Shown one piece after another: positions 1 through 64,000 of a stretch of 64,000 nucleotides of DNA. How positions within the stretch are numbered: position 1 is the first letter of the stretch; each line of letters begins with the position of its first letter. Below the pieces are notes generated by a model, which ran no database searches, was not told where the DNA came from, and worked only from the letters and a program-made list of their open reading frames with translations. A program made the position numbers and the translations under genes. The DNA is taken from assembly GCF_023336905.1 (NCBI RefSeq), contig NZ_JAMBLS010000016.1, forward strand, positions 1 to 64,000, read 5' to 3'. This stretch comes from Bacteroides sp. ET71 (GTDB lineage Bacteria > Bacteroidota > Bacteroidia > Bacteroidales > Bacteroidaceae).

Positions 1-35
1 TTTCCTATCAAGGAGTTGTCTTTTGTTTTCGGCTG

Positions 36-66
36 CAAAGGTAGTTCTTTTTTTTATTCCTGCAAA
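36..66 (-). promoter_or_regulatory. Bacteroides-type promoter for a gene left of the window
   Basis: On the minus strand a -33 TTTG (66 to 63), a spacer of exactly 19 bp and a -7 TACCTTTG (43 to 36) match the Bacteroides consensus (TTTG, 19-21 bp, TAnnTTTG) in full. Transcription would run leftwards out of the window, so the promoter serves the gene after the transglycosylase. It is the best promoter match in the window and supports placing the organism in Bacteroidales. Confidence 0.7.
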
Positions 67-129
67 GGATTTCTGGATTTTTTGCTACATTTTGTGCTCC
101 TTTTTTCATCAATGCAGCTTCCGGTTAGG

Positions 130-1416
130 CTATTTGTATATTTTTAAGCGGCGTCCAGCTCGTATGTTATTGTTACGTAATCCATTCCAACTGCGTAGCT
201 GTCGTACAGATACACCAAATTTTCTGGCGATGGTTCCTAAAGTATCTCCTTGTTTGATTTTATAGTAAGTCAGTTCGCCATCTCCGGCTGTTGCTTTGCT
301 CCGGGTGCCCACAGATGCAACGGTGCGTCGGTTCTTGAACAATTCTGTACTGCGATGGTTATAGATTGTGTCTTGGTTATCTATGAAAGAACTGATAGCC
401 TCGGTAGGTAGTCTTAGTGTATAAGGCTTGCTATTTCCCGGCACGATGTTGCGTTTATATTGAGGGTTCAAGCTTTTGATTTCTTCCAAAGGAATGTGGC
501 AAATATCTGCTATTTGTTCAAAATGCAGATTCCGGCTCACTTGTACTGTATCTGTCGCTTGAGGTATGTTGGTTTCCATGGGGCAGATATTATGTTTGCA
601 GTAATAGGTCATGACATAATTGGCCGCTATGAAGGCCGGTACATAGCCCCGGGTTTCTCTTGGCAAATAGTTATAAATAGCCCAATAATCTGTTTTTCCG
701 CCTGCACGTCGTATGGCTTTGTTGACATTGCCGGGACCGCAATTATAGGCGGCAATGACCAGGTTCCAGTCTTTGTATATGTTATACATGTCTTTCAGAT
801 AGCGGGCGGCAGCCCAAGTGGCTTTGATCGGGTCACGCCGTTCGTCCACTAAACTATTGCTCTCCAAGCCATATAATTTGCCTGTGGTTAGCATGAACTG
901 CCATAAGCCGGTAGCTCCCGCGCGTGATACGGCAGAGGGGTTCAGGGCTGATTCTATGATGGGCAGGTATTTTAGTTCGAGAGGTAAGTTGTAGGCGTCA
1001 AGTGCTTCCTCGAAGATTGGCATGTAGAAATTGCAGGCGCTTAGCATGAAAGATACCTGGTTGCGTAAGCGGATGGTATATGTATCTATGAATTTGCGTA
1101 CAATATCGTTATAAGGCATTTCCATAATGACCGGCATGCGTGAGAGGCGGTCGATGTAGATGGAATCACTGAATGTGGGGTTGATGGTAGATGTGCTGCA
1201 ATCTTTGCTTAAATCGATATATGTCTTGGCTTTCCAGTCGTTGAGCAGACTGTCCAGCGGATAAGTCATGCTGATAGGCAAATCGATGGTCTCTGTATGT
1301 TCCGTGCCGTTTTCGTTGATGACTACATTCACGCTCTCTTGTGCCTGCGCCGGAAAGGCGGCCAACAGGCTGCCCATCCACAACGATGTGGCAATTAAGC
1401 TGGTTTTTATATGCAT
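130..1416 (-). CDS. MltD-like lytic transglycosylase with LysM
   Basis: A 428-residue secreted enzyme predicted to cleave peptidoglycan glycan strands in the periplasm. The N-terminus is a signal peptide ending near AQAQE. An SLT domain starts near residue 140; ESALNPSAVSRAGATGLWQF holds the catalytic Glu and the GLWQF signature. The last 45 residues are a LysM peptidoglycan-binding repeat (KIKQGDTLGTIARKFGVS). It is the last gene of a minus-strand run parA-parB-DUF5683-mltD, which suggests co-expression of segregation and wall-remodelling functions. E. coli MltD is similar in layout but usually has more LysM repeats. The family call is firm; the exact paralogue is not. Confidence 0.9.
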   Translation of the reverse strand: MHIKTSLIATSLWMGSLLAAFPAQAQESVNVVINENGTEHTETIDLPISMTYPLDSLLNDWKAKTYIDLSKDCSTSTINPTFSDSIYIDRLSRMPVIMEMPYNDIVRKFIDTYTIRLRNQVSFMLSACNFYMPIFEEALDAYNLPLELKYLPIIESALNPSAVSRAGATGLWQFMLTTGKLYGLESNSLVDERRDPIKATWAAARYLKDMYNIYKDWNLVIAAYNCGPGNVNKAIRRAGGKTDYWAIYNYLPRETRGYVPAFIAANYVMTYYCKHNICPMETNIPQATDTVQVSRNLHFEQIADICHIPLEEIKSLNPQYKRNIVPGNSKPYTLRLPTEAISSFIDNQDTIYNHRSTELFKNRRTVASVGTRSKATAGDGELTYYKIKQGDTLGTIARKFGVSVRQLRSWNGLRNNNIRAGRRLKIYK

Positions 1417-1448
1417 GGTTGTTATCTGTTCTTATATTTGTATACTTT

Positions 1449-2303
1449 TTAGAAGCGGAAACTGCATTGCAATCCTACTGATTTGTTGGTAGAGTGGTTG
1501 ATTTGCGTGTCTATGACGGTCGGCTCTACTTTCATGCTCAGGTCCGGGGTAATGTCGAAGTTGGATAGTTCGGCATCTACATATGCGTCAACCACAGACA
1601 GCAGGTAAACTGCCACAAAGGCAAAAATACTCAGGTCGCGGTATCGCCGGTAAGTATCTTTCCTTCGGCGCAACAAGTCGATCAGACGTTCCTGTGACAC
1701 TTGGTTCATGTAAGAAGGAGGAATCAAATCTGTGATGTTCGTCGAGCTCCAGTTGCCGTTGGCCGCATCGCGGTAAGCGTTGAAATAATCACGATACATC
1801 TTTCCGTTCCACGTCAGTGCATAGGCACATCCGGCGAAACCTCCGTAGAAAATAGGCAATTTCCAATATTTCCGGTTATAAATCTGTCCTCCGCCCGGGA
1901 TGACAAGTGCCAGCCACGTGGCACGCACAGGATTGGGAACCCACAATTTCCGTTTCATCTCCTTGCTTAGGCTGTCCGTAGAAGCCTGTGGCTCTTTTAT
2001 TTGGGGAGAGGCGGTTAATTCCATCATCTTCTTTTTGTTCTCCGCGGCAATGCTGTCTGCTATGGCCAGGCTGTCTGCCGGAACAACCAAGGCCGAATCG
2101 GTTAAAGAGCGAATGGCTGCCGGGCGTAAAGTGTCCCTGTGTTGAATATGGACAGGTGGTTGAAGGGTATCTGTGGTCAACTGGTGCGCTCTCTTCTGAG
2201 CGGCTCTCGGACGTGTTTGTCCATATGCTACAATCCCTGCCGCTTGTACAAGGCAAAGCAGCAGGGCTATTGCAAGGCGATATGTATGTTTGTTTTTTAT
2301 CAT
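1449..2303 (-). CDS. DUF5683 membrane protein
   Basis: A 284-residue protein with an N-terminal signal or anchor segment, a low-complexity Ala/Asp-rich stretch (about 30-110), and a conserved hydrophobic region with PGGGQIYNRKYWKLPIFYGG, the hallmark of the Bacteroidetes DUF5683 family. A second hydrophobic segment (FAFVAVYLLSVVDAYVDA) follows. Function is unknown. Its start codon overlaps the parB stop by 4 bp, so the two are translationally linked. The PGxGQxYNxxYWK motif also occurs in P13-like surface proteins, but a function cannot be derived from this. Confidence 0.85.
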   Translation of the reverse strand: MIKNKHTYRLAIALLLCLVQAAGIVAYGQTRPRAAQKRAHQLTTDTLQPPVHIQHRDTLRPAAIRSLTDSALVVPADSLAIADSIAAENKKKMMELTASPQIKEPQASTDSLSKEMKRKLWVPNPVRATWLALVIPGGGQIYNRKYWKLPIFYGGFAGCAYALTWNGKMYRDYFNAYRDAANGNWSSTNITDLIPPSYMNQVSQERLIDLLRRRKDTYRRYRDLSIFAFVAVYLLSVVDAYVDAELSNFDITPDLSMKVEPTVIDTQINHSTNKSVGLQCSFRF

Positions 2304-3190
2304 CTGTTTTTCAGCGTGTCGAAGATGCCTATAATCCTTTCTAACTCTTCTTCGTTATTGAATGGGATGCTGATTTTTCCTTTTCCTTTATCCGAACAAG
2401 TCAGTTGTACTTTAGCCTGGAAGAAGCCTGATAATTGTTGTTTCAGCATATTAAATTCTTCGGGAAGCTTACTCTGCTTGGGGGAGAGTTTACGCCCGCC
2501 GCTTTTGACTGCTTCACCTTCGCTCAGAGACTTTACTATTTCCTCGACTTTCCGTACCGAATAATTGTGTTGTACGATTTCCTCATATACTTTCACCTGA
2601 AGTTTCGGGTCGTCCAGCGTCAGTAATGCCCGTGCATGCCCCATGTCTATCTGCTTGTTCTGCAGACCTATCTGTATGGGGGCGGGCAGTTTCAGCAGGC
2701 GCAGATAGTTGGCTATCGTGGTACGCTTTTTGCCCACGCGCTCGCTGAGTCGTTCTTGCGTTAGTCCATATTGGTCAATCAGGTGCTGATAGGCCAAGGC
2801 GATTTCGACAGAGTTCAGGTCTTCACGCTGTATGTTTTCGATGAGGGCCATTTCCATCACATTCTCGTCGTCAGCCGTGCGGATGTAGGCCGGTATCGTT
2901 TTCAATCCCGCCAGTTGAGAGGCTCGGAATCTTCGTTCGCCGGCAATAATCTGGTACTCATCGTCTCCCATCTTTCTTAAGGTAATGGGCTGTATGATAC
3001 CGATTTCCGCTATCGAGTCTGCCAACTCTTGCAAGGCTGTAGGATCAAAATCCCGGCGAGGTTGGTTGGGATTGATGGAAATCTTGTCCAGTTCTATTTC
3101 ATTGATGGACGAAGACCCTTCCGCCTGTACCTCGTCCATCGAGAAGAGGGCGTCCAGTCCGCGTCCCAAAGCATTTCTTCGTTGTACCAT
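2300..3190 (-). CDS. parB: Chromosome-partitioning protein ParB
   Basis: A 296-residue ParB/Spo0J protein. The N-terminal domain contains GERRFRA, the CTP-binding/ParB box, followed by ENIQREDLN and a helix-turn-helix region (LTQERLSERVGKKRTTIANYL minus its ends) that should bind parS. The C-terminus is the dimerisation domain. The partner parA lies 6 bp upstream, and overlap with the next gene indicates one operon. No convincing parS site was found in the window. Confidence 0.96.
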   Translation of the reverse strand: MVQRRNALGRGLDALFSMDEVQAEGSSSINEIELDKISINPNQPRRDFDPTALQELADSIAEIGIIQPITLRKMGDDEYQIIAGERRFRASQLAGLKTIPAYIRTADDENVMEMALIENIQREDLNSVEIALAYQHLIDQYGLTQERLSERVGKKRTTIANYLRLLKLPAPIQIGLQNKQIDMGHARALLTLDDPKLQVKVYEEIVQHNYSVRKVEEIVKSLSEGEAVKSGGRKLSPKQSKLPEEFNMLKQQLSGFFQAKVQLTCSDKGKGKISIPFNNEEELERIIGIFDTLKNR

Positions 3191-3196
3191 AGTTTA

Positions 3197-3973
3197 TTAA
3201 AGAGGCTTTTCTTGGTTTCTGCTTATTAATTCTTTGGCCAGTGCCATGTGATTTTTAGCGCCTGTCGAATCGGCATCATACAAGATAGTGGGCAGGCCGA
3301 AACTGGGGGCTTCACTGAGTTTGACATTACGTTGTATGACCGTCTTGAAAACCAATTCCTGAAAGTGCCGTTTCACTTCCTCATATATCTGGTTGGCCTG
3401 GCGCAAGCGAGAGTCGTACATGGTCAGCAGGAAGCCTTCTATTTCAAGGGCCGGGTTCAGTTTCGACTTGATGATTTTTATGGTATTCAGCAGTTTGCTG
3501 ATGCCTTCCAGTGCGAAATATTCGGCTTGTACGGGGATAATGACCGAGTCTGCGGCTGTGAGCGCATTGACCGTAATCAATCCCAACGAAGGTGAACAGT
3601 CTATCAGGATGTAGTCGAAATCATCTTTCAGCGGTGCAAGCACTTCTTTCAGAATCTTTTCTCGGTTGGGCAGGTTCAGCATTTCAATTTCTGCCCCCAC
3701 CAGGTTAATGTGCGATGAGATGACTTTCAGCGTGTCTATCTCGGTGTCATGGATAGCTTTTCGTACGTCAGTGCGATTAATGAGGCATTCGTAGATGGTG
3801 CAATCTGCCTGCTTGATGTCCACTCCCAGACCCGACGAGGCATTGGCCTGTGGGTCAGCGTCGACAACAAGCACTTTTTTTTCGAGTGTGGCAAGTGAAG
3901 CGGCAAGGTTGATGGTCGTCGTCGTTTTTCCCACGCCGCCCTTCTGGTTTGCCATTGCGATAATTTTTCCCAT
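3197..3973 (-). CDS. parA: Chromosome-partitioning ATPase ParA (Soj)
   Basis: A 258-residue deviant Walker-A ATPase (KGGVGKTTTTINLA near residue 11) with Walker A' VVDADPQANAS and the Walker-B-like stretch YILIDCSPSLGLIT. It moves ParB-parS complexes on the nucleoid. Length is normal for chromosomal ParA/Soj. First gene of the parAB-DUF5683-mltD operon; a -7 element on the minus strand at 4123-4116 could start its transcript, giving a leader of about 135 nt. Confidence 0.96.
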   Translation of the reverse strand: MGKIIAMANQKGGVGKTTTTINLAASLATLEKKVLVVDADPQANASSGLGVDIKQADCTIYECLINRTDVRKAIHDTEIDTLKVISSHINLVGAEIEMLNLPNREKILKEVLAPLKDDFDYILIDCSPSLGLITVNALTAADSVIIPVQAEYFALEGISKLLNTIKIIKSKLNPALEIEGFLLTMYDSRLRQANQIYEEVKRHFQELVFKTVIQRNVKLSEAPSFGLPTILYDADSTGAKNHMALAKELISRNQEKPL

Positions 3974-4115
3974 AATCTCTATATATTTATCTGACGGCGA
4001 AATAAGCGATAATTTCTCATTGCACCTACTGAAAAGGAGAAAGATTGCGAAAACAGTTGAAAAGTCGCCTGTTTTGTTAATAACCCGCTTGAACCTTCTT
4101 TCTGCTTATCGGGGG

Positions 4116-4123
4116 CAAATATA
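4116..4123 (-). promoter_or_regulatory. -7 element upstream of parA
   Basis: Minus-strand TATATTTG matches TAnnTTTG. It faces parA, with no other gene between. A clear -33 TTTG at the usual distance is not seen, so this is a moderate call. Confidence 0.4.
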
Positions 4124-4182
4124 CATATTAATATTGAAAAGGGAAAATGGTTTTAGGGCTCGCTTACAGAAGATTAATATTT

Positions 4183-5046
4183 CTAAACCAATCTGTTCCT
4201 CTGAAACTTTACGTATGTGAGCCGTGTCCAGCGTACATTTTTCGTTATATAGGTACGGCTGATGCGTGCGGATTTTACTTGTACGATTTCTCCCGGTCTG
4301 AATGGATGTTCGAGTGCGGGCAGTACGCCCGATTCGTGGCTGGGGGTATGTGCTGCCACACGGAAGGTGGCGCAGTTGCCGGCTGCGTCTTTCAGCCATA
4401 ACACCTGCCGCACGTAGAAGCAGGGGGTGTTGCCTTGCACTTGCGTCCGGTAGGGGTCATCTTCTGTACATACTTTGGTGATTGTCAGTGTGAGGTCTTT
4501 TACGCTTTCTCCTTCTTTCCCTAAGAAATGTCCTTGTATCCCCTGACGGTTACGCTGTTGTTGAAAGTCCAGGTGTACCGAATGGTAAATCCTTGCAATC
4601 GCCACGAAACGTTCTTGCTTAGGTATGCGCGGTGTGAATTTGAAGGCTATCCATGCCACATAGGCTGGGTCTACGGCCAGGACTTCATGCAAAAAGTGCC
4701 CACGGTATTTGCCGAAGGACACCAAGTCGTCGCCCCGGCTTTGCATGTGTTTGGCGTTATATTCCACCACCAGAAGTCGGCGCGAGGAGTAGTAGCACCA
4801 ACTGCTGGCCATGCGCAGAGACTCTTCGGCATCGGGAGCCAGTTCGTGCAGGTAGAAGATGCTTTGGCGTCCGGGCAGCGGGGAGTAAATCCACAACGTG
4901 TAGTTGGAATGTCCGGGACGGGGCAGCACGACCAGATATGCACCTGTTTCTTTGTAGGAAGGGCGCCCTTCATTGTACTGCCGCAACCGGGTGTACAATT
5001 TCTCTTGTTCGTGCCAGGCCAGGCCGGGAAGTAATGGATTTGCCAT
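4183..5046 (-). CDS. Unknown protein with ExoX-C-like motif
   Basis: A 287-residue protein when started at the ATG at 5046 (MANPLLPG); an in-frame ATG at 5100 would add 18 basic residues that look non-conserved. The middle (about residues 125-145) has FGKYRGHFLHEVLAVDPAYV followed by W, which resembles the small C-terminal domain found in exonuclease X-like proteins (pattern FGKYKG..L.EV...DP.YV.W). No exonuclease catalytic DEDD motif is present. A role in nucleic-acid transactions is therefore only a guess. It sits upstream of parA on the same strand, separated by about 210 bp, so it is probably its own transcript. Confidence 0.7.
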   Translation of the reverse strand: MANPLLPGLAWHEQEKLYTRLRQYNEGRPSYKETGAYLVVLPRPGHSNYTLWIYSPLPGRQSIFYLHELAPDAEESLRMASSWCYYSSRRLLVVEYNAKHMQSRGDDLVSFGKYRGHFLHEVLAVDPAYVAWIAFKFTPRIPKQERFVAIARIYHSVHLDFQQQRNRQGIQGHFLGKEGESVKDLTLTITKVCTEDDPYRTQVQGNTPCFYVRQVLWLKDAAGNCATFRVAAHTPSHESGVLPALEHPFRPGEIVQVKSARISRTYITKNVRWTRLTYVKFQRNRLV

Positions 5047-5133
5047 GCTATTGCTTCTTCTTCGATTCCCAAATATAAACATTTGGGGCGAGAAAAGCAA
5101 ATGGGCTCCTGTCTTTTTCGTTTCTTTTTCCTA

Positions 5134-5212
5134 TTTCCTCCCTACCTCGTCCTTGTCCATACACAGGGACGAGGTAGGGAGAAGGTAGGGAGGAGGTACG
5201 ACTTTGGTAGGG
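5134..5212. repeat. Dispersed hairpin repeat, copy A
   Basis: About 78 bp found again at 18094-18172 with only scattered mismatches. It contains an inverted repeat: CCCTACCTCGTCC (5140-5152) pairs with GGACGAGGTAGGG (5167-5179), then a second GGTAGGGAG. It lies between the 3' end of the porin gene and the start of the ExoX-C-like gene. It resembles a REP-type intergenic element. Confidence 0.75.
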
Positions 5213-5254
5213 CAATGGTGCGAATACGGAGGGGCAGGGCAGGGGTCGGAGACC

Positions 5255-6310
5255 TCAGAAACGTACCATCAGTTCGAGCACGATTTTGTCTTGTTCCGAT
5301 TCTTTGGCGATGCTGCCTTCGGGGTAGAAGTATTTCTCGAAGTTGAGGCGCAGGTCGGTGCGGAAAGCTTTGCTGAGGCTGAAGGTAATGCCGGCTGTCA
5401 GACGGTGGCGCTTGTAGTCGGTGATGCTCAGTGCCCCGGTGTTTTCGTCGCGGGTTTCGCCGTCGCTGTGGTCGGTCATCATGTCGTAGCGGGCCAGGAA
5501 TGACATTTTGTTGAATACCTTGCGCAAGGGCAGGTCGTAGTTGACAAAAGCGTCAACGGAGTGCACGTCGTCGAAAGCGTTGTGGGAATACTGCTTGTAG
5601 AGATATTCGGCTTCGATGTGGAAACGTTCTGTTTCGTAATAGGCACCAATGTCGTAAGAGTGCATCCATACGTCTTCCGGTTGGATGCCTTGCACGCTCA
5701 GTGTCAGGTTGAAGCCGTCGGCGGGAAAGAGTTGTGCCTTGGCGGAATAGTTCACGTCTTTGTGCCATACTTTTTGGTTGGTCAGGCCGGAACCGTTGTA
5801 GAGTCCTCCTTCCAGGATGATGGGCATGGCTGTGGGGAAGGTGTATCCCAGTGTCAGTCCTACGTCGCGCACGTTGCCCACTTGTTTGGCAATGAACGAG
5901 CGGTTGGCAAAGTATTGTTCGTGGGGCGAGCGGTGGGCGTCGATTGTGAAGGGGACGCGCATCTGTCCGGCGGTGACGGTGAAGTCTTTCAGGGGGAAGA
6001 GGCGGGCGTATGCGTCTAGCATCTTGATTTGCCCTTCGTCGGACAGGTCGATTTCTGCCTTATAGGCTACTTTGGGCAAGACATTGCCCGTGATGCTGAC
6101 GCGCGCGGTGCGCACTTCGAAGCGTCCGGCGCCCATGCTTGTCTGATATTCGTATTTGGCCCGGATAGTCCCGTGGATTTCTGGCTTGTAGTCTTCTTGT
6201 TCCAGCTTTTCTTTGTCAATCACTTTCCCGTCCTCGTTGGCTGTGTTGGTTTGGGCATGGCCGGCCAAAGGGAGCATGGACAAAAGCAACATGCAAATGT
6301 TTTTTCTCAT
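5255..6310 (-). CDS. Phosphate-selective-porin-like outer-membrane protein
   Basis: A 351-residue beta-barrel protein with a signal peptide (MRKNICMLLLSMLPLAGHAQ). The mature part has alternating aromatic/polar strands (IHGTIRAKYEYQTSMGAGRF, AYKAEIDLSDEGQIKMLDAY) and ends in aromatic F (LELMVRF), as expected for a BAM-inserted porin. The start DGK..GTIRAKYE and DLSDEG...DAY pattern fits the OprO/OprP porin family of Bacteroidetes. Substrate cannot be told from sequence. It is monocistronic, with about 210 bp to a divergent gene on the right. Confidence 0.8.
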   Translation of the reverse strand: MRKNICMLLLSMLPLAGHAQTNTANEDGKVIDKEKLEQEDYKPEIHGTIRAKYEYQTSMGAGRFEVRTARVSITGNVLPKVAYKAEIDLSDEGQIKMLDAYARLFPLKDFTVTAGQMRVPFTIDAHRSPHEQYFANRSFIAKQVGNVRDVGLTLGYTFPTAMPIILEGGLYNGSGLTNQKVWHKDVNYSAKAQLFPADGFNLTLSVQGIQPEDVWMHSYDIGAYYETERFHIEAEYLYKQYSHNAFDDVHSVDAFVNYDLPLRKVFNKMSFLARYDMMTDHSDGETRDENTGALSITDYKRHRLTAGITFSLSKAFRTDLRLNFEKYFYPEGSIAKESEQDKIVLELMVRF

Positions 6311-6477
6311 TGTTGGTTATGATAGGGTTATTTTGGATTGCAAAAATCCGAAATAGTTGTTATGTAATTATGTCATATATGTTTCATTTATGTTACAAGT
6401 GTTTCAGACTGTCGGCTGGCGATGGTCCTGTGTGAAAGAAACTTCCCGTTCCCTGTGTCCTGTTTCACTTTTTTTTG

Positions 6478-6485
6478 TACTTTTG
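6478..6485 (+). promoter_or_regulatory. -7 element of the NADH dehydrogenase gene
   Basis: TACTTTTG (TAnnTTTG) lies 36 bp before the ATG at 6522. Only a weak TGTG stands about 20 bp upstream at the -33 position. Confidence 0.5.
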
Positions 6486-6521
6486 CGGCTGTTTCAAGAA
6501 CTTATAATCTACAAGAAGCGT

Positions 6522-7892
6522 ATGAGTTTTAATATTGCAAAGACAAATGCTAAGCGAGTTGTAATAGTAGGTGGAGGTTTTGGCGGTTTGAAGTTGGCCA
6601 ATGCACTTCGTAAGTCGGGCATGCAGGTGGTGCTGGTGGACAAGAATAATTTCCATCAGTTTCCTCCGATGATTTACCAGGTGGCTTCTTCGGGCATCGA
6701 ACCAAGCTCTATTTCATTCCCTTTCCGGAAACTTTTCCGGAAGCGCAAGAATTTCTACTTTAGAATGGCCGAAGCCCGTTGCATATTCCCAGACCGTAAG
6801 ATTCTGCAAACGTCCATTGGCAAGGTGGAGTATGATTACTTGGTTTTTGCTGCCGGTACCACTACCAATTTCTTTGGGAACAAACACCTGGAGGAAGAGG
6901 CCATGCCTATGAAGACTTTGCCGGAAGCCATGGGGCTGCGCAATGCTTTGTTGAGCAACTTGGAGCGTAGCATTACTTGTGCTACCGAACAGGAGCGTAA
7001 TGAATTGCAGAACATCGTGATTGTGGGTGGCGGTGCCACGGGGGTGGAAATTGCCGGTGTGCTGTCCGAGATGAAGAGATATGTGCTGCCGGCCGATTAT
7101 CCGGACATGGATAGCAGCCAGTTGAACATATTCTTGATAGAGGCTGCCGGACGTCTGCTGGGCGGTATGTCGCCCGAATCGTCTGCCGCCGCCGAGCAGT
7201 TCTTGCGCAATATGGGCGTGAATGTCTGCCTCCACAAGAAAGTGACGGATTATCGTGATCATAAGGTGATTTTCGAAGACGGCATGGAGATTCCTACGCG
7301 TACCTTTATTTGGGTAAGTGGCGTGAAAGCCGTCTCCATCGGTAATATACCTTCTGAATGTTTAGGGCGCGGAGGCCGCTTGAAAGTGGATGCCTACAAC
7401 CGTGTGGAAGGCCTGAAGGATGTGTTTGCCATCGGCGACCAGTGTATCATGACGGCCGACAAGGATTATCCCAACGGGCATCCTCAGTTGGCACAGGTAG
7501 CCATTCAGCAAGGCAAGCTCCTGGCCGAGAACTTGAAGCGGATGGAGAAGAAGAAAGCTTTGAAGCCTTTCCATTATAAGAACCTCGGGTCGATGGCCAC
7601 TGTCGGGCGCAACAGGGCTGTGGCAGAGTTCAAGAAGGTCAAGACGCAGGGCTGGATTGCCTGGGTGTTGTGGCTGGTGGTGCACTTGCGCTCCATTTTG
7701 GGCGTGCGCAACCGGGTCAATGTCTTGTTGAACTGGATGTACAATTATTTCACTTACGACCAGTCGTTGCGCATCATTGTCTATGCCCGCAAGGCCAAGG
7801 AGGTGCGTGAGCGCGAGGAGCGTGAAGCACGTGTGCACTGGGGTGAGGATTTGCAGAACGATACTCAAGAGAATAAGAAACCAAAGGAATGA
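6522..7892 (+). CDS. ndh: Type II NADH dehydrogenase (FAD-dependent)
   Basis: A 456-residue pyridine-nucleotide-disulfide oxidoreductase. The first Rossmann fold is RVVIVGGGFGGLKLANAL (FAD), the second NIVIVGGGATGVEIAG (NADH), followed by FAIGDQC, the second FAD-contact motif. The C-terminus has a hydrophobic segment (AWVLWLVVHLRSILGVRNRV) typical of NDH-2 membrane association. It would oxidise NADH and reduce quinone without proton pumping. The ATG at 6522 is chosen because it directly precedes the Rossmann fold and follows a -7 element; the 55 in-frame codons upstream are not protein-like. Confidence 0.9.
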   Translation: MSFNIAKTNAKRVVIVGGGFGGLKLANALRKSGMQVVLVDKNNFHQFPPMIYQVASSGIEPSSISFPFRKLFRKRKNFYFRMAEARCIFPDRKILQTSIGKVEYDYLVFAAGTTTNFFGNKHLEEEAMPMKTLPEAMGLRNALLSNLERSITCATEQERNELQNIVIVGGGATGVEIAGVLSEMKRYVLPADYPDMDSSQLNIFLIEAAGRLLGGMSPESSAAAEQFLRNMGVNVCLHKKVTDYRDHKVIFEDGMEIPTRTFIWVSGVKAVSIGNIPSECLGRGGRLKVDAYNRVEGLKDVFAIGDQCIMTADKDYPNGHPQLAQVAIQQGKLLAENLKRMEKKKALKPFHYKNLGSMATVGRNRAVAEFKKVKTQGWIAWVLWLVVHLRSILGVRNRVNVLLNWMYNYFTYDQSLRIIVYARKAKEVREREEREARVHWGEDLQNDTQENKKPKE

Positions 7893-7906
7893 AGGGCTGA
7901 TTTGTC

Positions 7907-9007
7907 ATGAGGCGTTATTTGTGGGATAAGTTGCAGGTAGGGCTGTTGTTGTGTGTGTGCTGTGCTTGTGCGGATAGCAAGATACCTCCTATGGCATATA
8001 ATTTTGAGAATGATACAATATTGCCCTGCACTTCTGTGTTGAATCAAGGTTGGACTTCTACTTGTTGGGCATATGCTACCGCTTCGTTGCTGGAATCAGA
8101 TTTATTGGCCGTACGGGATGACACGGTACGTTTGTCGGTTATGTTTGTTGTCCGGCAGAAATATTTAAATCAGTTTGATGCTTACTGTTATTCTCGAGGT
8201 CGTGAGGAAATCAGAAACGGAGGTTTGGGACATTCGTTCTTGCGTGTGCTGAAAGAAAATGGCATTGTGCCTTGGGAGGCATATCGGGGACAAGTGAGAG
8301 GTAAGCGTGGATTCGATCATCGTAATCTTTTGGAGAGACTCAAGCAATTGGCAGAAAAAGCGGTAAAGGAAAAGAACTTCCAAATCTATCGTAAACGTGC
8401 GGTTGCATTGTTGGATAGAGAGATGGGGCCTGTACCGGAAAGCTTTGTCTACAAAGGGGTGCGATATACTCCGCTGTCTTTTGCTGATTCGTTGCATTTG
8501 AATCCGGAAGGTTATGTACAGTTAGCTAGCGTCTCACATCATCCTTATTATGAACCATTTGTGTTGGAAGTTCCTGATAATTGGGAACATGCCCGTTATC
8601 TTAATCTTCCGTTGGATGAATTGGAGCAGACGGTGCGCAAATCTCTGCGACAGGGACATACAGTGGTATGGCATGGTGATGTGAGCGAAAAGACGTTTAG
8701 TAATCGGTATGGAGTGGCTGTTTGGCCATATAGTCCTGTGACACAAGATTCCAGACAAAAAGGCTTCGAAGATTTTACGACAACGGATGATCATATGATG
8801 CATATTGTAGGTACTGCTCATGATGAAGCGGGTGATTTTTATTATCTGTTGAAAAACTCTTATGGGGAGAATGGTGCTTATGATGGATTCATATACATGT
8901 CTGAAGATTATTTTCGTGCAAAGACCATTTCGGTCTTGCTTTCGGCAGAATTCGTGCCCCATTTAGAGAATGTTTCTTATACGGACATTTACAAACTGTG
9001 TTTTTAG
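7907..9007 (+). CDS. C1 papain-fold aminopeptidase C-like lipoprotein
   Basis: A 366-residue protein with a lipoprotein signal (CVCCAC then A). The active-site Cys is in LNQGWTSTCWAYATASLLES, the His in DDHMMHIVGTAHDE and the Asn in LLKNSYGENGAYDGF. This order and the QG..TCWA context fit the bleomycin-hydrolase/aminopeptidase C branch of peptidase family C1. It is likely anchored to a membrane and trims peptides. The gene is noticeably more AT-rich than ndh and mnmA on either side, which may indicate separate ancestry. It lies 14 bp after ndh and 13 bp before mnmA, so co-transcription is likely. Confidence 0.85.
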   Translation: MRRYLWDKLQVGLLLCVCCACADSKIPPMAYNFENDTILPCTSVLNQGWTSTCWAYATASLLESDLLAVRDDTVRLSVMFVVRQKYLNQFDAYCYSRGREEIRNGGLGHSFLRVLKENGIVPWEAYRGQVRGKRGFDHRNLLERLKQLAEKAVKEKNFQIYRKRAVALLDREMGPVPESFVYKGVRYTPLSFADSLHLNPEGYVQLASVSHHPYYEPFVLEVPDNWEHARYLNLPLDELEQTVRKSLRQGHTVVWHGDVSEKTFSNRYGVAVWPYSPVTQDSRQKGFEDFTTTDDHMMHIVGTAHDEAGDFYYLLKNSYGENGAYDGFIYMSEDYFRAKTISVLLSAEFVPHLENVSYTDIYKLCF

Positions 9008-9020
9008 TTGACATATTATA

Positions 9021-10109
9021 ATGTGGAACGGAATAGGAAAGAACAAACGTGTATTGGTAGGTATGAGTGGCGGTATCGACAGTACCGCCACTTGTCTGAT
9101 GTTGCAGGAACAAGGTTATGAGGTCATCGGAGTGACCATGTGGGTTTGGGGAGATGAACCGGCGGAGGCCGCGGCTTTGGCCCGTGAGATGGGGGTGGAG
9201 CATTACGTGGCCGATGTGCGTGAGGGGTTCCGCGATACCATCGTGCGCTATTTTATGGATGAATACCGTGCGGGGCGCACACCCAATCCATGCGTGATGT
9301 GCAATCCTTTGTTCAAGTTCCGCCTGTTGGAAGAATGGGCGGACAAGCTGGGGTGTGCGCACATGGCGACCGGGCATTACATCCGTCTGACAGAGCGGAA
9401 CGGGCATGTCTATGTCTGCGTGGGCGATGACGAGAAGAAAGACCAGTCTTACTTCTTGTGGAGGCTGGGGCAAGAGGTGCTGCGCCGTTGCATCTTTCCG
9501 TTGGGGACTTATACCAAGCCCCGGGTGCGCGATTATTTGCGTGCCAAGGGGTATGCCGTGAAGGCGGAAGACGGTGAGAGCATGGAGGTATGCTTCATCA
9601 AAGGCGATTACCGCGACTTCTTGCGCGAGCATTGTCCGGAGATAGATAAGGAGGTGGGCCCGGGATGGTTTGTCAATGCAGAAGGCGTAAAGCTGGGCCA
9701 GCACAAGGGCTTTCCTTATTACACCATCGGGCAGCGCAAGGGCTTGGAGATTGCTTTGGGCAAGCCGGCATATGTGTTGAAAATCAATCCGGAGAAGAAC
9801 ACGGTGATGCTGGGCGATGCCGGGCAGTTGAAGACGGAGTGGATGCTGGCTGAGCGCGATTTGCTGGTGGATGAAAGTGAAGTGCTGGGCAACCCGGACG
9901 TGTGTGTGCGTATCCGTTACCGGGGGAAGCCGCTTCCCTGCGAGGTGAACCGTCTGGACGACGGCCGCCTGTTGGTGCACTTCCGCGAGGAGGCTTCGGC
10001 CGTCGCACCGGGACAGTCTGCCGTGTTCTATCTGGGAGACCGTCTTGTGGGAGGGGCTTTTATCGCTTCCCAGCGGGGCATCGGGATGTATGTGGAACAA
10101 TCGAAATAA
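9021..10109 (+). CDS. mnmA: tRNA 2-thiouridylase MnmA
   Basis: A 362-residue PP-loop ATPase that puts sulfur on U34 of Glu, Gln and Lys tRNAs. The PP-loop is [11 protein letters not shown], the first catalytic Cys is in NPCVMCN, and the second in [32 protein letters not shown] and the C-terminal beta domain are typical. Bacteroides genomes often encode two MnmA paralogues; this may be either. It ends 11 bp before the subtilase gene. Confidence 0.95.
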
Positions 10110-10120
10110 GGGATAGAACC

Positions 10121-11494
10121 ATGTTTGTGAAGAAACTCGTTTGGTGTCTGGTCCTGCTTTGGCCACTGGCCGGTGCATGGGCGGAAGGAGATTCGTTAAG
10201 GTACCGCGTTTGCCTGAAAGACAAGGCGGCTACGGAGTATTCATTGGACCGTCCGGGAGATTTCCTCTCCCGCAAGGCTATCGAGCGCAGGAAGAGGCAG
10301 CATTTGCCTGTCGATTCTACGGACTTGCCGGTGTGTCAGGCGTATGTGGATGCTATCTGCCGACAGGGCGTCAAGGTGGTGGTCAAGGGGAAATGGGAAA
10401 ACTTCGTGACCGTGTCGTGCAGTGATTCGGCCCAGGTAGCCCGCATCGCTTCGTTGCCGTTTGTCCGTTCGGTAGAGCGGGTGTGGAAGAGGACGCCTGC
10501 CTATTGGGAGGTGAAGGCGGCCGGGCGTGACTCGTTGTCAGATTGTCCGACTGTGCATCCCGACAGTGTGTATGGCATGGCCTTCAGGCAGATTGCCTTG
10601 AGTGGCGGCCATAAGTTGCACGAGGCCGGATTCCGGGGAAAGGGGATGACGATTGCCGTCATCGACGCCGGGTTCCACAATGCCGACCGCATGAAGGCCA
10701 TGCGCAACATCCGTGTGCTGGGGACGCGTGACTTCGTAGAGCCGGGCTCGGATGTCTATGCCAAAGGTAGTCATGGCATGATGGTGTTGTCGTGCATGGC
10801 CATGAATCGGCCGGAAGTGATGACGGGTACGGCCCCGGAGGCGGCTTATTGGCTGTTGCGCAGCGAAGACGAACGCAGCGAGCAACCGGTGGAAGAAGAC
10901 TATTGGGCGGCAGCGGTCGAGTTTGCCGACAGTGTGGGCGTGGATGTGGTGAACACTTCGCTGGGATATTATGAGTACGACGACCCGTCGCAGAGCTACC
11001 GCCTGCGCGATTTGGACGGCCGCCGCGCCCTGATGTCCCGGCAGGCGTCGCACATGGCCGACAAGGGCATGGTGCTGGTGTGCAGTGCCGGCAACTGCGG
11101 CATGGAGCCGTGGAAGAAAATCACCACTCCCGCCGATGCGGAGCATGTCCTGACGGTGGGTGCCGTGGACAGGCAGGGGGTGCTGGCACCTTTCTCGTCC
11201 GTGGGCCATACGGCCGACGGGCGTGTCAAGCCGGATGTGGTGGCCGTGGGGCTGGAGGCGGACGTCATGCGCACGAATGGCAACCAGGGGACGGCCAATG
11301 GCACGTCGTTTGCCGCGCCCATCATGTGTGGCATGGTGGCCTGTCTGTGGCAGGCCTGTCCGGAGCTTACGGCCAAGGAGCTGCTGGAGCTGGTACGCCG
11401 TTCGGGCGACCGGGCTGCGTATCCGGACAATGTCTATGGTTATGGGATTCCTGATTTGTGGCAGGCATACGTGTCCTGTCGTTCTGCCCGCTGA
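10121..11494 (+). CDS. S8 subtilisin-family serine protease, secreted
   Basis: A 457-residue protease with a signal peptide (KLVWCLVLLWPLAGAWAEG). The triad is visible: Asp in IAVIDAGF (about 182), His in GSHGMMVLS (about 218) and Ser in NGTSFAAPI (about 396). The ATG at 10121 is used because it begins the signal peptide; a longer in-frame reading to 9902 only overlaps mnmA. No type IX secretion C-terminal domain is seen. The product is probably periplasmic or outer-membrane associated. It follows mnmA closely and precedes xseA by 15 bp. Confidence 0.9.
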   Translation: MFVKKLVWCLVLLWPLAGAWAEGDSLRYRVCLKDKAATEYSLDRPGDFLSRKAIERRKRQHLPVDSTDLPVCQAYVDAICRQGVKVVVKGKWENFVTVSCSDSAQVARIASLPFVRSVERVWKRTPAYWEVKAAGRDSLSDCPTVHPDSVYGMAFRQIALSGGHKLHEAGFRGKGMTIAVIDAGFHNADRMKAMRNIRVLGTRDFVEPGSDVYAKGSHGMMVLSCMAMNRPEVMTGTAPEAAYWLLRSEDERSEQPVEEDYWAAAVEFADSVGVDVVNTSLGYYEYDDPSQSYRLRDLDGRRALMSRQASHMADKGMVLVCSAGNCGMEPWKKITTPADAEHVLTVGAVDRQGVLAPFSSVGHTADGRVKPDVVAVGLEADVMRTNGNQGTANGTSFAAPIMCGMVACLWQACPELTAKELLELVRRSGDRAAYPDNVYGYGIPDLWQAYVSCRSAR

Positions 11495-11509
11495 GGCGTT
11501 GTGTGTCTT

Positions 11510-12742
11510 ATGGAAGCCTTGTCGTTATACGAACTGAATGGCTTGGTGCGCCGGGCCGTAGAGGAGGGGGTGAGTGGCTCGTACTGGGTGCAGGCCGAGC
11601 TGGCCGAGGTGCGTGTCAATGCCGCAGGCCACTGCTATGTGGAGTTCGTGCAGAAATCCCCCCAGGGCAATGCCTTGCTGGCCAAGGCCCGTGGCGTGAT
11701 ATGGAGCAATGTCTACCAGGTGCTGCGTCCTTACTTTGAGGAGGAGACCGGGCAGGCCTGGGCTCCGGGCATCAAGGTGTTGGTCAGGGTCGCGGTCGCT
11801 TTTCATGAGTTATATGGATTCAGCCTGGTGGTGTATGACATCGACCCGGCCTATACGTTGGGCGACCTGGCGCAGCGCAGGCGTGCCATCCTGAAGCAGT
11901 TGGCAGACGAGGGGGTGCTGACTCTGAACAAAGAGTTGCCCATGCCTGTGTTGCCCCAGCGCGTGGCGGTCGTTTCGTCGCCCACGGCTGCCGGTTACGG
12001 CGACTTTTGCCACCAGTTGCGGCACAATCCGTACGGCTATTATTTCCACGTCGAGTTGTTTGCGGCCGTCATGCAGGGCGAGCAGACAGAGGACAGCATC
12101 CTGGCGGCGCTCGACGCCATCCATGCCCGGCAGGATGAGTTCGACGTGGTGGTCATCATACGGGGTGGAGGGGCTACTTCCGACTTGTCGGGCTTCGACA
12201 CCTACTTGCTGGCGGCTGCCTGTGCCCAGTTCCCTCTGCCCATCATTACGGGCATCGGTCATGAGCGAGACGATACGGTGCTGGACAGTGTGGCGCACGT
12301 CCGTGTGAAGACGCCCACTGCTGCTGCCGAATATCTGGTGTCTTGTGCGGAGCAGGCTGCAGAGGCGCTTTATGCCTTGGCTGCCCGCTTGCAGCAGGGG
12401 GTGTCGGCCGTCTTGCGCAAGGAACAGGCGCGTCTGGAGACCTTGAAGCGGCGTGTTCCGGCGGGGGCTTACCGCTGTGTCTCGCAGACGCGCCTGTCGC
12501 TGTTGATGCTGCGCAAGGATTTGGCGAAGGGGGCGGAAGCCATGCTGGCCCGCCAGCGCCACCGGCTGGAGCTGTTGGGGCAGCGTCTGGAAGATGCCTC
12601 GCCCCGTAAGCTGTTGGAGCGAGGCTATAGCCTGACACTGAAAGACGGCCGGGTGGTGCGCGATGCTTCGTCCTTGCTGCCGGGCGATTGCATCGAGACG
12701 CGCCTGGCCCGAGGCACGGTCCGTTCGGTGGTGTCGGATTAG
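11510..12742 (+). CDS. xseA: Exodeoxyribonuclease VII large subunit
   Basis: A 410-residue XseA: N-terminal OB fold (LYELNGLVRRAVEEGVSGSY..VQAELAEV), central nuclease core (VVIIRGGGATSDLSGFD and GIGHERDDTVLD) and C-terminal coiled coil ending in LLERGYSLTLKDGRVVRDAS. It degrades ssDNA together with small subunits. A GTG nine bases upstream (11501) is a less likely start. No xseB is seen downstream, which is unusual for a functional unit, although xseB can be elsewhere in a genome. Confidence 0.94.
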   Translation: MEALSLYELNGLVRRAVEEGVSGSYWVQAELAEVRVNAAGHCYVEFVQKSPQGNALLAKARGVIWSNVYQVLRPYFEEETGQAWAPGIKVLVRVAVAFHELYGFSLVVYDIDPAYTLGDLAQRRRAILKQLADEGVLTLNKELPMPVLPQRVAVVSSPTAAGYGDFCHQLRHNPYGYYFHVELFAAVMQGEQTEDSILAALDAIHARQDEFDVVVIIRGGGATSDLSGFDTYLLAAACAQFPLPIITGIGHERDDTVLDSVAHVRVKTPTAAAEYLVSCAEQAAEALYALAARLQQGVSAVLRKEQARLETLKRRVPAGAYRCVSQTRLSLLMLRKDLAKGAEAMLARQRHRLELLGQRLEDASPRKLLERGYSLTLKDGRVVRDASSLLPGDCIETRLARGTVRSVVSD

Positions 12743-12807
12743 CCGAATGTGCGGGGGTACCACTTGTCGTTGGTCAGCTTCTGTCCTTTCTTAAAAAAGA
12801 TATATGT
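12739..12807 (-). pseudogene. Possible short HU-like gene relic
   Basis: Read on the minus strand this gives 22 codons with stops at both ends and no start (…KKGQKLTNDKWYPRTFG). The K-W-Y-x-R pattern resembles the first strand of Bacteroidetes HU-like DNA-binding proteins. It could be chance: it is short and starts at the xseA stop. Confidence 0.2.
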
Positions 12808-12829
12808 CTATTTTTCCCTTTTCGGGGTG

Positions 12830-12859
12830 TTGCTCTATCCAAAAGAATACCTATCTTTG
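12830..12859 (+). promoter_or_regulatory. Promoter of the TerB/DnaJ gene
   Basis: TTG at 12830-12832, a 19-bp spacer and TATCTTTG at 12852-12859 match the Bacteroides -33/-7 consensus. It points to the ATG at 12916 and leaves a leader of about 50 nt. Confidence 0.6.
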
Positions 12860-12915
12860 TGGCACATTGTCCAAATGAAAACCTGATATTTTAATCACTA
12901 AAAACTGTAAATTAT

Positions 12916-13695
12916 ATGGGAGCAGGAAAATGGATTGGAGGCATCCTTGGATTCATGGCAGGAGGCCCTTTAGGCGCATTAGCAGGATTCGCATTAGGCG
13001 TTTTTTTTGATAATAGCAACGTTGCGGCAAGCAACACGGACATGTATGGGCAAACAGAGGACAATCCATATGCAGGACGACGCAACAGTTTTCTTTTTTC
13101 CATGTTAGTCATGGCTTCGTATATCATTCGGGCCGACGGGCGAATCATGCATAGCGAGATGGAATATGTACGCCGTTTCCTCCGGCAGAATTTCGGCGAA
13201 CAGGCAGTACGCGAGGGAGAACAGATATTGCTCAATCTCTTTGAAGAACGCAAGCGCATGGACGCGCATAATCCGAATGCTTTTCGCAATACCATACGTG
13301 ACTGTGGAGCACAAATAGCTGCTAATCTGTCTTACGAAGAACGTTTGCAACTGCTCAGCTTTTTAGCCGAAATTGCCAAAAGCGACGGACATATCAGCCA
13401 AGAGGAGGTGGAGGCACTCAAAGAAGTGGCTGTCTGTATGGGACTTTCCATCCAAGAAGCAGAATCGATGCTTAATTTAGGTGGAAACTCATTGGAGCAA
13501 GCTTATAAGGTGCTGGAAGTCACACCGGAAGCGACAGATCAAGAGATACGCGCAGCTTATCGCCGACTGGCTTTGAAACACCATCCTGACCGGGTAGCCA
13601 CATTAGGTGAAGACGTAAGGAGGGCTGCCGAGGAAAAATTCCAGGAAATCAACAATGCCAAAGAACAAATATACAAGGCACGCGGCATGAAATAG
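12916..13695 (+). CDS. TerB-domain protein with C-terminal J domain (DjlA-like)
   Basis: A 259-residue protein. Residues 4-32 form a glycine-rich membrane segment (GGILGFMAGGPLGALAGFAL). A TerB-like helical domain follows (MASYIIRADGRIMHSEMEYV; LAEIAKSDGHISQEEVEALK), with paired acidic helices. The last 65 residues are a J domain (AYKVLEVTPEATDQEIRAAYRR cut short here; HHPD motif present). The HPD motif means it can recruit and stimulate DnaK, as DjlA does at the membrane. It has its own promoter. Confidence 0.88.
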   Translation: MGAGKWIGGILGFMAGGPLGALAGFALGVFFDNSNVAASNTDMYGQTEDNPYAGRRNSFLFSMLVMASYIIRADGRIMHSEMEYVRRFLRQNFGEQAVREGEQILLNLFEERKRMDAHNPNAFRNTIRDCGAQIAANLSYEERLQLLSFLAEIAKSDGHISQEEVEALKEVAVCMGLSIQEAESMLNLGGNSLEQAYKVLEVTPEATDQEIRAAYRRLALKHHPDRVATLGEDVRRAAEEKFQEINNAKEQIYKARGMK

Positions 13696-13735
13696 AACCG
13701 ATTGCCCAATGTCCTTCGGAAATACTGCCGGACTT

Positions 13736-13850
13736 GGCAACCCGCCAAAGCAATATTTGGCAACCCGCCGCATCCTGAGGAGGCAACCCGCCGCATCTTA
13801 AGGAGGCAACCTGCCGCATCCAGAGGAGGCAACCTGCCGCATCGTAAGGC
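13736..13850. repeat. 23-bp tandem repeat, five units
   Basis: Units start at 13736, 13759, 13782, 13805 and 13828, each beginning GGCAACCYGCC; units 2-5 continue with GCATC and a 7-base variable tail. The first is degenerate after the start. The array lies between the TerB/DnaJ gene and the macro-like gene. 23 is not a multiple of 3, and no gene is read through it. Confidence 0.85.
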
Positions 13851-13904
13851 AGCAAACCGTTAAATGTTTAACCAACCGTTCAATGAAGTAACCAAACCAA
13901 GCGT

Positions 13905-14297
13905 ATGAAACAACGAATCACATCTGATTGTATCACCGCCCTCAAGCCGGGTGAGATATTCGTATTTGGCAGCAACCTGGAAGGTGCCCACGGTGGAGGC
14001 GCCGCCCTGCAAGCATGGCGCCAATGGGGTGCCGTGTGGGGGCAAGGCGCAGGCCTGCAAGGGCAGACCTACGGCATCCCAACCATGCACGGCGGGCCGG
14101 AGGCCATCCGTCCTTATGTGGACGAGTTTATTCGCTTTGCCCAAATGCACCCGGAACTGACATTTCTTGTCACTGAAATCGGGTGTGGCATTGCCGGATT
14201 TACCCCGCGGGACATTGCCCCTTTGTTCCGTCCGGCTGTAGATGTATCCAACATCTGCTTGCCTCAGCGCTTTTGGGATGTGCTGAACGAAAAATAA
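13905..14297 (+). CDS. Macro-like domain protein (A1S_2505 type)
   Basis: A 130-residue single-domain protein. FVFGSNLEGAHGGGAALQA is the nucleotide-binding loop of small macro-like proteins (SN..G.HGGGAA), followed by GIPT, FLVTEIGCGIAGF and APLF. Such proteins are found in bacteria and phages and are thought to bind ADP-ribose-like ligands; the function here is unknown. Its last 34 bp overlap the 3' end of the convergent MFS gene. Confidence 0.75.
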   Translation: MKQRITSDCITALKPGEIFVFGSNLEGAHGGGAALQAWRQWGAVWGQGAGLQGQTYGIPTMHGGPEAIRPYVDEFIRFAQMHPELTFLVTEIGCGIAGFTPRDIAPLFRPAVDVSNICLPQRFWDVLNEK

Positions 14298-15469
14298 AGA
14301 CGTACACGGCGACGCCCTAAAGCAATCAGTGCGCACGACAGGGACCCCAGCGAGCAGACAACAAAGGTCAGCCCCGTGGCATGCATAATATCACCCAATC
14401 CGACCAAAGGAGAAACGATGCCTCCCAAAGCAAACCCCATTGCACCCAGCAATGCAGAAGCCATGCCAGCATTGCTCCGCTGGCACTCCATAGCCAAGGC
14501 TGTAGTAGATGTAAAAGTCAGCCCCATGCCAAACAAAAGGGCGAACAACAACGCTTCGTACACCCAGAAGCTGCATCCATGCATCAAGGCCAGACATTCG
14601 GCCAAGGCCAGGACAAGCATGGCCACACAACCGGACAACGTGCTGCTTAGGGCTCGATGGAAACGGACAGACAACGCAGCCGCCACCCCGATGGCCATTG
14701 CATTGATGGCAAAACAAACGCTAAATACCAACGGAGAATAGCCATAGTGTTGCTGAATAATAAAAGGGGAAGAAGCGATATAAGCAAACAACACTCCTTG
14801 GGCAAAAGCAAATTGCAAAACATACGCCATATACTGACGGTCGCTCAATACCATACGAAAACTATGGAACATGTCGCTAAACCTGGCCATTGAGCAGCGC
14901 TCAGCCGGCAATGACTCGCGAAAACGATAACTGCACGCCAGCAGAATCACGCCCAATCCCAACAAAATGCAGAAAATGCCTTTCCAACCAATAAGATTGG
15001 TAAACACACCTCCTACAATGGGTGCGGCCACAGGGGCCACTCCATTAATGGCACCTATCACGGCCAACATCTTAGCCAATTCACGACCTGTAAACTTATC
15101 GGCTGCTACCGAACGAGAGATAACTATGCCTCCCGCGCCGGCAATGCCTTGCACCAGACGAAACGCCGCAAACTGAAAAATGTCTTGAGAAAACAAACAC
15201 AGCAACGTGGATGCCAGAAACATCCACATCGCCACTATCAACGGCTTGCGCCGTCCGTAACGGTCACTCAAAGGGCCAAACAAAACCTGCCCCACTGCCA
15301 AACCAATCATGCTGGTTGTCAGTCCTAACTGCACTTGCGAAGAAGTGGCGCTGAAATATTCGCCCATCGAGGGTAAACTGGGCAAATACATGTCGGTTAC
15401 AAACGGGCCGAATGCTGTCAACATTCCCAACAAAAGCAGCAAAAAAAACTTTGAATTTTCTTTTTTCAT
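14264..15469 (-). CDS. Bcr/CflA-family multidrug MFS transporter
   Basis: A 401-residue membrane protein with 12 predicted helices. DMYLPSLPSMGEYF and GLAVGQVLFGPLSDRYGRRK (motif A) match the Bcr/CflA (bicyclomycin/chloramphenicol) group of drug-proton antiporters. ISRSVAADKFTGRELAK is also typical. Substrate unknown. It converges on the macro-like gene with a 34-bp overlap of coding ends, so transcripts would be partly antisense. Confidence 0.88.
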   Translation of the reverse strand: MKKENSKFFLLLLLGMLTAFGPFVTDMYLPSLPSMGEYFSATSSQVQLGLTTSMIGLAVGQVLFGPLSDRYGRRKPLIVAMWMFLASTLLCLFSQDIFQFAAFRLVQGIAGAGGIVISRSVAADKFTGRELAKMLAVIGAINGVAPVAAPIVGGVFTNLIGWKGIFCILLGLGVILLACSYRFRESLPAERCSMARFSDMFHSFRMVLSDRQYMAYVLQFAFAQGVLFAYIASSPFIIQQHYGYSPLVFSVCFAINAMAIGVAAALSVRFHRALSSTLSGCVAMLVLALAECLALMHGCSFWVYEALLFALLFGMGLTFTSTTALAMECQRSNAGMASALLGAMGFALGGIVSPLVGLGDIMHATGLTFVVCSLGSLSCALIALGRRRVRLYFSFSTSQKR

Positions 15470-15681
15470 TTCGTTTTATTTTGAAGTAAAAACCATCTCT
15501 GGTTTCCCACCTATCGATTGGCACCTATATGTGCAACTGCGCATCGTGCAACAGAAAAAGGAATACCAGAACATGTCGTTATCATTTTTTCGCGGCAAAA
15601 TTACCAAGGATTGCCCGACTGCTCTGCCCATGTTTTGCTTATTATTTCTAAACATTGTTACCAAGGTCGCCAAAGAATCCC

Positions 15682-15689
15682 TATTTTTG
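15682..15689 (+). promoter_or_regulatory. -7 element of aroA
   Basis: TATTTTTG (TAnnTTTG), 32 bp before the aroA ATG. The nearest TTG (15655-15657) is 24 bp away, a little far for -33. Confidence 0.45.
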
Positions 15690-15720
15690 CAACCGGATAA
15701 TTCATTAAACCCTCTTGAAC

Positions 15721-16986
15721 ATGCAATACCGACTTTCTGCTCCCGATACCCTGCAAGCCACCATCGGCCTGCCCGCCTCTAAAAGCATCAGCAATCGTGC
15801 GCTTATACTTCACGCCTTGTCTCAAGGCAAGTCACAGCTTTCCAACTTGAGCGACTGTGACGACACGCGCGTCATGATTCGTGCCCTGAATACTCCCCAA
15901 GGCACTATTGACATACAGGCAGCAGGTACAGCCATGCGCTTTCTTACCGCTTATCTGAGTGTGGCATCCGATAACTGCTGTCTGTTGACAGGTACAGAAC
16001 GTATGCAGCAACGTCCCATCCGTATCTTGGTAGATGCTTTGCGCAGCCTCGGAGCGCGGATTGAATATGCCGGGAATGAAGGTTTTCCACCCTTGCGCAT
16101 TACAGGCACAAGATTGACAGGCAACCAGGCGACACTGGCAGGCAATGTCAGTTCGCAATACATCTCTGCCTTACTGATGATTGGCCCGATGCTGCCGCAA
16201 GGACTGACGCTCCGGCTGACGGGACACATCATCTCCCGCCCTTATATCGAACTGACCCTGCAACTGATGCGCGATTTCGGCGCAAGGGTTGAATGGACAG
16301 CGGCAGACTGCATCACGGCCTATCCCGGTGGATATCAAGATGTATCTTATACCGTAGAAAGCGATTGGAGCGCCGCGTCATACTGGTACGAAATCATGGC
16401 GCTTTTCCGGGTGAAGAATAGAAAAGAGGGCAGGAGAGAGGATACGATAAAGATAGAACTGCCGGGATTGTTTGAGAAAAGTTATCAAGGTGACAGCCGT
16501 GGAGCCACCCTTTTCGCCCGCCTTGGCGTAAAGACCCAGTATACCCCTACGGGAATCATCCTCAGTTCTGGTGACACTCCCGTTTCCCGTCTGGAAGCCG
16601 ATTTGATAGACATCCCCGACCTGGCACAGACTTTTGTGGTCACTTGTTGCCTGATGGATATTCCCTTTCGCTTCACCGGTCTGCAAAGCCTCAAAATCAA
16701 AGAAACCGACCGCCTGGCAGCGCTTATCAACGAACTGCGCAAACTGGGCTATGCTCTCACCTGCGAGGAAAACAGCACTCTTGCCTGGAATGGAGAACGC
16801 TGTCGCGCACATCAGGCACCTGTCATCTCCACTTACGAAGACCATCGTATGGCAATGGCTTTTGCGCCGGCTTGCCTGCTCGTTCCAGACCTTTGCATCG
16901 ACAAGCCCGAAGTTGTTTCTAAATCTTATCCCTGTTTCTGGAAAGATTTGCAGAAGGCCGGATTTCACATCCAGGAAGATGCCTGA
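15721..16986 (+). CDS. aroA: EPSP synthase (3-phosphoshikimate 1-carboxyvinyltransferase)
   Basis: A 421-residue shikimate-pathway enzyme that joins PEP to shikimate 3-phosphate. Recognisable parts: PASKSISNRALILHALS, AAGTAMRFLTAYL, SSQYISALLMIGP, SDWSAASYWYEIMA, and IKETDRLAALINELRKLG with EDHRMAMAFAP. The ATG at 15721 is preferred over a TTG two codons upstream. It is followed by a convergent gene after 6 bp. The form is shorter in the middle than proteobacterial AroA, as usual in Bacteroidetes. Confidence 0.95.
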   Translation: MQYRLSAPDTLQATIGLPASKSISNRALILHALSQGKSQLSNLSDCDDTRVMIRALNTPQGTIDIQAAGTAMRFLTAYLSVASDNCCLLTGTERMQQRPIRILVDALRSLGARIEYAGNEGFPPLRITGTRLTGNQATLAGNVSSQYISALLMIGPMLPQGLTLRLTGHIISRPYIELTLQLMRDFGARVEWTAADCITAYPGGYQDVSYTVESDWSAASYWYEIMALFRVKNRKEGRREDTIKIELPGLFEKSYQGDSRGATLFARLGVKTQYTPTGIILSSGDTPVSRLEADLIDIPDLAQTFVVTCCLMDIPFRFTGLQSLKIKETDRLAALINELRKLGYALTCEENSTLAWNGERCRAHQAPVISTYEDHRMAMAFAPACLLVPDLCIDKPEVVSKSYPCFWKDLQKAGFHIQEDA

Positions 16987-16992
16987 TGGCGC

Positions 16993-17661
16993 TTATCCCA
17001 ACAACCGGCTGATTTGTTTCTCCGAGACATCCGGCAATATTTTTCTAAGGTGTCTCTTTATCCGTTCGTAAGATTCTTCCGGACTTCTGTTGATATGGCA
17101 ATTCTCTCGCCCCAACAGGCGCTCAGGAGTAGTCAACAAAGACCATCCCCAGCCATAGGACCGTCCGTGCTTGTCACGCGGATAAACGAAGTCTTCTGTC
17201 ACGACGTAACCACCCATCTGCAACCGCGTAAGGAAAGCATCGAATTTGCTGCGCATCTTTGCTCCCGTAAACCCGCACAAAGCACGTAAATCACGCGTTA
17301 TGATGCTTTCGTTCTCTTTCAATGTCAACAAAATGGCTTCCTCAATGCTCTCCGGTGCGGGATAAGGATTGCGATACCGGCGCCAGTTGCAGAAATCAGG
17401 CCACCAGTCTTTGGACACAAAACCGGCTTTTCCCATAAAGAATTTGCCATAAGCGCAAGCGCTTTCCCGGATGACCGGTCCTTTCCATTCCCAAAGCGGC
17501 CACTCCCAGCCACCATCCGGCAACGGTGTATACTGGCAATCTTCATCGACCACCTCTTCGGCCGACCAGCCCGTCAGGCCCATACGCAGTAATGGCAGGA
17601 AACCAATCTCATCTATGAAAGCCGTCAGCTCGGCACAAGTATGTATTTCCGGATATGTCAT
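16993..17661 (-). CDS. AlkZ-related winged-helix protein
   Basis: A 222-residue cytoplasmic protein rich in Trp (GGWEWPLWEWKGPVIRES). The region ENESIITRDLRALCGFTGAK resembles a winged-helix unit. The layout fits the short Bacteroidetes proteins annotated as AlkZ-related, distant from the HTH_42/YcaQ DNA glycosylases that unhook crosslinks. The catalytic QxQ motif of YcaQ is not seen, so glycosylase activity is not claimed. Confidence 0.6.
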   Translation of the reverse strand: MTYPEIHTCAELTAFIDEIGFLPLLRMGLTGWSAEEVVDEDCQYTPLPDGGWEWPLWEWKGPVIRESACAYGKFFMGKAGFVSKDWWPDFCNWRRYRNPYPAPESIEEAILLTLKENESIITRDLRALCGFTGAKMRSKFDAFLTRLQMGGYVVTEDFVYPRDKHGRSYGWGWSLLTTPERLLGRENCHINRSPEESYERIKRHLRKILPDVSEKQISRLLG

Positions 17662-17795
17662 GGCGATTCTTTTATTTGCAACAACTATGATTATAGGTGC
17701 AGAAACCTAAATACATCGTAAAGTTACTTCATTGGTTTGAAGTTTCAAAGTCAAAACCAATATTTTAATCCTCAAAGCTTGTTTTAATCCTGTTT

Positions 17796-18070
17796 AAAAT
17801 TCATTTTCCTGTCGTCCCGGGTGTTGTTCTCCACCGTTATCGGGTGAGCACAACAACATGACCGAAACTCAATCGGTAATAAGAGTTTGTTTCGGGATGA
17901 AAAGGTGCATTTCCACATTAGATGCAAGATAGGTAACTCAATTCCCCTCCTCCCCGGAGGAGGAGAATTAAGTCACCACGACTAAACTAAAATGTACAAA
18001 TTCATCCTGCACAAAATTTAAAATTCATTTCCCTGTCATCCCGGGCGTTGTTCTCTTTCGCCAAACGGGG
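17796..18070. repeat. Spacer with direct-repeat pair of REP-like sequences
   Basis: The spacer 17662-18316 has no credible gene. It holds two copies of a roughly 36-bp sequence containing AAAATTCATTT..CCTGTC.TCCCGGG (about 17797-17832 and 18015-18055), separated by about 215 bp. The first copy is also part of a hairpin (GTTGTTCTCCACC with GGGTGAGCACAACAAC). The second runs into a CGCCAAACGGGG block also seen at 33865-33890. These are members of the palindromic family described at 27629, 30068, 30895 and 33812. Confidence 0.6.
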
Positions 18071-18093
18071 AGGCAAGAGGGGGCAACTTCGTA

Positions 18094-18172
18094 TCTCCTC
18101 CCTACCTGGTCCTTGTCTATATACAGGGACGAGGTAGGGAGAAGGTAGGGAGCAAGTACGAATTTGGTAGGA
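18094..18172. repeat. Dispersed hairpin repeat, copy B
   Basis: Near-identical to copy A at 5134-5212. The right arm GGGACGAGGTAGGGAG is unchanged; the left arm has one change (CCTACCTGGTCC), which adds a mismatch to the stem. It lies upstream of the gene at 18317. Confidence 0.75.
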
Positions 18173-18251
18173 GGGAAATCTCTTTTTTGCTTCCAGAAGT
18201 ATGAATCGCAATTTACCTTCTCCATAAATTTCATTTCTCCCAAACAAAATG

Positions 18252-18259
18252 TATCTTTG
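18252..18259 (+). promoter_or_regulatory. -7 element of the 18317 gene
   Basis: TATCTTTG with TTTC 19 bp upstream (18229-18232) is a near-consensus promoter for the following operon. Confidence 0.5.
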
Positions 18260-18316
18260 TCCGCTCTTTCTGTCCAAAAGGGGAGAGGATGATTTGTTCG
18301 AAGAAAGGATAGCCGC

Positions 18317-18742
18317 ATGTGGATACTCATCATAGCGTTACTGGCATTGGCTGTGTTTGCTGCTGTGGCAGGCATGGTGCGAAACAAAAAGTTGCAACAA
18401 CAAGTGGAACGGGGCGAGATAGAGGCGCTGCCCGAAGTGAACCCGGTCGACATGGAGTGTTGCGGGCAGCACGAGGTGTGCGAAAAAGAAAGTCTGCTGG
18501 CTGCCGTGAGCAAAAAGATTGAATATTACGACGACGAGGAACTGGACCGTTATATCGGTACGCCTCCGGACGGTTATACGGCTGAACAGGAAGATGAGTT
18601 CCGTGATGTGTTCTACACCATGCGCGAGGAAGATGTGGCCGGCTGGGTACGCAGCCTTCAGTTGCGGGGCATCGCGCTGCCCGAAACGTTGAAAGACGAG
18701 GTATTCCTCATTATTGGAGAGCGGAGAAACGGAAAACAGTAG
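18317..18742 (+). CDS. Membrane-anchored protein of unknown function
   Basis: A 141-residue protein with one N-terminal helix (MWILIIALLALAVFAAVAGM), a charged linker and the motif ECCGQHEVCEK near residue 47, whose three Cys and one His could bind a metal. The C-terminal half (YYDDEELDRYIGTPPDGYTA) is acidic. Not recognised as a named family. It is 9 bp upstream of a zinc/manganese-type ABC permease; given the Cys/His cluster, a link to metal handling is possible but unproven. Confidence 0.7.
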   Translation: MWILIIALLALAVFAAVAGMVRNKKLQQQVERGEIEALPEVNPVDMECCGQHEVCEKESLLAAVSKKIEYYDDEELDRYIGTPPDGYTAEQEDEFRDVFYTMREEDVAGWVRSLQLRGIALPETLKDEVFLIIGERRNGKQ

Positions 18743-18751
18743 CAGAAAGAA

Positions 18752-19594
18752 ATGATGGATTTATTGCAATATACTTTCATTCAGCATGCCCTTATCGGCA
18801 GCTTGTTGGCCAGCATTGCCTGTGGACTGGTGGGGACATACATCGTCACGCGGCGGTTGGTGTTCATCAGCGGTGGTTTGACTCATGCTTCGTTCGGAGG
18901 CATCGGATTGGGCTTGTACACAGGGGTGCCGCCCATACTGGCTGCGGCTGTGTTTGCCGTGCTATCGGCCTTTGGCGTGGAGTGGCTGAGCAAGCGTAAG
19001 GAGATGCGCGAAGATTCGGCCATCGCCGTGTTCTGGGCTTTGGGAATGGCGGTGGGGGTGATGTTCACTTTCCTGTCGCCGGGGTTCGCGCCCGATTTGT
19101 CGGCCTACTTGTTTGGCAACATATTGACCATCACGCGGGGCGATTTGCTGTTGTTGGGCTGTGTGGCCGGGGTATTGGCGGTGTTTTTCACGCTTTTCCG
19201 CCACCCGATTGTCTACGTGGCGTTCGACCGCGAGTTTGCCCGTTCTCAGGGGCTGCGGGTGCAGTTGCTGGAATATGTGCTGATGATGTTCATCGCTCTG
19301 ACTATCGTGGCTTGCCTTCGCATGGTGGGCATTGTGCTGGTCATATCGTTGCTGACCATTCCGCAGATGACGGCCAATCTTTTCTCGCAACGTTTCGCGA
19401 GCATCGTCTGGCTGTCCATTGGCATAGGCTATCTCAGTTGCTTGGGCGGGCTGTACCTGTCCTTCCGGGAAAACATACCTTCGGGAGCGTCCATCATATT
19501 CTTCTCCATTGTCATCTATGCCGTGTGCAAGGTCGGGAAGAGTTTGTGGACATACCGCAGGCGTAAACAGAATATCATTCAAAAGAATATATAA
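18752..19594 (+). CDS. Zinc/manganese-type ABC transporter permease (ABC-3 family)
   Basis: A 280-residue integral membrane protein with about 8 helices. Family marks: IACGLVGTYIVTRRLVFISG, GGLTHASFGGIGLGLY, and SQGLRVQLLEYVLMMFIALT. It belongs with ZnuB/MntB permeases for Zn2+ or Mn2+ uptake. The ATPase and binding protein are not in this window, so they must be encoded elsewhere. It is flanked by the Cys-rich membrane protein upstream and tsaE 6 bp downstream. Confidence 0.88.
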   Translation: MMDLLQYTFIQHALIGSLLASIACGLVGTYIVTRRLVFISGGLTHASFGGIGLGLYTGVPPILAAAVFAVLSAFGVEWLSKRKEMREDSAIAVFWALGMAVGVMFTFLSPGFAPDLSAYLFGNILTITRGDLLLLGCVAGVLAVFFTLFRHPIVYVAFDREFARSQGLRVQLLEYVLMMFIALTIVACLRMVGIVLVISLLTIPQMTANLFSQRFASIVWLSIGIGYLSCLGGLYLSFRENIPSGASIIFFSIVIYAVCKVGKSLWTYRRRKQNIIQKNI

Positions 19595-19600
19595 AAGCAT

Positions 19601-20029
19601 ATGACTGAAATCAAGATTCAATCGCTGGAACAGATTCGCGAAGCGGCCCGCCAGTTTATCGGGCTGATGGGTGACCATACCGTTTTCGCTCTCTACGGAA
19701 AAATGGGAGCCGGAAAGACCACTTTCATCAAGGCTGTGTGCGAAGAGCTGGGGGTGACAGATATGGTCACATCGCCCACGTTTGCCATTGTCAACGAATA
19801 TCGTTCGGACACGACGGGTGAGCTGATTTACCATTTTGACTTCTACCGAATCAAAAAGTTGGAAGAGGTGTATGACATGGGCTATGAGGATTATTTCTAT
19901 TGCGGTGCCGTCTGCTTCATCGAATGGCCGGAACTGATAGAAGAACTGTTGCCCGGCGATACGGTAAAGGTGACCATCGAAGAGCAGCCGGACGGAGAGC
20001 GGTTCCTTACTGTGGAAAATCCGGACTGA
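19601..20029 (+). CDS. tsaE: tRNA threonylcarbamoyladenosine biosynthesis ATPase TsaE
   Basis: A 142-residue protein with a Walker A motif [16 protein letters not shown] and the conserved [12 protein letters not shown] and YHFDFYRI stretches. It supports the TsaBDE machinery that makes t6A at position 37 of tRNAs. Length and motifs are standard. It is in a plus-strand run with the permease (6 bp) and the Imm17-like gene (4 bp), so probably co-transcribed. Confidence 0.95.
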
Positions 20030-20033
20030 GCGT

Positions 20034-20249
20034 ATGGCCAGCCAATATATCATACAGGGCATTTTTGCCTTGGCAGGCAGCTTGTCCCTGCTGGCGGCAT
20101 TGCTGGATTGGGACTGGTTCTTTACGGCGCGTAATGCGCAGTTCGTGGTGCGCAACGTAGGTCGTCGGCAGGCGCGTTGGTTCTACGGTGTATTGGGAGT
20201 GATTCTTATCGGAATGGCCGCTTTTTTCTTCACGCATACGGGGAAATAA
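20034..20249 (+). CDS. Small two-helix membrane protein, Imm17-like
   Basis: A 71-residue protein with helices at about 5-25 (QYIIQGIFALAGSLSLLAAL) and 49-66, separated by DWDWFFTARNAQFVVRNVGR. The layout recalls the immunity-17 family. Such small proteins are predicted immunity partners of polymorphic toxins, but no toxin gene is adjacent, and the gene sits directly behind tsaE. A housekeeping role is equally possible. Confidence 0.6.
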   Translation: MASQYIIQGIFALAGSLSLLAALLDWDWFFTARNAQFVVRNVGRRQARWFYGVLGVILIGMAAFFFTHTGK

Positions 20250-20283
20250 GCAGAGGCCGGAAGCCGGTTGCCGTGTCCGATGT

Positions 20284-20715
20284 CTATCGTCGGGCGGCAA
20301 AAAACTCTTTCATCAGCCGGGAACATTCATCGGCCATGACGCCTTGGACAACCTCAGTCTTCGGATGCAGGGCTTGCGGGGCATAACGCCGATAGCCTCG
20401 TTTGTCGTCTTCCGCGCCAAAGACCAGCCGTTTCAACTGAGACCAGCCTATGGCTCCCGCACACATGACGCAAGGTTCGACGGTGACATACAGGGTACAT
20501 TCGTTCAGGTACTTGCCTCCCAAGGCGGAAGCGGCGGCCGTGATGGCCTGCATTTCGGCATGGGCTGTAACGTCGGTCAGTGTTTCGGTCAGGTTGTGGG
20601 CGCGGGCAATGATACGGTCTTTGCATACGACCACGGCCCCCACAGGCACTTCGCCACGTTCGGCTGCCTGGCGGGCTTCGGCCAAAGCCTGTTTCATGTA
20701 GTAAGTGTCGTCCAT
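20284..20715 (-). CDS. tadA: tRNA-adenosine deaminase (TadA)-like nucleoside deaminase
   Basis: A 143-residue zinc deaminase. HAEMQAI carries the His and catalytic Glu and VEPCVMCAGAIGWS the two Zn-binding Cys. YKDRIIARAHNL... (here CKDRIIARAHNLTE) fits tRNA A34 deaminases that make inosine in tRNA-Arg; guanine or cytosine deaminase cannot be excluded. It is followed (upstream on the minus strand) by the small RHH-like gene 8 bp away. Confidence 0.9.
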   Translation of the reverse strand: MDDTYYMKQALAEARQAAERGEVPVGAVVVCKDRIIARAHNLTETLTDVTAHAEMQAITAAASALGGKYLNECTLYVTVEPCVMCAGAIGWSQLKRLVFGAEDDKRGYRRYAPQALHPKTEVVQGVMADECSRLMKEFFAARR

Positions 20716-20723
20716 CTTTTTTC

Positions 20724-20957
20724 TTACCTCCTCATATCGTGTTCCCCAAAGAGTGTGGGATAATCGTCTTCCATGTTCTTGTGAATAAATCCCAGGATAG
20801 TCTCCCGAAACCAGCGCGATTTGTTCGTAATCTTATAATGAGCCAGATAGCGGTCAACGATGCGCAACTCTTCGTCGCTCATCAGACAGACTATGCGCTG
20901 CTCGCGTTTCCGTCCGCACATGGCAGCTTTCGCACCGGTTTTGTTTCTTTTCCTCAT
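20724..20957 (-). CDS. Small ribbon-helix-helix-like protein
   Basis: A 77-residue basic protein. REQRIVCLMSDEELRIVDRY followed by YKITNKSRWFRETIL has the strand-helix-helix rhythm of RHH DNA-binding proteins seen in Bacteroidetes antitoxins and mobilisation accessory proteins. No toxin partner is adjacent. It is 8 bp upstream of tadA, so it might share its transcript. A -7 element TAAATTTG lies at 20973-20966, only 9 bp before the ATG, which would make a very short leader. Confidence 0.65.
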   Translation of the reverse strand: MRKRNKTGAKAAMCGRKREQRIVCLMSDEELRIVDRYLAHYKITNKSRWFRETILGFIHKNMEDDYPTLFGEHDMRR

Positions 20958-21007
20958 AACGTTTGCAAATTTAAGCTTCCTTCGGCAATTACAAAACAGA
21001 AAAAGGC

Positions 21008-21015
21008 TAAATTTG
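21008..21015 (+). promoter_or_regulatory. -7 element upstream of the YraN-family gene
   Basis: TAAATTTG (TAnnTTTG) 27 bp before the ATG at 21042. No convincing -33 element. Confidence 0.4.
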
Positions 21016-21041
21016 CATCAGAAGAACAAAAAGAGAAGAAT

Positions 21042-21410
21042 ATGAGCGCACCCAATCTGCTCGGGAAGGCAGGCGAAGATGCCGCCGCCGACTATTTGAT
21101 AAGCCAAGGATATGCCATCTGCGACCGTAACTGGAGGAAGAACCGTTTGGAGTTGGACATCGTGGCAAGTAAGGACGGCGTGCTGGTGTTCGTTGAAGTA
21201 AAGACAAGGCAGAATACGGATTTCCGCGAACCGCACGAAGCGGTGGATTGGAAAAAGATACGCCACATTGTAGTGGCTGCGGATGCCTACATCAAGTTGC
21301 ATGACATAGAGGCAGACGTGCGCTTTGACATCATCGACGTGGTAGGAACAAAGGGACAGTTTCGGATAACTCACATCGAAGATGCTTTTGATTCACCCAT
21401 ATTTACTTGA
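21042..21410 (+). CDS. YraN/UPF0102 family endonuclease-like protein
   Basis: A 122-residue protein with GKAGEDAAADYLISQGY, NRLELDIVASKDGVLVFVEV and VKTR: the E…D…ExK arrangement of the PD-(D/E)XK nuclease superfamily found in UPF0102. The start at 21042 directly follows an AGAGAAG ribosome-binding site; longer in-frame readings upstream overlap the opposite-strand RHH gene. Biological role is unclear in this family. birA starts 3 bp after its stop. Confidence 0.88.
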   Translation: MSAPNLLGKAGEDAAADYLISQGYAICDRNWRKNRLELDIVASKDGVLVFVEVKTRQNTDFREPHEAVDWKKIRHIVVAADAYIKLHDIEADVRFDIIDVVGTKGQFRITHIEDAFDSPIFT

Positions 21411-21412
21411 AC

Positions 21413-22189
21413 ATGACAGAAATGACAACAACCTATTCATTCCCGCTCCTGACACTGGAAGAGACGGACTCCACGAACCGTTACCTGACACAGCTTTGCG
21501 ACCGGGAACATGTGGCAGAATATACCACCGTTTGTGCTGACTATCAAACAGCCGGTAAAGGACAGCGGGGAAATACCTGGGAATCGGAACGGGGCAAGAA
21601 CCTGATGTTCAGTTTCGTGCTATATCCTTCTTTCCTTGCCGCACCACAGCAGTTCCTTTTGTCGCAGCTCATTGCTCTGGCTGTCAAGGAAGAACTGGAG
21701 CGGCAGGCGGGAGGCTTCAGTATCAAATGGCCCAACGATATATATTGGGAAGAGAAAAAAATCTGTGGATTGCTGATAGAAAACGAATTATCAGCAGGTG
21801 GCATCGGGCGTAGCATCGCAGGAATTGGGGTGAACATCAACCAGGAGGTGTTTCGCAGCGATGCTCCCAATCCTGTTTCATTGAAGCAAATCACAGGTCG
21901 GGAGTACGACCGCGGGGAAATCTTGGCCGGCATCATGAGGCGTGTAAAGGACTATTACGAAGCTTTGCAACTTGCAGAGGCAGATGCCTGTGCTGCTGTG
22001 GCTGCCGACATAGCCGGACGCTATGCCAATGCGCTGTTCCGTCGCGAAGGATGGCATCTGTATGAAGACAGGGAAGGGCGCTTTGAGGCAAAGCTGCTGC
22101 GTGTGGAAAGAGACGGACGTTTTGTCTTGCAGGACAGGCATGGGCAGGAACGTGCGTATTTGTTCAAAGAAGTGGCGTATGTTTTATAA
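21413..22189 (+). CDS. birA: Biotin-[acetyl-CoA-carboxylase] ligase
   Basis: A 258-residue biotin protein ligase without an N-terminal repressor domain (monofunctional type). Motifs: GKGQRGNTWESERGKNLMFS and IKWPNDIYWEEKKICGLLIE, then the small C-terminal domain. It would biotinylate carrier proteins such as the one at 58823. ATG at 21413 is used; an ATG at 21422 is also possible. Coupled to the preceding gene by a short 2-bp spacer. Confidence 0.92.
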   Translation: MTEMTTTYSFPLLTLEETDSTNRYLTQLCDREHVAEYTTVCADYQTAGKGQRGNTWESERGKNLMFSFVLYPSFLAAPQQFLLSQLIALAVKEELERQAGGFSIKWPNDIYWEEKKICGLLIENELSAGGIGRSIAGIGVNINQEVFRSDAPNPVSLKQITGREYDRGEILAGIMRRVKDYYEALQLAEADACAAVAADIAGRYANALFRREGWHLYEDREGRFEAKLLRVERDGRFVLQDRHGQERAYLFKEVAYVL

Positions 22190-22229
22190 GTGACGAGGGT
22201 TATAATCTATTTTTTTACTCAGATTGTTT

Positions 22230-22634
22230 ATGAAAAAACTATTCCATTGCATGCTTCTAATCGCTCTCTTGGCCGGATTGGGCGGCTGTGAAATCAAAGG
22301 CGGAGATTATCCGCCCGACAATGGAGGCGCTACGTGGCAACTTTGTAACCGGATGTGGGAAGGTTTGTACACGGATCAAGACGGCACGCAGATTGACCAC
22401 CAAATCATTTTCTATCCCGACGGCACCGGAGAGGAGTCTTTGCTTTGCAGTTATTACGGCAAAAGTTGGGAAGAGTATTATGACTTCCATTGGTTCTGGG
22501 CGAACAGCGTGCTGAACTCCATAGCGCTGGATTATCGGGGCGGAGGAAGGCTTTACATGGATCACGTGTACATCGACTCTAATTACCTCTCATGCCTGCT
22601 GGGGGGGATATATGTCACTTTCCGTGGATATTGA
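22230..22634 (+). CDS. Hypothetical lipoprotein
   Basis: A 134-residue protein starting with a type II signal (LLIALLAGLGGC, Cys about residue 20). The mature protein is rich in Trp and Tyr (SWEEYYDFHWFWANSV) with a GTGEESLLCSYYG segment, suggesting a small beta-structured domain similar in feel to Bacteroidetes lipoproteins that follow a lipocalin-like plan. Family not recognised. It has a separate spacing of 40 bp from birA. Confidence 0.7.
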   Translation: MKKLFHCMLLIALLAGLGGCEIKGGDYPPDNGGATWQLCNRMWEGLYTDQDGTQIDHQIIFYPDGTGEESLLCSYYGKSWEEYYDFHWFWANSVLNSIALDYRGGGRLYMDHVYIDSNYLSCLLGGIYVTFRGY

Positions 22635-22678
22635 ACCAACGGACGGAACTTGCATCTTACAGAAATGTCTACTGATTC

Positions 22679-23995
22679 ATGAGACCCATTGACAGACAGA
22701 TTTTGCACATTGCCTTACCTTCCATCGTGAGCAACATTACTGTGCCTTTGCTGGGGCTGGTGGATGTCACTATCGTGGGGCATCTGGGCAGCCCTGCTTA
22801 CATCGGGGCCATTGCCGTGGGGGGCTTGCTGTTTAACATCATCTATTGGGTATTCGGCTTTTTGCGCATGGGCACCAGCGGCATGACGTCGCAAGCCTAT
22901 GGGCGGCAGGATACCGACGAGATGTGCCGGCTGCTGGTGCGTGCCGTAGGATTGGGCTTGTTGGTGGCTTCGCTGCTGATAGCTTTGCAAGCGCCCATCG
23001 TGCAGGCAGCTTTCTTGTTCATACATCCTACGGAAGAGATTCGTGAACTGGCTACGGCGTATTTCCGTATCTGTATCTGGGGGGCTCCGGCCATGCTGGG
23101 GCTTTACGGGTTGACGGGGTGGTATATCGGCATGCAGAACTCACGTATTCCCATGTTTGTAGCCATTACGCAAAATGTAGTGAACATAGCTGCCAGCCTG
23201 TCGTTTGTCTATTGGGGCCAGATGAAGGTGGAAGGGGTAGCTCTGGGGACGCTTGTGGCGCAGTGGGCCGGTTTCTTGATGGGAGCAGGACTGTGGTTCC
23301 GTCGTTACGGGAGTTTGCGCCGTTCTTTCTCTGGTTTGCAAGGGATATGGCAGCGCGAAGCCATGGCACGTTTCTTTGGAGTGAACCGCGATATCTTCTT
23401 ACGCACGCTCTGTCTGGTGGCGGTGACGCTGTTTTTCACGTCGTCTGGAGCCGCTCAGGGGGAAATCGTCTTGGCAGTAAATACGTTGCTGATGCAGCTT
23501 TTCACGCTTTTTTCCTACGTGATGGACGGCTTTGCCTATGCCGGCGAGGCGCTGAGCGGGCGCTATATCGGTGCCGGCGACCGGAGTTTGTTCCGCGCCA
23601 CTGTGCGGCGGTTGTTTGTGTGGGGAGCGGGCATGGCTCTCCTGTTTACGGTGGCCTATGCCTTGGGCGGCAATGTTTTTCTGGGGCTGCTGACCGACGA
23701 GCGCGAGGTGATAGCCGCTTCGGATGAATACTTCCTGTGGGCGTTAGCCATTCCTGCGGCGGGTGTGGCCGCTTTTGTGTGGGACGGGGTGTTCATCGGG
23801 GCCACCGCCACACGGGGGATGCTCCTGGCAATGGCGATAGCGGCTGCCTGCTTCTTCGGATTCTATTATGGACTGCGGGAGGCGTGGGGGAACCATGCTT
23901 TGTGGCTGGCTTTCGTCGTATATCTGTTCATGCGTGGAGCGGTACAGACGGGATTGGCTCGCGGGGTGGAACGGAGGTCGTTCGCAGACACATAG
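22679..23995 (+). CDS. MATE-family multidrug/Na+ antiporter
   Basis: A 438-residue, 12-helix transporter. LPSIVSNITVPLLGLVDVTI with GAIAVGGLLFNIIYWVFGFL is the first MATE half; the second begins around RFFGVNRDIFLRTLCLVAVT. It belongs to the DinF/NorM superfamily and would export organic cations or related drugs by H+ or Na+ exchange. Start ATG at 22679 is preceded by a spacer of 44 bp from the lipoprotein gene. Confidence 0.9.
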   Translation: MRPIDRQILHIALPSIVSNITVPLLGLVDVTIVGHLGSPAYIGAIAVGGLLFNIIYWVFGFLRMGTSGMTSQAYGRQDTDEMCRLLVRAVGLGLLVASLLIALQAPIVQAAFLFIHPTEEIRELATAYFRICIWGAPAMLGLYGLTGWYIGMQNSRIPMFVAITQNVVNIAASLSFVYWGQMKVEGVALGTLVAQWAGFLMGAGLWFRRYGSLRRSFSGLQGIWQREAMARFFGVNRDIFLRTLCLVAVTLFFTSSGAAQGEIVLAVNTLLMQLFTLFSYVMDGFAYAGEALSGRYIGAGDRSLFRATVRRLFVWGAGMALLFTVAYALGGNVFLGLLTDEREVIAASDEYFLWALAIPAAGVAAFVWDGVFIGATATRGMLLAMAIAAACFFGFYYGLREAWGNHALWLAFVVYLFMRGAVQTGLARGVERRSFADT

Positions 23996-24107
23996 GCAGT
24001 GCACTTTTCTGAAATTGGCCTGAGCCCCCTGGCGGATATCCAGGTTTCCGGGAAGTCCGCTTCAAGAGAAATCTCCCGGAGAAAATCGGAGTTCCAAACT
24101 TTCTTCG

Positions 24108-24115
24108 TACTTTTG
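24108..24115 (+). promoter_or_regulatory. -7 element upstream of the AraC-HMA regulator
   Basis: TACTTTTG lies 19 bp before the ATG at 24135. Upstream (24055-24080) CCGGG...CCCGG forms a possible operator-like inverted repeat. Confidence 0.45.
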
Positions 24116-24134
24116 CAGAGAAAGGATTTTGCCT

Positions 24135-24701
24135 ATGACCACTACCCTCCACATCAAGAACATGGTTTGTCCCCGCTGCATCCGGGCTGTGACAGATTGC
24201 CTCACGAGACTTGGCCTGCACCCGTTGTCCGTGGAATTGGGCATAGCCGTGGTCCGGGAAGAGGTAGACGATGCCCTCCGCATCCGTCTCCGCCAAGCCC
24301 TGGAGGCAGAAGGCTTCGAACTGCTGGAGGCACCGCGTGCCCGCTTGGTGGAGCAAATCAAGGATGCCGTCATCCAGCTGGTCCACTACCGCGAAGCGGC
24401 TCCCTCCGCCAATCTTTCCCACTACCTTTCCGAGCTTTTGCACAAGGATTACAGCACGCTGAGCAAAGCCTTCTCCGAAGAAACAGGCAGCACCATCGAA
24501 CGATATGCCATCACCCAGAAAATAGAGTGCGCCAAAGAGTTGCTGACTTACGATGAACTGACACTGAACGAGATTGCCGACCGCCTGGGCTACTCCAGCG
24601 CCGCCTACCTGAGCACGCAGTTCAAGCAAATCACCGGCCTCACTCCCAGTGCCTTCAAGCGGTCGGAAGGCGGCAAGCGCAAGGGGCTGGACGAACTTTG
24701 A
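24135..24701 (+). CDS. AraC-type regulator with N-terminal HMA (metal-binding) domain
   Basis: A 188-residue transcription factor. The N-terminus is an HMA fold with IKNMVCPRCIRAV (CxxC, Cys spaced by Pro-Arg) and a second half resembling HMA (ALRIRLRQALEAEGFELLEA). The C-terminal two-thirds is an AraC/XylS DNA-binding domain (AKELLTYDELTLNEIADRLG and YLSTQFKQITGLTPSAFK). It should sense Cu+ or a similar soft metal and regulate copA, the metal ATPase about 6.4 kb away, but a type III R-M operon now lies between. ATG at 24135 follows a TTG two codons upstream. Confidence 0.82.
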   Translation: MTTTLHIKNMVCPRCIRAVTDCLTRLGLHPLSVELGIAVVREEVDDALRIRLRQALEAEGFELLEAPRARLVEQIKDAVIQLVHYREAAPSANLSHYLSELLHKDYSTLSKAFSEETGSTIERYAITQKIECAKELLTYDELTLNEIADRLGYSSAAYLSTQFKQITGLTPSAFKRSEGGKRKGLDEL

Positions 24702-24735
24702 GCCTATCCGCCCTCCCTGCAACTTTCATTCCCGT

Positions 24736-27597
24736 TTACAACAACCTGTCCGGCGTCGCTGCCAACGTCACACGGTTCAGCCGGGCCATGTCTTCCAGCG
24801 TGGCGCCGTTGGCCGACTGCAGGTAGAAGTCCGACTCGGGCAGGAGGATGTATGCCCACTCACGCTCCAGGCGGTCAGCGGGCGGCAACGTGTTTATCTT
24901 GGCACACCAGGCTGCGGCGGCCTGTTGCTTGCAGCGGACGTTGGGGTCCCTCACCCGGTCGTCGGCCTTGGTCTCCACGACGTAGATATGCGTGGCCGTG
25001 CACACCAGGAAGTCCGGATGATAGGAAGCCAACAGTCCGTCCGTCTGCCGCACGTAGTACAGGCTGGCAAAGGCGTGCTGGCTCTCGCTGATTTTCTGAA
25101 AACGCTCCACGCAGGCATCCCGATCCAAAAACTCCATGAAAGCTTTCTCCAGCCCGCCCCCGTGCGAGGGATAGCCCAGCCGTTCGTAAATGACTTTCTG
25201 CAACTCCATGGAATAATTCTCGCGGACGCACAGTGTGGGGACAGACGAGAACCATGTCTTCTCCACCACCGCCTCACTGCACTCCACGTTCTCCTGCATC
25301 CGGTGGATGGCCACGCTCATTTCCTTGACAATATGCTGCGTGACGAGGCCGTTCTTGGAGAGCAGAATCTTCCAGTCATTATCTTGGAAGGGGTCGAACG
25401 TCCGGCCGAACAGGCGGGTACGGATATACAGGTCCAGCAGGCGCACGATGTCTGCCTGGTTAATCTGGATGGCAGGCATGGGTTGCCGGCCTCGTTTACC
25501 CACCCGGTCCATGCGGGTAGTGACGGTCCGCAACAGCTTCTGCAAGTAGTCGTTGTAGGAACGGGCGCTGAAAAGGTCGGCCTTCACCTCGTACTTGCCG
25601 AAGCGGGTCTCTGTCATCACGGCTTCGGACAGAAAGGTCTCGCCTTTCGTAGCCAGGTGCTCGCGCAGGTAGTCCAGCGTGAAGGCGGTGAAGGGAGCCA
25701 GCGTGCGGACGTCAATCTGTGCGGGCGTGATTTCCTCCTCGGCATCGCGGACCACCGTGGGCCAAAAGAAGTCGTACTCCTCGTAATCCGGCTTCAGCCC
25801 GACACGCATCAGGTCGCCCGTGGCGTTGGTGCTGCCGGCTTCTCCGGTATCCTCGGCGGCCAGGCCCTCGGCCATCAGGTCTTTGTAGAACTGCTCGAAG
25901 GCCGGGTGCTCTATGATGGAGAGCATGTCCAGGTAGGACTTGGGCTGCTGCCGTTTCACCAGCACCAGGCGGCGGTTTTCCTCTTTCTCCTCTCGGTATT
26001 GAGGCTCACGCCACATCAGGCGCAGGCCGCGGCCCACGGTCTGCTCCAGCAGGATGGGTGCCTGCGACGAACGCAGGGGGACAATGACGCAGATGTTGTT
26101 CACATCGAAGCCTTCGCGCAGCATTAGCACGGACACGATGACACGGGGTGTGGCATAGCGGTCCACATTGAACAGCCGTTCGCGCACGCGCTGCCACTCG
26201 GCTTCGCCCAATACGCCCTTGCGGTTGCTGTCGATGCGGAGAACCTCTTCTTCCGCCAGTCCCTCCCCGCGCAGGAACTGTTCTACGTAGGTGGTCACCA
26301 GGGTGTCCTCGCACATCACCAGCATCTTCGGATGCTTCGATGCGTCTATCCTCAGGAACCCTTCCTCCAGGAGTCGCAGTTTCTCCAGCCCGGCGCGCAA
26401 CATCAGCCGCTGTCCGTCGCTCAGCTCCATGACCTGTCCCCGCTCATCGCGCACGGCCCGGAAATCCAGGTGCTCCAGTTCGGTCAGTTCCTGGCGCTTG
26501 TCCAGTAGCAGGGTCTTCACCAAACCTTGGCGCATGGCGGTGGAGAGGTCAAAATCTGAGACGATGTGGGGGAAGTACAGCTTGGCCGATTTCGCCATCG
26601 TGCCCACCGTGTCGTAGGGTGTGGCCGAGAAATCCAGTTGCAGGAAGCGTCCCTGCTTGCTGCGGGCGATGTGGCTCAGGCCCTTCTGCCATTCCACCTC
26701 CACAATCTCGCCCGCCTTCTTGTGCTCGTGGATGTGGTGCGCCTCGTCGTTGATGACCATCAGTTCGGGCAGTGCAGCCAGGTAGTCCACCACGTCGCCG
26801 CGCAGGAAGCGGCGGTCCAGGGTATCGAGGACGTTGCCCGCACTGGTGCCGGGGCGCACGGGAAAGAGGCTCGTCACCACATCTTCTTCCTCCTCCTCTT
26901 TCTCCGCCAGGAAGATGTGCCAGTTGGTCAGGGCTATCAGTCCGTCGCCCGTCACCTTGCGGCCTATGTTGTCCTTGTCCGCCGTGTTGGTCTCAATGAA
27001 GCTGAACGCCTCCTCGCGATAGGCTGGCGGCAGAAAGAGTTCCGCGTTGCGGTGGAAGTCGTTGGTCTGCACATCGCGTTCAGCCGTGCCGGGACGCAAG
27101 CGGCCGCAGTAAGCATCGAGCAGGCGGTCGTAGACAATGAGCCCCGGGGCCACCACCAGAAAATGGCGGGTGTAGCGGCCCGAGGGAGTCTCTTCGCGGC
27201 GGGCATTGAGAAACTGCCACAGCATCAGGGCGTGCATCACCCAAGTTTTGCCTGTGCCGGTGGCCATCTTCACGGCATATTTGGGGAAGCTGTACTTCTC
27301 CTGCGCCAGTGTGCCCAAGTCGGCTTCGGGCAACAGGTCCGGTGCCACTTGTTCGTAGACATCAAGCACGGTCTGCACGTGCAGCACCTCGTGCAGATAG
27401 ATAATATTCAGGATGGACTGCCGCTGTCCTTCGTGGAAATTGCAGGGACGCTCGTCCACATAGGGTTCGGTAAACCAATAACGCAGGAGGTCGGCCGTCA
27501 CAGACGTTACTGCTTCCAGCATCGAGCTGTCGGCCCAGGCCGTCTGTACCTGTTCGTTCAGGCGGCGGGCCAGTTCAAGGGAAATATCTGGTTTCAT
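24736..27597 (-). CDS. res: Type III restriction endonuclease subunit (Res)
   Basis: A 953-residue SF2 helicase-nuclease. Walker A is MATGTGKTWVMHALMLWQF (about residue 113), the DEAH-like box VINDEAHHIHEH (about 285), motif III LDFSATPYD, and motif VI QTVGRGLRL. Near residues 862-876 PDFLV…VVETK is a PD-(D/E)XK cleavage motif. In type III systems two facing unmethylated asymmetric sites are needed for cleavage, which Res carries out with Mod. The gene is transcribed after mod, with a 224-bp spacer filled by a palindrome. Converges on the AraC gene, 34 bp apart. Confidence 0.93.
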   Translation of the reverse strand: MKPDISLELARRLNEQVQTAWADSSMLEAVTSVTADLLRYWFTEPYVDERPCNFHEGQRQSILNIIYLHEVLHVQTVLDVYEQVAPDLLPEADLGTLAQEKYSFPKYAVKMATGTGKTWVMHALMLWQFLNARREETPSGRYTRHFLVVAPGLIVYDRLLDAYCGRLRPGTAERDVQTNDFHRNAELFLPPAYREEAFSFIETNTADKDNIGRKVTGDGLIALTNWHIFLAEKEEEEEDVVTSLFPVRPGTSAGNVLDTLDRRFLRGDVVDYLAALPELMVINDEAHHIHEHKKAGEIVEVEWQKGLSHIARSKQGRFLQLDFSATPYDTVGTMAKSAKLYFPHIVSDFDLSTAMRQGLVKTLLLDKRQELTELEHLDFRAVRDERGQVMELSDGQRLMLRAGLEKLRLLEEGFLRIDASKHPKMLVMCEDTLVTTYVEQFLRGEGLAEEEVLRIDSNRKGVLGEAEWQRVRERLFNVDRYATPRVIVSVLMLREGFDVNNICVIVPLRSSQAPILLEQTVGRGLRLMWREPQYREEKEENRRLVLVKRQQPKSYLDMLSIIEHPAFEQFYKDLMAEGLAAEDTGEAGSTNATGDLMRVGLKPDYEEYDFFWPTVVRDAEEEITPAQIDVRTLAPFTAFTLDYLREHLATKGETFLSEAVMTETRFGKYEVKADLFSARSYNDYLQKLLRTVTTRMDRVGKRGRQPMPAIQINQADIVRLLDLYIRTRLFGRTFDPFQDNDWKILLSKNGLVTQHIVKEMSVAIHRMQENVECSEAVVEKTWFSSVPTLCVRENYSMELQKVIYERLGYPSHGGGLEKAFMEFLDRDACVERFQKISESQHAFASLYYVRQTDGLLASYHPDFLVCTATHIYVVETKADDRVRDPNVRCKQQAAAAWCAKINTLPPADRLEREWAYILLPESDFYLQSANGATLEDMARLNRVTLAATPDRLL

Positions 27598-27626
27598 ATG
27601 TTAAGTTATTGAGCAAACTGGAATTT

Positions 27627-27811
27627 GAACCACAGATGATACAGATATGGCACAGATGGACACAGATGTATTTGTCACCCCGAGCGTAGTCGAGGGGGCT
27701 CACATAAGGCTTCCTCATACGTTACGTGAGATGTCTCGACAAGCTCGACATGACAGATTCTATTAATAAATCAGTGCAAATCTGTTCTATCTGTGTCATC
27801 TGTGGTCAATC
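27627..27811. repeat. Three-level nested palindrome between mod and res
   Basis: Outer arms ACCACAGATGATACAGAT (27629-27646) and its near-complement at 27789-27806 (one mismatch); middle arms TGTCACCCCGAGC (27673-27685) with GCTCGACATGACA (27743-27755); inner arms CTCACATAA (27699-27707) with TTACGTGAG (27722-27730). It fills most of the 224-bp spacer of the R-M operon, so it may act as an mRNA processing or attenuation structure. Same family as the elements at 30068, 30895 and 33812. Confidence 0.8.
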
Positions 27812-27821
27812 CACTAAATTA

Positions 27822-29750
27822 TCATTTCATCGTTTCCACCACCATGCTTTCAAATCCGAACACGTCCACCGCCTTGACGCACACTGTACGTCCGGCTCGA
27901 CGGGGCACACGGAGCACGGCCGTATAGACGCAGTGCAGCGGGTCGCGGTCGTTGGCGGTGTTCTCGCGGTAGTCCTGCCAGCGGCTACGGAAGGTGATGC
28001 CGTCATAGTCGGGGTCGATGCTCCAGTATTCGATGAGGGCCAGCGGGTCGCGGTCGATGACCTGTTGCAACTTCTCCTTGTCGCGGTCGTCCAGGGGGAT
28101 ATTGTCCGGCGAGAGGAGGACGTAGTTGTCCAGTTCCACCACCAGGTTGTCCTCGTCCTCCGAGGCGGGCAGCACCTTCATGGGGCGGCAGGTGAGGTAT
28201 TGCAGGGTGCTGAAGCGCACCGACTTGTCGTCCACCAGCTTCTTCAGGCCTTTCTTGGCAAGTTTGTCCAGGAGGTCGGGCGGGATGACCAGCACTTCTA
28301 CCGCACCCTCGTAGCGGCGGATGGCCTCGCTGATGTCGAAGGCGAAGTTCCAGCCCAGCACCACCACCTTGGCCCAACCGCCTCCCAGCAGGGTCTGGCG
28401 TGCCTCGTACGCACGGCGCAGGGTAGCGGTGCCTGTCAGTTTGTTGGGGCTGTCCACCAGCACCAGGGTGCGCGTGGACTTCAGGTAGCCCCAGTTGCGG
28501 TCGTTGAGTTGCTCTTCGGTGAAAGGGATGGCGCCGTACAACTGCATCACAATGCGGCTCAGGTCGCCCACTTTCTTCACCAACTTGCTGCTGCTGAAGG
28601 CTTCCTTCTGATAGTCGCCAATGCCTTGGTAGAGGAAGGGCTTTACGCCTTGGTCGATGAAACGCTTGCGCATGATGAGGGAAGCAGGCTTGCCGATGTC
28701 GCAGGTTATCCAGCGACGACCCAGACGTTCGGCCACGGCGGCCGTGGTGCCGCTCCCACCAAAGAAGTCGCAGACAAGGTCGCCTTCGTTGCTGCTGGCT
28801 TTGATGATGCGTTCGAGGAGGGCTTCGGGCTTTTGGGTGGCATAACCCCTTCTCTGTGGATCCTTTTGTTGAATATGATTAATGTCAAACCATACATCTG
28901 GCAATAAAACTGGTTCATCATCATAATAACGATATATTTTCCCAGCAGACTTTATAGTCCTATATATGCGACCATCTTCATCTATTTCTTTTTTAAGATT
29001 ATTCCACTTATCTACAAGTGTTCCACAAGCTTGGCATCTATTACGCGGGAATGTGGCATCTTTATCATTAAAACAAGTATTCTGTCCTCTTTTATAAAAA
29101 TAAAGAATATCATGTTTTCTTGCGAAACAACTCATAGGTATTCCCCCACTTTGATAATGCCAAACTATTTCATTCATTAGATTAGCTTTTCCAAATATAT
29201 CATCCATCAAAATCTTTACATACGCCCCCACGTGCCAATCAATATGTACATAAATACTTCCCTTCTCCGAAAGCAATTCCCTCATCAATAACAGCCGTGG
29301 ATACATCATCCTCAGATAAGACACCGTTCCGTCCTTCCAAGTATCACTATATGCAGCCTGCTCCAGCACCGTTGGCTTCTGCTCAATCTCTACACCGGGT
29401 AGATTAATCTTTGTCCGATAATCCGCCTTGCTGTCAAAAGGTGGGTCAATGTAAATAAGGTCCACCTTGCCCCGGAACGATGGAAGCCCCGTAGCCTCAT
29501 CACCTACTAACAAGGCCTGCATGGTCAGCAGATTCTCCCCGTAAATCAAGCGGTTCATCCACTGCCCGCGAAGAGAAAATTGTGGCAATTCGCCCCGCCA
29601 AAGTCCGGATATATCTTTGGAGGGCAAGACGAGTTCATTGGTTTGCAGCCCGATGCGCGTACCACTGTTGATACGCTCCAGGAGTTGCTGAGCTTCCCGT
29701 CTGCCCTCGGCTGCTATTTTGGGCAGTTCTTCAAGTAGTGACTTTGGCAT
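27822..29750 (-). CDS. mod: Type III DNA methyltransferase subunit (Mod)
   Basis: A 642-residue adenine-N6 methyltransferase. [12 protein letters not shown] (DPPF at about 102-105) is catalytic motif IV and [13 protein letters not shown] (about 325-336) the SAM-binding motif I, giving the beta-class order. Between them lies the target-recognition domain with CQAC (239-242), a possible half of a metal site. Nucleotides about 28853-29260 (residues 163-300) are strikingly AT-rich against GC-rich flanks, the signature of TRD exchange. The start ATG at 29750 lies close downstream of a structured leader. Mod gives sequence specificity and protects host DNA; Res follows in the operon. Confidence 0.93.
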
Positions 29751-29801
29751 AAGTTATAGCTATTTGCGCAATGCTACTCTCTATTTTTTCTCAGGAGACA
29801 C

Positions 29802-29939
29802 AAAAAAACGCGAGCCTTAACTTGCTCACGTTGTGGTCCTGAGAAAACCATTAAGAGTACAAGTTATGCCCGCGCTATGCGCAGACATCTACAACTTGTT
29901 CAACTCTTAATATTTGAAATTTCTCAGGTTTCAACGTGA
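29802..29939 (-). ncRNA. Rod-like RNA with overlapping terminator upstream of mod
   Basis: On the minus strand five nested stems can form: TCACGTTG/CAACGTGA (29939-29932 with 29833-29826), CCTGAGAAA/TTTCTCAGG (29928-29920 with 29846-29838), ATTAAGAGT/ACTCTTAAT (29911-29903 with 29858-29850), ACAAGTT/AACTTGT (29899-29893 with 29865-29859) and ATGTCTGCGC/GCGCGGGCAT (29888-29879 with 29875-29866) with a 3-nt loop. Next comes CGTGAGC, an 8-nt loop, GCTCGCG and seven T (29830-29802), a terminator hairpin. CGTGA is shared by the rod's closing arm and the terminator, so the two structures exclude each other. TTTCTCAGG can also pair with a second CCTGAGAAA at 29795-29787. This looks like a regulated leader; a free small RNA (a 6S-like shape) or a DNA palindrome are alternatives. 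Confidence 0.6.
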
Positions 29940-30013
29940 TAGAACAAATAGCAAATGCTAATTAGTAATCCAATAAAATGAAAACCGCCGCCACTGCAGC
30001 CTTGTTTTCGGGC

Positions 30014-30042
30014 GTAAAGATACGGAATAAAGTCTTTATTCC
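30014..30042 (-). promoter_or_regulatory. Possible mod promoter with palindromic operator
   Basis: Minus-strand TATCTTTA (30021-30014) is one base off TAnnTTTG and could start the mod leader, about 260 nt before the ATG. A perfect 9-bp inverted repeat GGAATAAAG T CTTTATTCC (30024-30042) lies directly upstream of it. This is an inferred promoter-operator pair. Confidence 0.35.
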
Positions 30043-30067
30043 CATACTCCGCCGCGTTAATTTTTAG

Positions 30068-30195
30068 CGCTTAAAATTCATTTTCCCTGTCACCCCGAGC
30101 CATAGTCGAGGGGCCTCACATACGGCCTACCCATGACAAATACAGTTTAAGGAATCTGTGCAAACCAGTCCCGGCTGTGCCATCTGTGGTTAATC
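30068..30195. repeat. Mosaic REP-like element upstream of mod
   Basis: AAAATTCATTTTCCCTGTCACCCCGAG… followed by a shortened hairpin and CCATCTGTGGTTAATCCC, repeating in the same order as the right half of the 27627-27811 element. Apart from the repeats described here, the region 29940-30760 shows no gene I can support. Confidence 0.6.
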
Positions 30196-30496
30196 CCGAT
30201 ACCTTATTGCTTATTCTGGTTACTTACTTATACAAATACGTTGCCCCGGATGACTGTGTGTCTGCACTACTTTGCAAGTATAATTATTTTACCAAATATA
30301 AAACAGCATGACTTACCTCCTTCTGAACCTGTGTGCAAACGCCAAACACTCCAAACAAGCTGTAAAGCGGATAAACCCCGGAGTCCATACGAGCATGCGG
30401 ATTCTCTTCCATAATCAGTATATTATATTAATTGCCAACGATTTACAATAATTTCCACGGGAAAGAATTTTCCTATATCTCTTAAGCAACCTGTAT

Positions 30497-30562
30497 GCTA
30501 TCCCTTCGCTATTCCTTCGCTATTCCTTCGCTATCCCTTCGCTATCCCTTCGCTATTTCTTC
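30497..30562. repeat. 11-bp tandem repeat, six units
   Basis: Six contiguous units of GCTATYCCTTC (30497, 30508, 30519, 30530, 30541) and a last GCTATTTCTTC (30552). It is a C/T-rich track on the plus strand in a gene-free stretch. Confidence 0.9.
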
Positions 30563-30748
30563 GATTTAGCAGCGGAGGAATAGCAATGATGCAGCAGTGT
30601 GCAATAAAAATTCGATGATACATGTATCGACAAAATATAAATATTTTTCTATGCAAATCCGCCCACATGCAGCGTATATGGCAAAAAGGGGAATTTATGG
30701 CGTACAAATAACATAAACCAAGTTTCAACATCTACCTATAAACATTAT

Positions 30749-30890
30749 CCATAATCTTGTAACCCCCGTTGTCAACTATGCCGCCGCTACGGCGCTGGTG
30801 GAGTATGACCCGTCACAGACCTCTCCCGAAGCCCTGCAACACGCGGTGCAGGAGGCCGGCTATGACCTCGTCATCATCGCCTTCATCCTG
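30749..30890 (+). pseudogene. Doubly deleted copA remnant
   Basis: This sequence matches the copA gene about 500 bp to its right. CCATAATCTTGTAAC corresponds to 31079-31093; then a jump to 31270-31374 (HMA second half; 6 differences in about 100 bp, all synonymous third-position changes); then a jump to 31742-31763 (TM segment VIIAFILL). About 170 and 370 bp are missing. A palindromic element (30895-30975) follows directly, ending the similarity. It cannot encode a working ATPase. The synonymous-only divergence suggests it came from a copA that was under selection. Confidence 0.85.
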
Positions 30891-30894
30891 CTCT

Positions 30895-30975
30895 CTGTCA
30901 TGTTGAGCGAAGTCGAAACATCTCCCGAATACTCTCGGCACACAGTGAGATCCTTCACTTCGTTCAGGATGACAG
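30895..30975. repeat. Palindromic element upstream of copA
   Basis: CTGTCATGTTGAGCGAAGT (30895-30913) pairs with ACTTCGTTCAGGATGACAG (30957-30975) with three mismatches. Same family as the elements around res/mod and at 33812. Confidence 0.75.
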
Positions 30976-31114
30976 CGACAATGAAAATTCAAACAGACTC
31001 TAAATATAAACGACTACTTTATGAAATCCTACTTAGCATAACAGAGAGTGTGGCAATCCGGAATTCCATAAATCTCATCCATAATCTTGTAACATCCGTT
31101 CCGCCTTTCCTCCT

Positions 31115-31122
31115 TACCTTTG
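31115..31122 (+). promoter_or_regulatory. -7 element of copA
   Basis: TACCTTTG (TAnnTTTG) 33 bp before the copA ATG. No clear -33 at usual spacing; an activator such as the AraC-HMA regulator may be required, which is inference. Confidence 0.45.
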
Positions 31123-31155
31123 CCCCCGAAAAGAAAAAAGGAAGGAACAATACGT

Positions 31156-33807
31156 ATGGAAAAGACTACTACCCAAGACACCTTTCCCATCCTGGGAATG
31201 AGTTGCGCCGCCTGTGCCGCCCGTGTGGACAAGACTTTGAACAAGCAACCGGGCGTATGCCACGCAGCCGTCAACTATGCCGCCGCTACGGCACTGGTGG
31301 AATATGACCCGTCACAAACCTCGCCCGAAGCCCTGCAACACGCGGTGCAGGAGGCTGGCTACGACCTCGTCATCACCCACGACGAACACACGGCGGACGA
31401 GGTGGAAGAGGCACACCGCAAGACATACCAATCGCTGAAGCGACGCACCACGTGGGCCATCCTCCTGGCCATCCCCATCGCCGTCATCGGCATGGGCTTC
31501 ATGGACCGGCCTTGGGCGGGCTGGAGCACGTGGCTGCTGTCCACGCCCGTAGTCTTCGGGCTGGGGCGCAGCTTCTTCGTCAATGCGTGGAAACAACTGC
31601 GCCACGGCTCGGCCAACATGGACACCTTGGTGGCCAGCAGCACGGGCGTGGCCTATCTGTTCAGCGTGTTCAACCTGTTCTTCCCCGATTTCTGGCTGTC
31701 CCGTAGCATCACGCCGCACGTCTACTTCGAGTCGTCGAGCGTCATCATCGCCTTCATCTTGCTGGGACGATTGCTGGAAGAGCGGGCCAAGGGCCATACC
31801 TCGCAGGCCATCAAGAAGCTGATGGGATTGCAGCCCAAGACCGTCACCCTAATCATTGAGAATGAAGAACCAAATCTTAATTCTTCATTAAAAGAGGTTC
31901 CCATCGAGCAGATAGGTCCCGGCGACATCATCCAGGTGAAGCCGGGCGAACGTATCGCCGTGGACGGCGTGGTGACGGAAGGAAGCTCTTACGTGGACGA
32001 AAGCATGCTGAGCGGCGAACCCGTGCCTGTGGCCAAACGACCGGACGACAAGGTCTATGCCGGCACCATCAACCAGAAAGGCAGTTTCCGCTTCCGCGCG
32101 GAGAAGGTGGGGACGGACACCCTGCTGGCGAAGATTATCCACTTGGTGCAGGATGCGCAAGGCTCCAAGGCGCCCGTGCAGAAGCTGGTGGACCGGGTGG
32201 CGGCTGTCTTTGTGCCGACCATCATGGGCATCGCATTGCTCTCGTTCATCCTCTGGATGATGCTCGACTCCTCGGAAGGCTTTACCCACGGCCTGCTGGC
32301 ACTGGTGACGGTACTCATCATCGCCTGTCCCTGCGCCTTGGGACTGGCTACCCCCACGGCCATCATGGTAGGCATCGGCAAGGGGGCCGAGCGGGGCATC
32401 CTCATTAAAGATGCCGAGAGCCTGGAGACAGCCAAGAGAGTGAATGTCGTAGTGCTGGACAAGACGGGCACGGTGACCGAAGGGCATCCCGTCGTGCAAC
32501 ACATCCTTTGGGCTGATGATGAGGCTAAGGCATACGCTCCTGTCCTGTTGGCTTTGGAAAAAATGTCTGAACACCCGCTGGCAGAAGCAATCTTGGGGAA
32601 TGAAGAACTGAATCTTAATGAAGAATTAAGAATGAAGAATGAAGAATTTGCCGCTTTCAACGAACATTCTTCATTTCCCCGCGAAGCGGGTATTCTTCAT
32701 TCTTCATTTAAAAAGGTGGATGGATTCGAGAGCGTGACGGGACAAGGCGTAAAGGGCAGCTATAACGGCATTTCCTACTATGCGGGCAACCGCCGCCTGA
32801 TGCAAGGCCGCCGTATCTCTTCCGCCCTGCAAGAAAACGCCTCAGCGTGGGAAGCAGAAGGACAAACCATCGTCTGGTTTGCCAATGAGACGGAAGTCCT
32901 GGCCGTCATCGCCATTGCCGACCGCATTAAGCCTTCGTCCGTCCATGCCATCCGCACCCTGCAAGCCGAGGGGGTAGAAGTCCACCTGCTGACGGGCGAC
33001 AACGAAGCCACCGCCAAGGTCATTGCCCGCCAGGCCGGCATCACGAAATACAAAGCCGGCGTATTGCCACAGGACAAGGCAGCTTACATCGGCCAGTTGC
33101 AAAAGGAGGGCAAGGTGGTGGCCATGGTGGGCGACGGCATCAACGACAGCGCCGCCCTGGCTCGTGCCGACCTGAGCATTGCCATGGGCAGCGGCAGCGA
33201 CATTGCCATGGACGTGGCGAAGATGACACTCATCTCGTCCGACCTGCGCAAGATACCCGAAGCCTTGCAACTCTCGCGCCTCACCGTGCGTACCATCCGG
33301 CAGAACCTCTTCTGGGCATTTATCTACAATATGATAAGCGTGCCTATCGCCGCCGGCGTGCTCTACCCCGTCTGCGGCTTCCTGCTCAACCCCATGATTG
33401 GCGGGGCAGCCATGGCTTTCAGCAGTGTCAGCGTGGTGACCAATAGCCTGCGCCTGCGCCGGAAGAAGCTCTCTTCTAATGAAGAACGAAAAATGAAGAA
33501 CGAAGAATCCACTTTGAATGAAGAACTAATAATGAAGAATGAAGAATCAAGGGATATATGTCAAACTAAAACAGAAGAAAAGACAATGGAAAAGCAATTC
33601 AAAGTAAGCGGCATGATGTGTCAACACTGCCGTATGCACGTAGAGAAGGCATTGAACAAGTTGGAAGGCGTCAGCGCCACCGTCACCCTCGACCCGCCCG
33701 TGGCCACGGTGAAGTTTAGCGGGAAGGAGTATTCATTGGCTGAACTTCAGCAACAGGTGACGGAAGAGGCCGGTGAATATACGCTGAGCGATGACATTTT
33801 GCTGTAA
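31156..33807 (+). CDS. copA: Cu+ P1B-type ATPase with C-terminal CopZ-like domain
   Basis: An 883-residue ATPase for copper(I) efflux. N-terminal HMA domain GMSCAACAARVDK (Cys17, Cys20); CPC in IACPCALGLATPTAIM (about 391); phosphorylation site LDKTGTVTEG (Asp about 435); MSEHPLAEAI HP motif; MVGDGINDSAALARADLSIA. ATG at 31156 chosen by its RBS and by the HMA start. Three in-frame stretches rich in NEE/SSF (about 232-248, 481-520, 773-809) come from an intergenic repeat. The last 73 residues (from Met811) are a second HMA domain (GMMCQHCRMHVEKAL), normally a separate CopZ-type chaperone in relatives (recalled, not verified here). Confidence 0.9.
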   Translation: MEKTTTQDTFPILGMSCAACAARVDKTLNKQPGVCHAAVNYAAATALVEYDPSQTSPEALQHAVQEAGYDLVITHDEHTADEVEEAHRKTYQSLKRRTTWAILLAIPIAVIGMGFMDRPWAGWSTWLLSTPVVFGLGRSFFVNAWKQLRHGSANMDTLVASSTGVAYLFSVFNLFFPDFWLSRSITPHVYFESSSVIIAFILLGRLLEERAKGHTSQAIKKLMGLQPKTVTLIIENEEPNLNSSLKEVPIEQIGPGDIIQVKPGERIAVDGVVTEGSSYVDESMLSGEPVPVAKRPDDKVYAGTINQKGSFRFRAEKVGTDTLLAKIIHLVQDAQGSKAPVQKLVDRVAAVFVPTIMGIALLSFILWMMLDSSEGFTHGLLALVTVLIIACPCALGLATPTAIMVGIGKGAERGILIKDAESLETAKRVNVVVLDKTGTVTEGHPVVQHILWADDEAKAYAPVLLALEKMSEHPLAEAILGNEELNLNEELRMKNEEFAAFNEHSSFPREAGILHSSFKKVDGFESVTGQGVKGSYNGISYYAGNRRLMQGRRISSALQENASAWEAEGQTIVWFANETEVLAVIAIADRIKPSSVHAIRTLQAEGVEVHLLTGDNEATAKVIARQAGITKYKAGVLPQDKAAYIGQLQKEGKVVAMVGDGINDSAALARADLSIAMGSGSDIAMDVAKMTLISSDLRKIPEALQLSRLTVRTIRQNLFWAFIYNMISVPIAAGVLYPVCGFLLNPMIGGAAMAFSSVSVVTNSLRLRRKKLSSNEERKMKNEESTLNEELIMKNEESRDICQTKTEEKTMEKQFKVSGMMCQHCRMHVEKALNKLEGVSATVTLDPPVATVKFSGKEYSLAELQQQVTEEAGEYTLSDDILL
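31851..31900. repeat. In-frame repeat insertion 1 in copA
   Basis: AATGAAGAACCAAATCTTAA followed by TTCTTCATTAAA forms an inverted repeat (AATGAAGAA / TTCTTCATT). It encodes ENEEPNLNSSLKE in the actuator-domain region between LQPKTVTLI and VPIEQIGPGD, where relatives have a short loop. Confidence 0.7.
32599..32712. repeat. In-frame repeat insertion 2 in copA
   Basis: Multiple AATGAAGAAT units, a core GAATTTGCCGCT, then ATTCTTCATT units; arms are inverted repeats. Read in frame it adds about 30 residues ([20 protein letters not shown]…) to the nucleotide-binding domain between HPLAEAIL and VDGFESVTGQGV. The same core is at 41290-41345. Confidence 0.85.
33475..33583. repeat. In-frame repeat insertion 3 joining copA to a CopZ-like domain
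   Basis: Four spaced AATGAAGAA units without a stop link the last transmembrane helix to the CopZ-like domain (SSNEERKMKNEESTLNEEL…). A well-placed AGAAAAG and an ATG at 33586 follow, so the C-terminal domain could also be made on its own (33586-33807, 73 residues). Confidence 0.75.
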
Positions 33808-33811
33808 ATAA

Positions 33812-33994
33812 GAGCTGTCGTTTAAAAATCGCTCTCTCTGTCATGTTGAGCATTGCTCTCCCCCGCCAAACGGGGGAGCAAAGAGGGGGTTGAAGCGTAG
33901 TCGAAACATCTCCCTAATACTTTTCAGGTGCGTAGTGAGGCCCCTCGACTGTGCTCGGGGTGACAGAGCAAATGAAAATTTAAACGACAGGCTC
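33812..33994. repeat. Large palindromic element after copA
   Basis: Outer arms contain GAGCTGTCGTTTAAAAAT (33812 on) and, inverted, ATTTAAACGACAGGCTC (33978-33994). Inner arms CTGTCATGTTGAGC and GCTCGGGGTGACAG. It also has the CGCCAAACGGGGGAGC block of the 18060 spacer. It starts 5 bp after the copA stop. Confidence 0.75.
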
Positions 33995-33997
33995 TAA

Positions 33998-34055
33998 GAA
34001 ACCGCAAGTCTGGCAGATTCTTTTGTAGGTCTGTCAGGCTTGCGGCTTCTTTTTT
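33998..34055 (+). terminator. Rho-independent terminator after copA
   Basis: GAAACCGCAAGTCTGGCAGA (33998-34017) pairs with TCTGTCAGGCTTGCGGCTTC (34030-34049) with few mismatches, then six T. Likely ends the copA transcript beyond the palindrome. Confidence 0.85.
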
Positions 34056-34094
34056 ATGCAGGCCAGGGCTTTATGCAGGCAAAGTATTTAGGGC

Positions 34095-34588
34095 TTACCG
34101 CACATTCTGCACCATGTTGGGGTTGGCGTCGATTTCCGATTGGGGGATGGGCAGGGCGATGCGCAGATCGGTGGGTTGGATGGTTTGGGCATTGGATGTT
34201 TTCAGTGTGCCCAGATGCCAACTGCCTGTGCGGGTAATGGCCCGTTGATTGCGCAGGAAGTCGAAGAAGATTTGACCTTCGCCCACCAGTTCACGGCGTC
34301 GTTCGTCGAGCACGCGGTCGATGGTGAAGTCTTCGGCTGATACTTGCATGGAGGCCGTGGGGGTGCGCTGGCCGATGAGTGTGTTCAAGTACTGCCGCCC
34401 GCTTTCGGCTTCAGGGCCACCCAGGTGCACACCGGCTTCAGCAGCGTTGAGATAGACTTCGGAGAGGCGGATGATGCAGATGTTGTTGTCTTTCGGGTCG
34501 CCGCTCTTGCCGGGAAATTTGCCGAGGAAGACGCGGCGGTTTTGGGCAGCTTCGGGCGGATATCCACCGGCCTGTCCAGCAGTTCTTC
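34095..34588 (-). pseudogene. Truncated SusD/RagB lipoprotein, C-terminal part
   Basis: About 164 codons of a SusD-type C-terminus: NNICIIRLSEVYLNAAEAGV, then DRVLDERRRELVGEGQIFFD, a hallmark of the family, and IALPIPQSEIDANPNMVQN. Two TGA codons at about 34589-34594 close the frame on the 5' side, and there is no SusC, no signal peptide and no start. A short open frame beginning MDKKIDEE at 34606 is out of frame with it. It is a relic of a polysaccharide-utilisation locus. Confidence 0.85.
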
Positions 34589-34623
34589 ATCAATCTTCTT
34601 GTCCATAAGTGTTCTTATTTATT

Positions 34624-34791
34624 TAGTTGACGAGTTGACGAGGCTTCAGTCTACAAGGCTTCAGTTGACAAGTTGACAAGTTGACGAGTTGACAAGTTGA
34701 CGAGTTGACAAGTTGACGAGGAAACGAGCTACGAGCTACAACCAACAAGCACGCTCCTTGTTGCCTGAAGCCTCGTCAACTGAAGCCTCTC
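34624..34791. repeat. GTTGACRAG repeat with perfect 17-bp arms
   Basis: 10-bp units GTTGACAAGT/GTTGACGAGT repeat about six times in 34663-34722, between arms AGTTGACGAGGCTTCAG (34633-34649) and CTGAAGCCTCGTCAACT (34765-34781). It sits at the 3' end of tolC. A related palindrome is at 58712-58829. Confidence 0.85.
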
Positions 34792-36108
34792 CTACCGCAA
34801 GTACTCCAGTATCTTCCCGCTGATTTGCAGGAGCGAAATCTCGCAGATTTTGGTGTCATACTCGGCCGAGAGGATACGTTCTTCGGCGTCCAGCAGGTTC
34901 TTCTGCGCCTCGCGCATTTCGATGCCGGCCAGGTCGCCCAGCAGGTAGCGGTCGCGCGAGATGTCATAATTGTCCTTGGCCACGACGAGGTTTTCGCGTT
35001 CCAGCTTCAGCAGTTCCAGGTTGTTGCGGTAGGCTTGCCACAGGTTGCTGAGGTCGGCACGCAGCGTCTGTTCCAGTTGTTCGCGTTCCAGGCGTGCGTT
35101 CTCCACGGCCAGGCTGGCGTTGCGGCGCTCGCGGCGCCGGTTGCCGTCGAACAGGTTGAAGCCCACCGTCACCCCGAAGTTCAGCCCCAGTGTGCTGCGC
35201 CTTGAGTTGGCCGCCAGCTCGTAGCGGTTCAGCGTGTAGCCGTAGCCCCCGTTCAGGCGGACGTAGGGATAGTCGCGCGAGCAGACCTTCTTGTAGTCCA
35301 GCCGGGCGATGGCCTGGTTCTGGTCGGCGCGCAACAGCGAGGCGTTGATGTCCAGTGTGCCGCGCCACAGTTCATCGAAGTCCAGGATGTGGTTGATGTC
35401 GATGAGGCTGTCGCGGATGAGGAAGAACTCGTCCACGTCTTCGTTGGCCATCAGCTCGTTCAGCTCGATGCGCGACGTGTGCAGGGCTTCCTGCTGTTTG
35501 ACATATTGCGCACTGTCGGCATTGAAGTCCACGCGGGCTTGCAGGTAATCCAGGCGCGAGGCGTTTCCCACATGCACGCGGGCTTCGGCGATGCGCACCC
35601 GTTCGCGCGAGAGCGACATGGCGTAGTGGAAGTTCTTCAGGCGGATTTTCTGCTGCACGAAGTTGTAATATTCGGCCGCGATGTTGGCCACCAGGTCTTC
35701 GATGGCGATGCGCGTATCGGTCTTGCCCTGCCGCTCCAGTTCCTTCAGGCGTTGGTATTCGGCCGTGATGTTGAATCCGTCGAAGAGCGTCCACTCCAGG
35801 TTGATGCCTGCGTCGATGGTCTGGTCGTAGGCGCTGTTCTCGCGTGTGGTGGCTCCTGTTGCGCGCAGTTTTGTTTCCGTATCCGCCAGTTCCCCGCTAT
35901 ATCCTGCCGAGAGGTCTATCACGGGCAGGGCTCCGGCGTTGGCCAGCGTGGCATTGTTTTCGCTCACCTTTTCCTGGTTGCGCGTGATGCGCAGCGAATA
36001 GTTGTTGAGCAGCCCTTCTTCCAGGCATCTTTTCAGGGTGTAGACAGGAGGCTGCGCGGCGGCAACCAGTGCGCACAGCGATATGAGAGGAAGTAAAAGT
36101 CGTTTCAT
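34792..36108 (-). CDS. TolC-family outer-membrane efflux channel
   Basis: A 438-residue protein with a signal peptide (LLLPLISLCALVAAAQPP) and long alpha-helical regions typical of the outer-membrane-factor fold (two OEP repeats; SENNATLANAGALPVIDLSA near residue 50). Third gene of an efflux operon after the adaptor and RND pump, it should form the exit duct. No lipobox is present, unlike many OprM-type channels. Confidence 0.9.
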   Translation of the reverse strand: MKRLLLPLISLCALVAAAQPPVYTLKRCLEEGLLNNYSLRITRNQEKVSENNATLANAGALPVIDLSAGYSGELADTETKLRATGATTRENSAYDQTIDAGINLEWTLFDGFNITAEYQRLKELERQGKTDTRIAIEDLVANIAAEYYNFVQQKIRLKNFHYAMSLSRERVRIAEARVHVGNASRLDYLQARVDFNADSAQYVKQQEALHTSRIELNELMANEDVDEFFLIRDSLIDINHILDFDELWRGTLDINASLLRADQNQAIARLDYKKVCSRDYPYVRLNGGYGYTLNRYELAANSRRSTLGLNFGVTVGFNLFDGNRRRERRNASLAVENARLEREQLEQTLRADLSNLWQAYRNNLELLKLERENLVVAKDNYDISRDRYLLGDLAGIEMREAQKNLLDAEERILSAEYDTKICEISLLQISGKILEYLR

Positions 36109-36169
36109 CGTTGATAGGGTCTTTTATAATCGTTGAGAGTTGATTGCTTGTATCCGGCAGCGAAAGTTG

Positions 36170-39100
36170 CTATTCTTGTTTCAGTTTGCTCCGGTCGGTC
36201 GAGATATAGCTGTAGATGGCTGGCACGATGTACATGGTGAGCAGCGTGGAGACAATCATACCCCCACATACCGCCGTGCCCATGGCGATGCGTTGGTTGG
36301 CACCCTCGCCCGAAGCGAAAGCCAGCGGGATAAGGCCCAGCACCGTGGCAAAGCTGGTCATCAGGATGGGGCGCAGGCGTTGCAGGGCAGCGTCTTTCAC
36401 GGCCCGCATCTTGTCCTCGCCGTGGTCTTGCTTGTGGTTGGCAAACTCCACGATGAGGATGCCGTTCTTGGCCACCAGGCCGATGAGCATGATGATGCCT
36501 ATCTGGCTGAAGATGTTCATCGTGATGTCGCCGAAGTACATGAACACCAGCGCCCCGGCAATGGCCAGCGGCACGGTGAGCATGATGACCAGCGGGTCTT
36601 TGAAGCTCTCGAACTGTGCAGCCAGGATGAGGTAAATCAGTCCGATGGCCAGTATGAAGGCGAACATCAGGCTCGACGCACTCTCGCTGTAATCCTTCGA
36701 GTCGCCCGACAAGGCCGTGCGGAAGGTGTCGTCCAGCACTTCGGCGGCAATCTTGTCCATTTCCTCAATGCCTTGCCCGATGGTCTTCCCCTCGGCCAGC
36801 CCCGTGGAGACGGTGGCCGACACGAAGCGGTTGTAGCGGTAGAGCTTGGGCGGCGCCGTGCCATAGACAATCTGCACCAGGTTGTCCAGTTGCACCATCT
36901 CGCCGTTGTCGCTGCGGATGTACAGGCCCACCAGGTCCGAAGGCTTGTTGCGTTGCTGGCGGTTGATTTCGCCCAATATCTCATATTGCTTGCCGTTCAT
37001 GTAGAAGTAGCCCATGCGCTGGCCGCTCAGGCCGTATTGCAAGGTCTGGGCGATGTTGCGTGTGCTGATGCCCATCGTTCCCGCCTTGTCGCGGTCTATC
37101 TGTATCCGGGCTTCGGGGTCGCTGAACTTCAGGTCCACGTCTGCCATCTGGAAGGTTGGGTTCTCGTAGACACGTTCCATGAACTTGGGCAGTACTTCTT
37201 GCAGTTTTTCGATATTGGTGGCCTGCAGCACGTATTGTACGGGCATGCTGCTGCGCCGTCCGCCAAACGAGGATTGCTGTTGGACGAAAGCACGTGCCTT
37301 CGTTTCTTTCTGCACGGCTTTCGACAGCTTCTCTGCCACTTCCATTTGCGTGTAGTCGCGTTCCTTCAGGTCTTTCAGCGTGATACGGATGTTGCCGCTC
37401 CCGCTGGACACACGCGCCGTCACGGCCTGTGCGTCGGGAATGATGGAGTCTACCACGTCATTGATTCGCTCCGTATAGTCGCGGATGTATTCGTAGCTCA
37501 CGCCCTCGGCGCCGCTGGTGTTGACGGTTATCTGCGAGCGGTCTTCCAGCGGAGCCATCTCGGCCGGGATATGTGTCCAAAGGAAGAAGATGATGCCGAA
37601 GGTGACGAGGGTGAACACCAGTGCTATCCACCGTTTCCGCAAGAAGGCGGCCAGCGAGCGACTGTACAGGCGGTTCATTCCTTCGAAGAATGGCTCGGTG
37701 ACGCGGTAGAACCAGTTTTTCTTCTTCTCCTGTCTCAGCAGCTTGGTGGCCAGCATCGGTGTGAATGTCAAGGCGGCAAAAGCCGAGATGAGGATGGAGC
37801 CGGAGATGACGAAGCTGAACTCGCGGAAGAGCCTGCCCGTGGTGCCCTCCATGAAGACGATGGGGAAGAACACGGCCACCAGCGTGATGGTGGTGGAGAT
37901 AACGGCAAAGAATATCTCTTTCGCTCCCTCGATGCCCGCCTGCTTAGGCGGCATGCCCTGTTCGATGCGCACGTAGATGTTCTCCGTCATCACGATGGCA
38001 TCGTCCACCACCAGGCCCACGGCCAGCACCACGGCCAGCATGGTGAGCACGTTGATGGAGAAGCCTGCCACATACATCACGAAGAACGCGCCGATGAGCG
38101 ACACGGGAATCACGATGCACGGCACCAGCGTCACGCGCCAGTCGCGCAGGAAAAGGAAGATGATGATGATGACCAGCACAAAAGCCTCGTACACCGTGTG
38201 CTCCACTTCGCTGATGGAGGCGCGGATGAAGCGCGTGTTGTCGAAGCCGTAGGTATAGCTCACGTCTTCGGGCAAGTCTTTCTGCATGCGCTCCATGCGG
38301 TCGTAGACGGCATCGGCAATCTCGATGTGGTTGGCACCCGGTTGCGGGATGACTACTACGCCCACCATGGGCACGCCGTTCATCTTCATGTAGCTTTTCA
38401 GGTCGGCGGCGCCTAGTTCGGCGCGTCCGATGTCGCTGAAACGGATGATGCGGTTGCCGTCGGCTTTGATGATGAGGTTGTTGAACTCTTCGGGAGTGTG
38501 CATCAGACCCAGCGTGCGTATGGTCAGCTCGGTAGTGTTGCCTTCGATGCTTCCCGAAGGCAGTTCGATGTTTTCGCGGTCGATGGCTTCCTTTACGTCG
38601 ACGGGCGTGATGCCGTAGCCCGACATTTTGGTGGGGTCGAGCCACAGGCGCATGGAGTATTTCTTTTCACCCCAGATGCTCACGCTACTTACGTCGGAGA
38701 TGGTTTGCAGTTGTTCTTTTACGGTCAGGTCGGCAATTTCGCTCAATTCCAGCAGCGAGCGTTTGTTGCTCTGCAAGGCCACCATCAGGATGGGGGTGGC
38801 ATCGGCGTCGGCCTTCGACACGGTGGGCGGGTCGCAGTCGTCGGGCAGGTAGCGTTGGGCGCGCGACACCTTGTCGCGCACGTCATTGGCGGCTGTCTCC
38901 AGGTCGACGGACAGTTCGAACTCCACCGTGATGCGGCTTTGACCCTGCTGGCTGACGCTGGTCAGCGAACGGATGCCGGGGATGCCGTTGATGTTCTGCT
39001 CCAGCGGTTCGGTAATCTGGTTCTCGATGACGTCGGCGTTGGCTCCCGTATAAGAGCACTGCACGGAGATGATGGGATTGTCCACCGACGGATATTCGCG

Positions 39101-39202
39101 CACGCCCAGCGAGGTGTAGCCAATGAAGCCGAAGAGCAGGATGATGATGGTCAGCACCGTGGAGAGCACGGGGCGGCGTATGCTTAATTCGGATATGTTC
39201 AT
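36170..39202 (-). CDS. RND-family multidrug efflux transporter (AcrB-like)
   Basis: A 1010-residue inner-membrane pump. N-terminal helix VLTIIILLFGFIGYTSLGVR; the second half of the TM4 region contains VVLAVGLVVDDAIVMTENIY with two adjacent Asp for proton transfer. Periplasmic porter domains lie between TM1-2 and TM7-8. This length and NPIISVQCSYTGANADVIEN suit HAE1 (hydrophobe/amphiphile) exporters. It is 11 bp after its adaptor gene and 61 bp before tolC, all minus strand. Confidence 0.94.
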   Translation of the reverse strand: MNISELSIRRPVLSTVLTIIILLFGFIGYTSLGVREYPSVDNPIISVQCSYTGANADVIENQITEPLEQNINGIPGIRSLTSVSQQGQSRITVEFELSVDLETAANDVRDKVSRAQRYLPDDCDPPTVSKADADATPILMVALQSNKRSLLELSEIADLTVKEQLQTISDVSSVSIWGEKKYSMRLWLDPTKMSGYGITPVDVKEAIDRENIELPSGSIEGNTTELTIRTLGLMHTPEEFNNLIIKADGNRIIRFSDIGRAELGAADLKSYMKMNGVPMVGVVVIPQPGANHIEIADAVYDRMERMQKDLPEDVSYTYGFDNTRFIRASISEVEHTVYEAFVLVIIIIFLFLRDWRVTLVPCIVIPVSLIGAFFVMYVAGFSINVLTMLAVVLAVGLVVDDAIVMTENIYVRIEQGMPPKQAGIEGAKEIFFAVISTTITLVAVFFPIVFMEGTTGRLFREFSFVISGSILISAFAALTFTPMLATKLLRQEKKKNWFYRVTEPFFEGMNRLYSRSLAAFLRKRWIALVFTLVTFGIIFFLWTHIPAEMAPLEDRSQITVNTSGAEGVSYEYIRDYTERINDVVDSIIPDAQAVTARVSSGSGNIRITLKDLKERDYTQMEVAEKLSKAVQKETKARAFVQQQSSFGGRRSSMPVQYVLQATNIEKLQEVLPKFMERVYENPTFQMADVDLKFSDPEARIQIDRDKAGTMGISTRNIAQTLQYGLSGQRMGYFYMNGKQYEILGEINRQQRNKPSDLVGLYIRSDNGEMVQLDNLVQIVYGTAPPKLYRYNRFVSATVSTGLAEGKTIGQGIEEMDKIAAEVLDDTFRTALSGDSKDYSESASSLMFAFILAIGLIYLILAAQFESFKDPLVIMLTVPLAIAGALVFMYFGDITMNIFSQIGIIMLIGLVAKNGILIVEFANHKQDHGEDKMRAVKDAALQRLRPILMTSFATVLGLIPLAFASGEGANQRIAMGTAVCGGMIVSTLLTMYIVPAIYSYISTDRSKLKQE

Positions 39203-39213
39203 GGGGCGTGTGC

Positions 39214-40293
39214 TTAATAGATGTTGTCAATCGTCACCGTCATGCCCGTTCGCAGTTGCTGCGTGCCCGAGACGATAACCGTATCTCCCTCGTTCAAGCC
39301 TTGCACCGCCTGCACCAAGGCGTCGGTGCGGATGCCTGTCACAATGTCCACCGGTTCGGCTTTCCCGTTCTTGTAGAGGAATACTTTGTCCTTGCCCATT
39401 TCTGGCACGATGGCTTCCGAGGGGATGGCCAAGGCATTTTCGTATGCCTGTTTGCGCAGGGTGATGGAAGCGAAGCGTCCCGGCATGATGCCCGACGGGT
39501 TGGGGTAGAGGGCACGGATGGTGAGTGAACGGGTTTCCGGATCGAGGCTTGACTCGCGGGCGTAGACACGTGCTTCGTATTTGTTGAGCGAGCCGGTGAG
39601 CGAGAAGTTCAGCGTGGTGCCTATTTCCACATCTTTCGCATAGCTTTCGGGTACGGAAAATTCCACCTTCAGGGGGGAGATTTTGGTCAGTTTGGCCACA
39701 ATCGTGGTAGGCGATGCATAAGTGCCTACGCTGACTTGGCGCAGGCCGATGATGCCGTCGAAGGGGGCGCGCAACTCCGTCTGCTCAATCTGGGCGCGTA
39801 CCAGTTCGATGTCGGCATTCAGTGTGGCCAGTTCCGTCTTCACCTGTTCGTAGGCTTCCTTGCTGACGGCGTCGCGCTTCAACAGGGCGTCTTGGCGGAA
39901 CACGCGGTCTTCGGCCAACTTCAGTTGGGCCACGAGGCGTTGCAGTTGGGCTTGCAGGGGGCGGTCGTTCACCTTGGCCAGCAGTTGTCCCTTGGTGACG
40001 TAGGTGCCTTCCTCGAAGTTGATGTCTGTGATTTTGCCGGATGTCTCGAACGAGAGGTTCACTTCTTCATCGGGCAACAGACTGCCGATGATGGGAATCT
40101 CGTCCACCAGCATTTGCGGCTTGACAATGGTGGCGTTGACGTTCAATACTTTTTTGCTTGGGCTGTTGGCTGGCATTACTTTGTCGGCTTCTGCCAGTTC
40201 TTCGTTCTGTTTGGGCATTTGCGAATAAATGCCCCATCCGGCGAGCCCGGCGCCAATAAGAATGATAAGTCCTGTTTTTAGTTTTTTGTTCAT
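39214..40293 (-). CDS. RND periplasmic adaptor (membrane-fusion protein)
   Basis: A 359-residue adaptor with an N-terminal anchor (TGLIILIGAGLAGWGIYSQM), the first half of the lipoyl-like domain (SGKITDINFEEGTYVTKGQL), a coiled coil rich in L/E (LQRLVAQLKLAEDRVFRQDA…), and the second half with APFDGIIGLRQVSVGTYASP. It links the RND pump to the TolC channel. It is followed on the same strand by the pump. rsgA lies 47 bp upstream. Confidence 0.92.
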   Translation of the reverse strand: MNKKLKTGLIILIGAGLAGWGIYSQMPKQNEELAEADKVMPANSPSKKVLNVNATIVKPQMLVDEIPIIGSLLPDEEVNLSFETSGKITDINFEEGTYVTKGQLLAKVNDRPLQAQLQRLVAQLKLAEDRVFRQDALLKRDAVSKEAYEQVKTELATLNADIELVRAQIEQTELRAPFDGIIGLRQVSVGTYASPTTIVAKLTKISPLKVEFSVPESYAKDVEIGTTLNFSLTGSLNKYEARVYARESSLDPETRSLTIRALYPNPSGIMPGRFASITLRKQAYENALAIPSEAIVPEMGKDKVFLYKNGKAEPVDIVTGIRTDALVQAVQGLNEGDTVIVSGTQQLRTGMTVTIDNIY

Positions 40294-40340
40294 GTGATGT
40301 TGTGTGGTGTGTGGTTTGTGGTATCATGTCAGGTTCAGGT

Positions 40341-41276
40341 TCAATAGGCTTCCCGGTATTTGCTTTCTTCCTTGTCTTCCAGCATACTGAGGTAGGAGGC
40401 ATAGCGTGACTGGCTGATGCGTTGCTCTTCCACAGCTTTCAAGACGGCGCACCCCGGTTCGTGGCGGTGTGTGCAGTTGCCGTAGCGGCATCCGGCCGAG
40501 GCCTCGAATATTTCGGGGAAGTAGTGGCCAATCTCTTCCGCCTCCATGTCGAAGGTGCCGAATCCTTTGATGCCCGGCGTGTCGATGATATAACCGCCCG
40601 CATCGTCCACGGGATACATCTCTGAGAAGGTCGTGGTGTGCATGCCTTTGTTGTGTGCGGCAGAAATCTCACCCGTACGGGCGGCGGTTCCTGGCAGCAG
40701 TGCGTTGATGAGGGTCGATTTGCCCACGCCCGAATTGCCCGAAAAGAGGGTGATGCGTCCGCGAAGCATTGCCTTCACCTCGTCGAGACCTTGGCCTTGG
40801 CTCGCCGAGACTTTGAGGCAGGGATAGCCGATGGTGGTGTAGAGGTGGATAAGCCCCTCCAGGTAGCGGCAGTCGTCTTCATCGTAGAGGTCAGTCTTGT
40901 TGAAGACGATGCAGACGGGCACGCGGTAGGCTTCGGCCGTGGCCAGGAAGCGGTCGATGAAGGTGGTAGATGTCTCGGGATAGTTGACGGTGACTATCAG
41001 CATACACTGGTCGAGGTTAGCGGCCAGGATGTGCGATTGCTTCGAGAGGTTGGAAGCGCGGCGGATGATGTAGTTCTTGCGGTCTTCTATCTCGGTGATG
41101 AAGGCTGTGCCTTCGCAGTTTTCGGCTATCTGCACGCGGTCGCCCACGGCCACGGGGTTGGTGCTGCGGATGCCTTTCAGGCGGAAGTTGCCTTTCACCT
41201 TGCACTCCACATCGCGTCCGTCTTCGGTGCGGACGATATACCAGCTTCCTGTATTCTTGATTACGAGACCTGTCAT
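40341..41276 (-). CDS. rsgA: Ribosome small subunit-dependent GTPase RsgA
   Basis: A 311-residue circularly permuted GTPase acting late in 30S assembly. OB-fold N-terminus ([20 protein letters not shown]); G4 [10 protein letters not shown] precedes G1 [17 protein letters not shown] and G3 [10 protein letters not shown]; zinc site [16 protein letters not shown]. The ATG at 41276 (MTGLVIKNT) gives the family length. An ATG at 41351 would add 25 residues encoded entirely by the intergenic repeat ([12 protein letters not shown]…HSSFKK), so it is not used here. Confidence 0.94.
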
Positions 41277-41280
41277 AAGT

Positions 41281-41366
41281 TTTTTGAATGAAGAATGAGG
41301 AATGAAGAATGAAGATTCTTCGTCGGGAGCGGCAAATTCTTCATTCTTCATTTTTAGTTCTTCATT
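41281..41366. repeat. Intergenic copy of the copA repeat family
   Basis: AATGAAGAATGAGGAATGAA..., core AGCGGCAAATTC, then ATTCTTCATTCTTCATT. On the minus strand it is the same order as insertion 2 of copA (AATGAAGAATTTGCCGCT). It lies between frr and rsgA. Confidence 0.85.
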
Positions 41367-41925
41367 ATACCGTCATTATCTCCTTGTCTTTCGCAGCCAG
41401 CATTTCGTCAATCTGCTTGATGTACTTGTCGTGAATCTTCTGGAGCTTTTCTTCGCCGCCTTTCTGTGCGTCTTCGGCCAGGCCTTCCTTCACGGCTTTC
41501 TTCAGGGCGTCAATGGCATCGCGACGGGCGTTGCGCACGCTCACCTTGGCTGTTTCGCCTTCGCCCTTGCACTGCTTGGCCAGTTGTTTGCGTCGCTCTT
41601 CGGTGAGGGGCGGGATGCCGATGCGGATGATTTCGCCGTTGTTCTCAGGCATGATGCCCAGGTCGGAGTCGATGATGGCCTTCTCGATGATGCGGAACAT
41701 GTTCTTGTCCCACGGTTTGATGGCGATGCTGCGTGCGTCGGGGGTGGTGACGGCAGCTACGTTGTTGATGGGCACCATCGAGCCGTAGGAGTCTACGCGG
41801 ATGCCGTCCAGCAGGCGGACGTCGGCCTTGCCGGCGCGGATGTGTGCCAGGGTTTCTTCCAGGTACATGATGGCCATGTCCATTTTTTCTTGGGCTTCGC
41901 CCAGGATGTCTTTTACGTCTTTCAT
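41365..41925 (-). CDS. frr: Ribosome-recycling factor
   Basis: A 186-residue [43 protein letters not shown] and the C-terminal [19 protein letters not shown] are typical. It frees ribosomes after termination with EF-G. Upstream pyrH ends 75 bp away; pyrH-frr is a common gene pair in bacteria. Its 3' end abuts the repeat at 41281. Confidence 0.95.
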
Positions 41926-42000
41926 ATCGGGTTTGTTTTAATTACTTCAGATGGGTGCAAATATAGTTAAAATCTTTGTTCTTCGCTCTTCGTTCCAGGT

Positions 42001-42714
42001 TTAATTATGTACCAGTGTCCCGATTTCTTCGCCTTGCATCACTTTGCGCAGGTTGCCGGGGGTGTCCATGTCGAAGACGATGATGGGCAGGTTGTTCTCC
42101 TTGCACATGCAGGTGGCCGTGAGGTCCATCACTTTGAGGCCCCGGGCGAGGACTTCGTCGTAGGTGATGTCGTGGAACTTCGTGGCCGTGGGGTCTTTTT
42201 CCGGGTCGGCGGTGTAGATGCCGTCCACCCGGGTGCCTTTCAGCATGACGTCGGCTTCAATCTCGATGCCGCGCAGCGACGAGCCTGTGTCGGTGGTGAA
42301 GAAGGGGTTGCCTGTTCCGGCCGACATGATGACCACTTCGCCGGCTTCCATGCACTCGATGGCGCGCCATTTGTTGTAGAACTCCCCGATGGGTTCCATG
42401 CGCACGGCGGTCAGCACGCGGGCTTTGACACCGGCGGCGGTGAGGGCCGAGCTGAGGGCCAGGCTGTTGATGACCGTGGCCAGCATGCCCATCTGGTCGC
42501 CTTTCACGCGGTCGAAGCCCCGTGAGGCACCACTGAGCCCGCGGAAGATGTTGCCTCCGCCGATGACGATGCCTATCTGTACGCCCATTTCATGTATCTC
42601 TTTGATTTGTGCGGCATACTGCGCCAGGCGCTCTTCGTCGATGCCGTACTGCTTTTGGCCCATCAGGCTTTCGCCGCTGAGCTTGAGGAGGATTCGTTTG
42701 TAAGGTGTTGCCAT
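42001..42714 (-). CDS. pyrH: UMP kinase
   Basis: A 237-residue amino-acid-kinase-fold UMP kinase: YKRILLKLSGESLMG, VIGGGNIFRG, DQMGMLATVINSLALSSAL, and DVMLKGTRVDGIYTADPEKD. It phosphorylates UMP to UDP. ATG at 42714 (MATPYKRI) is used; an ATG 14 codons further upstream adds a Ser/Thr-rich tail not seen in the family. Followed by frr. Confidence 0.95.
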   Translation of the reverse strand: MATPYKRILLKLSGESLMGQKQYGIDEERLAQYAAQIKEIHEMGVQIGIVIGGGNIFRGLSGASRGFDRVKGDQMGMLATVINSLALSSALTAAGVKARVLTAVRMEPIGEFYNKWRAIECMEAGEVVIMSAGTGNPFFTTDTGSSLRGIEIEADVMLKGTRVDGIYTADPEKDPTATKFHDITYDEVLARGLKVMDLTATCMCKENNLPIIVFDMDTPGNLRKVMQGEEIGTLVHN

Positions 42715-42924
42715 ACTTGTAGTAGATGTTTTTTTGTTAAGTTTCGTTGGCGACAAAGATAATGCTTTCCTGTGAATATCCGGGCAGGCGGGATAGGGTT
42801 TTTCCGAAGTTCTCTTGTTTATCCTGTATGTTAAGCTTGGTTACTGCGAACGATGGGCGCGGTCCGTGTGCGTGATAGCCGTGGCTTTTGTCCGGTTGAG
42901 GCATGGCTGTGTAGTGTCAGAAAC

Positions 42925-42959
42925 AAACATCCCAAGCTTTGCAGAGGCTTGGGATGTTT
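42925..42959 (-). terminator. Terminator hairpin after gltD
   Basis: AAACATCCCAAGC (42925-42937) and GCTTGGGATGTTT (42947-42959) form a perfect 13-bp stem. On the minus strand it is followed by GTTTCTG, moderately T-rich. It lies 14 bp past the gltD stop in the 258-bp pyrH-gltD spacer, which holds nothing else I can support. Confidence 0.65.
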
Positions 42960-42973
42960 CGGAGTCAGATGGT

Positions 42974-44320
42974 TTAATGTCTTTTTAAGAATGTGTCGAC
43001 TTGTGCGGCGGCATCGCGTCCGCTTGCCATGGCCCGTACTACGAGCGAGGCCCCGCTGGAGGCGTCGCCTGCCAGGAATACGTTGTCGGCCAGCTTCGGG
43101 TGCTGGGGCTTGAGGAATCCCAAGGCCAGCAGTACGATGTCAGCTTTTATCACTTCCGGTTTGCCCACGGGTTCCATCAGCGGGCGGCCGCCTTCTGGAT
43201 TGGGTTTCCAGGCAATCTCCTGCACTTCCACTCCCGTTACCTGGCCGTTTTTGCCCAGGAAGCGCAGGGAGTTGATGTTCCATCGGCGCGTACAGCCTTC
43301 TTCGTGACTGGAGGTCGTCTTTAGTGTGCGAGGCCATGCCGGCCACGGCTTCTGGGGGTCGTCGGGTCCTATGGGCGGTTGTGGCATAATTTCTATCTGT
43401 ATGACGCTTTTGCAGCCTTGGCGATGAGCTGTGCCGATGCAGTCGCTGCCCGTGTCGCCTCCTCCGATGACCAATACGTCTTTGCCCCGTGCAGTCACCA
43501 GTTCTTCACGCTTCAGCTCCTTGCCGGCCAATATCCGGTTTTGCTGTGCCAGCATGTCCAGAGCGAAATAGATGCCTTTCAGGTCGCGCCCCGGGATGGC
43601 GAGGTCGCGTGCTTCAGGCGTGCCCGTGGCCACGATGTAAGCATCGAAACCTGTGGGTAATGCCTGCAAGTCTATCTCCGTGTTGAATTTGAACTCGATG
43701 CCTTCGTCACGCAGCACCTTCATGCGCCGGTCAATCACGGCCTTGTTCAGCTTGAAGTTCGGTATGCCATAGCGCAACAGCCCGCCAGCGTCTTCGTTTT
43801 TGTCAAATACCGTCACCGCATACCCCATCAGGTTCAGTCGGTTGGCTGCTACCAATCCTGCCGGCCCGCTGCCGATGACAGCCACTTTTTGCCCATTGCG
43901 TTCCGGATGATGCGTACGCACGTAGTTCTCTTCGAAGGCATGTTCGGTGATGGCAGCCTCGTCTTCGCGGTTGGTTGTCGGTTCGTGCTCGGTCAGGTTG
44001 AGTACGCACGCTTTTTCGCACAGTGCCGGGCAGACACGGCCCGTGAACTCTGGAAAGTCGTTGGTAGAGTTGAGCAGCCGGTAGGCCAACTCCCAGTCTC
44101 CTTTGTACAAGGCATCGTTCCACTCGGGAGGCTTATTGCCCAACGGGCATGCCCAGTGGCAGAAAGGTACGCCGCAGTCCATGCAACGCGAGGCTTGCAG
44201 CCGGCGGTCGCCCGAGTTTAACGTCTGTTCTACTTCGCCAAAGTCGTGTATCCGGTCGTGTACCGGTCTGTATCCCGCCTCTTTGCGGTGTATGGTCAGA
44301 AATGCTTTTGGATCTCCCAT
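42974..44320 (-). CDS. gltD: Glutamate synthase small subunit (GltD)
   Basis: A 448-residue NADPH-dependent beta subunit. Iron-sulfur Cys motifs CMDCGVPFCHWACPLGN and GRVCPALCEKACVLN; FAD fold KVAVIGSGPAGLVAANRLNL; second Rossmann fold KDVLVIGGGDTGSDCIG. The ATG at 44320 (MGDPKAFL) matches family starts. Together with GltB it makes glutamate from glutamine and 2-oxoglutarate. It follows gltB after 35 bp and shares its operon. Confidence 0.94.
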   Translation of the reverse strand: MGDPKAFLTIHRKEAGYRPVHDRIHDFGEVEQTLNSGDRRLQASRCMDCGVPFCHWACPLGNKPPEWNDALYKGDWELAYRLLNSTNDFPEFTGRVCPALCEKACVLNLTEHEPTTNREDEAAITEHAFEENYVRTHHPERNGQKVAVIGSGPAGLVAANRLNLMGYAVTVFDKNEDAGGLLRYGIPNFKLNKAVIDRRMKVLRDEGIEFKFNTEIDLQALPTGFDAYIVATGTPEARDLAIPGRDLKGIYFALDMLAQQNRILAGKELKREELVTARGKDVLVIGGGDTGSDCIGTAHRQGCKSVIQIEIMPQPPIGPDDPQKPWPAWPRTLKTTSSHEEGCTRRWNINSLRFLGKNGQVTGVEVQEIAWKPNPEGGRPLMEPVGKPEVIKADIVLLALGFLKPQHPKLADNVFLAGDASSGASLVVRAMASGRDAAAQVDTFLKRH

Positions 44321-44355
44321 AGTAAGTAAAAGAAAAAAAGTGTTCTTACATTTGT

Positions 44356-47300
44356 TTAGTAATCTCTTTGCATGTCGGCAATCTTCTGCTGCAGCTTCTT
44401 GACTTGCTCTTCTTGCAACACGCGCTTGTACTCGATGGGTACAACCTGTATGAAGTCTTCCACGTAGCGTCCCCAATCGTCCAGCATCTGGCGTGCCAGT
44501 TTCGAGCCGGTGTATAAGTAGTGCTGGCGCACCAGCTCGTGCAGTTCCTTGCGATACGAGCTCTCCTCGACAAGATTGATTTCCACCATGTCCATGTTGC
44601 AGAAGTAGTCGAAATTATGCTTTTTGTCCCAGACATAAGCAACTCCTCCGCTCATACCTGCGGCGAAATTGCGTCCCGTCTCTCCGAGGACTACTACGCG
44701 TCCGCCGGTCATGTATTCACAACAATGGTCGCCTGCACCCTCAACAACGGCTATGGCTCCGGAGTTGCGTACGGCAAAGCGTTCGCCTACCTTTCCGTTG
44801 ACATACAACTCGCCGGAAGTGGCCCCGTAAAGTCCTGTGTTGCCGGCGATGGTATTGTCTTCGGCATGGAAATTGCTCCGCACGGGCGGCAGTATGGCAA
44901 TCCGTCCCCCGCTCAATCCCTTGGCAAAATAGTCATTGGTCTCTCCTTCGAGCTTGAAACTGATGCCTTGCACCAGGAAGGCCCCGAAACTCTGACCGGC
45001 ACTTCCTTTGAATTTTATGTTTATAGTAGAATCCGGCAGACCTTTGCTGCCATGTCTGGCTGCTATCAAACCGCTGAGCATCGCACCCACTGCACGGTCG
45101 GTGTTCTTGATAGCATAGTCGAGGTTCACCTCATCACATTCTTCGACAGCCCGTTGTGCCGAGCGTATTATCTGTTGGTCCAGTACCCCATCCAACTCAT
45201 GCTTTTGCCTGCTGGTGTAATAAAGCGGGCATTTCTCTTCTTCCTTAAACAACAGGCGGTTGAAATCGAGCGTCGACGCTTTATTGTCTTTGCTTATCGG
45301 CTTCTGCAATATCAGTTCCGTATGCCCTACGATGTCATTTAGCTTCTTGTAACCCATCTCTGCTAAATATTCTCTTACTTCTTGTGCCAGGAATGTGAAA
45401 TAGTTGACGATATACTCGTATTTCCCCATGAAATGGCGGCGAAGTTCCGGATTTTGGGTCGTCACGCCGAGCGGGCAAGTATTTAAATTGCATTTACGCA
45501 TCATGACGCATCCCAGTACGATGAGCAGCAGTGTGCCGAACCCGAATTCTTCGGCACCGAGTAAAGACATTATGATAATGTCGCGTCCCGTCTTCAACTG
45601 GCCGTCCACTTGCAGGCGCACTTGTCCCCTCAGTCCGTTTTTGACGAGCGTCTGTTGCGTTTCACTGATACCGATTTCGGGAGAAATACCGGCAAAACGC
45701 ATGCTTGATGCCGGACTGGCTCCTGTGCCACCTTCAGCTCCCGATATTACAATCAAGTCAGCCTTGGCCTTTGCCACACCCGCAGCGATGGTGCCTACGC
45801 CGCTCTCAGCCACGAGCTTCACGCTGATAGAGGCTTTCGGGTTGACGTTCTTCAGGTCGAAGATTAATTGGGCGAGGTCTTCTATGGAATAAATGTCGTG
45901 GTGTGGCGGAGGCGAGATAAGCGAAATGCCCGGGATGGAGTGGCGTGTCTTGGCTATCACTTTGTCTACCTTAAAGCCTGGCAACTGTCCTCCTTCACCT
46001 GGCTTCGCACCTTGTGCCACCTTGATTTGTATTTCTTCGGCATTTACAAGATATTCGGTGGTGACGCCAAAACGTCCGGAAGCTACCTGTTTGGTTTTGC
46101 TGGACAGGGATATTCCGTTGAGTTGCGAGTGGAAACGTTCATTGTCTTCGCCACCCTCTCCTGTGTTCGAACGGCTGCCCAGTTTGTTCATGGCCAAGGT
46201 GATTGCCTCGTGTGCCTCCTTGCTCAAGGCGCCAAAACTCATGGCACCCGCAACGAAATGCTTGACTATTGAATCGACAGGTTCTACGTCGTTGATGTCT
46301 ATCGGAGTAGCGGCACGCTTAAAGTCGAAGAAGTCGCGGATGAATATCTTGTCGTCCGGATTGTCTACAAGCTTTGTAAATTTCTTGAATTTCTGATAAT
46401 CTCCTGTGCGGGTGGCCAGTTGCAGTGTAGCTATGCTCTCCGGATTCCATGCGTGGCGTATGCCGTCTTTACGGAAATGGAACTGTCCGAGATTCGGCAG
46501 GAAGTCGGTGCAGGTCGTCTTGGCAAATCCGGCATCATGCATGCTTATGGCATCGTGTGCGATGGCCTTGAGTCCGATGCCTCCAATGGTCGACACGTCG
46601 GTACCGAAATAGGTTTTCAAAAGGCTTTCCGACAAGCCTATTGCCTCGAAAATCTTGGCTCCACGATACGAACGGATGGTCGAGATGCCCATCTTTGCCA
46701 TGATTTTGAGCAAAGCCTTCTTTACAGCTTTGATGTAGTTGGCTTCGGCCGTCTCGTAGTTCTCTTGGACTTTCTTGCGCTTTACCAAATCATCAAGTAT
46801 GGCGAATACCATGTATGGACATAGTGCTGAGGCTCCATACCCAAGCAAAAGGGCGGCGTGCATGGCTTCTTTGATTTCGCCGCTTTCCACTATTAATGCT
46901 GTCTGTACGCGCTTGCCGACGGAAATGAGGTAGTGATGTACGGCACTGACTGCGAGCAGCGAAGGGATGGCTGCATGTGTTTCGTCGATGTCTTTGTCGG
47001 ACAGGATGATGTAGTTATATCCTTCGTCCACACTGCGTGCCGCCTCTTTGCACAAATCGCTGAGGGCTGTGCGCAATCCCTCTTCGCCTTTGGCACATTC
47101 GAAAAGCATGGGCAGTTTTACGGTGTTGAACCCTTTGTAACGGATGTTGCACAGAATGTCCAGTTGAGTGTTGGTTAAGATGGGATGGGGGAGGCGCACC
47201 ATTTTGCAGTTCGACTGGTCGGGGTGCAGTATGCCAGAACCCACACGGCCGATGTATTCGGTCAGTGACATGACGAGGCTTTCGCGGATGGAGTCGATGG

Positions 47301-48846
47301 CGGGATTGGTGACTTGGGCGAACTGTTGGCGGAAGTAGTTGAACAACGGTTGTGGGCGTTCGCTGAATACGGCCAGCGGTGTGTCGTTCCCCATGGCCGC
47401 CGTGGGCTCTTGTCCGTTGACGCACATGGGTATGATGGTGTTGTCAATGTCTTCGGCGCCGAATCCGAACATGAGTTCGTGACGCACGAGGTCGGGCACG
47501 GCATTGCTGACTTTCCGGCCGCTTTTCAGTTTTTCCAGTTGGATGCAATTCGTAGAGAGCCACTGGCGGTAGGGATGTTCGCTTGCAAGCTGCTCTTTGA
47601 TTTCTCCGTCGTAATAAATCTTGCCTTCCTGGGTGTCTATCAATAGTATTTTGCCGGGTTGCAGGCGTCCTTTTTCGGCTATCTCTGAAGGGTCGAAGTC
47701 CATGACACCTACTTCCGAGGCTACTACCATCAGGTCGTTCTTGGTGATGGTGTAGCGTGCGGGGCGCAAGCCGTTGCGGTCGAGCATGCCGCCGGCATAG
47801 CGGCCGTCGCTGAACAGCAGGGCTGCCGGTCCGTCCCAGGGTTCCATCAGGATGGAATGGTATTCGTAGAAGGCTTTCAGTTCTTCGGATATGGGGTTTT
47901 TGTCGTTGAAGCTTTCGGGTACCATCAGGGCCATGGCGTGTGGCAGCGAGAGGCCTGACATGACGAAGAACTCGAATACGTTGTCGAGGCTGGCAGAGTC
48001 GCTCATGCCGGGCTGTACGATGGGGGATATGTCTTTGATGTTGCCCAGGGTGTCAGAGCTGAGTACGCTTTCGCGGGCTTGCATCCATCCCCGGTTGCCG
48101 CGTATGGTGTTGATTTCACCGTTATGGCACAGCAGGCGGAAGGGTTGTGCGAGGCTCCAGGTGGGGAAGGTGTTGGTGGAGAAACGCGAGTGAACCAGTG
48201 CCAGGCCGCTGGTGAAGTATTTGTTGGTCAGGTCGGGGAAGTACTGCCGGAGTTGCAGGCTGGAGAGCATGCCTTTATAGACGATGTTCTTGGACGAGAG
48301 GGAACAGATGTAGAAATCGGTGTCGTGGATGCGCCGTTCGATGCGTTTGCGGATGAGGTAGAGTGTGCGTTCGAACGTGGGCACTTTGTCGTCGGTGACG
48401 CCTGTGACGAATATCTGTTTGATGTCGGGTTCGCTGGCCAGGGCGGTTTCGCCCAGGCACGAGGGGTTGGTAGGCACGTTGCGCAGGTGCATCAGCGACA
48501 GTCCTTCGCGTTCTATTTCTTCTATCATGATGCTCAGGATGTTTTGCTGGCGTGCGGGGTCTTTGGGCAGCAGCAGCAATCCGGTACCGTATTTTCCTTT
48601 TTCGGGCACGGGGATGCCCTGGAGGAGTATGAACTCGTGGGGGATTTGCAGCAGGATGCCGGCGCCGTCGCCTGTTTTGTTGTCGGCTCCTTCTGCGCCA
48701 CGATGGCGCATGTTCTCGAGGACTTTCAACGCGTTGTCCACTAGTTCATGGCTTTTGTTGCCGTGGATGTTGACGACCATCCCGACGCCGCATGCGTCAT
48801 GCTCGTAGCTGTCATTGTATAATCCTTTTTTCATATTTGGTTTCAT
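44356..48846 (-). CDS. gltB: Glutamate synthase large subunit (GltB)
   Basis: A 1496-residue ferredoxin/NADPH-type GOGAT alpha subunit. After processing, the N-terminal nucleophile Cys is in EHDACGVGMVV. Other regions: GHNGEIN-like LLCHNGEINTIRGNRGW, FMN domain TGEGGEDNERF, KPGEGGQLPGFKV, iron-sulfur region GCVMMRKCNLNTCPLGVTTQ, and the C-terminal GXGXG-type repeat region (GAGDHCCEYMTGGRVVVLGE). The start may be Met5 (48834). It needs GltD downstream. A -7 element lies at 48893-48886. Confidence 0.95.
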   Translation of the reverse strand: MKPNMKKGLYNDSYEHDACGVGMVVNIHGNKSHELVDNALKVLENMRHRGAEGADNKTGDGAGILLQIPHEFILLQGIPVPEKGKYGTGLLLLPKDPARQQNILSIMIEEIEREGLSLMHLRNVPTNPSCLGETALASEPDIKQIFVTGVTDDKVPTFERTLYLIRKRIERRIHDTDFYICSLSSKNIVYKGMLSSLQLRQYFPDLTNKYFTSGLALVHSRFSTNTFPTWSLAQPFRLLCHNGEINTIRGNRGWMQARESVLSSDTLGNIKDISPIVQPGMSDSASLDNVFEFFVMSGLSLPHAMALMVPESFNDKNPISEELKAFYEYHSILMEPWDGPAALLFSDGRYAGGMLDRNGLRPARYTITKNDLMVVASEVGVMDFDPSEIAEKGRLQPGKILLIDTQEGKIYYDGEIKEQLASEHPYRQWLSTNCIQLEKLKSGRKVSNAVPDLVRHELMFGFGAEDIDNTIIPMCVNGQEPTAAMGNDTPLAVFSERPQPLFNYFRQQFAQVTNPAIDSIRESLVMSLTEYIGRVGSGILHPDQSNCKMVRLPHPILTNTQLDILCNIRYKGFNTVKLPMLFECAKGEEGLRTALSDLCKEAARSVDEGYNYIILSDKDIDETHAAIPSLLAVSAVHHYLISVGKRVQTALIVESGEIKEAMHAALLLGYGASALCPYMVFAILDDLVKRKKVQENYETAEANYIKAVKKALLKIMAKMGISTIRSYRGAKIFEAIGLSESLLKTYFGTDVSTIGGIGLKAIAHDAISMHDAGFAKTTCTDFLPNLGQFHFRKDGIRHAWNPESIATLQLATRTGDYQKFKKFTKLVDNPDDKIFIRDFFDFKRAATPIDINDVEPVDSIVKHFVAGAMSFGALSKEAHEAITLAMNKLGSRSNTGEGGEDNERFHSQLNGISLSSKTKQVASGRFGVTTEYLVNAEEIQIKVAQGAKPGEGGQLPGFKVDKVIAKTRHSIPGISLISPPPHHDIYSIEDLAQLIFDLKNVNPKASISVKLVAESGVGTIAAGVAKAKADLIVISGAEGGTGASPASSMRFAGISPEIGISETQQTLVKNGLRGQVRLQVDGQLKTGRDIIIMSLLGAEEFGFGTLLLIVLGCVMMRKCNLNTCPLGVTTQNPELRRHFMGKYEYIVNYFTFLAQEVREYLAEMGYKKLNDIVGHTELILQKPISKDNKASTLDFNRLLFKEEEKCPLYYTSRQKHELDGVLDQQIIRSAQRAVEECDEVNLDYAIKNTDRAVGAMLSGLIAARHGSKGLPDSTINIKFKGSAGQSFGAFLVQGISFKLEGETNDYFAKGLSGGRIAILPPVRSNFHAEDNTIAGNTGLYGATSGELYVNGKVGERFAVRNSGAIAVVEGAGDHCCEYMTGGRVVVLGETGRNFAAGMSGGVAYVWDKKHNFDYFCNMDMVEINLVEESSYRKELHELVRQHYLYTGSKLARQMLDDWGRYVEDFIQVVPIEYKRVLQEEQVKKLQQKIADMQRDY

Positions 48847-48885
48847 TTGATTTGATTATTCTATTTGTTTACGTCAATTTGATTG

Positions 48886-48893
48886 CAAAAGTA
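48886..48893 (-). promoter_or_regulatory. -7 element of gltB
   Basis: Minus-strand TACTTTTG, 39 bp before the gltB ATG. No clear -33 TTTG. Confidence 0.45.
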
Positions 48894-49191
48894 TAAAATT
48901 GCTTTCAGTCTGACCTATTATTGTTCGGCCTTCGTGACGCTTTTTTGAGGGTGAGTTGTGCCTTTGTTTCTGTTTGACGTATTTTGGGTGGTGATATGCT
49001 GTTTTTATAAGTGAATATATGCTTTCTGGTTTCAATCTGTTATAATCTTCTTCTTTTCCGGATTTTCTTGCGTCGGCTGTTTGGTTTTCTTCCGGGTTTT
49101 CTTAAAGGCGGGCAGTGTGCGGGCAAGGGGTGTCGGCAGGTCGTCCGGGCGACGGCCTTGCAAGGTTTTCGGGCGAGGTATGGAGAGACCT

Positions 49192-49279
49192 GGGAATGGT
49201 ACGGAACGATTCTGGGAATGGTACGGAACGATTCTAGGAATGGTACGGAACGATTCTAGGAATGGTACGGAACCATTCT
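49192..49279. repeat. 22-bp tandem repeat, four units, upstream of gltB
   Basis: Units start at 49192, 49214, 49236 and 49258, each RGGAATGGTACGGAAC then GATTCT (CATTCT in the last). The 610-bp spacer 48847-49455 holds no credible gene besides this array. The array is 5' to gltB and 3' to glnN. Confidence 0.92.
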
Positions 49280-49455
49280 TATCCCTCTATTGTATGGCGC
49301 GGGAATGGCATGGTGGGCGGGCAAGGGAAAAAAAGAAAGCGCGGGTGCGGCTTCACAGCCCCCCGCGCCCGACTTTATGCAGCTAAAGTCAACGCGATGT
49401 ACTCTATACACGCATAGTCATAAAAACACCTATTGATATTGTTGGGGCAAATGCT

Positions 49456-51645
49456 TTATCGGATAAACAGCAATTCGCGGTATTTGGGCAGGGTCCATAG
49501 CTCATCGGCCACAATCAGCTCCAGTTTGTCTATCTGGTAACGTATGGTCCCCATCTTGGGAGCCACGTTATCGTGGTAAGCGATGGCCTTTTCGCGCTCG
49601 CTCGTTATCTTGTTGGCTACTTTGCGTGCATTGACCAGTTCCTCTACGCCGGTTTCTATCAGTCGTGTGCGTTCTCCAATCTCCTCAATCAGTTTCATGT
49701 TCCGTTCGCAAAGCTTGTCGGCTTTGTCCGGGGCGAAAATCTGACGCATGTGTTGCACGTTCTCCGCCAAGAGGCTCTGGTAGTGGGTGGCCACGGGCAC
49801 GATGTGGTTCATGGTAATGTCGCCCATCACGCGTGCCTCAATCTGGATGCGCTTCGTGTACGTGTCCCATTTCACCTCGTTGCGTGCCTCCAGCTCCTTG
49901 CGGGTCATGACGTTCATGCGTTCGAACATTCGTACGGACGATTCTGTCAGGTAGTTGTCGAAGATGACCGGGCAACTTGTCTCGCAATCCAGTCCGCGCT
50001 TGCGTGCCTCTTCGACCCATTCTTCCGAATACCCGTTGCCGTCGAAACGCACCGGCTTGCAGGCCTTGATGTCTTCGCGCAAGACGTCGATGATGGCATC
50101 GGCCGTCTCCTGTCCCCTTGCGATGAGCGCGTCTACCCGCTGCTTGAACTCTGTCAAAGCCTCGGCCACGGCTGTGTTCAGGGCAATCATGGCCGAAGCA
50201 CAGTTGGCTTCACTGCCCACTGCCCGGAACTCGAAGCGGTTGCCTGTGAAAGCAAACGGCGATGTGCGGTTGCGGTCTGTATTGTCGATGAGCAATTCCG
50301 GTATCTCGGGGATGTCAAGCTTCATGCCCTGTTTGCCGGCCACGTTGAACAGGTTCTCCTTATCGCTCTTTTCAATATGGTCCAGCAGTTCGGACAATTG
50401 CTTGCCCAGGAACGATGAAATGATGGCAGGCGGTGCCTCGTTGGCTCCCAGGCGGTGGGCATTGGTGGCGCTCATGATGCTGGCCTTCAGCAATCCGTTG
50501 TGCTTGTATACGCCCATCAGCGTCTCGACAATGAAGGTGACAAACCGCAGGTTCTCTTCGGCCGTCTTGCCCGGTGCATGCAGCAGCACGCCTGTGTCTG
50601 TGCTCAAGCTCCAGTTGTTGTGCTTGCCCGAACCGTTGATGCCGGCGAAAGGCTTTTCGTGCAGCAGCACTCGGAAACCGTGCTTCCGGGCCACCTTCTT
50701 CATCAAAGACATCAGCAGCATGTTGTGGTCTACGGCCAGGTTGGTTTCTTCGAAGATAGGAGCTATCTCGAACTGGTTGGGCGCCACTTCGTTGTGTCGT
50801 GTCTTGCACGGGATGGCCAGCTCCAGTGCCTGTATCTCCAGCTCTTTCATGAAGGCCTGTACGCGGTCTGGGATGGTTCCGAAGTAGTGGTCCTCCAATT
50901 GCTGGTTCTTGGCAGAGTCGTGTCCCATCAGCGTGCGTCCTGTCAGCATCAGGTCCGGGCGTGCGCCATACAGCCCTTCGTCTACCAGGAAGTATTCCTG
51001 TTCCCATCCCAGGTTGCTGGTCACTTTCTTCACTTTCTCGTCAAAATAGTGGCACACGTCTGTCGCTGCCACGTTGACGGCATGCAATGCACGCAGCAAC
51101 GGTGCTTTGTAGTCCAGTGCTTCGCCTGTGTATGAAATGAAGATGGTCGGGATGCAGAGCGTGTCGTCCATGATGAATACGGGCGATGTGGGGTCCCATG
51201 CCGAGTATCCGCGTGCTTCAAACGTGTTGCGTATGCCTCCGTTGGGGAATGAGCTGGCGTCTGGTTCTTGCTGTACGAGCAGCTTGCCGGAGAACTCTTC
51301 AATCATTCCTCCTTTGCCGTCGTGTTCGATAAAGGCGTCATGCTTTTCGGCCGTGCCTTCGGTCAGGGGCTGGAACCAGTGTGTGTAGTGGGTCACTCCG
51401 TTTTCTTCCGCCCATTGTTTCATGCCTGCTGCCACGGCGTCTGCTATGGAGCGGTCCAGGCACGAGCCGTTGTCAATCACGTCTATCAGTGTGTTGTAGA
51501 CTGATGGCTGCAAATACTTGTACATCTTTGCCCGGGTGAATACGTTCTTGCCGAAATACTCGGAAGGGCGCTCGGTGGGGGCTGTCACTTCCAAAGGCTT
51601 CTTCTGGAAAGCGCTTTCTACGACTTTGAATCTTAAGTTGGTCAT
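49456..51645 (-). CDS. glnN: Type III glutamine synthetase (GlnN)
   Basis: A 729-residue GSIII. Long N-terminal region unique to the type (KVVESAFQKKPLEVTAPTER), then RTGMGHDSAKNQQL-like stretch, catalytic FAGINGSGKHNNWSLSTDTG (residues that bind glutamate/ATP), and NTDRNRTSPFAFTGNRFEFR. It makes glutamine from glutamate, ammonia and ATP and feeds GltBD. Typical of Bacteroides. No promoter could be identified directly upstream; possibly co-transcribed with the outer-membrane gene 54 bp upstream. Confidence 0.95.
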   Translation of the reverse strand: MTNLRFKVVESAFQKKPLEVTAPTERPSEYFGKNVFTRAKMYKYLQPSVYNTLIDVIDNGSCLDRSIADAVAAGMKQWAEENGVTHYTHWFQPLTEGTAEKHDAFIEHDGKGGMIEEFSGKLLVQQEPDASSFPNGGIRNTFEARGYSAWDPTSPVFIMDDTLCIPTIFISYTGEALDYKAPLLRALHAVNVAATDVCHYFDEKVKKVTSNLGWEQEYFLVDEGLYGARPDLMLTGRTLMGHDSAKNQQLEDHYFGTIPDRVQAFMKELEIQALELAIPCKTRHNEVAPNQFEIAPIFEETNLAVDHNMLLMSLMKKVARKHGFRVLLHEKPFAGINGSGKHNNWSLSTDTGVLLHAPGKTAEENLRFVTFIVETLMGVYKHNGLLKASIMSATNAHRLGANEAPPAIISSFLGKQLSELLDHIEKSDKENLFNVAGKQGMKLDIPEIPELLIDNTDRNRTSPFAFTGNRFEFRAVGSEANCASAMIALNTAVAEALTEFKQRVDALIARGQETADAIIDVLREDIKACKPVRFDGNGYSEEWVEEARKRGLDCETSCPVIFDNYLTESSVRMFERMNVMTRKELEARNEVKWDTYTKRIQIEARVMGDITMNHIVPVATHYQSLLAENVQHMRQIFAPDKADKLCERNMKLIEEIGERTRLIETGVEELVNARKVANKITSEREKAIAYHDNVAPKMGTIRYQIDKLELIVADELWTLPKYRELLFIR

Positions 51646-51699
51646 TTTTGTGTTATTGATTGGTTGTTAATGTTCTTGTTTGGGTTCAGTCTCGTGCTG

Positions 51700-52410
51700 T
51701 CAGGGGCGCAGGGTGAATCCGCAGAGCAGGTAGGCTTTTTCTGTGCTGGGGTTGACCGACAGGCCTGCAAAGAGGGGGATGCTGAAGCTTTTTGTCACCT
51801 GGATGTCTTTGGTTGCTTTGAGGGAGACGTTCGTAACGGCAAATCCGTTTGCCTCTGCGTAAAAGCTGGTGGCGTAGGGTACTGCTCCGACTGTGGCTGT
51901 CCAGTCGCAACCTCCCAGGCGGAATGGGGCGCTTGCCTCAAAGTAGGATGAGTAGCTGCGTTTGCCGTCGGCGTTGACTCCGTCGTTTCCGGCGAAGTTC
52001 GTGTACCATTGCAGGCTGACGGGGCCGAAATTGTAGCCCACGTTGGCTTCGAAGACGTGCGAGGTGCTGTGGGCTCCGTAGCAGAAGTAGCGTTCGTTGG
52101 GCGAGTTGAACCAATAATCTGTGATGCCTATGTTGAAGCGGCCGATGCTATAGCCGAGGGTCAGGTCGAACTCCTTGGTGTCTTCGGAATCAGACAGTCC
52201 CACGTTTCCCCAGGCTGTCAGTGACAATCCTTTGTATGACAATCCGAGCGTGGGTTGCAGGCTGATGTCGCCCAGTTCCTGTCCGCGCCAGATGTATTGG
52301 TTCACTAAGTCGGCTTGTACGTTCGCCTCTACTTTGTCTTGTGCATGGGCCGTGAGTGTGCCCACGCATGTCATCATCAGGATGATGGCTTTTCTTTGGA
52401 TACCTTTCAT
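51700..52410 (-). CDS. Outer-membrane beta-barrel protein (TorF-like porin family)
   Basis: A 236-residue protein with a signal peptide (KAIILMMTCVGTLTAHAQ). VNQYIWRGQELGDISLQPTL near residue 37 and FDLTLGYSIGRFNIGITDYW follow the conserved start of the TorF/Gcw_chp putative porins. The C-terminus ends in LLCGFTLRP. Its position between asnB and glnN in the nitrogen island suggests a role in outer-membrane entry of a nitrogen compound, which is inference. The ATG is preceded by ACAGAAACAATT, nearly the same as glnK's. Confidence 0.8.
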   Translation of the reverse strand: MKGIQRKAIILMMTCVGTLTAHAQDKVEANVQADLVNQYIWRGQELGDISLQPTLGLSYKGLSLTAWGNVGLSDSEDTKEFDLTLGYSIGRFNIGITDYWFNSPNERYFCYGAHSTSHVFEANVGYNFGPVSLQWYTNFAGNDGVNADGKRSYSSYFEASAPFRLGGCDWTATVGAVPYATSFYAEANGFAVTNVSLKATKDIQVTKSFSIPLFAGLSVNPSTEKAYLLCGFTLRP

Positions 52411-52508
52411 AATTGTTTCTGTTTAATAGGATGAATATCTGCATGTATTCGTTAGGGATGTCTTTCCCTGTACGTGGGTTGCCGTCGTGCATGTACGTGG
52501 CTGTGATG

Positions 52509-52596
52509 AAATCATCGTATATGATTTATAGAATCATCGTATATGATTTATGGAATCATCGTATATGATTTGTCGAATCGTTCTTTATGATTCATC
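52509..52596. repeat. 22-bp tandem repeat, four units, upstream of the porin-like gene
   Basis: Units start at 52509, 52531, 52553 and 52575, consensus GAATCATCGTATATGATTTA; the fourth is diverged (CGTTCTTTATGATTC). Each unit has a small dyad ATCATcgtATATGAT. They lie in the 319-bp spacer between asnB and the 51700-52410 gene, which has no other gene. Same period and copy number as the array at 49192 but unrelated sequence. Confidence 0.88.
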
Positions 52597-52729
52597 ACAC
52601 CTGTAAATGACTGTTCACTGCCATGCACGGTGATGGCCATCGCTACCTTACGGATACTCATCACAATGGGTTGTTTCTTCTTGTTATACTTACTCTTCGT
52701 TGCTGTGCGGAAACGGTTCTCCGCTTGTG

Positions 52730-54394
52730 TCAGTATGCCTGTTCGTGTATGCCGCTGACGGCACGTCCGCTTGGCTCGTTCATCTGGCTGAATGTTTTGT
52801 CCCATGCCAGGGCTTCTGCCGTGCTGCACGCCACGCTGGGCACGCTGGGCACGCAGGCGGCTGCGCTGTCGCTTGGGAAGTGGCTGGCGAATAGCGACCG
52901 ATAGTAGTATTCTTCCTTGTTGCGCGGGGGATTGATGGGGAAGCGCTCGGCGGCGTGTGCCATCTCGTCATCGCTCACGCTGTCGGTCGTGATGCGTTTC
53001 AGTGTATCAATCCATGAATAGCCCACGCCGTCGGAGAACTGCTCCTTCTGCCGCCATGCCACCTCTGCCGGCAGCAAATCGGCAAAGGCCTTGCGCAGTA
53101 TCTTCTTCTCCATCGTTGCCCCGGGGCACATCTTGGCCTGAGGATTCATTCGCATGGCCACGTCCAGGAACTCCGTGTCCAGAAACGGCACCCGCCCCTC
53201 GACGCCCCAGGCAGCGAGGCTTTTGTTGGCACGCAGGCAGTCGTACAGGTGCAGTTTGGACAGCTTGCGCACCGTCTCCTCGTGGAAAGCCCGGGCCGAC
53301 GGTGCCTTGTGGAAGTAAAGATAGCCGCCGAATATCTCGTCAGCCCCTTCGCCCGAAAGCACCATCTTGATGCCCATGCTCTTTATCACTCGTGCCAGCA
53401 GATACATGGGGGTGGAAGCCCTTACGGTGGTGATGTCATACGTCTCCGTGAAATAGACGACGTCGCTCAAAGCATCGAGCCCCTCTTGTATGGTATAGTT
53501 TATCTCGTGATGCACCGTGCCGATATGCTCGGCCACGACGGCAGCCTTCGCCAAGTCAGGCGCCCCGTGCAGGCCGACGGCAAACGAATGTAGCCGGGGC
53601 CACCAGGCCGCTTCGCGCCCTCCGCTCTCTATGCGGTTCTGGGCATACTTCTGTGCCACGGCACTGATGATGGACGAATCCAGCCCGCCACTCAGCAAGA
53701 CACCGTAGGGCACGTCGCTCATCATCTGCCGCCTGACGGCTGCCTCGAGTGATTGACGCAGCCGGACCTCGTCTGCATCGTTGTCCTTCACGTTGTCGTA
53801 GCAGAACCAGTCCCTCTCGTAGTATCTTCGCGGGCATCTGTCGTGAGCAGTCATGAGATGTCCCGGCGGGAAAGGTTCATACCTGTCACATTGGCCTTCG
53901 AGGGCTTTCAGTTCGCTGGCCACGTAGAGCAACCCCTCGCGGTCGTATCCATAATACAACGGAATGACTCCTATCGGGTCGCGGGCTATGAGGTAATCAT
54001 CATGCTCGGCATCATACAGGGCAAAGGCGAATATGCCGTCCAGGTCGTCCAGGAACTTGTCACCTTTCTCACGGTAAAGTGCCAGGATGACTTCGCAATC
54101 GCTTCCTGTCTGGAAGTTGTATCTTCCGGCATAACACCGGCGGATGTCCTGATGGTTGTAAATCTCGCCGTTCACAGCCAATATCAACTTCTTGTCCGGA
54201 CTGAAAAGCGGCTGTTTGCCCGATTGCGGGTCGACAATAGCCAGGCGTTCATGGGCCAGGATGGCGCTGCCGCCACAATAGATGCCGCTCCAGTCAGGGC
54301 CCCGGTGGCGAATCTTGCCACTCATCTGCAAGGCTTTCTGCCTCAGCGCAAACGTCTGTTGCTTGATGTTGAAAATAGAAACTATACCACACAT
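52730..54394 (-). CDS. asnB: Asparagine synthetase B (glutamine-hydrolysing)
   Basis: A 554-residue enzyme with the Ntn glutaminase domain starting at MCGIVSIF (Cys2 nucleophile) and KIRHRGPDWSGIYC, LAVNGEIYNHQ. The synthetase domain has the PP-loop GVLLSGGLDSSII and VLSGEGADEIFGGYLYFHKA. It makes asparagine from aspartate with glutamine-derived ammonia. Length and layout match E. coli AsnB. Part of the nitrogen island, after amtB. Confidence 0.95.
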   Translation of the reverse strand: MCGIVSIFNIKQQTFALRQKALQMSGKIRHRGPDWSGIYCGGSAILAHERLAIVDPQSGKQPLFSPDKKLILAVNGEIYNHQDIRRCYAGRYNFQTGSDCEVILALYREKGDKFLDDLDGIFAFALYDAEHDDYLIARDPIGVIPLYYGYDREGLLYVASELKALEGQCDRYEPFPPGHLMTAHDRCPRRYYERDWFCYDNVKDNDADEVRLRQSLEAAVRRQMMSDVPYGVLLSGGLDSSIISAVAQKYAQNRIESGGREAAWWPRLHSFAVGLHGAPDLAKAAVVAEHIGTVHHEINYTIQEGLDALSDVVYFTETYDITTVRASTPMYLLARVIKSMGIKMVLSGEGADEIFGGYLYFHKAPSARAFHEETVRKLSKLHLYDCLRANKSLAAWGVEGRVPFLDTEFLDVAMRMNPQAKMCPGATMEKKILRKAFADLLPAEVAWRQKEQFSDGVGYSWIDTLKRITTDSVSDDEMAHAAERFPINPPRNKEEYYYRSLFASHFPSDSAAACVPSVPSVACSTAEALAWDKTFSQMNEPSGRAVSGIHEQAY

Positions 54395-54439
54395 AAAACT
54401 TTAGCTGACTATAAAGAGTATAATTAATAATATTGTATG

Positions 54440-55801
54440 TTAGTTGTATGCCGACTCTCCGTGTTCGTAGATGTCCAGACCTTCTTCCTCTACTCGTCTG
54501 TCTACTCTTATGCCTACCAGCGCATCGACCACTTTGTACAGGATGAAAGTAACGACAGCACTGAACGCAATCGAAACGACCGTTGTCAGCACCTGTACCC
54601 ATAGTTGGTGCCAGTCACCGTAAAGTGCGCCTTCAGCTCCACCTTCACCTGTAATGATGCGGGTGGCAAATACACCGGTCAGTACCGAACCTACTACACC
54701 ACCGATGCCATGCACACCGAAAGCATCCAATGCGTCATCGTATTTATACTTGGGCTTGATTACTGCCACCATTAGGAAACATACCATGGTCGTAATCAGT
54801 CCGATGCAGAAAGCACCCAGCAGATCTGTGGAGCCTGCCGCCGGGGTGATGGCTACCAATCCGGCCACAGCTCCCGTGCATGCTCCCACGGTAGTCGGTT
54901 TCTTGTTAAATATCCATTCAATGGCCATCCACGTCATGGCTGCCGTAGCCGTTGCGATGTGAGTTACCAGAAAAGCATTGGCGGCAATACCGTCGGCGTT
55001 AAGGCCACTGCCGGCGTTGAATCCAAACCACCCTAACCAGAGGAATGACATGCCGAGGAAGACAAAAGTAATGTTATGCGGCGTGATAGGATGACCCACT
55101 TTATAGTCTTCCCGTTTGCCAATCAGCAGAGCCATGACCAGTGCGGAGATACCGGCATTGATATGCACCACGGTGCCTCCCGCAAAGTCAATGGCCCCCA
55201 TCTCTTGCAGGAAACCACCGCCCCAAACCCAGTGTGCCATCGGGAAGTAGGCCAGTATTACCCATAATACGATGAACACCATGTAGCCTTTGAATTTGAT
55301 GCGTTCGGCGAAAGCTCCCAATATCAAAGCCGGAGTAATCAGTGCAAACATACACTGGAACATGACGAAGACCAGTTCAGGGATATTGCCCGCCGTAAGC
55401 GTCGACGTCGTAATGTTGTTCAGAAATACCTTTTCAAATCCGCCTATGATGCAGAACAACGGATTGCCGGACTCTTTAAAGCCAGTGCCAAACACCCAGG
55501 TGTATCCGATGGCTACCCATAGAATACTGACAATGCCTACGATGACCATCGTCTGCATGATGATGCTCAGCACGTTTTTCTGCCTGACCAATCCTCCGTA
55601 AAACAATGCTATGCCCGGAATGGACATGAGCAGTACCAATACTGTGGCTGTAATCATCCAAGCCGTGTTTCCACTGTCAAGTGTGGGTATGGTGGCATCG
55701 ACTGCGTCGTTGGCCCATGCGCTGGTTGAAAACAATCCTGCCAAAGCTGTTGCCACGATCCATCTTTTATCCATGAAATGTGCTAATCTATGTTTACTCA
55801 T
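54440..55801 (-). CDS. amtB: Ammonium transporter AmtB
   Basis: A 453-residue, about 11-helix channel-type transporter with a leader (IVATALAGLFSTSAWANDAV). Hallmarks: GGLVRQKNVLSIIMQTMVIV, WVWGGGFLQEMGAIDFAGGT (twin His region nearby), HINAGISALVMALLIGKRED, and LGAFCIGLITTMVCFLMVAV. It takes up ammonium at low concentrations and is blocked by GlnK when nitrogen is plentiful. The cognate glnK is 68 bp upstream. Confidence 0.96.
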   Translation of the reverse strand: MSKHRLAHFMDKRWIVATALAGLFSTSAWANDAVDATIPTLDSGNTAWMITATVLVLLMSIPGIALFYGGLVRQKNVLSIIMQTMVIVGIVSILWVAIGYTWVFGTGFKESGNPLFCIIGGFEKVFLNNITTSTLTAGNIPELVFVMFQCMFALITPALILGAFAERIKFKGYMVFIVLWVILAYFPMAHWVWGGGFLQEMGAIDFAGGTVVHINAGISALVMALLIGKREDYKVGHPITPHNITFVFLGMSFLWLGWFGFNAGSGLNADGIAANAFLVTHIATATAAMTWMAIEWIFNKKPTTVGACTGAVAGLVAITPAAGSTDLLGAFCIGLITTMVCFLMVAVIKPKYKYDDALDAFGVHGIGGVVGSVLTGVFATRIITGEGGAEGALYGDWHQLWVQVLTTVVSIAFSAVVTFILYKVVDALVGIRVDRRVEEEGLDIYEHGESAYN

Positions 55802-55868
55802 AACTGTATCCTCCTGTTATTTCATTTGTTTTTTCAACCTTGTTATCCTGTCGCTTATGTACTTAAGC

Positions 55869-56225
55869 TCATTGCTCCTGTTCGGCATTATACAATGCTA
55901 TGTCTCCTCGTTCTCCGGTGCGTATCCTTATGGCATCTTCCACGGGTATGATAAAGATACGTCCGTCGCCTATTTCACCTGTCTGAGCGGCTTTTTGGAT
56001 AGCTTTCACTGTTTTCTCCACATTCTTGTCGCGGACAATAATTGAGATAAGTGTGCGTTCTATCGAACTGGTGTCATATACTATTCCGCGGTAGATGCGC
56101 CCTTGGCGTGCTTTACCGTTTCCTCTCACGTCATAGTAAGAGAACCATTCGATGTCAGCCTCAAGCAACGCTTTTTTTACGTCCTCGAATCTTGACTTGC
56201 GGATAATCGCTTCGATCTTTTTCAT
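55869..56225 (-). CDS. glnK: PII nitrogen-regulatory protein (GlnK)
   Basis: A 118-residue trimeric PII protein. Met at 56225 (MKKIEAIIRKSRFEDVKKAL) is chosen; further upstream reading is AT-rich and non-conserved. The T-loop has GRIYRGIVY with the conserved Tyr (Tyr51-equivalent), and GEIGDGRIFIIPVEDAIRIR is the PII signature. It binds ATP/2-oxoglutarate and gates AmtB. Its spacer before 56695 (470 bp) holds no gene I can support. Confidence 0.94.
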   Translation of the reverse strand: MKKIEAIIRKSRFEDVKKALLEADIEWFSYYDVRGNGKARQGRIYRGIVYDTSSIERTLISIIVRDKNVEKTVKAIQKAAQTGEIGDGRIFIIPVEDAIRIRTGERGDIALYNAEQEQ

Positions 56226-56659
56226 AATTGTTTCTCTTTTGGCAATGTTAATGAATGAAATCGTGTTATTGCGCAATAATTTTCTGCAAAATTGCAACTT
56301 TATGATAGCAGATACAAGTAAATACAATCGTATTGTAATTATAGTTTTGGAGAAGTTACACATCTGCTATAATATTTCTTGTTTTTATTTCAAATTGATA
56401 TATATATCGTTTGTATATGTGAAAAATGTAAGTTGTTTAAAGGTTGGGATAGATTTGTTGTTATGCTTTTCTGCAGAATTGCTGACAATTCTACTTTTTT
56501 ATAGATGCTTTGCTGACATGTTGCAGTTGTTTGAAAGAGGGAACAACATGTTTGTAGCCTGTTTGTCTGTGTGCAATAAAAATGGTTGCGTCGTTTGTTT
56601 CTTGAAGAGAAAGATGCAATTTCTTCTATTTATCGTGGCTGATATGAGGAACAAAGCAT

Positions 56660-56667
56660 TACCTTTG
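56660..56667 (+). promoter_or_regulatory. -7 element of the YccF gene
   Basis: TACCTTTG, 28 bp before the ATG at 56696. Confidence 0.45.
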
Positions 56668-56695
56668 TCTTTGTAATTTTAAATCGAGAGAACTT

Positions 56696-57070
56696 ATGGG
56701 TTGTTTTATGAATGTTTTGTGGTTGGTGTTAGGCGGGGTTTTCACGGCTATTGAATATGTGGTGTCGAGTCTGTTGCTGATGGTGACTATTGTTGGCATT
56801 CCTTTTGGCATGCAGACGTTAAAGTTGGCAGGTCTGGCTCTTTGGCCGTTTGGTAAGAAGGTGGTGAGCGGCGAGCGTTCAAGCGGCTGTCTACATGTGT
56901 TGATGAATGTGCTTTGGATTCTGTTGGGAGGTATTTGGATAGCTGTATCTCACTTGTTTTTTGGAGCCATTCTATGTATCACAGTCGTTGGCATCCCTTT
57001 CGGATTACAGCATTTCAAGTTGGCAGGTCTGGCATTGACGCCTTTTGGAAAGGATATCGTCAATGATTAG
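56696..57070 (+). CDS. YccF-family inner-membrane protein
   Basis: A 124-residue protein built of two similar halves, each with a VGIPFGxQxxKLAGLAL…PFGK loop (TIVGIPFGMQTLKLAGLALW and TVVGIPFGLQHFKLAGLALT) after a pair of helices. This duplication is the YccF fold. Function unknown. ATG at 56696; an ATG four codons downstream would also work. It converges on the carboxylase operon. Confidence 0.88.
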   Translation: MGCFMNVLWLVLGGVFTAIEYVVSSLLLMVTIVGIPFGMQTLKLAGLALWPFGKKVVSGERSSGCLHVLMNVLWILLGGIWIAVSHLFFGAILCITVVGIPFGLQHFKLAGLALTPFGKDIVND

Positions 57071-57098
57071 TGTTTTTCTTTTCTAAGATTGAAAAAAT

Positions 57099-57141
57099 AA
57101 ATGGTTAATGGGGATACTTGTGTATCGGCCATTAACCATTT
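57099..57141. terminator. Bidirectional terminator between yccF and the carboxylase operon
   Basis: AAATGGTTAATGG (57099-57111) and CCATTAACCATTT (57129-57141) form a perfect 13-bp stem. On the minus strand it is followed by ATTTTTTC; on the plus strand by TGTCGTTTATT. It can serve both convergent transcripts. Confidence 0.8.
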
Positions 57142-57164
57142 GTCGTTTATTACCAGCTATTGCC

Positions 57165-58697
57165 TTACAGCGGCATGTTGCCATGCTTCTTCGGCGGATT
57201 GCTCTGGTTCTTGTTGTGCGCCATCTCCAGGGCCTGCACCAGCTTGTAGCGGGTGTCGCGCGGCAGGATAATCTCGTCGATGTAGCCGCGTTCGGCAGCA
57301 CGATAGGGGTTGTTGAACTTCTCTTCGTACTCCTGGATGATGCCCGCCTTCTCTTCGGCAGATGCCTTGCGGTAGAGGATGTTCACTGCTCCTTCGGCCC
57401 CCATCACGGCAATCTGCGCCTGCGGATAGGCCAGGTTGATGTCAGCGCCGGTGGGTTTGCTGGACATCACGATGTAGGCGCCGCCGTAGGCCTTGCGGGT
57501 GATGAGCGTAATCTTGGGCACAGTGGCCTCGGCATAGGCATAGACAATCTTGGCGCCGTGGCGGATGATGCCGTTGTGCTCCTGCACGGTGCCGGGCAAG
57601 AAGCCGGGCACGTCTTCGAACGTAATAATAGGTATGTTGAAGCAGTCGCAGAAGCGGATGAAACGAGCGGCCTTGTCGCTGGCGTCGATGTCCAGGACAC
57701 CTGCCAGGTAGGCGGGCTGGTTGGCCACGATGCCCACGGAGCGACCGTTCAGACGGCCGAAGCCGATGACGACATTCTTGGCAAAGTGGGGCATGACCTC
57801 GAAGAAGTACTGGTTGTCCAGCACCGGCTCGATGATGTCCTTGATGTCATAGGGCAGGTTCGGGTCTTCGGGGATGACGGTCTGGAGGGCTTCCGTCTGG
57901 CGATGGATGTCGTCCGTGCAGGGGACGAAAGGCGCATCCTCCATATTGTTGGAGGGCAGGAAGCTGAGGAGCTCGCGGATGGTCATCATCGTCTCCTCTT
58001 CGTTGTTGCACATGAAGTGGGTGACGCCGCTCTTCGAGCTATGCGTGTAGGCGCCGCCCAGTTCTTCTTTGTCCACCACCTCGTTGGTGACGGTCTTCAC
58101 CACATCCGGGCCGGTGATGAACATGTGGCTCTGCTCCTTCACCATGAAGATGAAGTCGGTCAGCGCGGGCGAATAGCAGGCGCCGCCGGCGCAAGGGCCG
58201 AGGATGGCGGAGATTTGCGGGATGACACCCGAAGCGATGGTATTCTGATAGAAGATGGAAGCATAACCTTCGAGGCTGTTCACGCCTTCCTGGATGCGGG
58301 CGCCGCCCGAGTCGTTCAGGGCGATGATGGGTGCGCCGTTCTTCAGGGCCAGTTCCTGCACCTTGACAATCTTGGCGGCGTTGGTCTCGCTCAGCGAGCC
58401 TCCATGTGCCGTGAAGTCATAGGCATATACAAAGACCAGACGGCCGTCTATCTTGCCATAACCCGTCACCATGCCGTCGCCGGGGATTTGCTTCTTCTCC
58501 ATGCCGAAGTTGGTGCAACGGTGATTGACGAACTTGTCCAGCTCATTGAACGTGCCCTTGTCCAGCAGCAGTTCGATGCGCTCGCGGGCGGTCATCTTGC
58601 CCATGGTGTGCTGCTTCTCTATCTTGTCCACGCCGCCGCCCAGGGAGGCGCGTTTGTCCAGTTCTTCAAACTGGCTGTATATTTCTTCTCTATTCAT
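57165..58697 (-). CDS. Acyl-CoA carboxylase carboxyltransferase subunit (PccB/MmdA-type)
   Basis: A 510-residue crotonase-fold carboxyltransferase. ALNDSGGARIQEGVNSLEGY and ILGPCAGGACYSPAL form the first CoA site; PGFLPGTVQEHNGIIRHGAK and AYGGAYIVMSSKPTGADINL the second. It moves carboxyl between biotin and an acyl-CoA, probably propionyl-/methylmalonyl-CoA. ATG at 58697 (MNREEIYSQFEEL) is used; 19 extra upstream codons come from the repeat at 58712. Last gene of the carboxylase operon. Confidence 0.92.
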   Translation of the reverse strand: MNREEIYSQFEELDKRASLGGGVDKIEKQHTMGKMTARERIELLLDKGTFNELDKFVNHRCTNFGMEKKQIPGDGMVTGYGKIDGRLVFVYAYDFTAHGGSLSETNAAKIVKVQELALKNGAPIIALNDSGGARIQEGVNSLEGYASIFYQNTIASGVIPQISAILGPCAGGACYSPALTDFIFMVKEQSHMFITGPDVVKTVTNEVVDKEELGGAYTHSSKSGVTHFMCNNEEETMMTIRELLSFLPSNNMEDAPFVPCTDDIHRQTEALQTVIPEDPNLPYDIKDIIEPVLDNQYFFEVMPHFAKNVVIGFGRLNGRSVGIVANQPAYLAGVLDIDASDKAARFIRFCDCFNIPIITFEDVPGFLPGTVQEHNGIIRHGAKIVYAYAEATVPKITLITRKAYGGAYIVMSSKPTGADINLAYPQAQIAVMGAEGAVNILYRKASAEEKAGIIQEYEEKFNNPYRAAERGYIDEIILPRDTRYKLVQALEMAHNKNQSNPPKKHGNMPL

Positions 58698-58711
58698 AGT
58701 CTTTTTTGTTT

Positions 58712-58829
58712 TAGTTGATGAGTTGAGGGAGTTGACAAGTTGACGAGTTAACAAGGCTACAAGGGCACAAGTGTCTGCCTTGTTTCCTTGTTAACTTGTC
58801 CCCTTGTCAACTTGTCCTCTTGTCAACTG
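58712..58829. repeat. GTTGAC-type palindrome between carboxylase genes
   Basis: AGTTGACAAGTTGACGAG (58730-58747) continues to TTAACAAGG; the right side CCTTGTTAACTTG...CTTGTCAACT is its inverted partner. The biotin-carrier stop TGA (58825-58823) is inside the right arm. The same family is at 34624. Confidence 0.8.
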
Positions 58830-59347
58830 ATAATTGATTCCTTAACGATTTCCAGTTCAATCAGCGTCTGGTTGGCATTGACCGCCTCGCCCTCGGAGAC
58901 GAGGATGTTCCGCACGACGCAGTCGGCGCTGACCTTGTAGTTGCTCTGCATCTTCATGGCCTCGAGCACGATGGCGATGTCGCCGGCGGCCAGTTGGTCG
59001 CCCACCTTGACGGGGATGCTGACCACCTTGCCAGGCATGGGGGCCACGATTTTGTCGCCCTGCTTCTCGTCGGCACCCTTGCGGGTGTGCAGATATTTGG
59101 CCTGCGTGTCCACAATGTCCACGTGGAAGGAGCGCGTCAGGATGTTAATATCATAGTTCTTGCCTCCTTCTCCGCGCACCAGGCCGGCATTGAATGAATT
59201 GCCGTTGTGCAGGATGGAGCAGTTACCGTTCTCGGCCATCACGATGTCCACCTCGTAGGGTTGGCCGTCGATGGTGAGTTGCACCTTGTTTCCTTCTTTG
59301 CTGACCAGCGTGACGTCGGCCACGCGGTCGCCGATATGTATTTCCAT
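58823..59347 (-). CDS. Biotin carboxyl carrier protein
   Basis: A 174-residue carrier with a C-terminal biotinyl domain: PMPGKVVSIPVKVGDQLAAG and EAMKMQSNY, where the Lys of AMKM is biotinylated. The N-terminal half is an unrelated extension (VADVTLVSKEGNKVQLTIDG). The carboxylase needs it to move CO2 between AccC-type and carboxyltransferase subunits. It ends inside the palindrome at 58712. Confidence 0.9.
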   Translation of the reverse strand: MEIHIGDRVADVTLVSKEGNKVQLTIDGQPYEVDIVMAENGNCSILHNGNSFNAGLVRGEGGKNYDINILTRSFHVDIVDTQAKYLHTRKGADEKQGDKIVAPMPGKVVSIPVKVGDQLAAGDIAIVLEAMKMQSNYKVSADCVVRNILVSEGEAVNANQTLIELEIVKESIIS

Positions 59348-59384
59348 TCTTTCGTTTTTTTAAGTTCTTACTGATGATGGGTTA

Positions 59385-59575
59385 TTTACCCATCCGGTCA
59401 AAAGCTCGTTTACCCACCCGGTCAAAAGCTCGTTTACCCACCCGGTTAAAAGCTCATTTACCCACCCGGTTAAAAGCTCATTTACCCACCCGGTTAAAAG
59501 CTCATTTACCCACCCGGTCAAAAGCTCATTTGACGCCCCCGTCAAAAGCTCGTTTGACGCCCCCGTCAAATAAGG
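59385..59575. repeat. 24-bp tandem repeat, eight units, between biotin carboxylase and carrier genes
   Basis: Units start at 59385, 59409, 59433, 59457, 59481, 59505, 59529 and 59553. Six have TTTACCCACCCGGTYAAAAG (the first TTTACCCATCC), two TTTGACGCCCCCGTCAAAAG, then CTC and one base. On the minus strand it reads without stop as repeats of NELLTGWV, but the only start in frame is a TTG at 59569. It is a minisatellite in an operon spacer of 254 bp. Confidence 0.95.
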
Positions 59576-59601
59576 GTGCTCCGACCGGGGGAGGGTGGGG
59601 G

Positions 59602-61113
59602 TCAGATTCTCAGCACGCCTTTTTGCAGGCCGAACTCGCGCCAGCGGCTGATGGGGCGTGCGTCCGGCAACTGGGTGGAGGCGTTCTCCTCCAGGTTCAC
59701 CAGATAGTCCATGTAGGCGGCTATCATGGCGATGTTCTCCAGTTCCTCGTTGTGGGTGTTGTTGCGCACCAGCATCTTGGCGTTCTTGGCGATGAAGAGC
59801 GTGTTGTATTCGCCGCGCACGAAGTCGGGTACGTGCATGATGCGCTTCAGGTAGGCCAGGTTGGTCTTCAGCCCCGTAATCTTATACTCGTAGAGCACAC
59901 GGCGCATACGCTCGATGGCATACTGGCGCGTGGTGGCCCAGACGATGAGCTTGCCAATCATGGGGTCGTAGTAGATGGGGATTTCGTAACCCTCGTAGAC
60001 GTAGCTGTCGATGCGGACGCCGATGCCGTTCGGCTCGGTCAGTTGCTTGATGATGCCGGGCGAGGGCATGAAGTTGTTCTCCGTGTCCTCGGCGCAGATA
60101 CGGCACTCGATGGCGTGGCCGCGCTGGAAAAGGTCTTCTTGATGCAGGTGCAGCACCTCGTCGTTGGCTATGCGGATTTGCTCCTTCACCAAGTCCACAC
60201 CCATCACTTCCTCCGTGATGGGGTGCTCCACTTGCAGGCGGGTGTTCATCTCCAGGAAATAGAAGTGGCGGTGCTTGTCCACCAGAAACTCGATGGTGCC
60301 CGCACCGCTGTAGTTCACCGCCTTGGCGGCGGCTACGGCCTTCTCGCCCATTTCCTTGCGGAGTTCGGGGGTGAGGAAGGGCGACGGACTTTCTTCCACA
60401 ATCTTCTGGTTACGTCTTTGCACGGAGCATTCACGGTCGAAGAGGTGGATGACGTTGCCGTGGTTGTCGCCCAGGATTTGGAATTCGATGTGGTGCGGCT
60501 CCTCCACGAACTTCTCCAGGTAGACCGTGTCGTCGCCGAAGGACGACATGGATTCGGAGCGGGCGGTGTTGTAGGCTTCCTCCACCTCGTCTTCGCAGTG
60601 GATGAGGCGCATACCCTTGCCGCCTCCGCCCATCGAGGCTTTCAGCATCACGGGGTAACCAATCTCGTTGCAGATGCGGCGGGCCTCCTCCGCGCTCTGT
60701 AGGGGCTGTTCAGTGCCGGGCACCACGGGCACGCCGGCGGCAATCATGCGCTTGCGGGCGGCAATCTTGTCGCCCATGGCCTCCATGGTCTCGGGCGCCG
60801 GGCCGATGAAAATGATACCCTCCTCGCGGCACCTCCTTGCAAAGTCGGCATTCTCCGACAGGAAGCCGTAACCCGGATGGATGGCGTCAGCACCGCAATG
60901 CTTGGCGGTGGCAATCACTTTTTCGATGTTCAGATAACTTTCTTTCGCCACGGCCGGACCTATGCAATAGGCTTCGTCGGCATACGACACATGGTGCGAC
61001 GTACGGTCGGCTTCGGAGAAGACAGCCACGCTCTGTATCCCCATCTCGCGACAGGAACGCATCACGCGCACGGCAATCTCTCCTCTGTTGGCAATCAATA
61101 CTTTCTTTATCAT
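59602..61113 (-). CDS. accC: Biotin carboxylase subunit of acyl-CoA carboxylase
   Basis: A 503-residue ATP-grasp enzyme. GEIAVRVMRSCREMGIQSVA start, MLKASMGGGGKGMRLIHCED glycine-rich ATP loop, RECSVQRRNQKIVEESP, FLEMNTRLQVEHPITEEVMG with catalytic residues. It carboxylates biotin using bicarbonate and ATP. First gene of a minus-strand operon with the carrier (59347) and the carboxyltransferase (58697). The acetyl-CoA route usually has a different beta pair, so propionyl-CoA is the likely substrate. Confidence 0.93.
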   Translation of the reverse strand: MIKKVLIANRGEIAVRVMRSCREMGIQSVAVFSEADRTSHHVSYADEAYCIGPAVAKESYLNIEKVIATAKHCGADAIHPGYGFLSENADFARRCREEGIIFIGPAPETMEAMGDKIAARKRMIAAGVPVVPGTEQPLQSAEEARRICNEIGYPVMLKASMGGGGKGMRLIHCEDEVEEAYNTARSESMSSFGDDTVYLEKFVEEPHHIEFQILGDNHGNVIHLFDRECSVQRRNQKIVEESPSPFLTPELRKEMGEKAVAAAKAVNYSGAGTIEFLVDKHRHFYFLEMNTRLQVEHPITEEVMGVDLVKEQIRIANDEVLHLHQEDLFQRGHAIECRICAEDTENNFMPSPGIIKQLTEPNGIGVRIDSYVYEGYEIPIYYDPMIGKLIVWATTRQYAIERMRRVLYEYKITGLKTNLAYLKRIMHVPDFVRGEYNTLFIAKNAKMLVRNNTHNEELENIAMIAAYMDYLVNLEENASTQLPDARPISRWREFGLQKGVLRI

Positions 61114-61295
61114 ATTATATTAATAATGTATATACACGTCTCGTTTGACGGTACAAAAGTACGTTTTATTTTAATTGTAGTGAATCAAACAGTGTCTTTT
61201 TTGCATTGGACAGGGAGTTTAAAACACGAAAAAAGGCAGGAACTCATCTTTTGCTCCCACCTCAAACCTTCTATTTTAGTTAATTACTCGTTTTT

Positions 61296-61478
61296 TTAAT
61301 CTAAAGCTTGCTGAGCAAGCAATTTTTGAAGTTTGCCATTTAATAACTGGCACATGGCACCATTCCTCATCGTTTGATAGCGTTTGATTTGATACCTTAA
61401 TTTCAGAATTTCATTTACGTTTTTTTCCATAATCATTTGTTTTTGTGCTTCCGCGTTTCGGAAGCTGTTAAACTTCAT
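61296..61478 (-). CDS. Small basic helical protein
   Basis: A 60-residue protein with MEKNVNEILKLRYQIKRYQT at its centre and LLNGKLQKLLAQQALD at the end; mostly helix, Lys/Arg/Gln rich, no Cys cluster. Unrecognised. It is supported as a gene by a promoter -7 TATCTTTG (61512-61505, minus strand) and by AAAGGG 11 bp before its ATG. The rest of the spacers 61114-61295 and 61479-61660 shows no further gene. Confidence 0.5.
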   Translation of the reverse strand: MKFNSFRNAEAQKQMIMEKNVNEILKLRYQIKRYQTMRNGAMCQLLNGKLQKLLAQQALD

Positions 61479-61504
61479 CTATTGTTATCCCTTTATTTAC
61501 GATG

Positions 61505-61512
61505 CAAAGATA
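61505..61512 (-). promoter_or_regulatory. -7 element of the small 60-residue gene
   Basis: Minus-strand TATCTTTG (TAnnTTTG), 27 bp before its ATG. Confidence 0.45.
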
Positions 61513-61627
61513 AGCAATATTTTTGAGAAATATGTTGTATAACATAGAAAATCTCTTCTTTTTTATCTTTTTTAGCCCTAAAACTCGGTTTTGTTAAGCA
61601 GATATAGCAATATGTCGGGATATTCCG

Positions 61628-61635
61628 TATATTTG
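61628..61635 (+). promoter_or_regulatory. -7 element of the transglutaminase-like gene
   Basis: TATATTTG, 26 bp before the ATG at 61661. Confidence 0.45.
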
Positions 61636-61660
61636 TCCCACATACTTAACAGATAATATT

Positions 61661-64000
61661 ATGAAGCGAATCATTCTTCCTTTTTTCGGGTTGTGCCTGG
61701 CGTTTTTTATGTCGTGTTGCAGTGGAGGGACTCATTTCATTACCGATGAGTCCTATCGTGCTCGTGTAGCGCAAGATTTGGAACAGAAGAAAACATTGTT
61801 GCCCAAAGGTGACTTGTTTGCTATCCTTGATGACACAAGTTTGTCTTTGTACGAGCGTGAAGCTTTGGAATTTCTTTATGCGTATATGCCTTTACCGGAT
61901 ATTGCAGATTTCTCTGGCGAATTTTATCTCGAAAATATCCGTGCTTCACAGCGTGCGGCTGATGAGATGCCATGGGGAAAAATCATCCCAGAAGATGTTT
62001 TCCGTCATTTTGTTTTGCCCGTGCGTATTAATAATGAACAATTAGATGGCGCCCGGATGGTGTTTTATGAAGAATTGAAGGACCGTGTGCGCACCCTTTC
62101 TATGTATGATGCTATCTTGGAAGTAAACCATTGGTGCCATGAGAAGGCTGTTTACCAACCTAGTGATGCCCGTACCAGTTCACCCTTGGCTACGGTGCGT
62201 ACGGCTTTTGGACGTTGTGGAGAAGAATCTACTTTGTTGGTGGCAGCTCTGCGGTCGGTGGGCATACCTGCACGCCAGGTATATACTCCTCGTTGGGCGC
62301 ATACAGATGACAATCATGCTTGGGTGGAAGCTTGGGCAGATGGAAAATGGCACTTTTTAGGAGCTTGTGAGCCAGAACCTGTGCTCGATTTGGGTTGGTT
62401 CAACGCACCTGCCAGCCGAGGTATGCTGATGCACACCCGTGTGTTTGGGTATTATCAAGGCAAAGAAGACGTGATGGAAGTGACTCCTAATCATACTGAA
62501 ATCAATATTACAGAGAATTATGCCCCGACGGCAGAAGTCAAAGTCTTAGTAACTGATGTAGAGGGGAATCCCGTGTCGGGAGCTTGTGTGGAGTTTAAGT
62601 TGTATAATTATGCTGAATTTTACACGGTTGCCACTAAATATACTTCTGCCGAAGGCTTTTGCAACCTAACAGCCGGGAAGGGAGACATGTTAGTGTGGGC
62701 CTCAAAGGATGGTTCTTTTGCTTTTTCTAAAGTAACATTTGGCAAACAAGATGAGTTGTCATTAAAGTTGGACAAAAAAGAGGGGGATTTGTTTGCCATG
62801 GATATTGATGTGGTGCCGCCTGTTGAAAATGCGAATTTACCCGTCGTGACACCCGAACAGCGTGCTGAGAATGATCGCCGGATATTGCTGGAAGACTCCA
62901 TCCGAAATGCTTATACTTCAACTTTTATGGATGAAGAAAAAGCCCGTAAATTTGTGCATACATTTTCAGGTTTGAGTTCAGAAGAAGAGAAGTTGGCAGT
63001 TCAATTCTTGGTGGCTTCTTATGGGAATCATGAGATCCTGTCTCAATTTCTGACCCAGGCTTCCAATGATGGAAAAATTTCTTTGGCAATCCGTCTTTTA
63101 GGAGTTGTTTCTGCGAAGGATTTACGTGACGTATCTTTTGATGTGCTGACCGATCACCTGCTGAATACTCCTGAATGTTCTAGTAAACACTATGCTGATG
63201 CCTTGCTGAATCCACGCGTGGCTACTGAAGCACTCACTCCTTATAAAGAGTTTTTCCAGCGGGTTATTAGTGGAGATTTAGCTGATTCTTATCGGGCTGA
63301 GCCTCAACAATTGGTAGAGTGGTGCAAGGATTCTATTACGTTGAATGATACATTGAATGTCCGTCGTGTCCCGATGTCTCCTGAAGGAGTATGGAAAGCT
63401 CGTGTCGCTGATCGTCTTTCACGCGATATATTCTTTGTCTCTCTGGCACGTAGTTTGGGTATACCTGCGTGGATAGATAAGGTTACAGGTAAGGTTTTCT
63501 ATGAAGATCTTCAGGATAAGAATACAGTTTATGATGTGGATTTCGATGCCGGTTTGGTCGAGCAAATACCTCCTTCGGGGCATTTGACAGCTATGTATAA
63601 AGCTACGCCAGTTTTGGATGATCCTAAATATTACACTCATTTTTCTATTTCGAAATGTGTAGATGGCAGATTGCAATTGCAAGGCTACAATGAGGCTCTC
63701 TGGTCTACCTTGTTAAAGTCTCCTAAGGCTGTTTCAGAAGGGTATTATGTCATGACTTCCGGTACACGCTTGGCTAATGGAGGAGTATTGGCGCATGTCC
63801 GTTCTTTTGAGATAAAACAAGGGCAGACTACACGTATACCTCTTGTGATGCGCGAGAGCAAAGATGAAATACAAGTGATTGGGAGTTTCAATGCCGAGAC
63901 GCTCTTTACTCCTTTAGAAAAAGGTAAGGAAGCGGTTGAGCCAATTAGTTTCCTGACTGCTTGCGGGCGTGGCTATTATGTGGTCGGAATACTTGGACCT
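61661..64000 (+). CDS. Large transglutaminase-like lipoprotein (runs off the window)
   Basis: 780 codons are seen without a stop; the 3' end is outside. The N-terminus is a lipoprotein signal (LPFFGLCLAFFMSC then CSGG). A transglutaminase-core domain sits near residues 170-240: FGRCGEESTLLVAALRSVGI with the Cys, then DDNHAWVEAWADGKWHFLGA with the His. It is followed by a carboxypeptidase-regulatory-like stretch (VLVTDVEGNPVSGACVEFKL) and further unknown domains with a second transglutaminase-like signature (RSLGIPAWIDKVTGKVF). A cell-surface protein of unknown role. A -7 promoter precedes it. Confidence 0.85.
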   Translation, partial: MKRIILPFFGLCLAFFMSCCSGGTHFITDESYRARVAQDLEQKKTLLPKGDLFAILDDTSLSLYEREALEFLYAYMPLPDIADFSGEFYLENIRASQRAADEMPWGKIIPEDVFRHFVLPVRINNEQLDGARMVFYEELKDRVRTLSMYDAILEVNHWCHEKAVYQPSDARTSSPLATVRTAFGRCGEESTLLVAALRSVGIPARQVYTPRWAHTDDNHAWVEAWADGKWHFLGACEPEPVLDLGWFNAPASRGMLMHTRVFGYYQGKEDVMEVTPNHTEINITENYAPTAEVKVLVTDVEGNPVSGACVEFKLYNYAEFYTVATKYTSAEGFCNLTAGKGDMLVWASKDGSFAFSKVTFGKQDELSLKLDKKEGDLFAMDIDVVPPVENANLPVVTPEQRAENDRRILLEDSIRNAYTSTFMDEEKARKFVHTFSGLSSEEEKLAVQFLVASYGNHEILSQFLTQASNDGKISLAIRLLGVVSAKDLRDVSFDVLTDHLLNTPECSSKHYADALLNPRVATEALTPYKEFFQRVISGDLADSYRAEPQQLVEWCKDSITLNDTLNVRRVPMSPEGVWKARVADRLSRDIFFVSLARSLGIPAWIDKVTGKVFYEDLQDKNTVYDVDFDAGLVEQIPPSGHLTAMYKATPVLDDPKYYTHFSISKCVDGRLQLQGYNEALWSTLLKSPKAVSEGYYVMTSGTRLANGGVLAHVRSFEIKQGQTTRIPLVMRESKDEIQVIGSFNAETLFTPLEKGKEAVEPISFLTACGRGYYVVGILGP

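Follow-up and report, generated by a model that had tools for sequence, protein, structure and literature searches.

Genomic context and predicted structure of the leader

The window (the whole stretch of 64,000 nucleotides analysed here, from contig NZ_JAMBLS010000016.1 of Bacteroides sp. ET71) carries a type III DNA methyltransferase gene (mod) and a type III restriction subunit-like gene (res) on one strand, 224 nt apart, and the coding strand of mod (the minus strand) has, in the region upstream of this gene, nested stems (P1, P2, and P3) with an apical hairpin. The features are given below in the direction of transcription, the two sides of the rod formed by the nested stems being designated arm A and arm B and the two pseudoknots PK1 and PK2.

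30015..30022, minus strand: -7 promoter-like box TATCTTTA, one mismatch to TAnnTTTG
29980..30009, minus strand: 5' hairpin GAAAAC..GCTGC-AGTG-GCGGC..GTTTTC, near the expected transcript head (from sequence and minimum free energy (MFE) fold)
29949..29960, minus strand: P0 small hairpin TAGCATTTGCTA, its position conserved in the alignment
29942..29947, minus strand: x strand of PK1 (TTGTTC), partner y (family test z -12.9)
29939-29932, minus strand: P1 5' strand TCACGTTG, pairing with the 3' strand CAACGTGA at 29833-29826
29928-29921, minus strand: P2 5' strand CCTGAGAA, part of arm A, pairing with the 3' strand TTCTCAGG at 29845-29838
29911-29903, minus strand: P3 5' strand ATTAAGAGT, pairing with the 3' strand ACTCTTAAT at 29858-29850
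29896..29901, minus strand: y strand of PK1 (GAACAA), partner x
29872..29883, minus strand: P4 apical hairpin TGCGC-AT-AGCGC (from fold and family alignment)
29859..29865, minus strand: z strand of PK2 (AACTTGT) (family test z -14.3)
29838..29858, minus strand: core of arm B, made up of the P3 3' strand (29858-29850) and the P2 3' strand (29845-29838)
29819..29824, minus strand: w strand of PK2 (CAAGTT), within the terminator hairpin loop
29802..29832, minus strand: intrinsic-terminator-like hairpin (29832-29807) with seven T (29808-29802)
29738..29804, minus strand: segment D, alternative partner of arm B, including CCTGAGAAA (29795-29787) and the mod start codon
27822..29750, minus strand: mod, type III DNA methyltransferase gene, 642 aa (PADLOC MTase_III, E 1.6e-75)
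24736..27597, minus strand: res, type III restriction subunit-like gene, 953 aa (PADLOC REase_III, E 4.3e-24, matching part of the protein)

The initial annotation had described nested stems followed by a terminator with seven T on the coding strand of mod, a CGTGA shared by rod and terminator, and a second partner for one arm of the rod, and all of these are present: CGTGA is common to the P1 3' strand and the terminator hairpin, the P2 3' strand has a second perfect partner (CCTGAGAAA at 29795-29787), and the seven-T tract stops 51 nt short of the mod ATG (29750-29748). The coordinates proposed there (29787..29939) are also right and cover the middle of the element, to which the full element adds an upstream hairpin, a strand able to pair with the rod, the -7 box, and a segment running past the mod start codon. 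The region 29780-29950 folds on the minus strand with an MFE of -63 kcal/mol (z -6.2), equalled by none of 200 shuffles, and the plus strand folds equally well (z -6.7) because the region is palindromic. The rod of the window has an inner helix (ACAAGTT/AACTTGT) that overlaps strand y of PK1 and strand z of PK2, and rod helix and pseudoknots may therefore compete in this copy. Hairpins with an AGTG loop like that of the 5' hairpin were seen by eye at the equivalent place in leaders of HSDR_N genes.

A match to Mod is found in 8 of the 151 genomes of the family, this genome included. The leader accompanies the two matches at 71-72% identity (from another genus) and is absent from the five matches at 43-48% identity over part of the length; it is also present at three further loci (L003, L004, and L031), where Mod is 68% identical.

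Several other repeats were observed nearby. A dispersed repeat (85-90% identical) occurs at 27673-27718 in the gap between mod and res, at 30088-30134 upstream of the leader, and at 33931-33976 after a P-type ATPase-like ORF. A 106 bp repeat (94% identical) lies at 30771-30876 and 31270-31375, in the start region of the same ORF and in an upstream copy, and is perhaps a duplication remnant. Short tandem repeats of CTATCCCTTCG/CTATTCCTTCG occupy 30501-30560, in noncoding sequence ahead of the leader.

Compensatory changes in nested stems and pseudoknots

In an alignment of 77 homologous matches (75 distinct), which was fitted to the covariance model and hence leans towards it, 97.9% of cells are paired, and this proportion falls to 34.5-45.3% when the partner is slid. 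Both sides are changed in 423 cells versus 116 ± 8 in shuffles; absence of covariation, which had been named as an outcome that would speak against the structure, is thus not the case. Double changes occur in 18 of the 19 pairs and shuffles give 15.2 such pairs, so that it is the cell counts that discriminate. All seven modelled pairs of P1 are changed on both sides in the 77-match alignment, and the same holds for the seven of P2, which is 99.6% paired in the 75 distinct copies. A MAFFT alignment, which was not fitted to the model, has P1 doubly changed in 24-36 of 56 sequences at six of the seven pairs.

The helices were further examined by comparing the own strand pair of each of 65 non-redundant copies with pairs permuted between copies. 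Strong signals were obtained for P1 (z -28.5) and P3 (z -21.3), as well as for PK1 (z -12.9), formed by a strand 5' of P1 and the 5' arm of the rod, and PK2 (z -14.3), formed by the 3' arm of the rod and the strand just 3' of P1. On inspection, the two pseudoknots are compatible with P1-P3 in many copies. These compensatory base changes across homologues argue that the predicted structure is that of an RNA family and not a chance fold. The P0 hairpin is without support in the duplex test (z 0.3) despite its conserved sequence, the test windows being possibly badly placed. A candidate third pseudoknot (PK3), between the terminator loop and a last hairpin near the start codon, looked good by eye in several copies and was rejected after failing the permutation test (z -0.8 and -2.0).

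A large RNA family absent from Rfam

No match to Rfam 15 reached the gathering score in the whole window, and a permissive scan gave three matches in the region and two in 18 homologous loci, all below that score; no 6S, retron, HEARO-like, or other known RNA was thereby recognised in window, region, and homologous loci. Relatives with jointly changed P2 arms were found by BLAST in the genus and the family. A pattern scan of the genome collection yielded at least 116 loci, a biased set because it was found through one exact P2 sequence, in Bacteroidales, Pedobacter, Niabella, Dyadobacter, Larkinella, and metagenome-assembled genomes of Kiritimatiellota and Verrucomicrobiota. In the RNA tree, the copies from the latter two phyla group by themselves (8 rows, support 99/93), which disfavours simple contamination.

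Searches with a covariance model built from 56 copies are independent of the exact P2 sequence, though the model was trained mostly on copies that have it. With this model, 35 of the 41 genomes of the genus were positive at E<=1e-5 (with a maximum of 14 copies per genome). In the phylum, the model detected the RNA in at least 44 of 395 genomes, a number that is too low because only 7 candidates were scored per genome. The genome studied here has five copies (E<1e-6), which are strongly diverged from one another. In viral contigs, a 17-base core was present in 12 stretches, of which 7 matched the covariance model, and the plasmid collection gave no match to the element.

When copies were aligned in pairs, 1004 of 1121 alignments ended within 260 nt of the conserved GAAACC, i.e., the RNA alone is shared, and pairs with the same next gene had alignments extending into that gene. 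Nearly all of the aligned pairs start within about 140 nt before the core. The element is one copy of a large RNA family without a match in Rfam 15, which numerous bacteria of gut and soil have ahead of defence and surface genes, and the leader moves with its gene yet has been reused ahead of unrelated genes.

Some structural and positional variants were also seen. By eye, long RNA variants with an enlarged apical part occur at six loci (L012, L039, L040, L041, L042, and L054), and a subgroup of two (L222 and L229) has about 350-470 nt between the RNA and the next ORF on the same strand, a gap which holds a further conserved AT-rich stretch with GTTCCCA. One locus (L243) has two diverging RNA copies back to back (4283-4443 on the minus strand and 4749-4912 on the plus strand, about 300 nt apart), one of which precedes AbiEi/AbiEii.

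Promoter box, position, and genes behind the leader

The -7 consensus of Bacteroides promoters is TAnnTTTG according to the passages drawn on here from a transcriptome study (PMC7366714). Of 138 copies, 105 have this box at a distance of 45-140 nt before the core, 7 have it on the opposite strand, and 6 have it between the RNA and the gene. RNA and closest downstream ORF share a strand in 105 of 122 copies (in the other 17 the next ORF is on the opposite strand), as compared with 53 of 113 for the closest upstream ORF. Forty further copies were taken from thirteen genomes of the genus: the box is no more than 160 nt ahead of the model start in 37, an ORF begins 50-80 nt past the model end in 23, and a few are far from the next gene. 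A box upstream and a same-strand ORF at a constrained distance downstream indicate that the element usually forms the 5' leader of the gene behind it, and by position it would thus be a cis-regulatory one.

The genes behind the leader were tallied from 90 of 92 downstream proteins (two duplicates were dropped). Among the 25 commonest families, whose counts overlap and are not additive, are the Pfam families Eco57I (4), EcoRI methylase (3), N6_Mtase (3), N6_N4_Mtase (3), and MmeI (2), the PADLOC MTase_II model PDLC03390 (8), HSDR_N (10), and BspA-type LRR (8). The upstream proteins (74 of 96, mostly short or duplicate ones having been removed by hand) had no R-M methyltransferase among their 25 commonest families and included two AbiEii matches and candidate defence families. 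A recurrent reverse transcriptase, transposase, or integrase partner was found neither among the 25 commonest families on either side nor among the identified protein clusters. Copies in the genus are located ahead of AbiLi/AbiLii, AbiEi/AbiEii, ZorA/ZorB, a type III restriction-like protein, and a type IIG enzyme (L265), and many are ahead of putative secreted lipoproteins, as judged from N-termini; the leader also stands ahead of another type IIG enzyme (L143) and of a single-chain enzyme of the MmeI type (L090). Its predicted targets are hence diverse, comprising R-M types I to III, Zorya, AbiE, AbiL, and putative surface lipoproteins.

A recurring gene pair was also noticed behind the RNA, namely an HSDR_N protein of about 363 aa and an adjoining Ion_trans channel-like protein of about 256 aa (L065, L134, L161, L180, L182, L185, and three IMG/VR contigs; Pfam was run on the pair of L065 and the others were assigned by protein clusters). 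It looks like an undescribed two-gene defence unit.

Terminator-like hairpin and predicted alternative pairing over the start codon

Of the 65 non-redundant copies, 30 have a terminator-like hairpin immediately after P1, versus 3.1 expected, and the remaining 35 have no recognisable terminator. Among 29 re-examined copies, the terminator overlaps the P1 3' strand in 17 and the w strand of PK2 in all 29, the latter figure being nearly forced because of where w was sought. The strands of the terminator thus overlap a competing structure, as would be expected of a terminator-type attenuator.

Arm B matches the segment D of the copy it belongs to much better than those of other copies (z -9.3); the controls gave z -0.8 (A with D) and z -0.05 (B with the upstream segment). 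This pairing was compared between leaders of R-M and other genes in 96 non-redundant copies, drawn from the 186 of 209 copies with a gene start. A first label based on the methyltransferase motif [DNS]PP[YFW] gave a weak result (6/20 vs 5/45, p 0.08) because it missed methyltransferases, e.g., that of L005. The label used, similarity to 15 seed proteins that were all confirmed by profile search, was chosen after the missed proteins had been seen, so that the enrichment in R-M leaders reported with it is partly post hoc: the median z is -5.5 in 14 R-M leaders and -0.3 in 82 others (Mann-Whitney p 1e-6), and z<=-2 is reached by 12 of 14 and 13 of 82, respectively. The two R-M leaders short of it are L088 (z -1.3) and L068, and 69 of the 82 others are above z -2, the duplex in these 82 being mostly no better than chance. 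In the R-M leaders, the observed pairing was reached by none of 20000 permutations, and the start codon lies within the best duplex in 13 of 14, as against 46 of 82 in the others, among which a helicase with defence matches (L033) was kept. The R-M set covers type I, EcoRI-type, D12-type, MmeI/IIG, and type III enzymes.

In the RNA tree, 10 of the 14 R-M leaders fall in one clade of 20 that has other genes too (95/93, the bootstrap not having settled), and the R-M label changes 11 times versus a mean of 13.3 in shuffles (12 of 500 shuffles being as low). The R-M leaders are therefore partly related by descent, and the R-M statistics overstate independence. One clade with 11 label changes suggests mainly one RNA branch that was passed among unrelated R-M systems and not many inventions.

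The B:D duplex of the window has -40.3 kcal/mol with the AUG inside. When the whole leader is folded without pseudoknots, the MFE structure keeps the rod (-102.0), 2.6 kcal/mol below a state in which the P2 3' strand is blocked by pairing with D (-99.4). The rod is missing from the MFE structure of six other mod leaders, likewise folded without pseudoknots, and there P2 can be imposed at a cost of 0.9-6.6 kcal/mol. The balance is thus close, though not equal in all. Within segment D, the sequence of the P2 5' strand recurs unchanged in the window (CCTGAGAA), L283, and L284 (CGTAGGAA in the latter two), with one change in L262, and only in part in L003, L004, and L031. In the R-M branch only, therefore, a conserved alternative pairing would cover the start codon, which is the arrangement of start-codon sequestering.

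A possible expression switch and its alternatives

Taken together, we consider it probable (roughly 0.7) that the element is a cis-acting 5' leader RNA with its own Bacteroidota promoter that continues into mod and acts as an expression switch. Such a leader may adopt two exclusive states. With the core folded (rod A:B formed and PK2 closed), PK2 and P1 would hold strands that the terminator needs and hinder its formation, and with arm B occupied, segment D and the start codon would be left free, so that mod could be transcribed and translated. With the core open, transcription would end at the terminator near 29802, and in any read-through RNA arm B would pair with D and hide the start codon; a short product ending near 29802 is likely the "off" product. 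Whatever stabilises the core, be it a small molecule, a protein, or folding speed, would in this scheme switch mod and res on. We infer the direction of the switch from the strand overlaps, and its input and effect are conjectural as well. The input is probably a host-wide factor or a metabolite and not an R-M protein, because the same core precedes unrelated genes. Since most non-R-M copies have no strong D and 35 of 65 have no terminator, one mechanism would not cover the whole family.

These results bear on the initial annotation in different ways. Its proposal of mutually exclusive structures agrees with the strong covariation, the excess of terminators, and the conservation of the second partner, foremost before R-M genes. 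Its reading of the leader as an attenuator that controls mod stands as far as a structured leader with predicted competing folds is concerned, and has to be given up in so far as it made the leader special to type III R-M, as the same RNA precedes many unrelated genes. The suggestion that the leader lets methylation precede restriction is not favoured; it has no special support because mod and res are on one strand and single-chain enzymes that combine methylation and restriction (those of L090, L143, and L265) carry the leader too.

Three other explanations were weighed. Lambdoid put RNAs and the Bacillus EAR RNA are processive antitermination leaders, and the core might similarly act on RNA polymerase, as an insulating leader that lets accessory genes be read through terminators and Rho. 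This would account for one core before unrelated genes and fits both the position of the core just after the promoter box and the embedded terminator in about half of the copies; we nevertheless regard it as unlikely, for it would leave unexplained why arm B can pair with D around the start codon in R-M leaders. It is still less probable that the element yields a small RNA that ends at the terminator and acts in trans, the gene behind it being expressed separately or through leaky read-through. The strong terminator-like site in the window, the copies whose next ORF is on the other strand, and the few far from the next gene would suit such an RNA, whereas the constrained distance to the gene start in 23 of 40 genus copies, the rarity of a promoter box between RNA and gene, and the copies without a terminator speak against it. 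A DNA element, i.e., a site for recombination or transposition (attC-like, or a MITE) that has folded single strands and carries cargo genes, is very improbable: the palindromic sequence, the start of nearly all alignments of copy pairs within about 140 nt before the core, their continuation into a common gene, the cargo-like genes, and the several phyla would agree with it, but base changes preserve pairing in the pseudoknots and in B:D, the promoter box is strand-specific, a shared end motif of a mobile unit was not seen by eye in the one same-gene group inspected, and arrays are rare. An integron attC or cassette array in particular was rejected, as only three (L081, L113, and L124) of the 100 loci, each no longer than 8 kb, have a second match (E<=0.01, different stretch).

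To return to the cis-acting switch, a broader version of it is tentative and, in our view, rather doubtful: the RNA might be a horizontally exchanged module of Bacteroidota (sporadic in Kiritimatiellota and Verrucomicrobiota) in which one double-pseudoknot sensor core reads a single cellular signal and drives varied outputs, with unrelated immune systems such as R-M types I to III, Zorya, AbiE, AbiL, and surface lipoproteins forming one RNA-controlled regulon and R-M genes having a start-codon gate of their own. R-M systems need restraint on entering a new cell, and, to our knowledge, gene-level controllers have rarely been described for types I, IIG, and III. A leader common to unrelated R-M types would be a shared answer to this need, a very common regulatory RNA of gut bacteria that targets defence systems and uncharacterised surface genes would be missing from the reference library, and there would be a handle for finding the signal that turns on bacterial immunity.

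Comparison with known systems

A 2017 paper is said to deal with 224 motifs. Thousands of candidates from the human microbiome are given in supplements according to the passages of PMC8040213 drawn on here, and an unnamed entry there may overlap this RNA family. The portions considered of the literature on leaders of R-M genes or of Bacteroidota contain no report of such a leader, and it is not described in those of PMC8040213, PMC10994844, PMC7366714, and PMC2864571. The Bacteroides transcriptome (PMC7366714), in the sections used, has long 5' UTRs with possible regulatory RNAs, which the present leader resembles in this respect, and names riboswitches by homology and ORFs like those of leader peptides; "restriction" and "methyltransferase" are absent from its main text.

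Among known RNAs, 6S RNA (Rfam RF00013, and 6S-Flavo RF01685) has a similar rod shape and length, and a free 6S-like small RNA had been the main alternative of the initial annotation. It is not favoured: neither family is among the Rfam matches of window, region, and 18 homologous loci, and unlike 6S RNA the leader has many copies per genome, is usually located before a gene, and has pseudoknots. Like put and EAR RNAs, the element is a leader RNA close to a promoter, but it differs from them in having no Rfam match, and we know of no counterpart in those RNAs to the B:D pairing over the start codon. With riboswitches and protein-binding attenuators it shares a conserved pseudoknotted core near the promoter, a terminator in strands next to or shared with this core, and a predicted alternative pairing over the start codon; it has no Rfam match and has unrelated accessory and defence genes as its targets instead of one pathway. 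Finally, known regulation of R-M systems involves C proteins and antisense RNAs, as outlined in the parts of PMC3874152 and PMC4824078 referred to here. The present element would share with these the control of R-M gene expression but differ from them in being a structured leader common to several R-M types.
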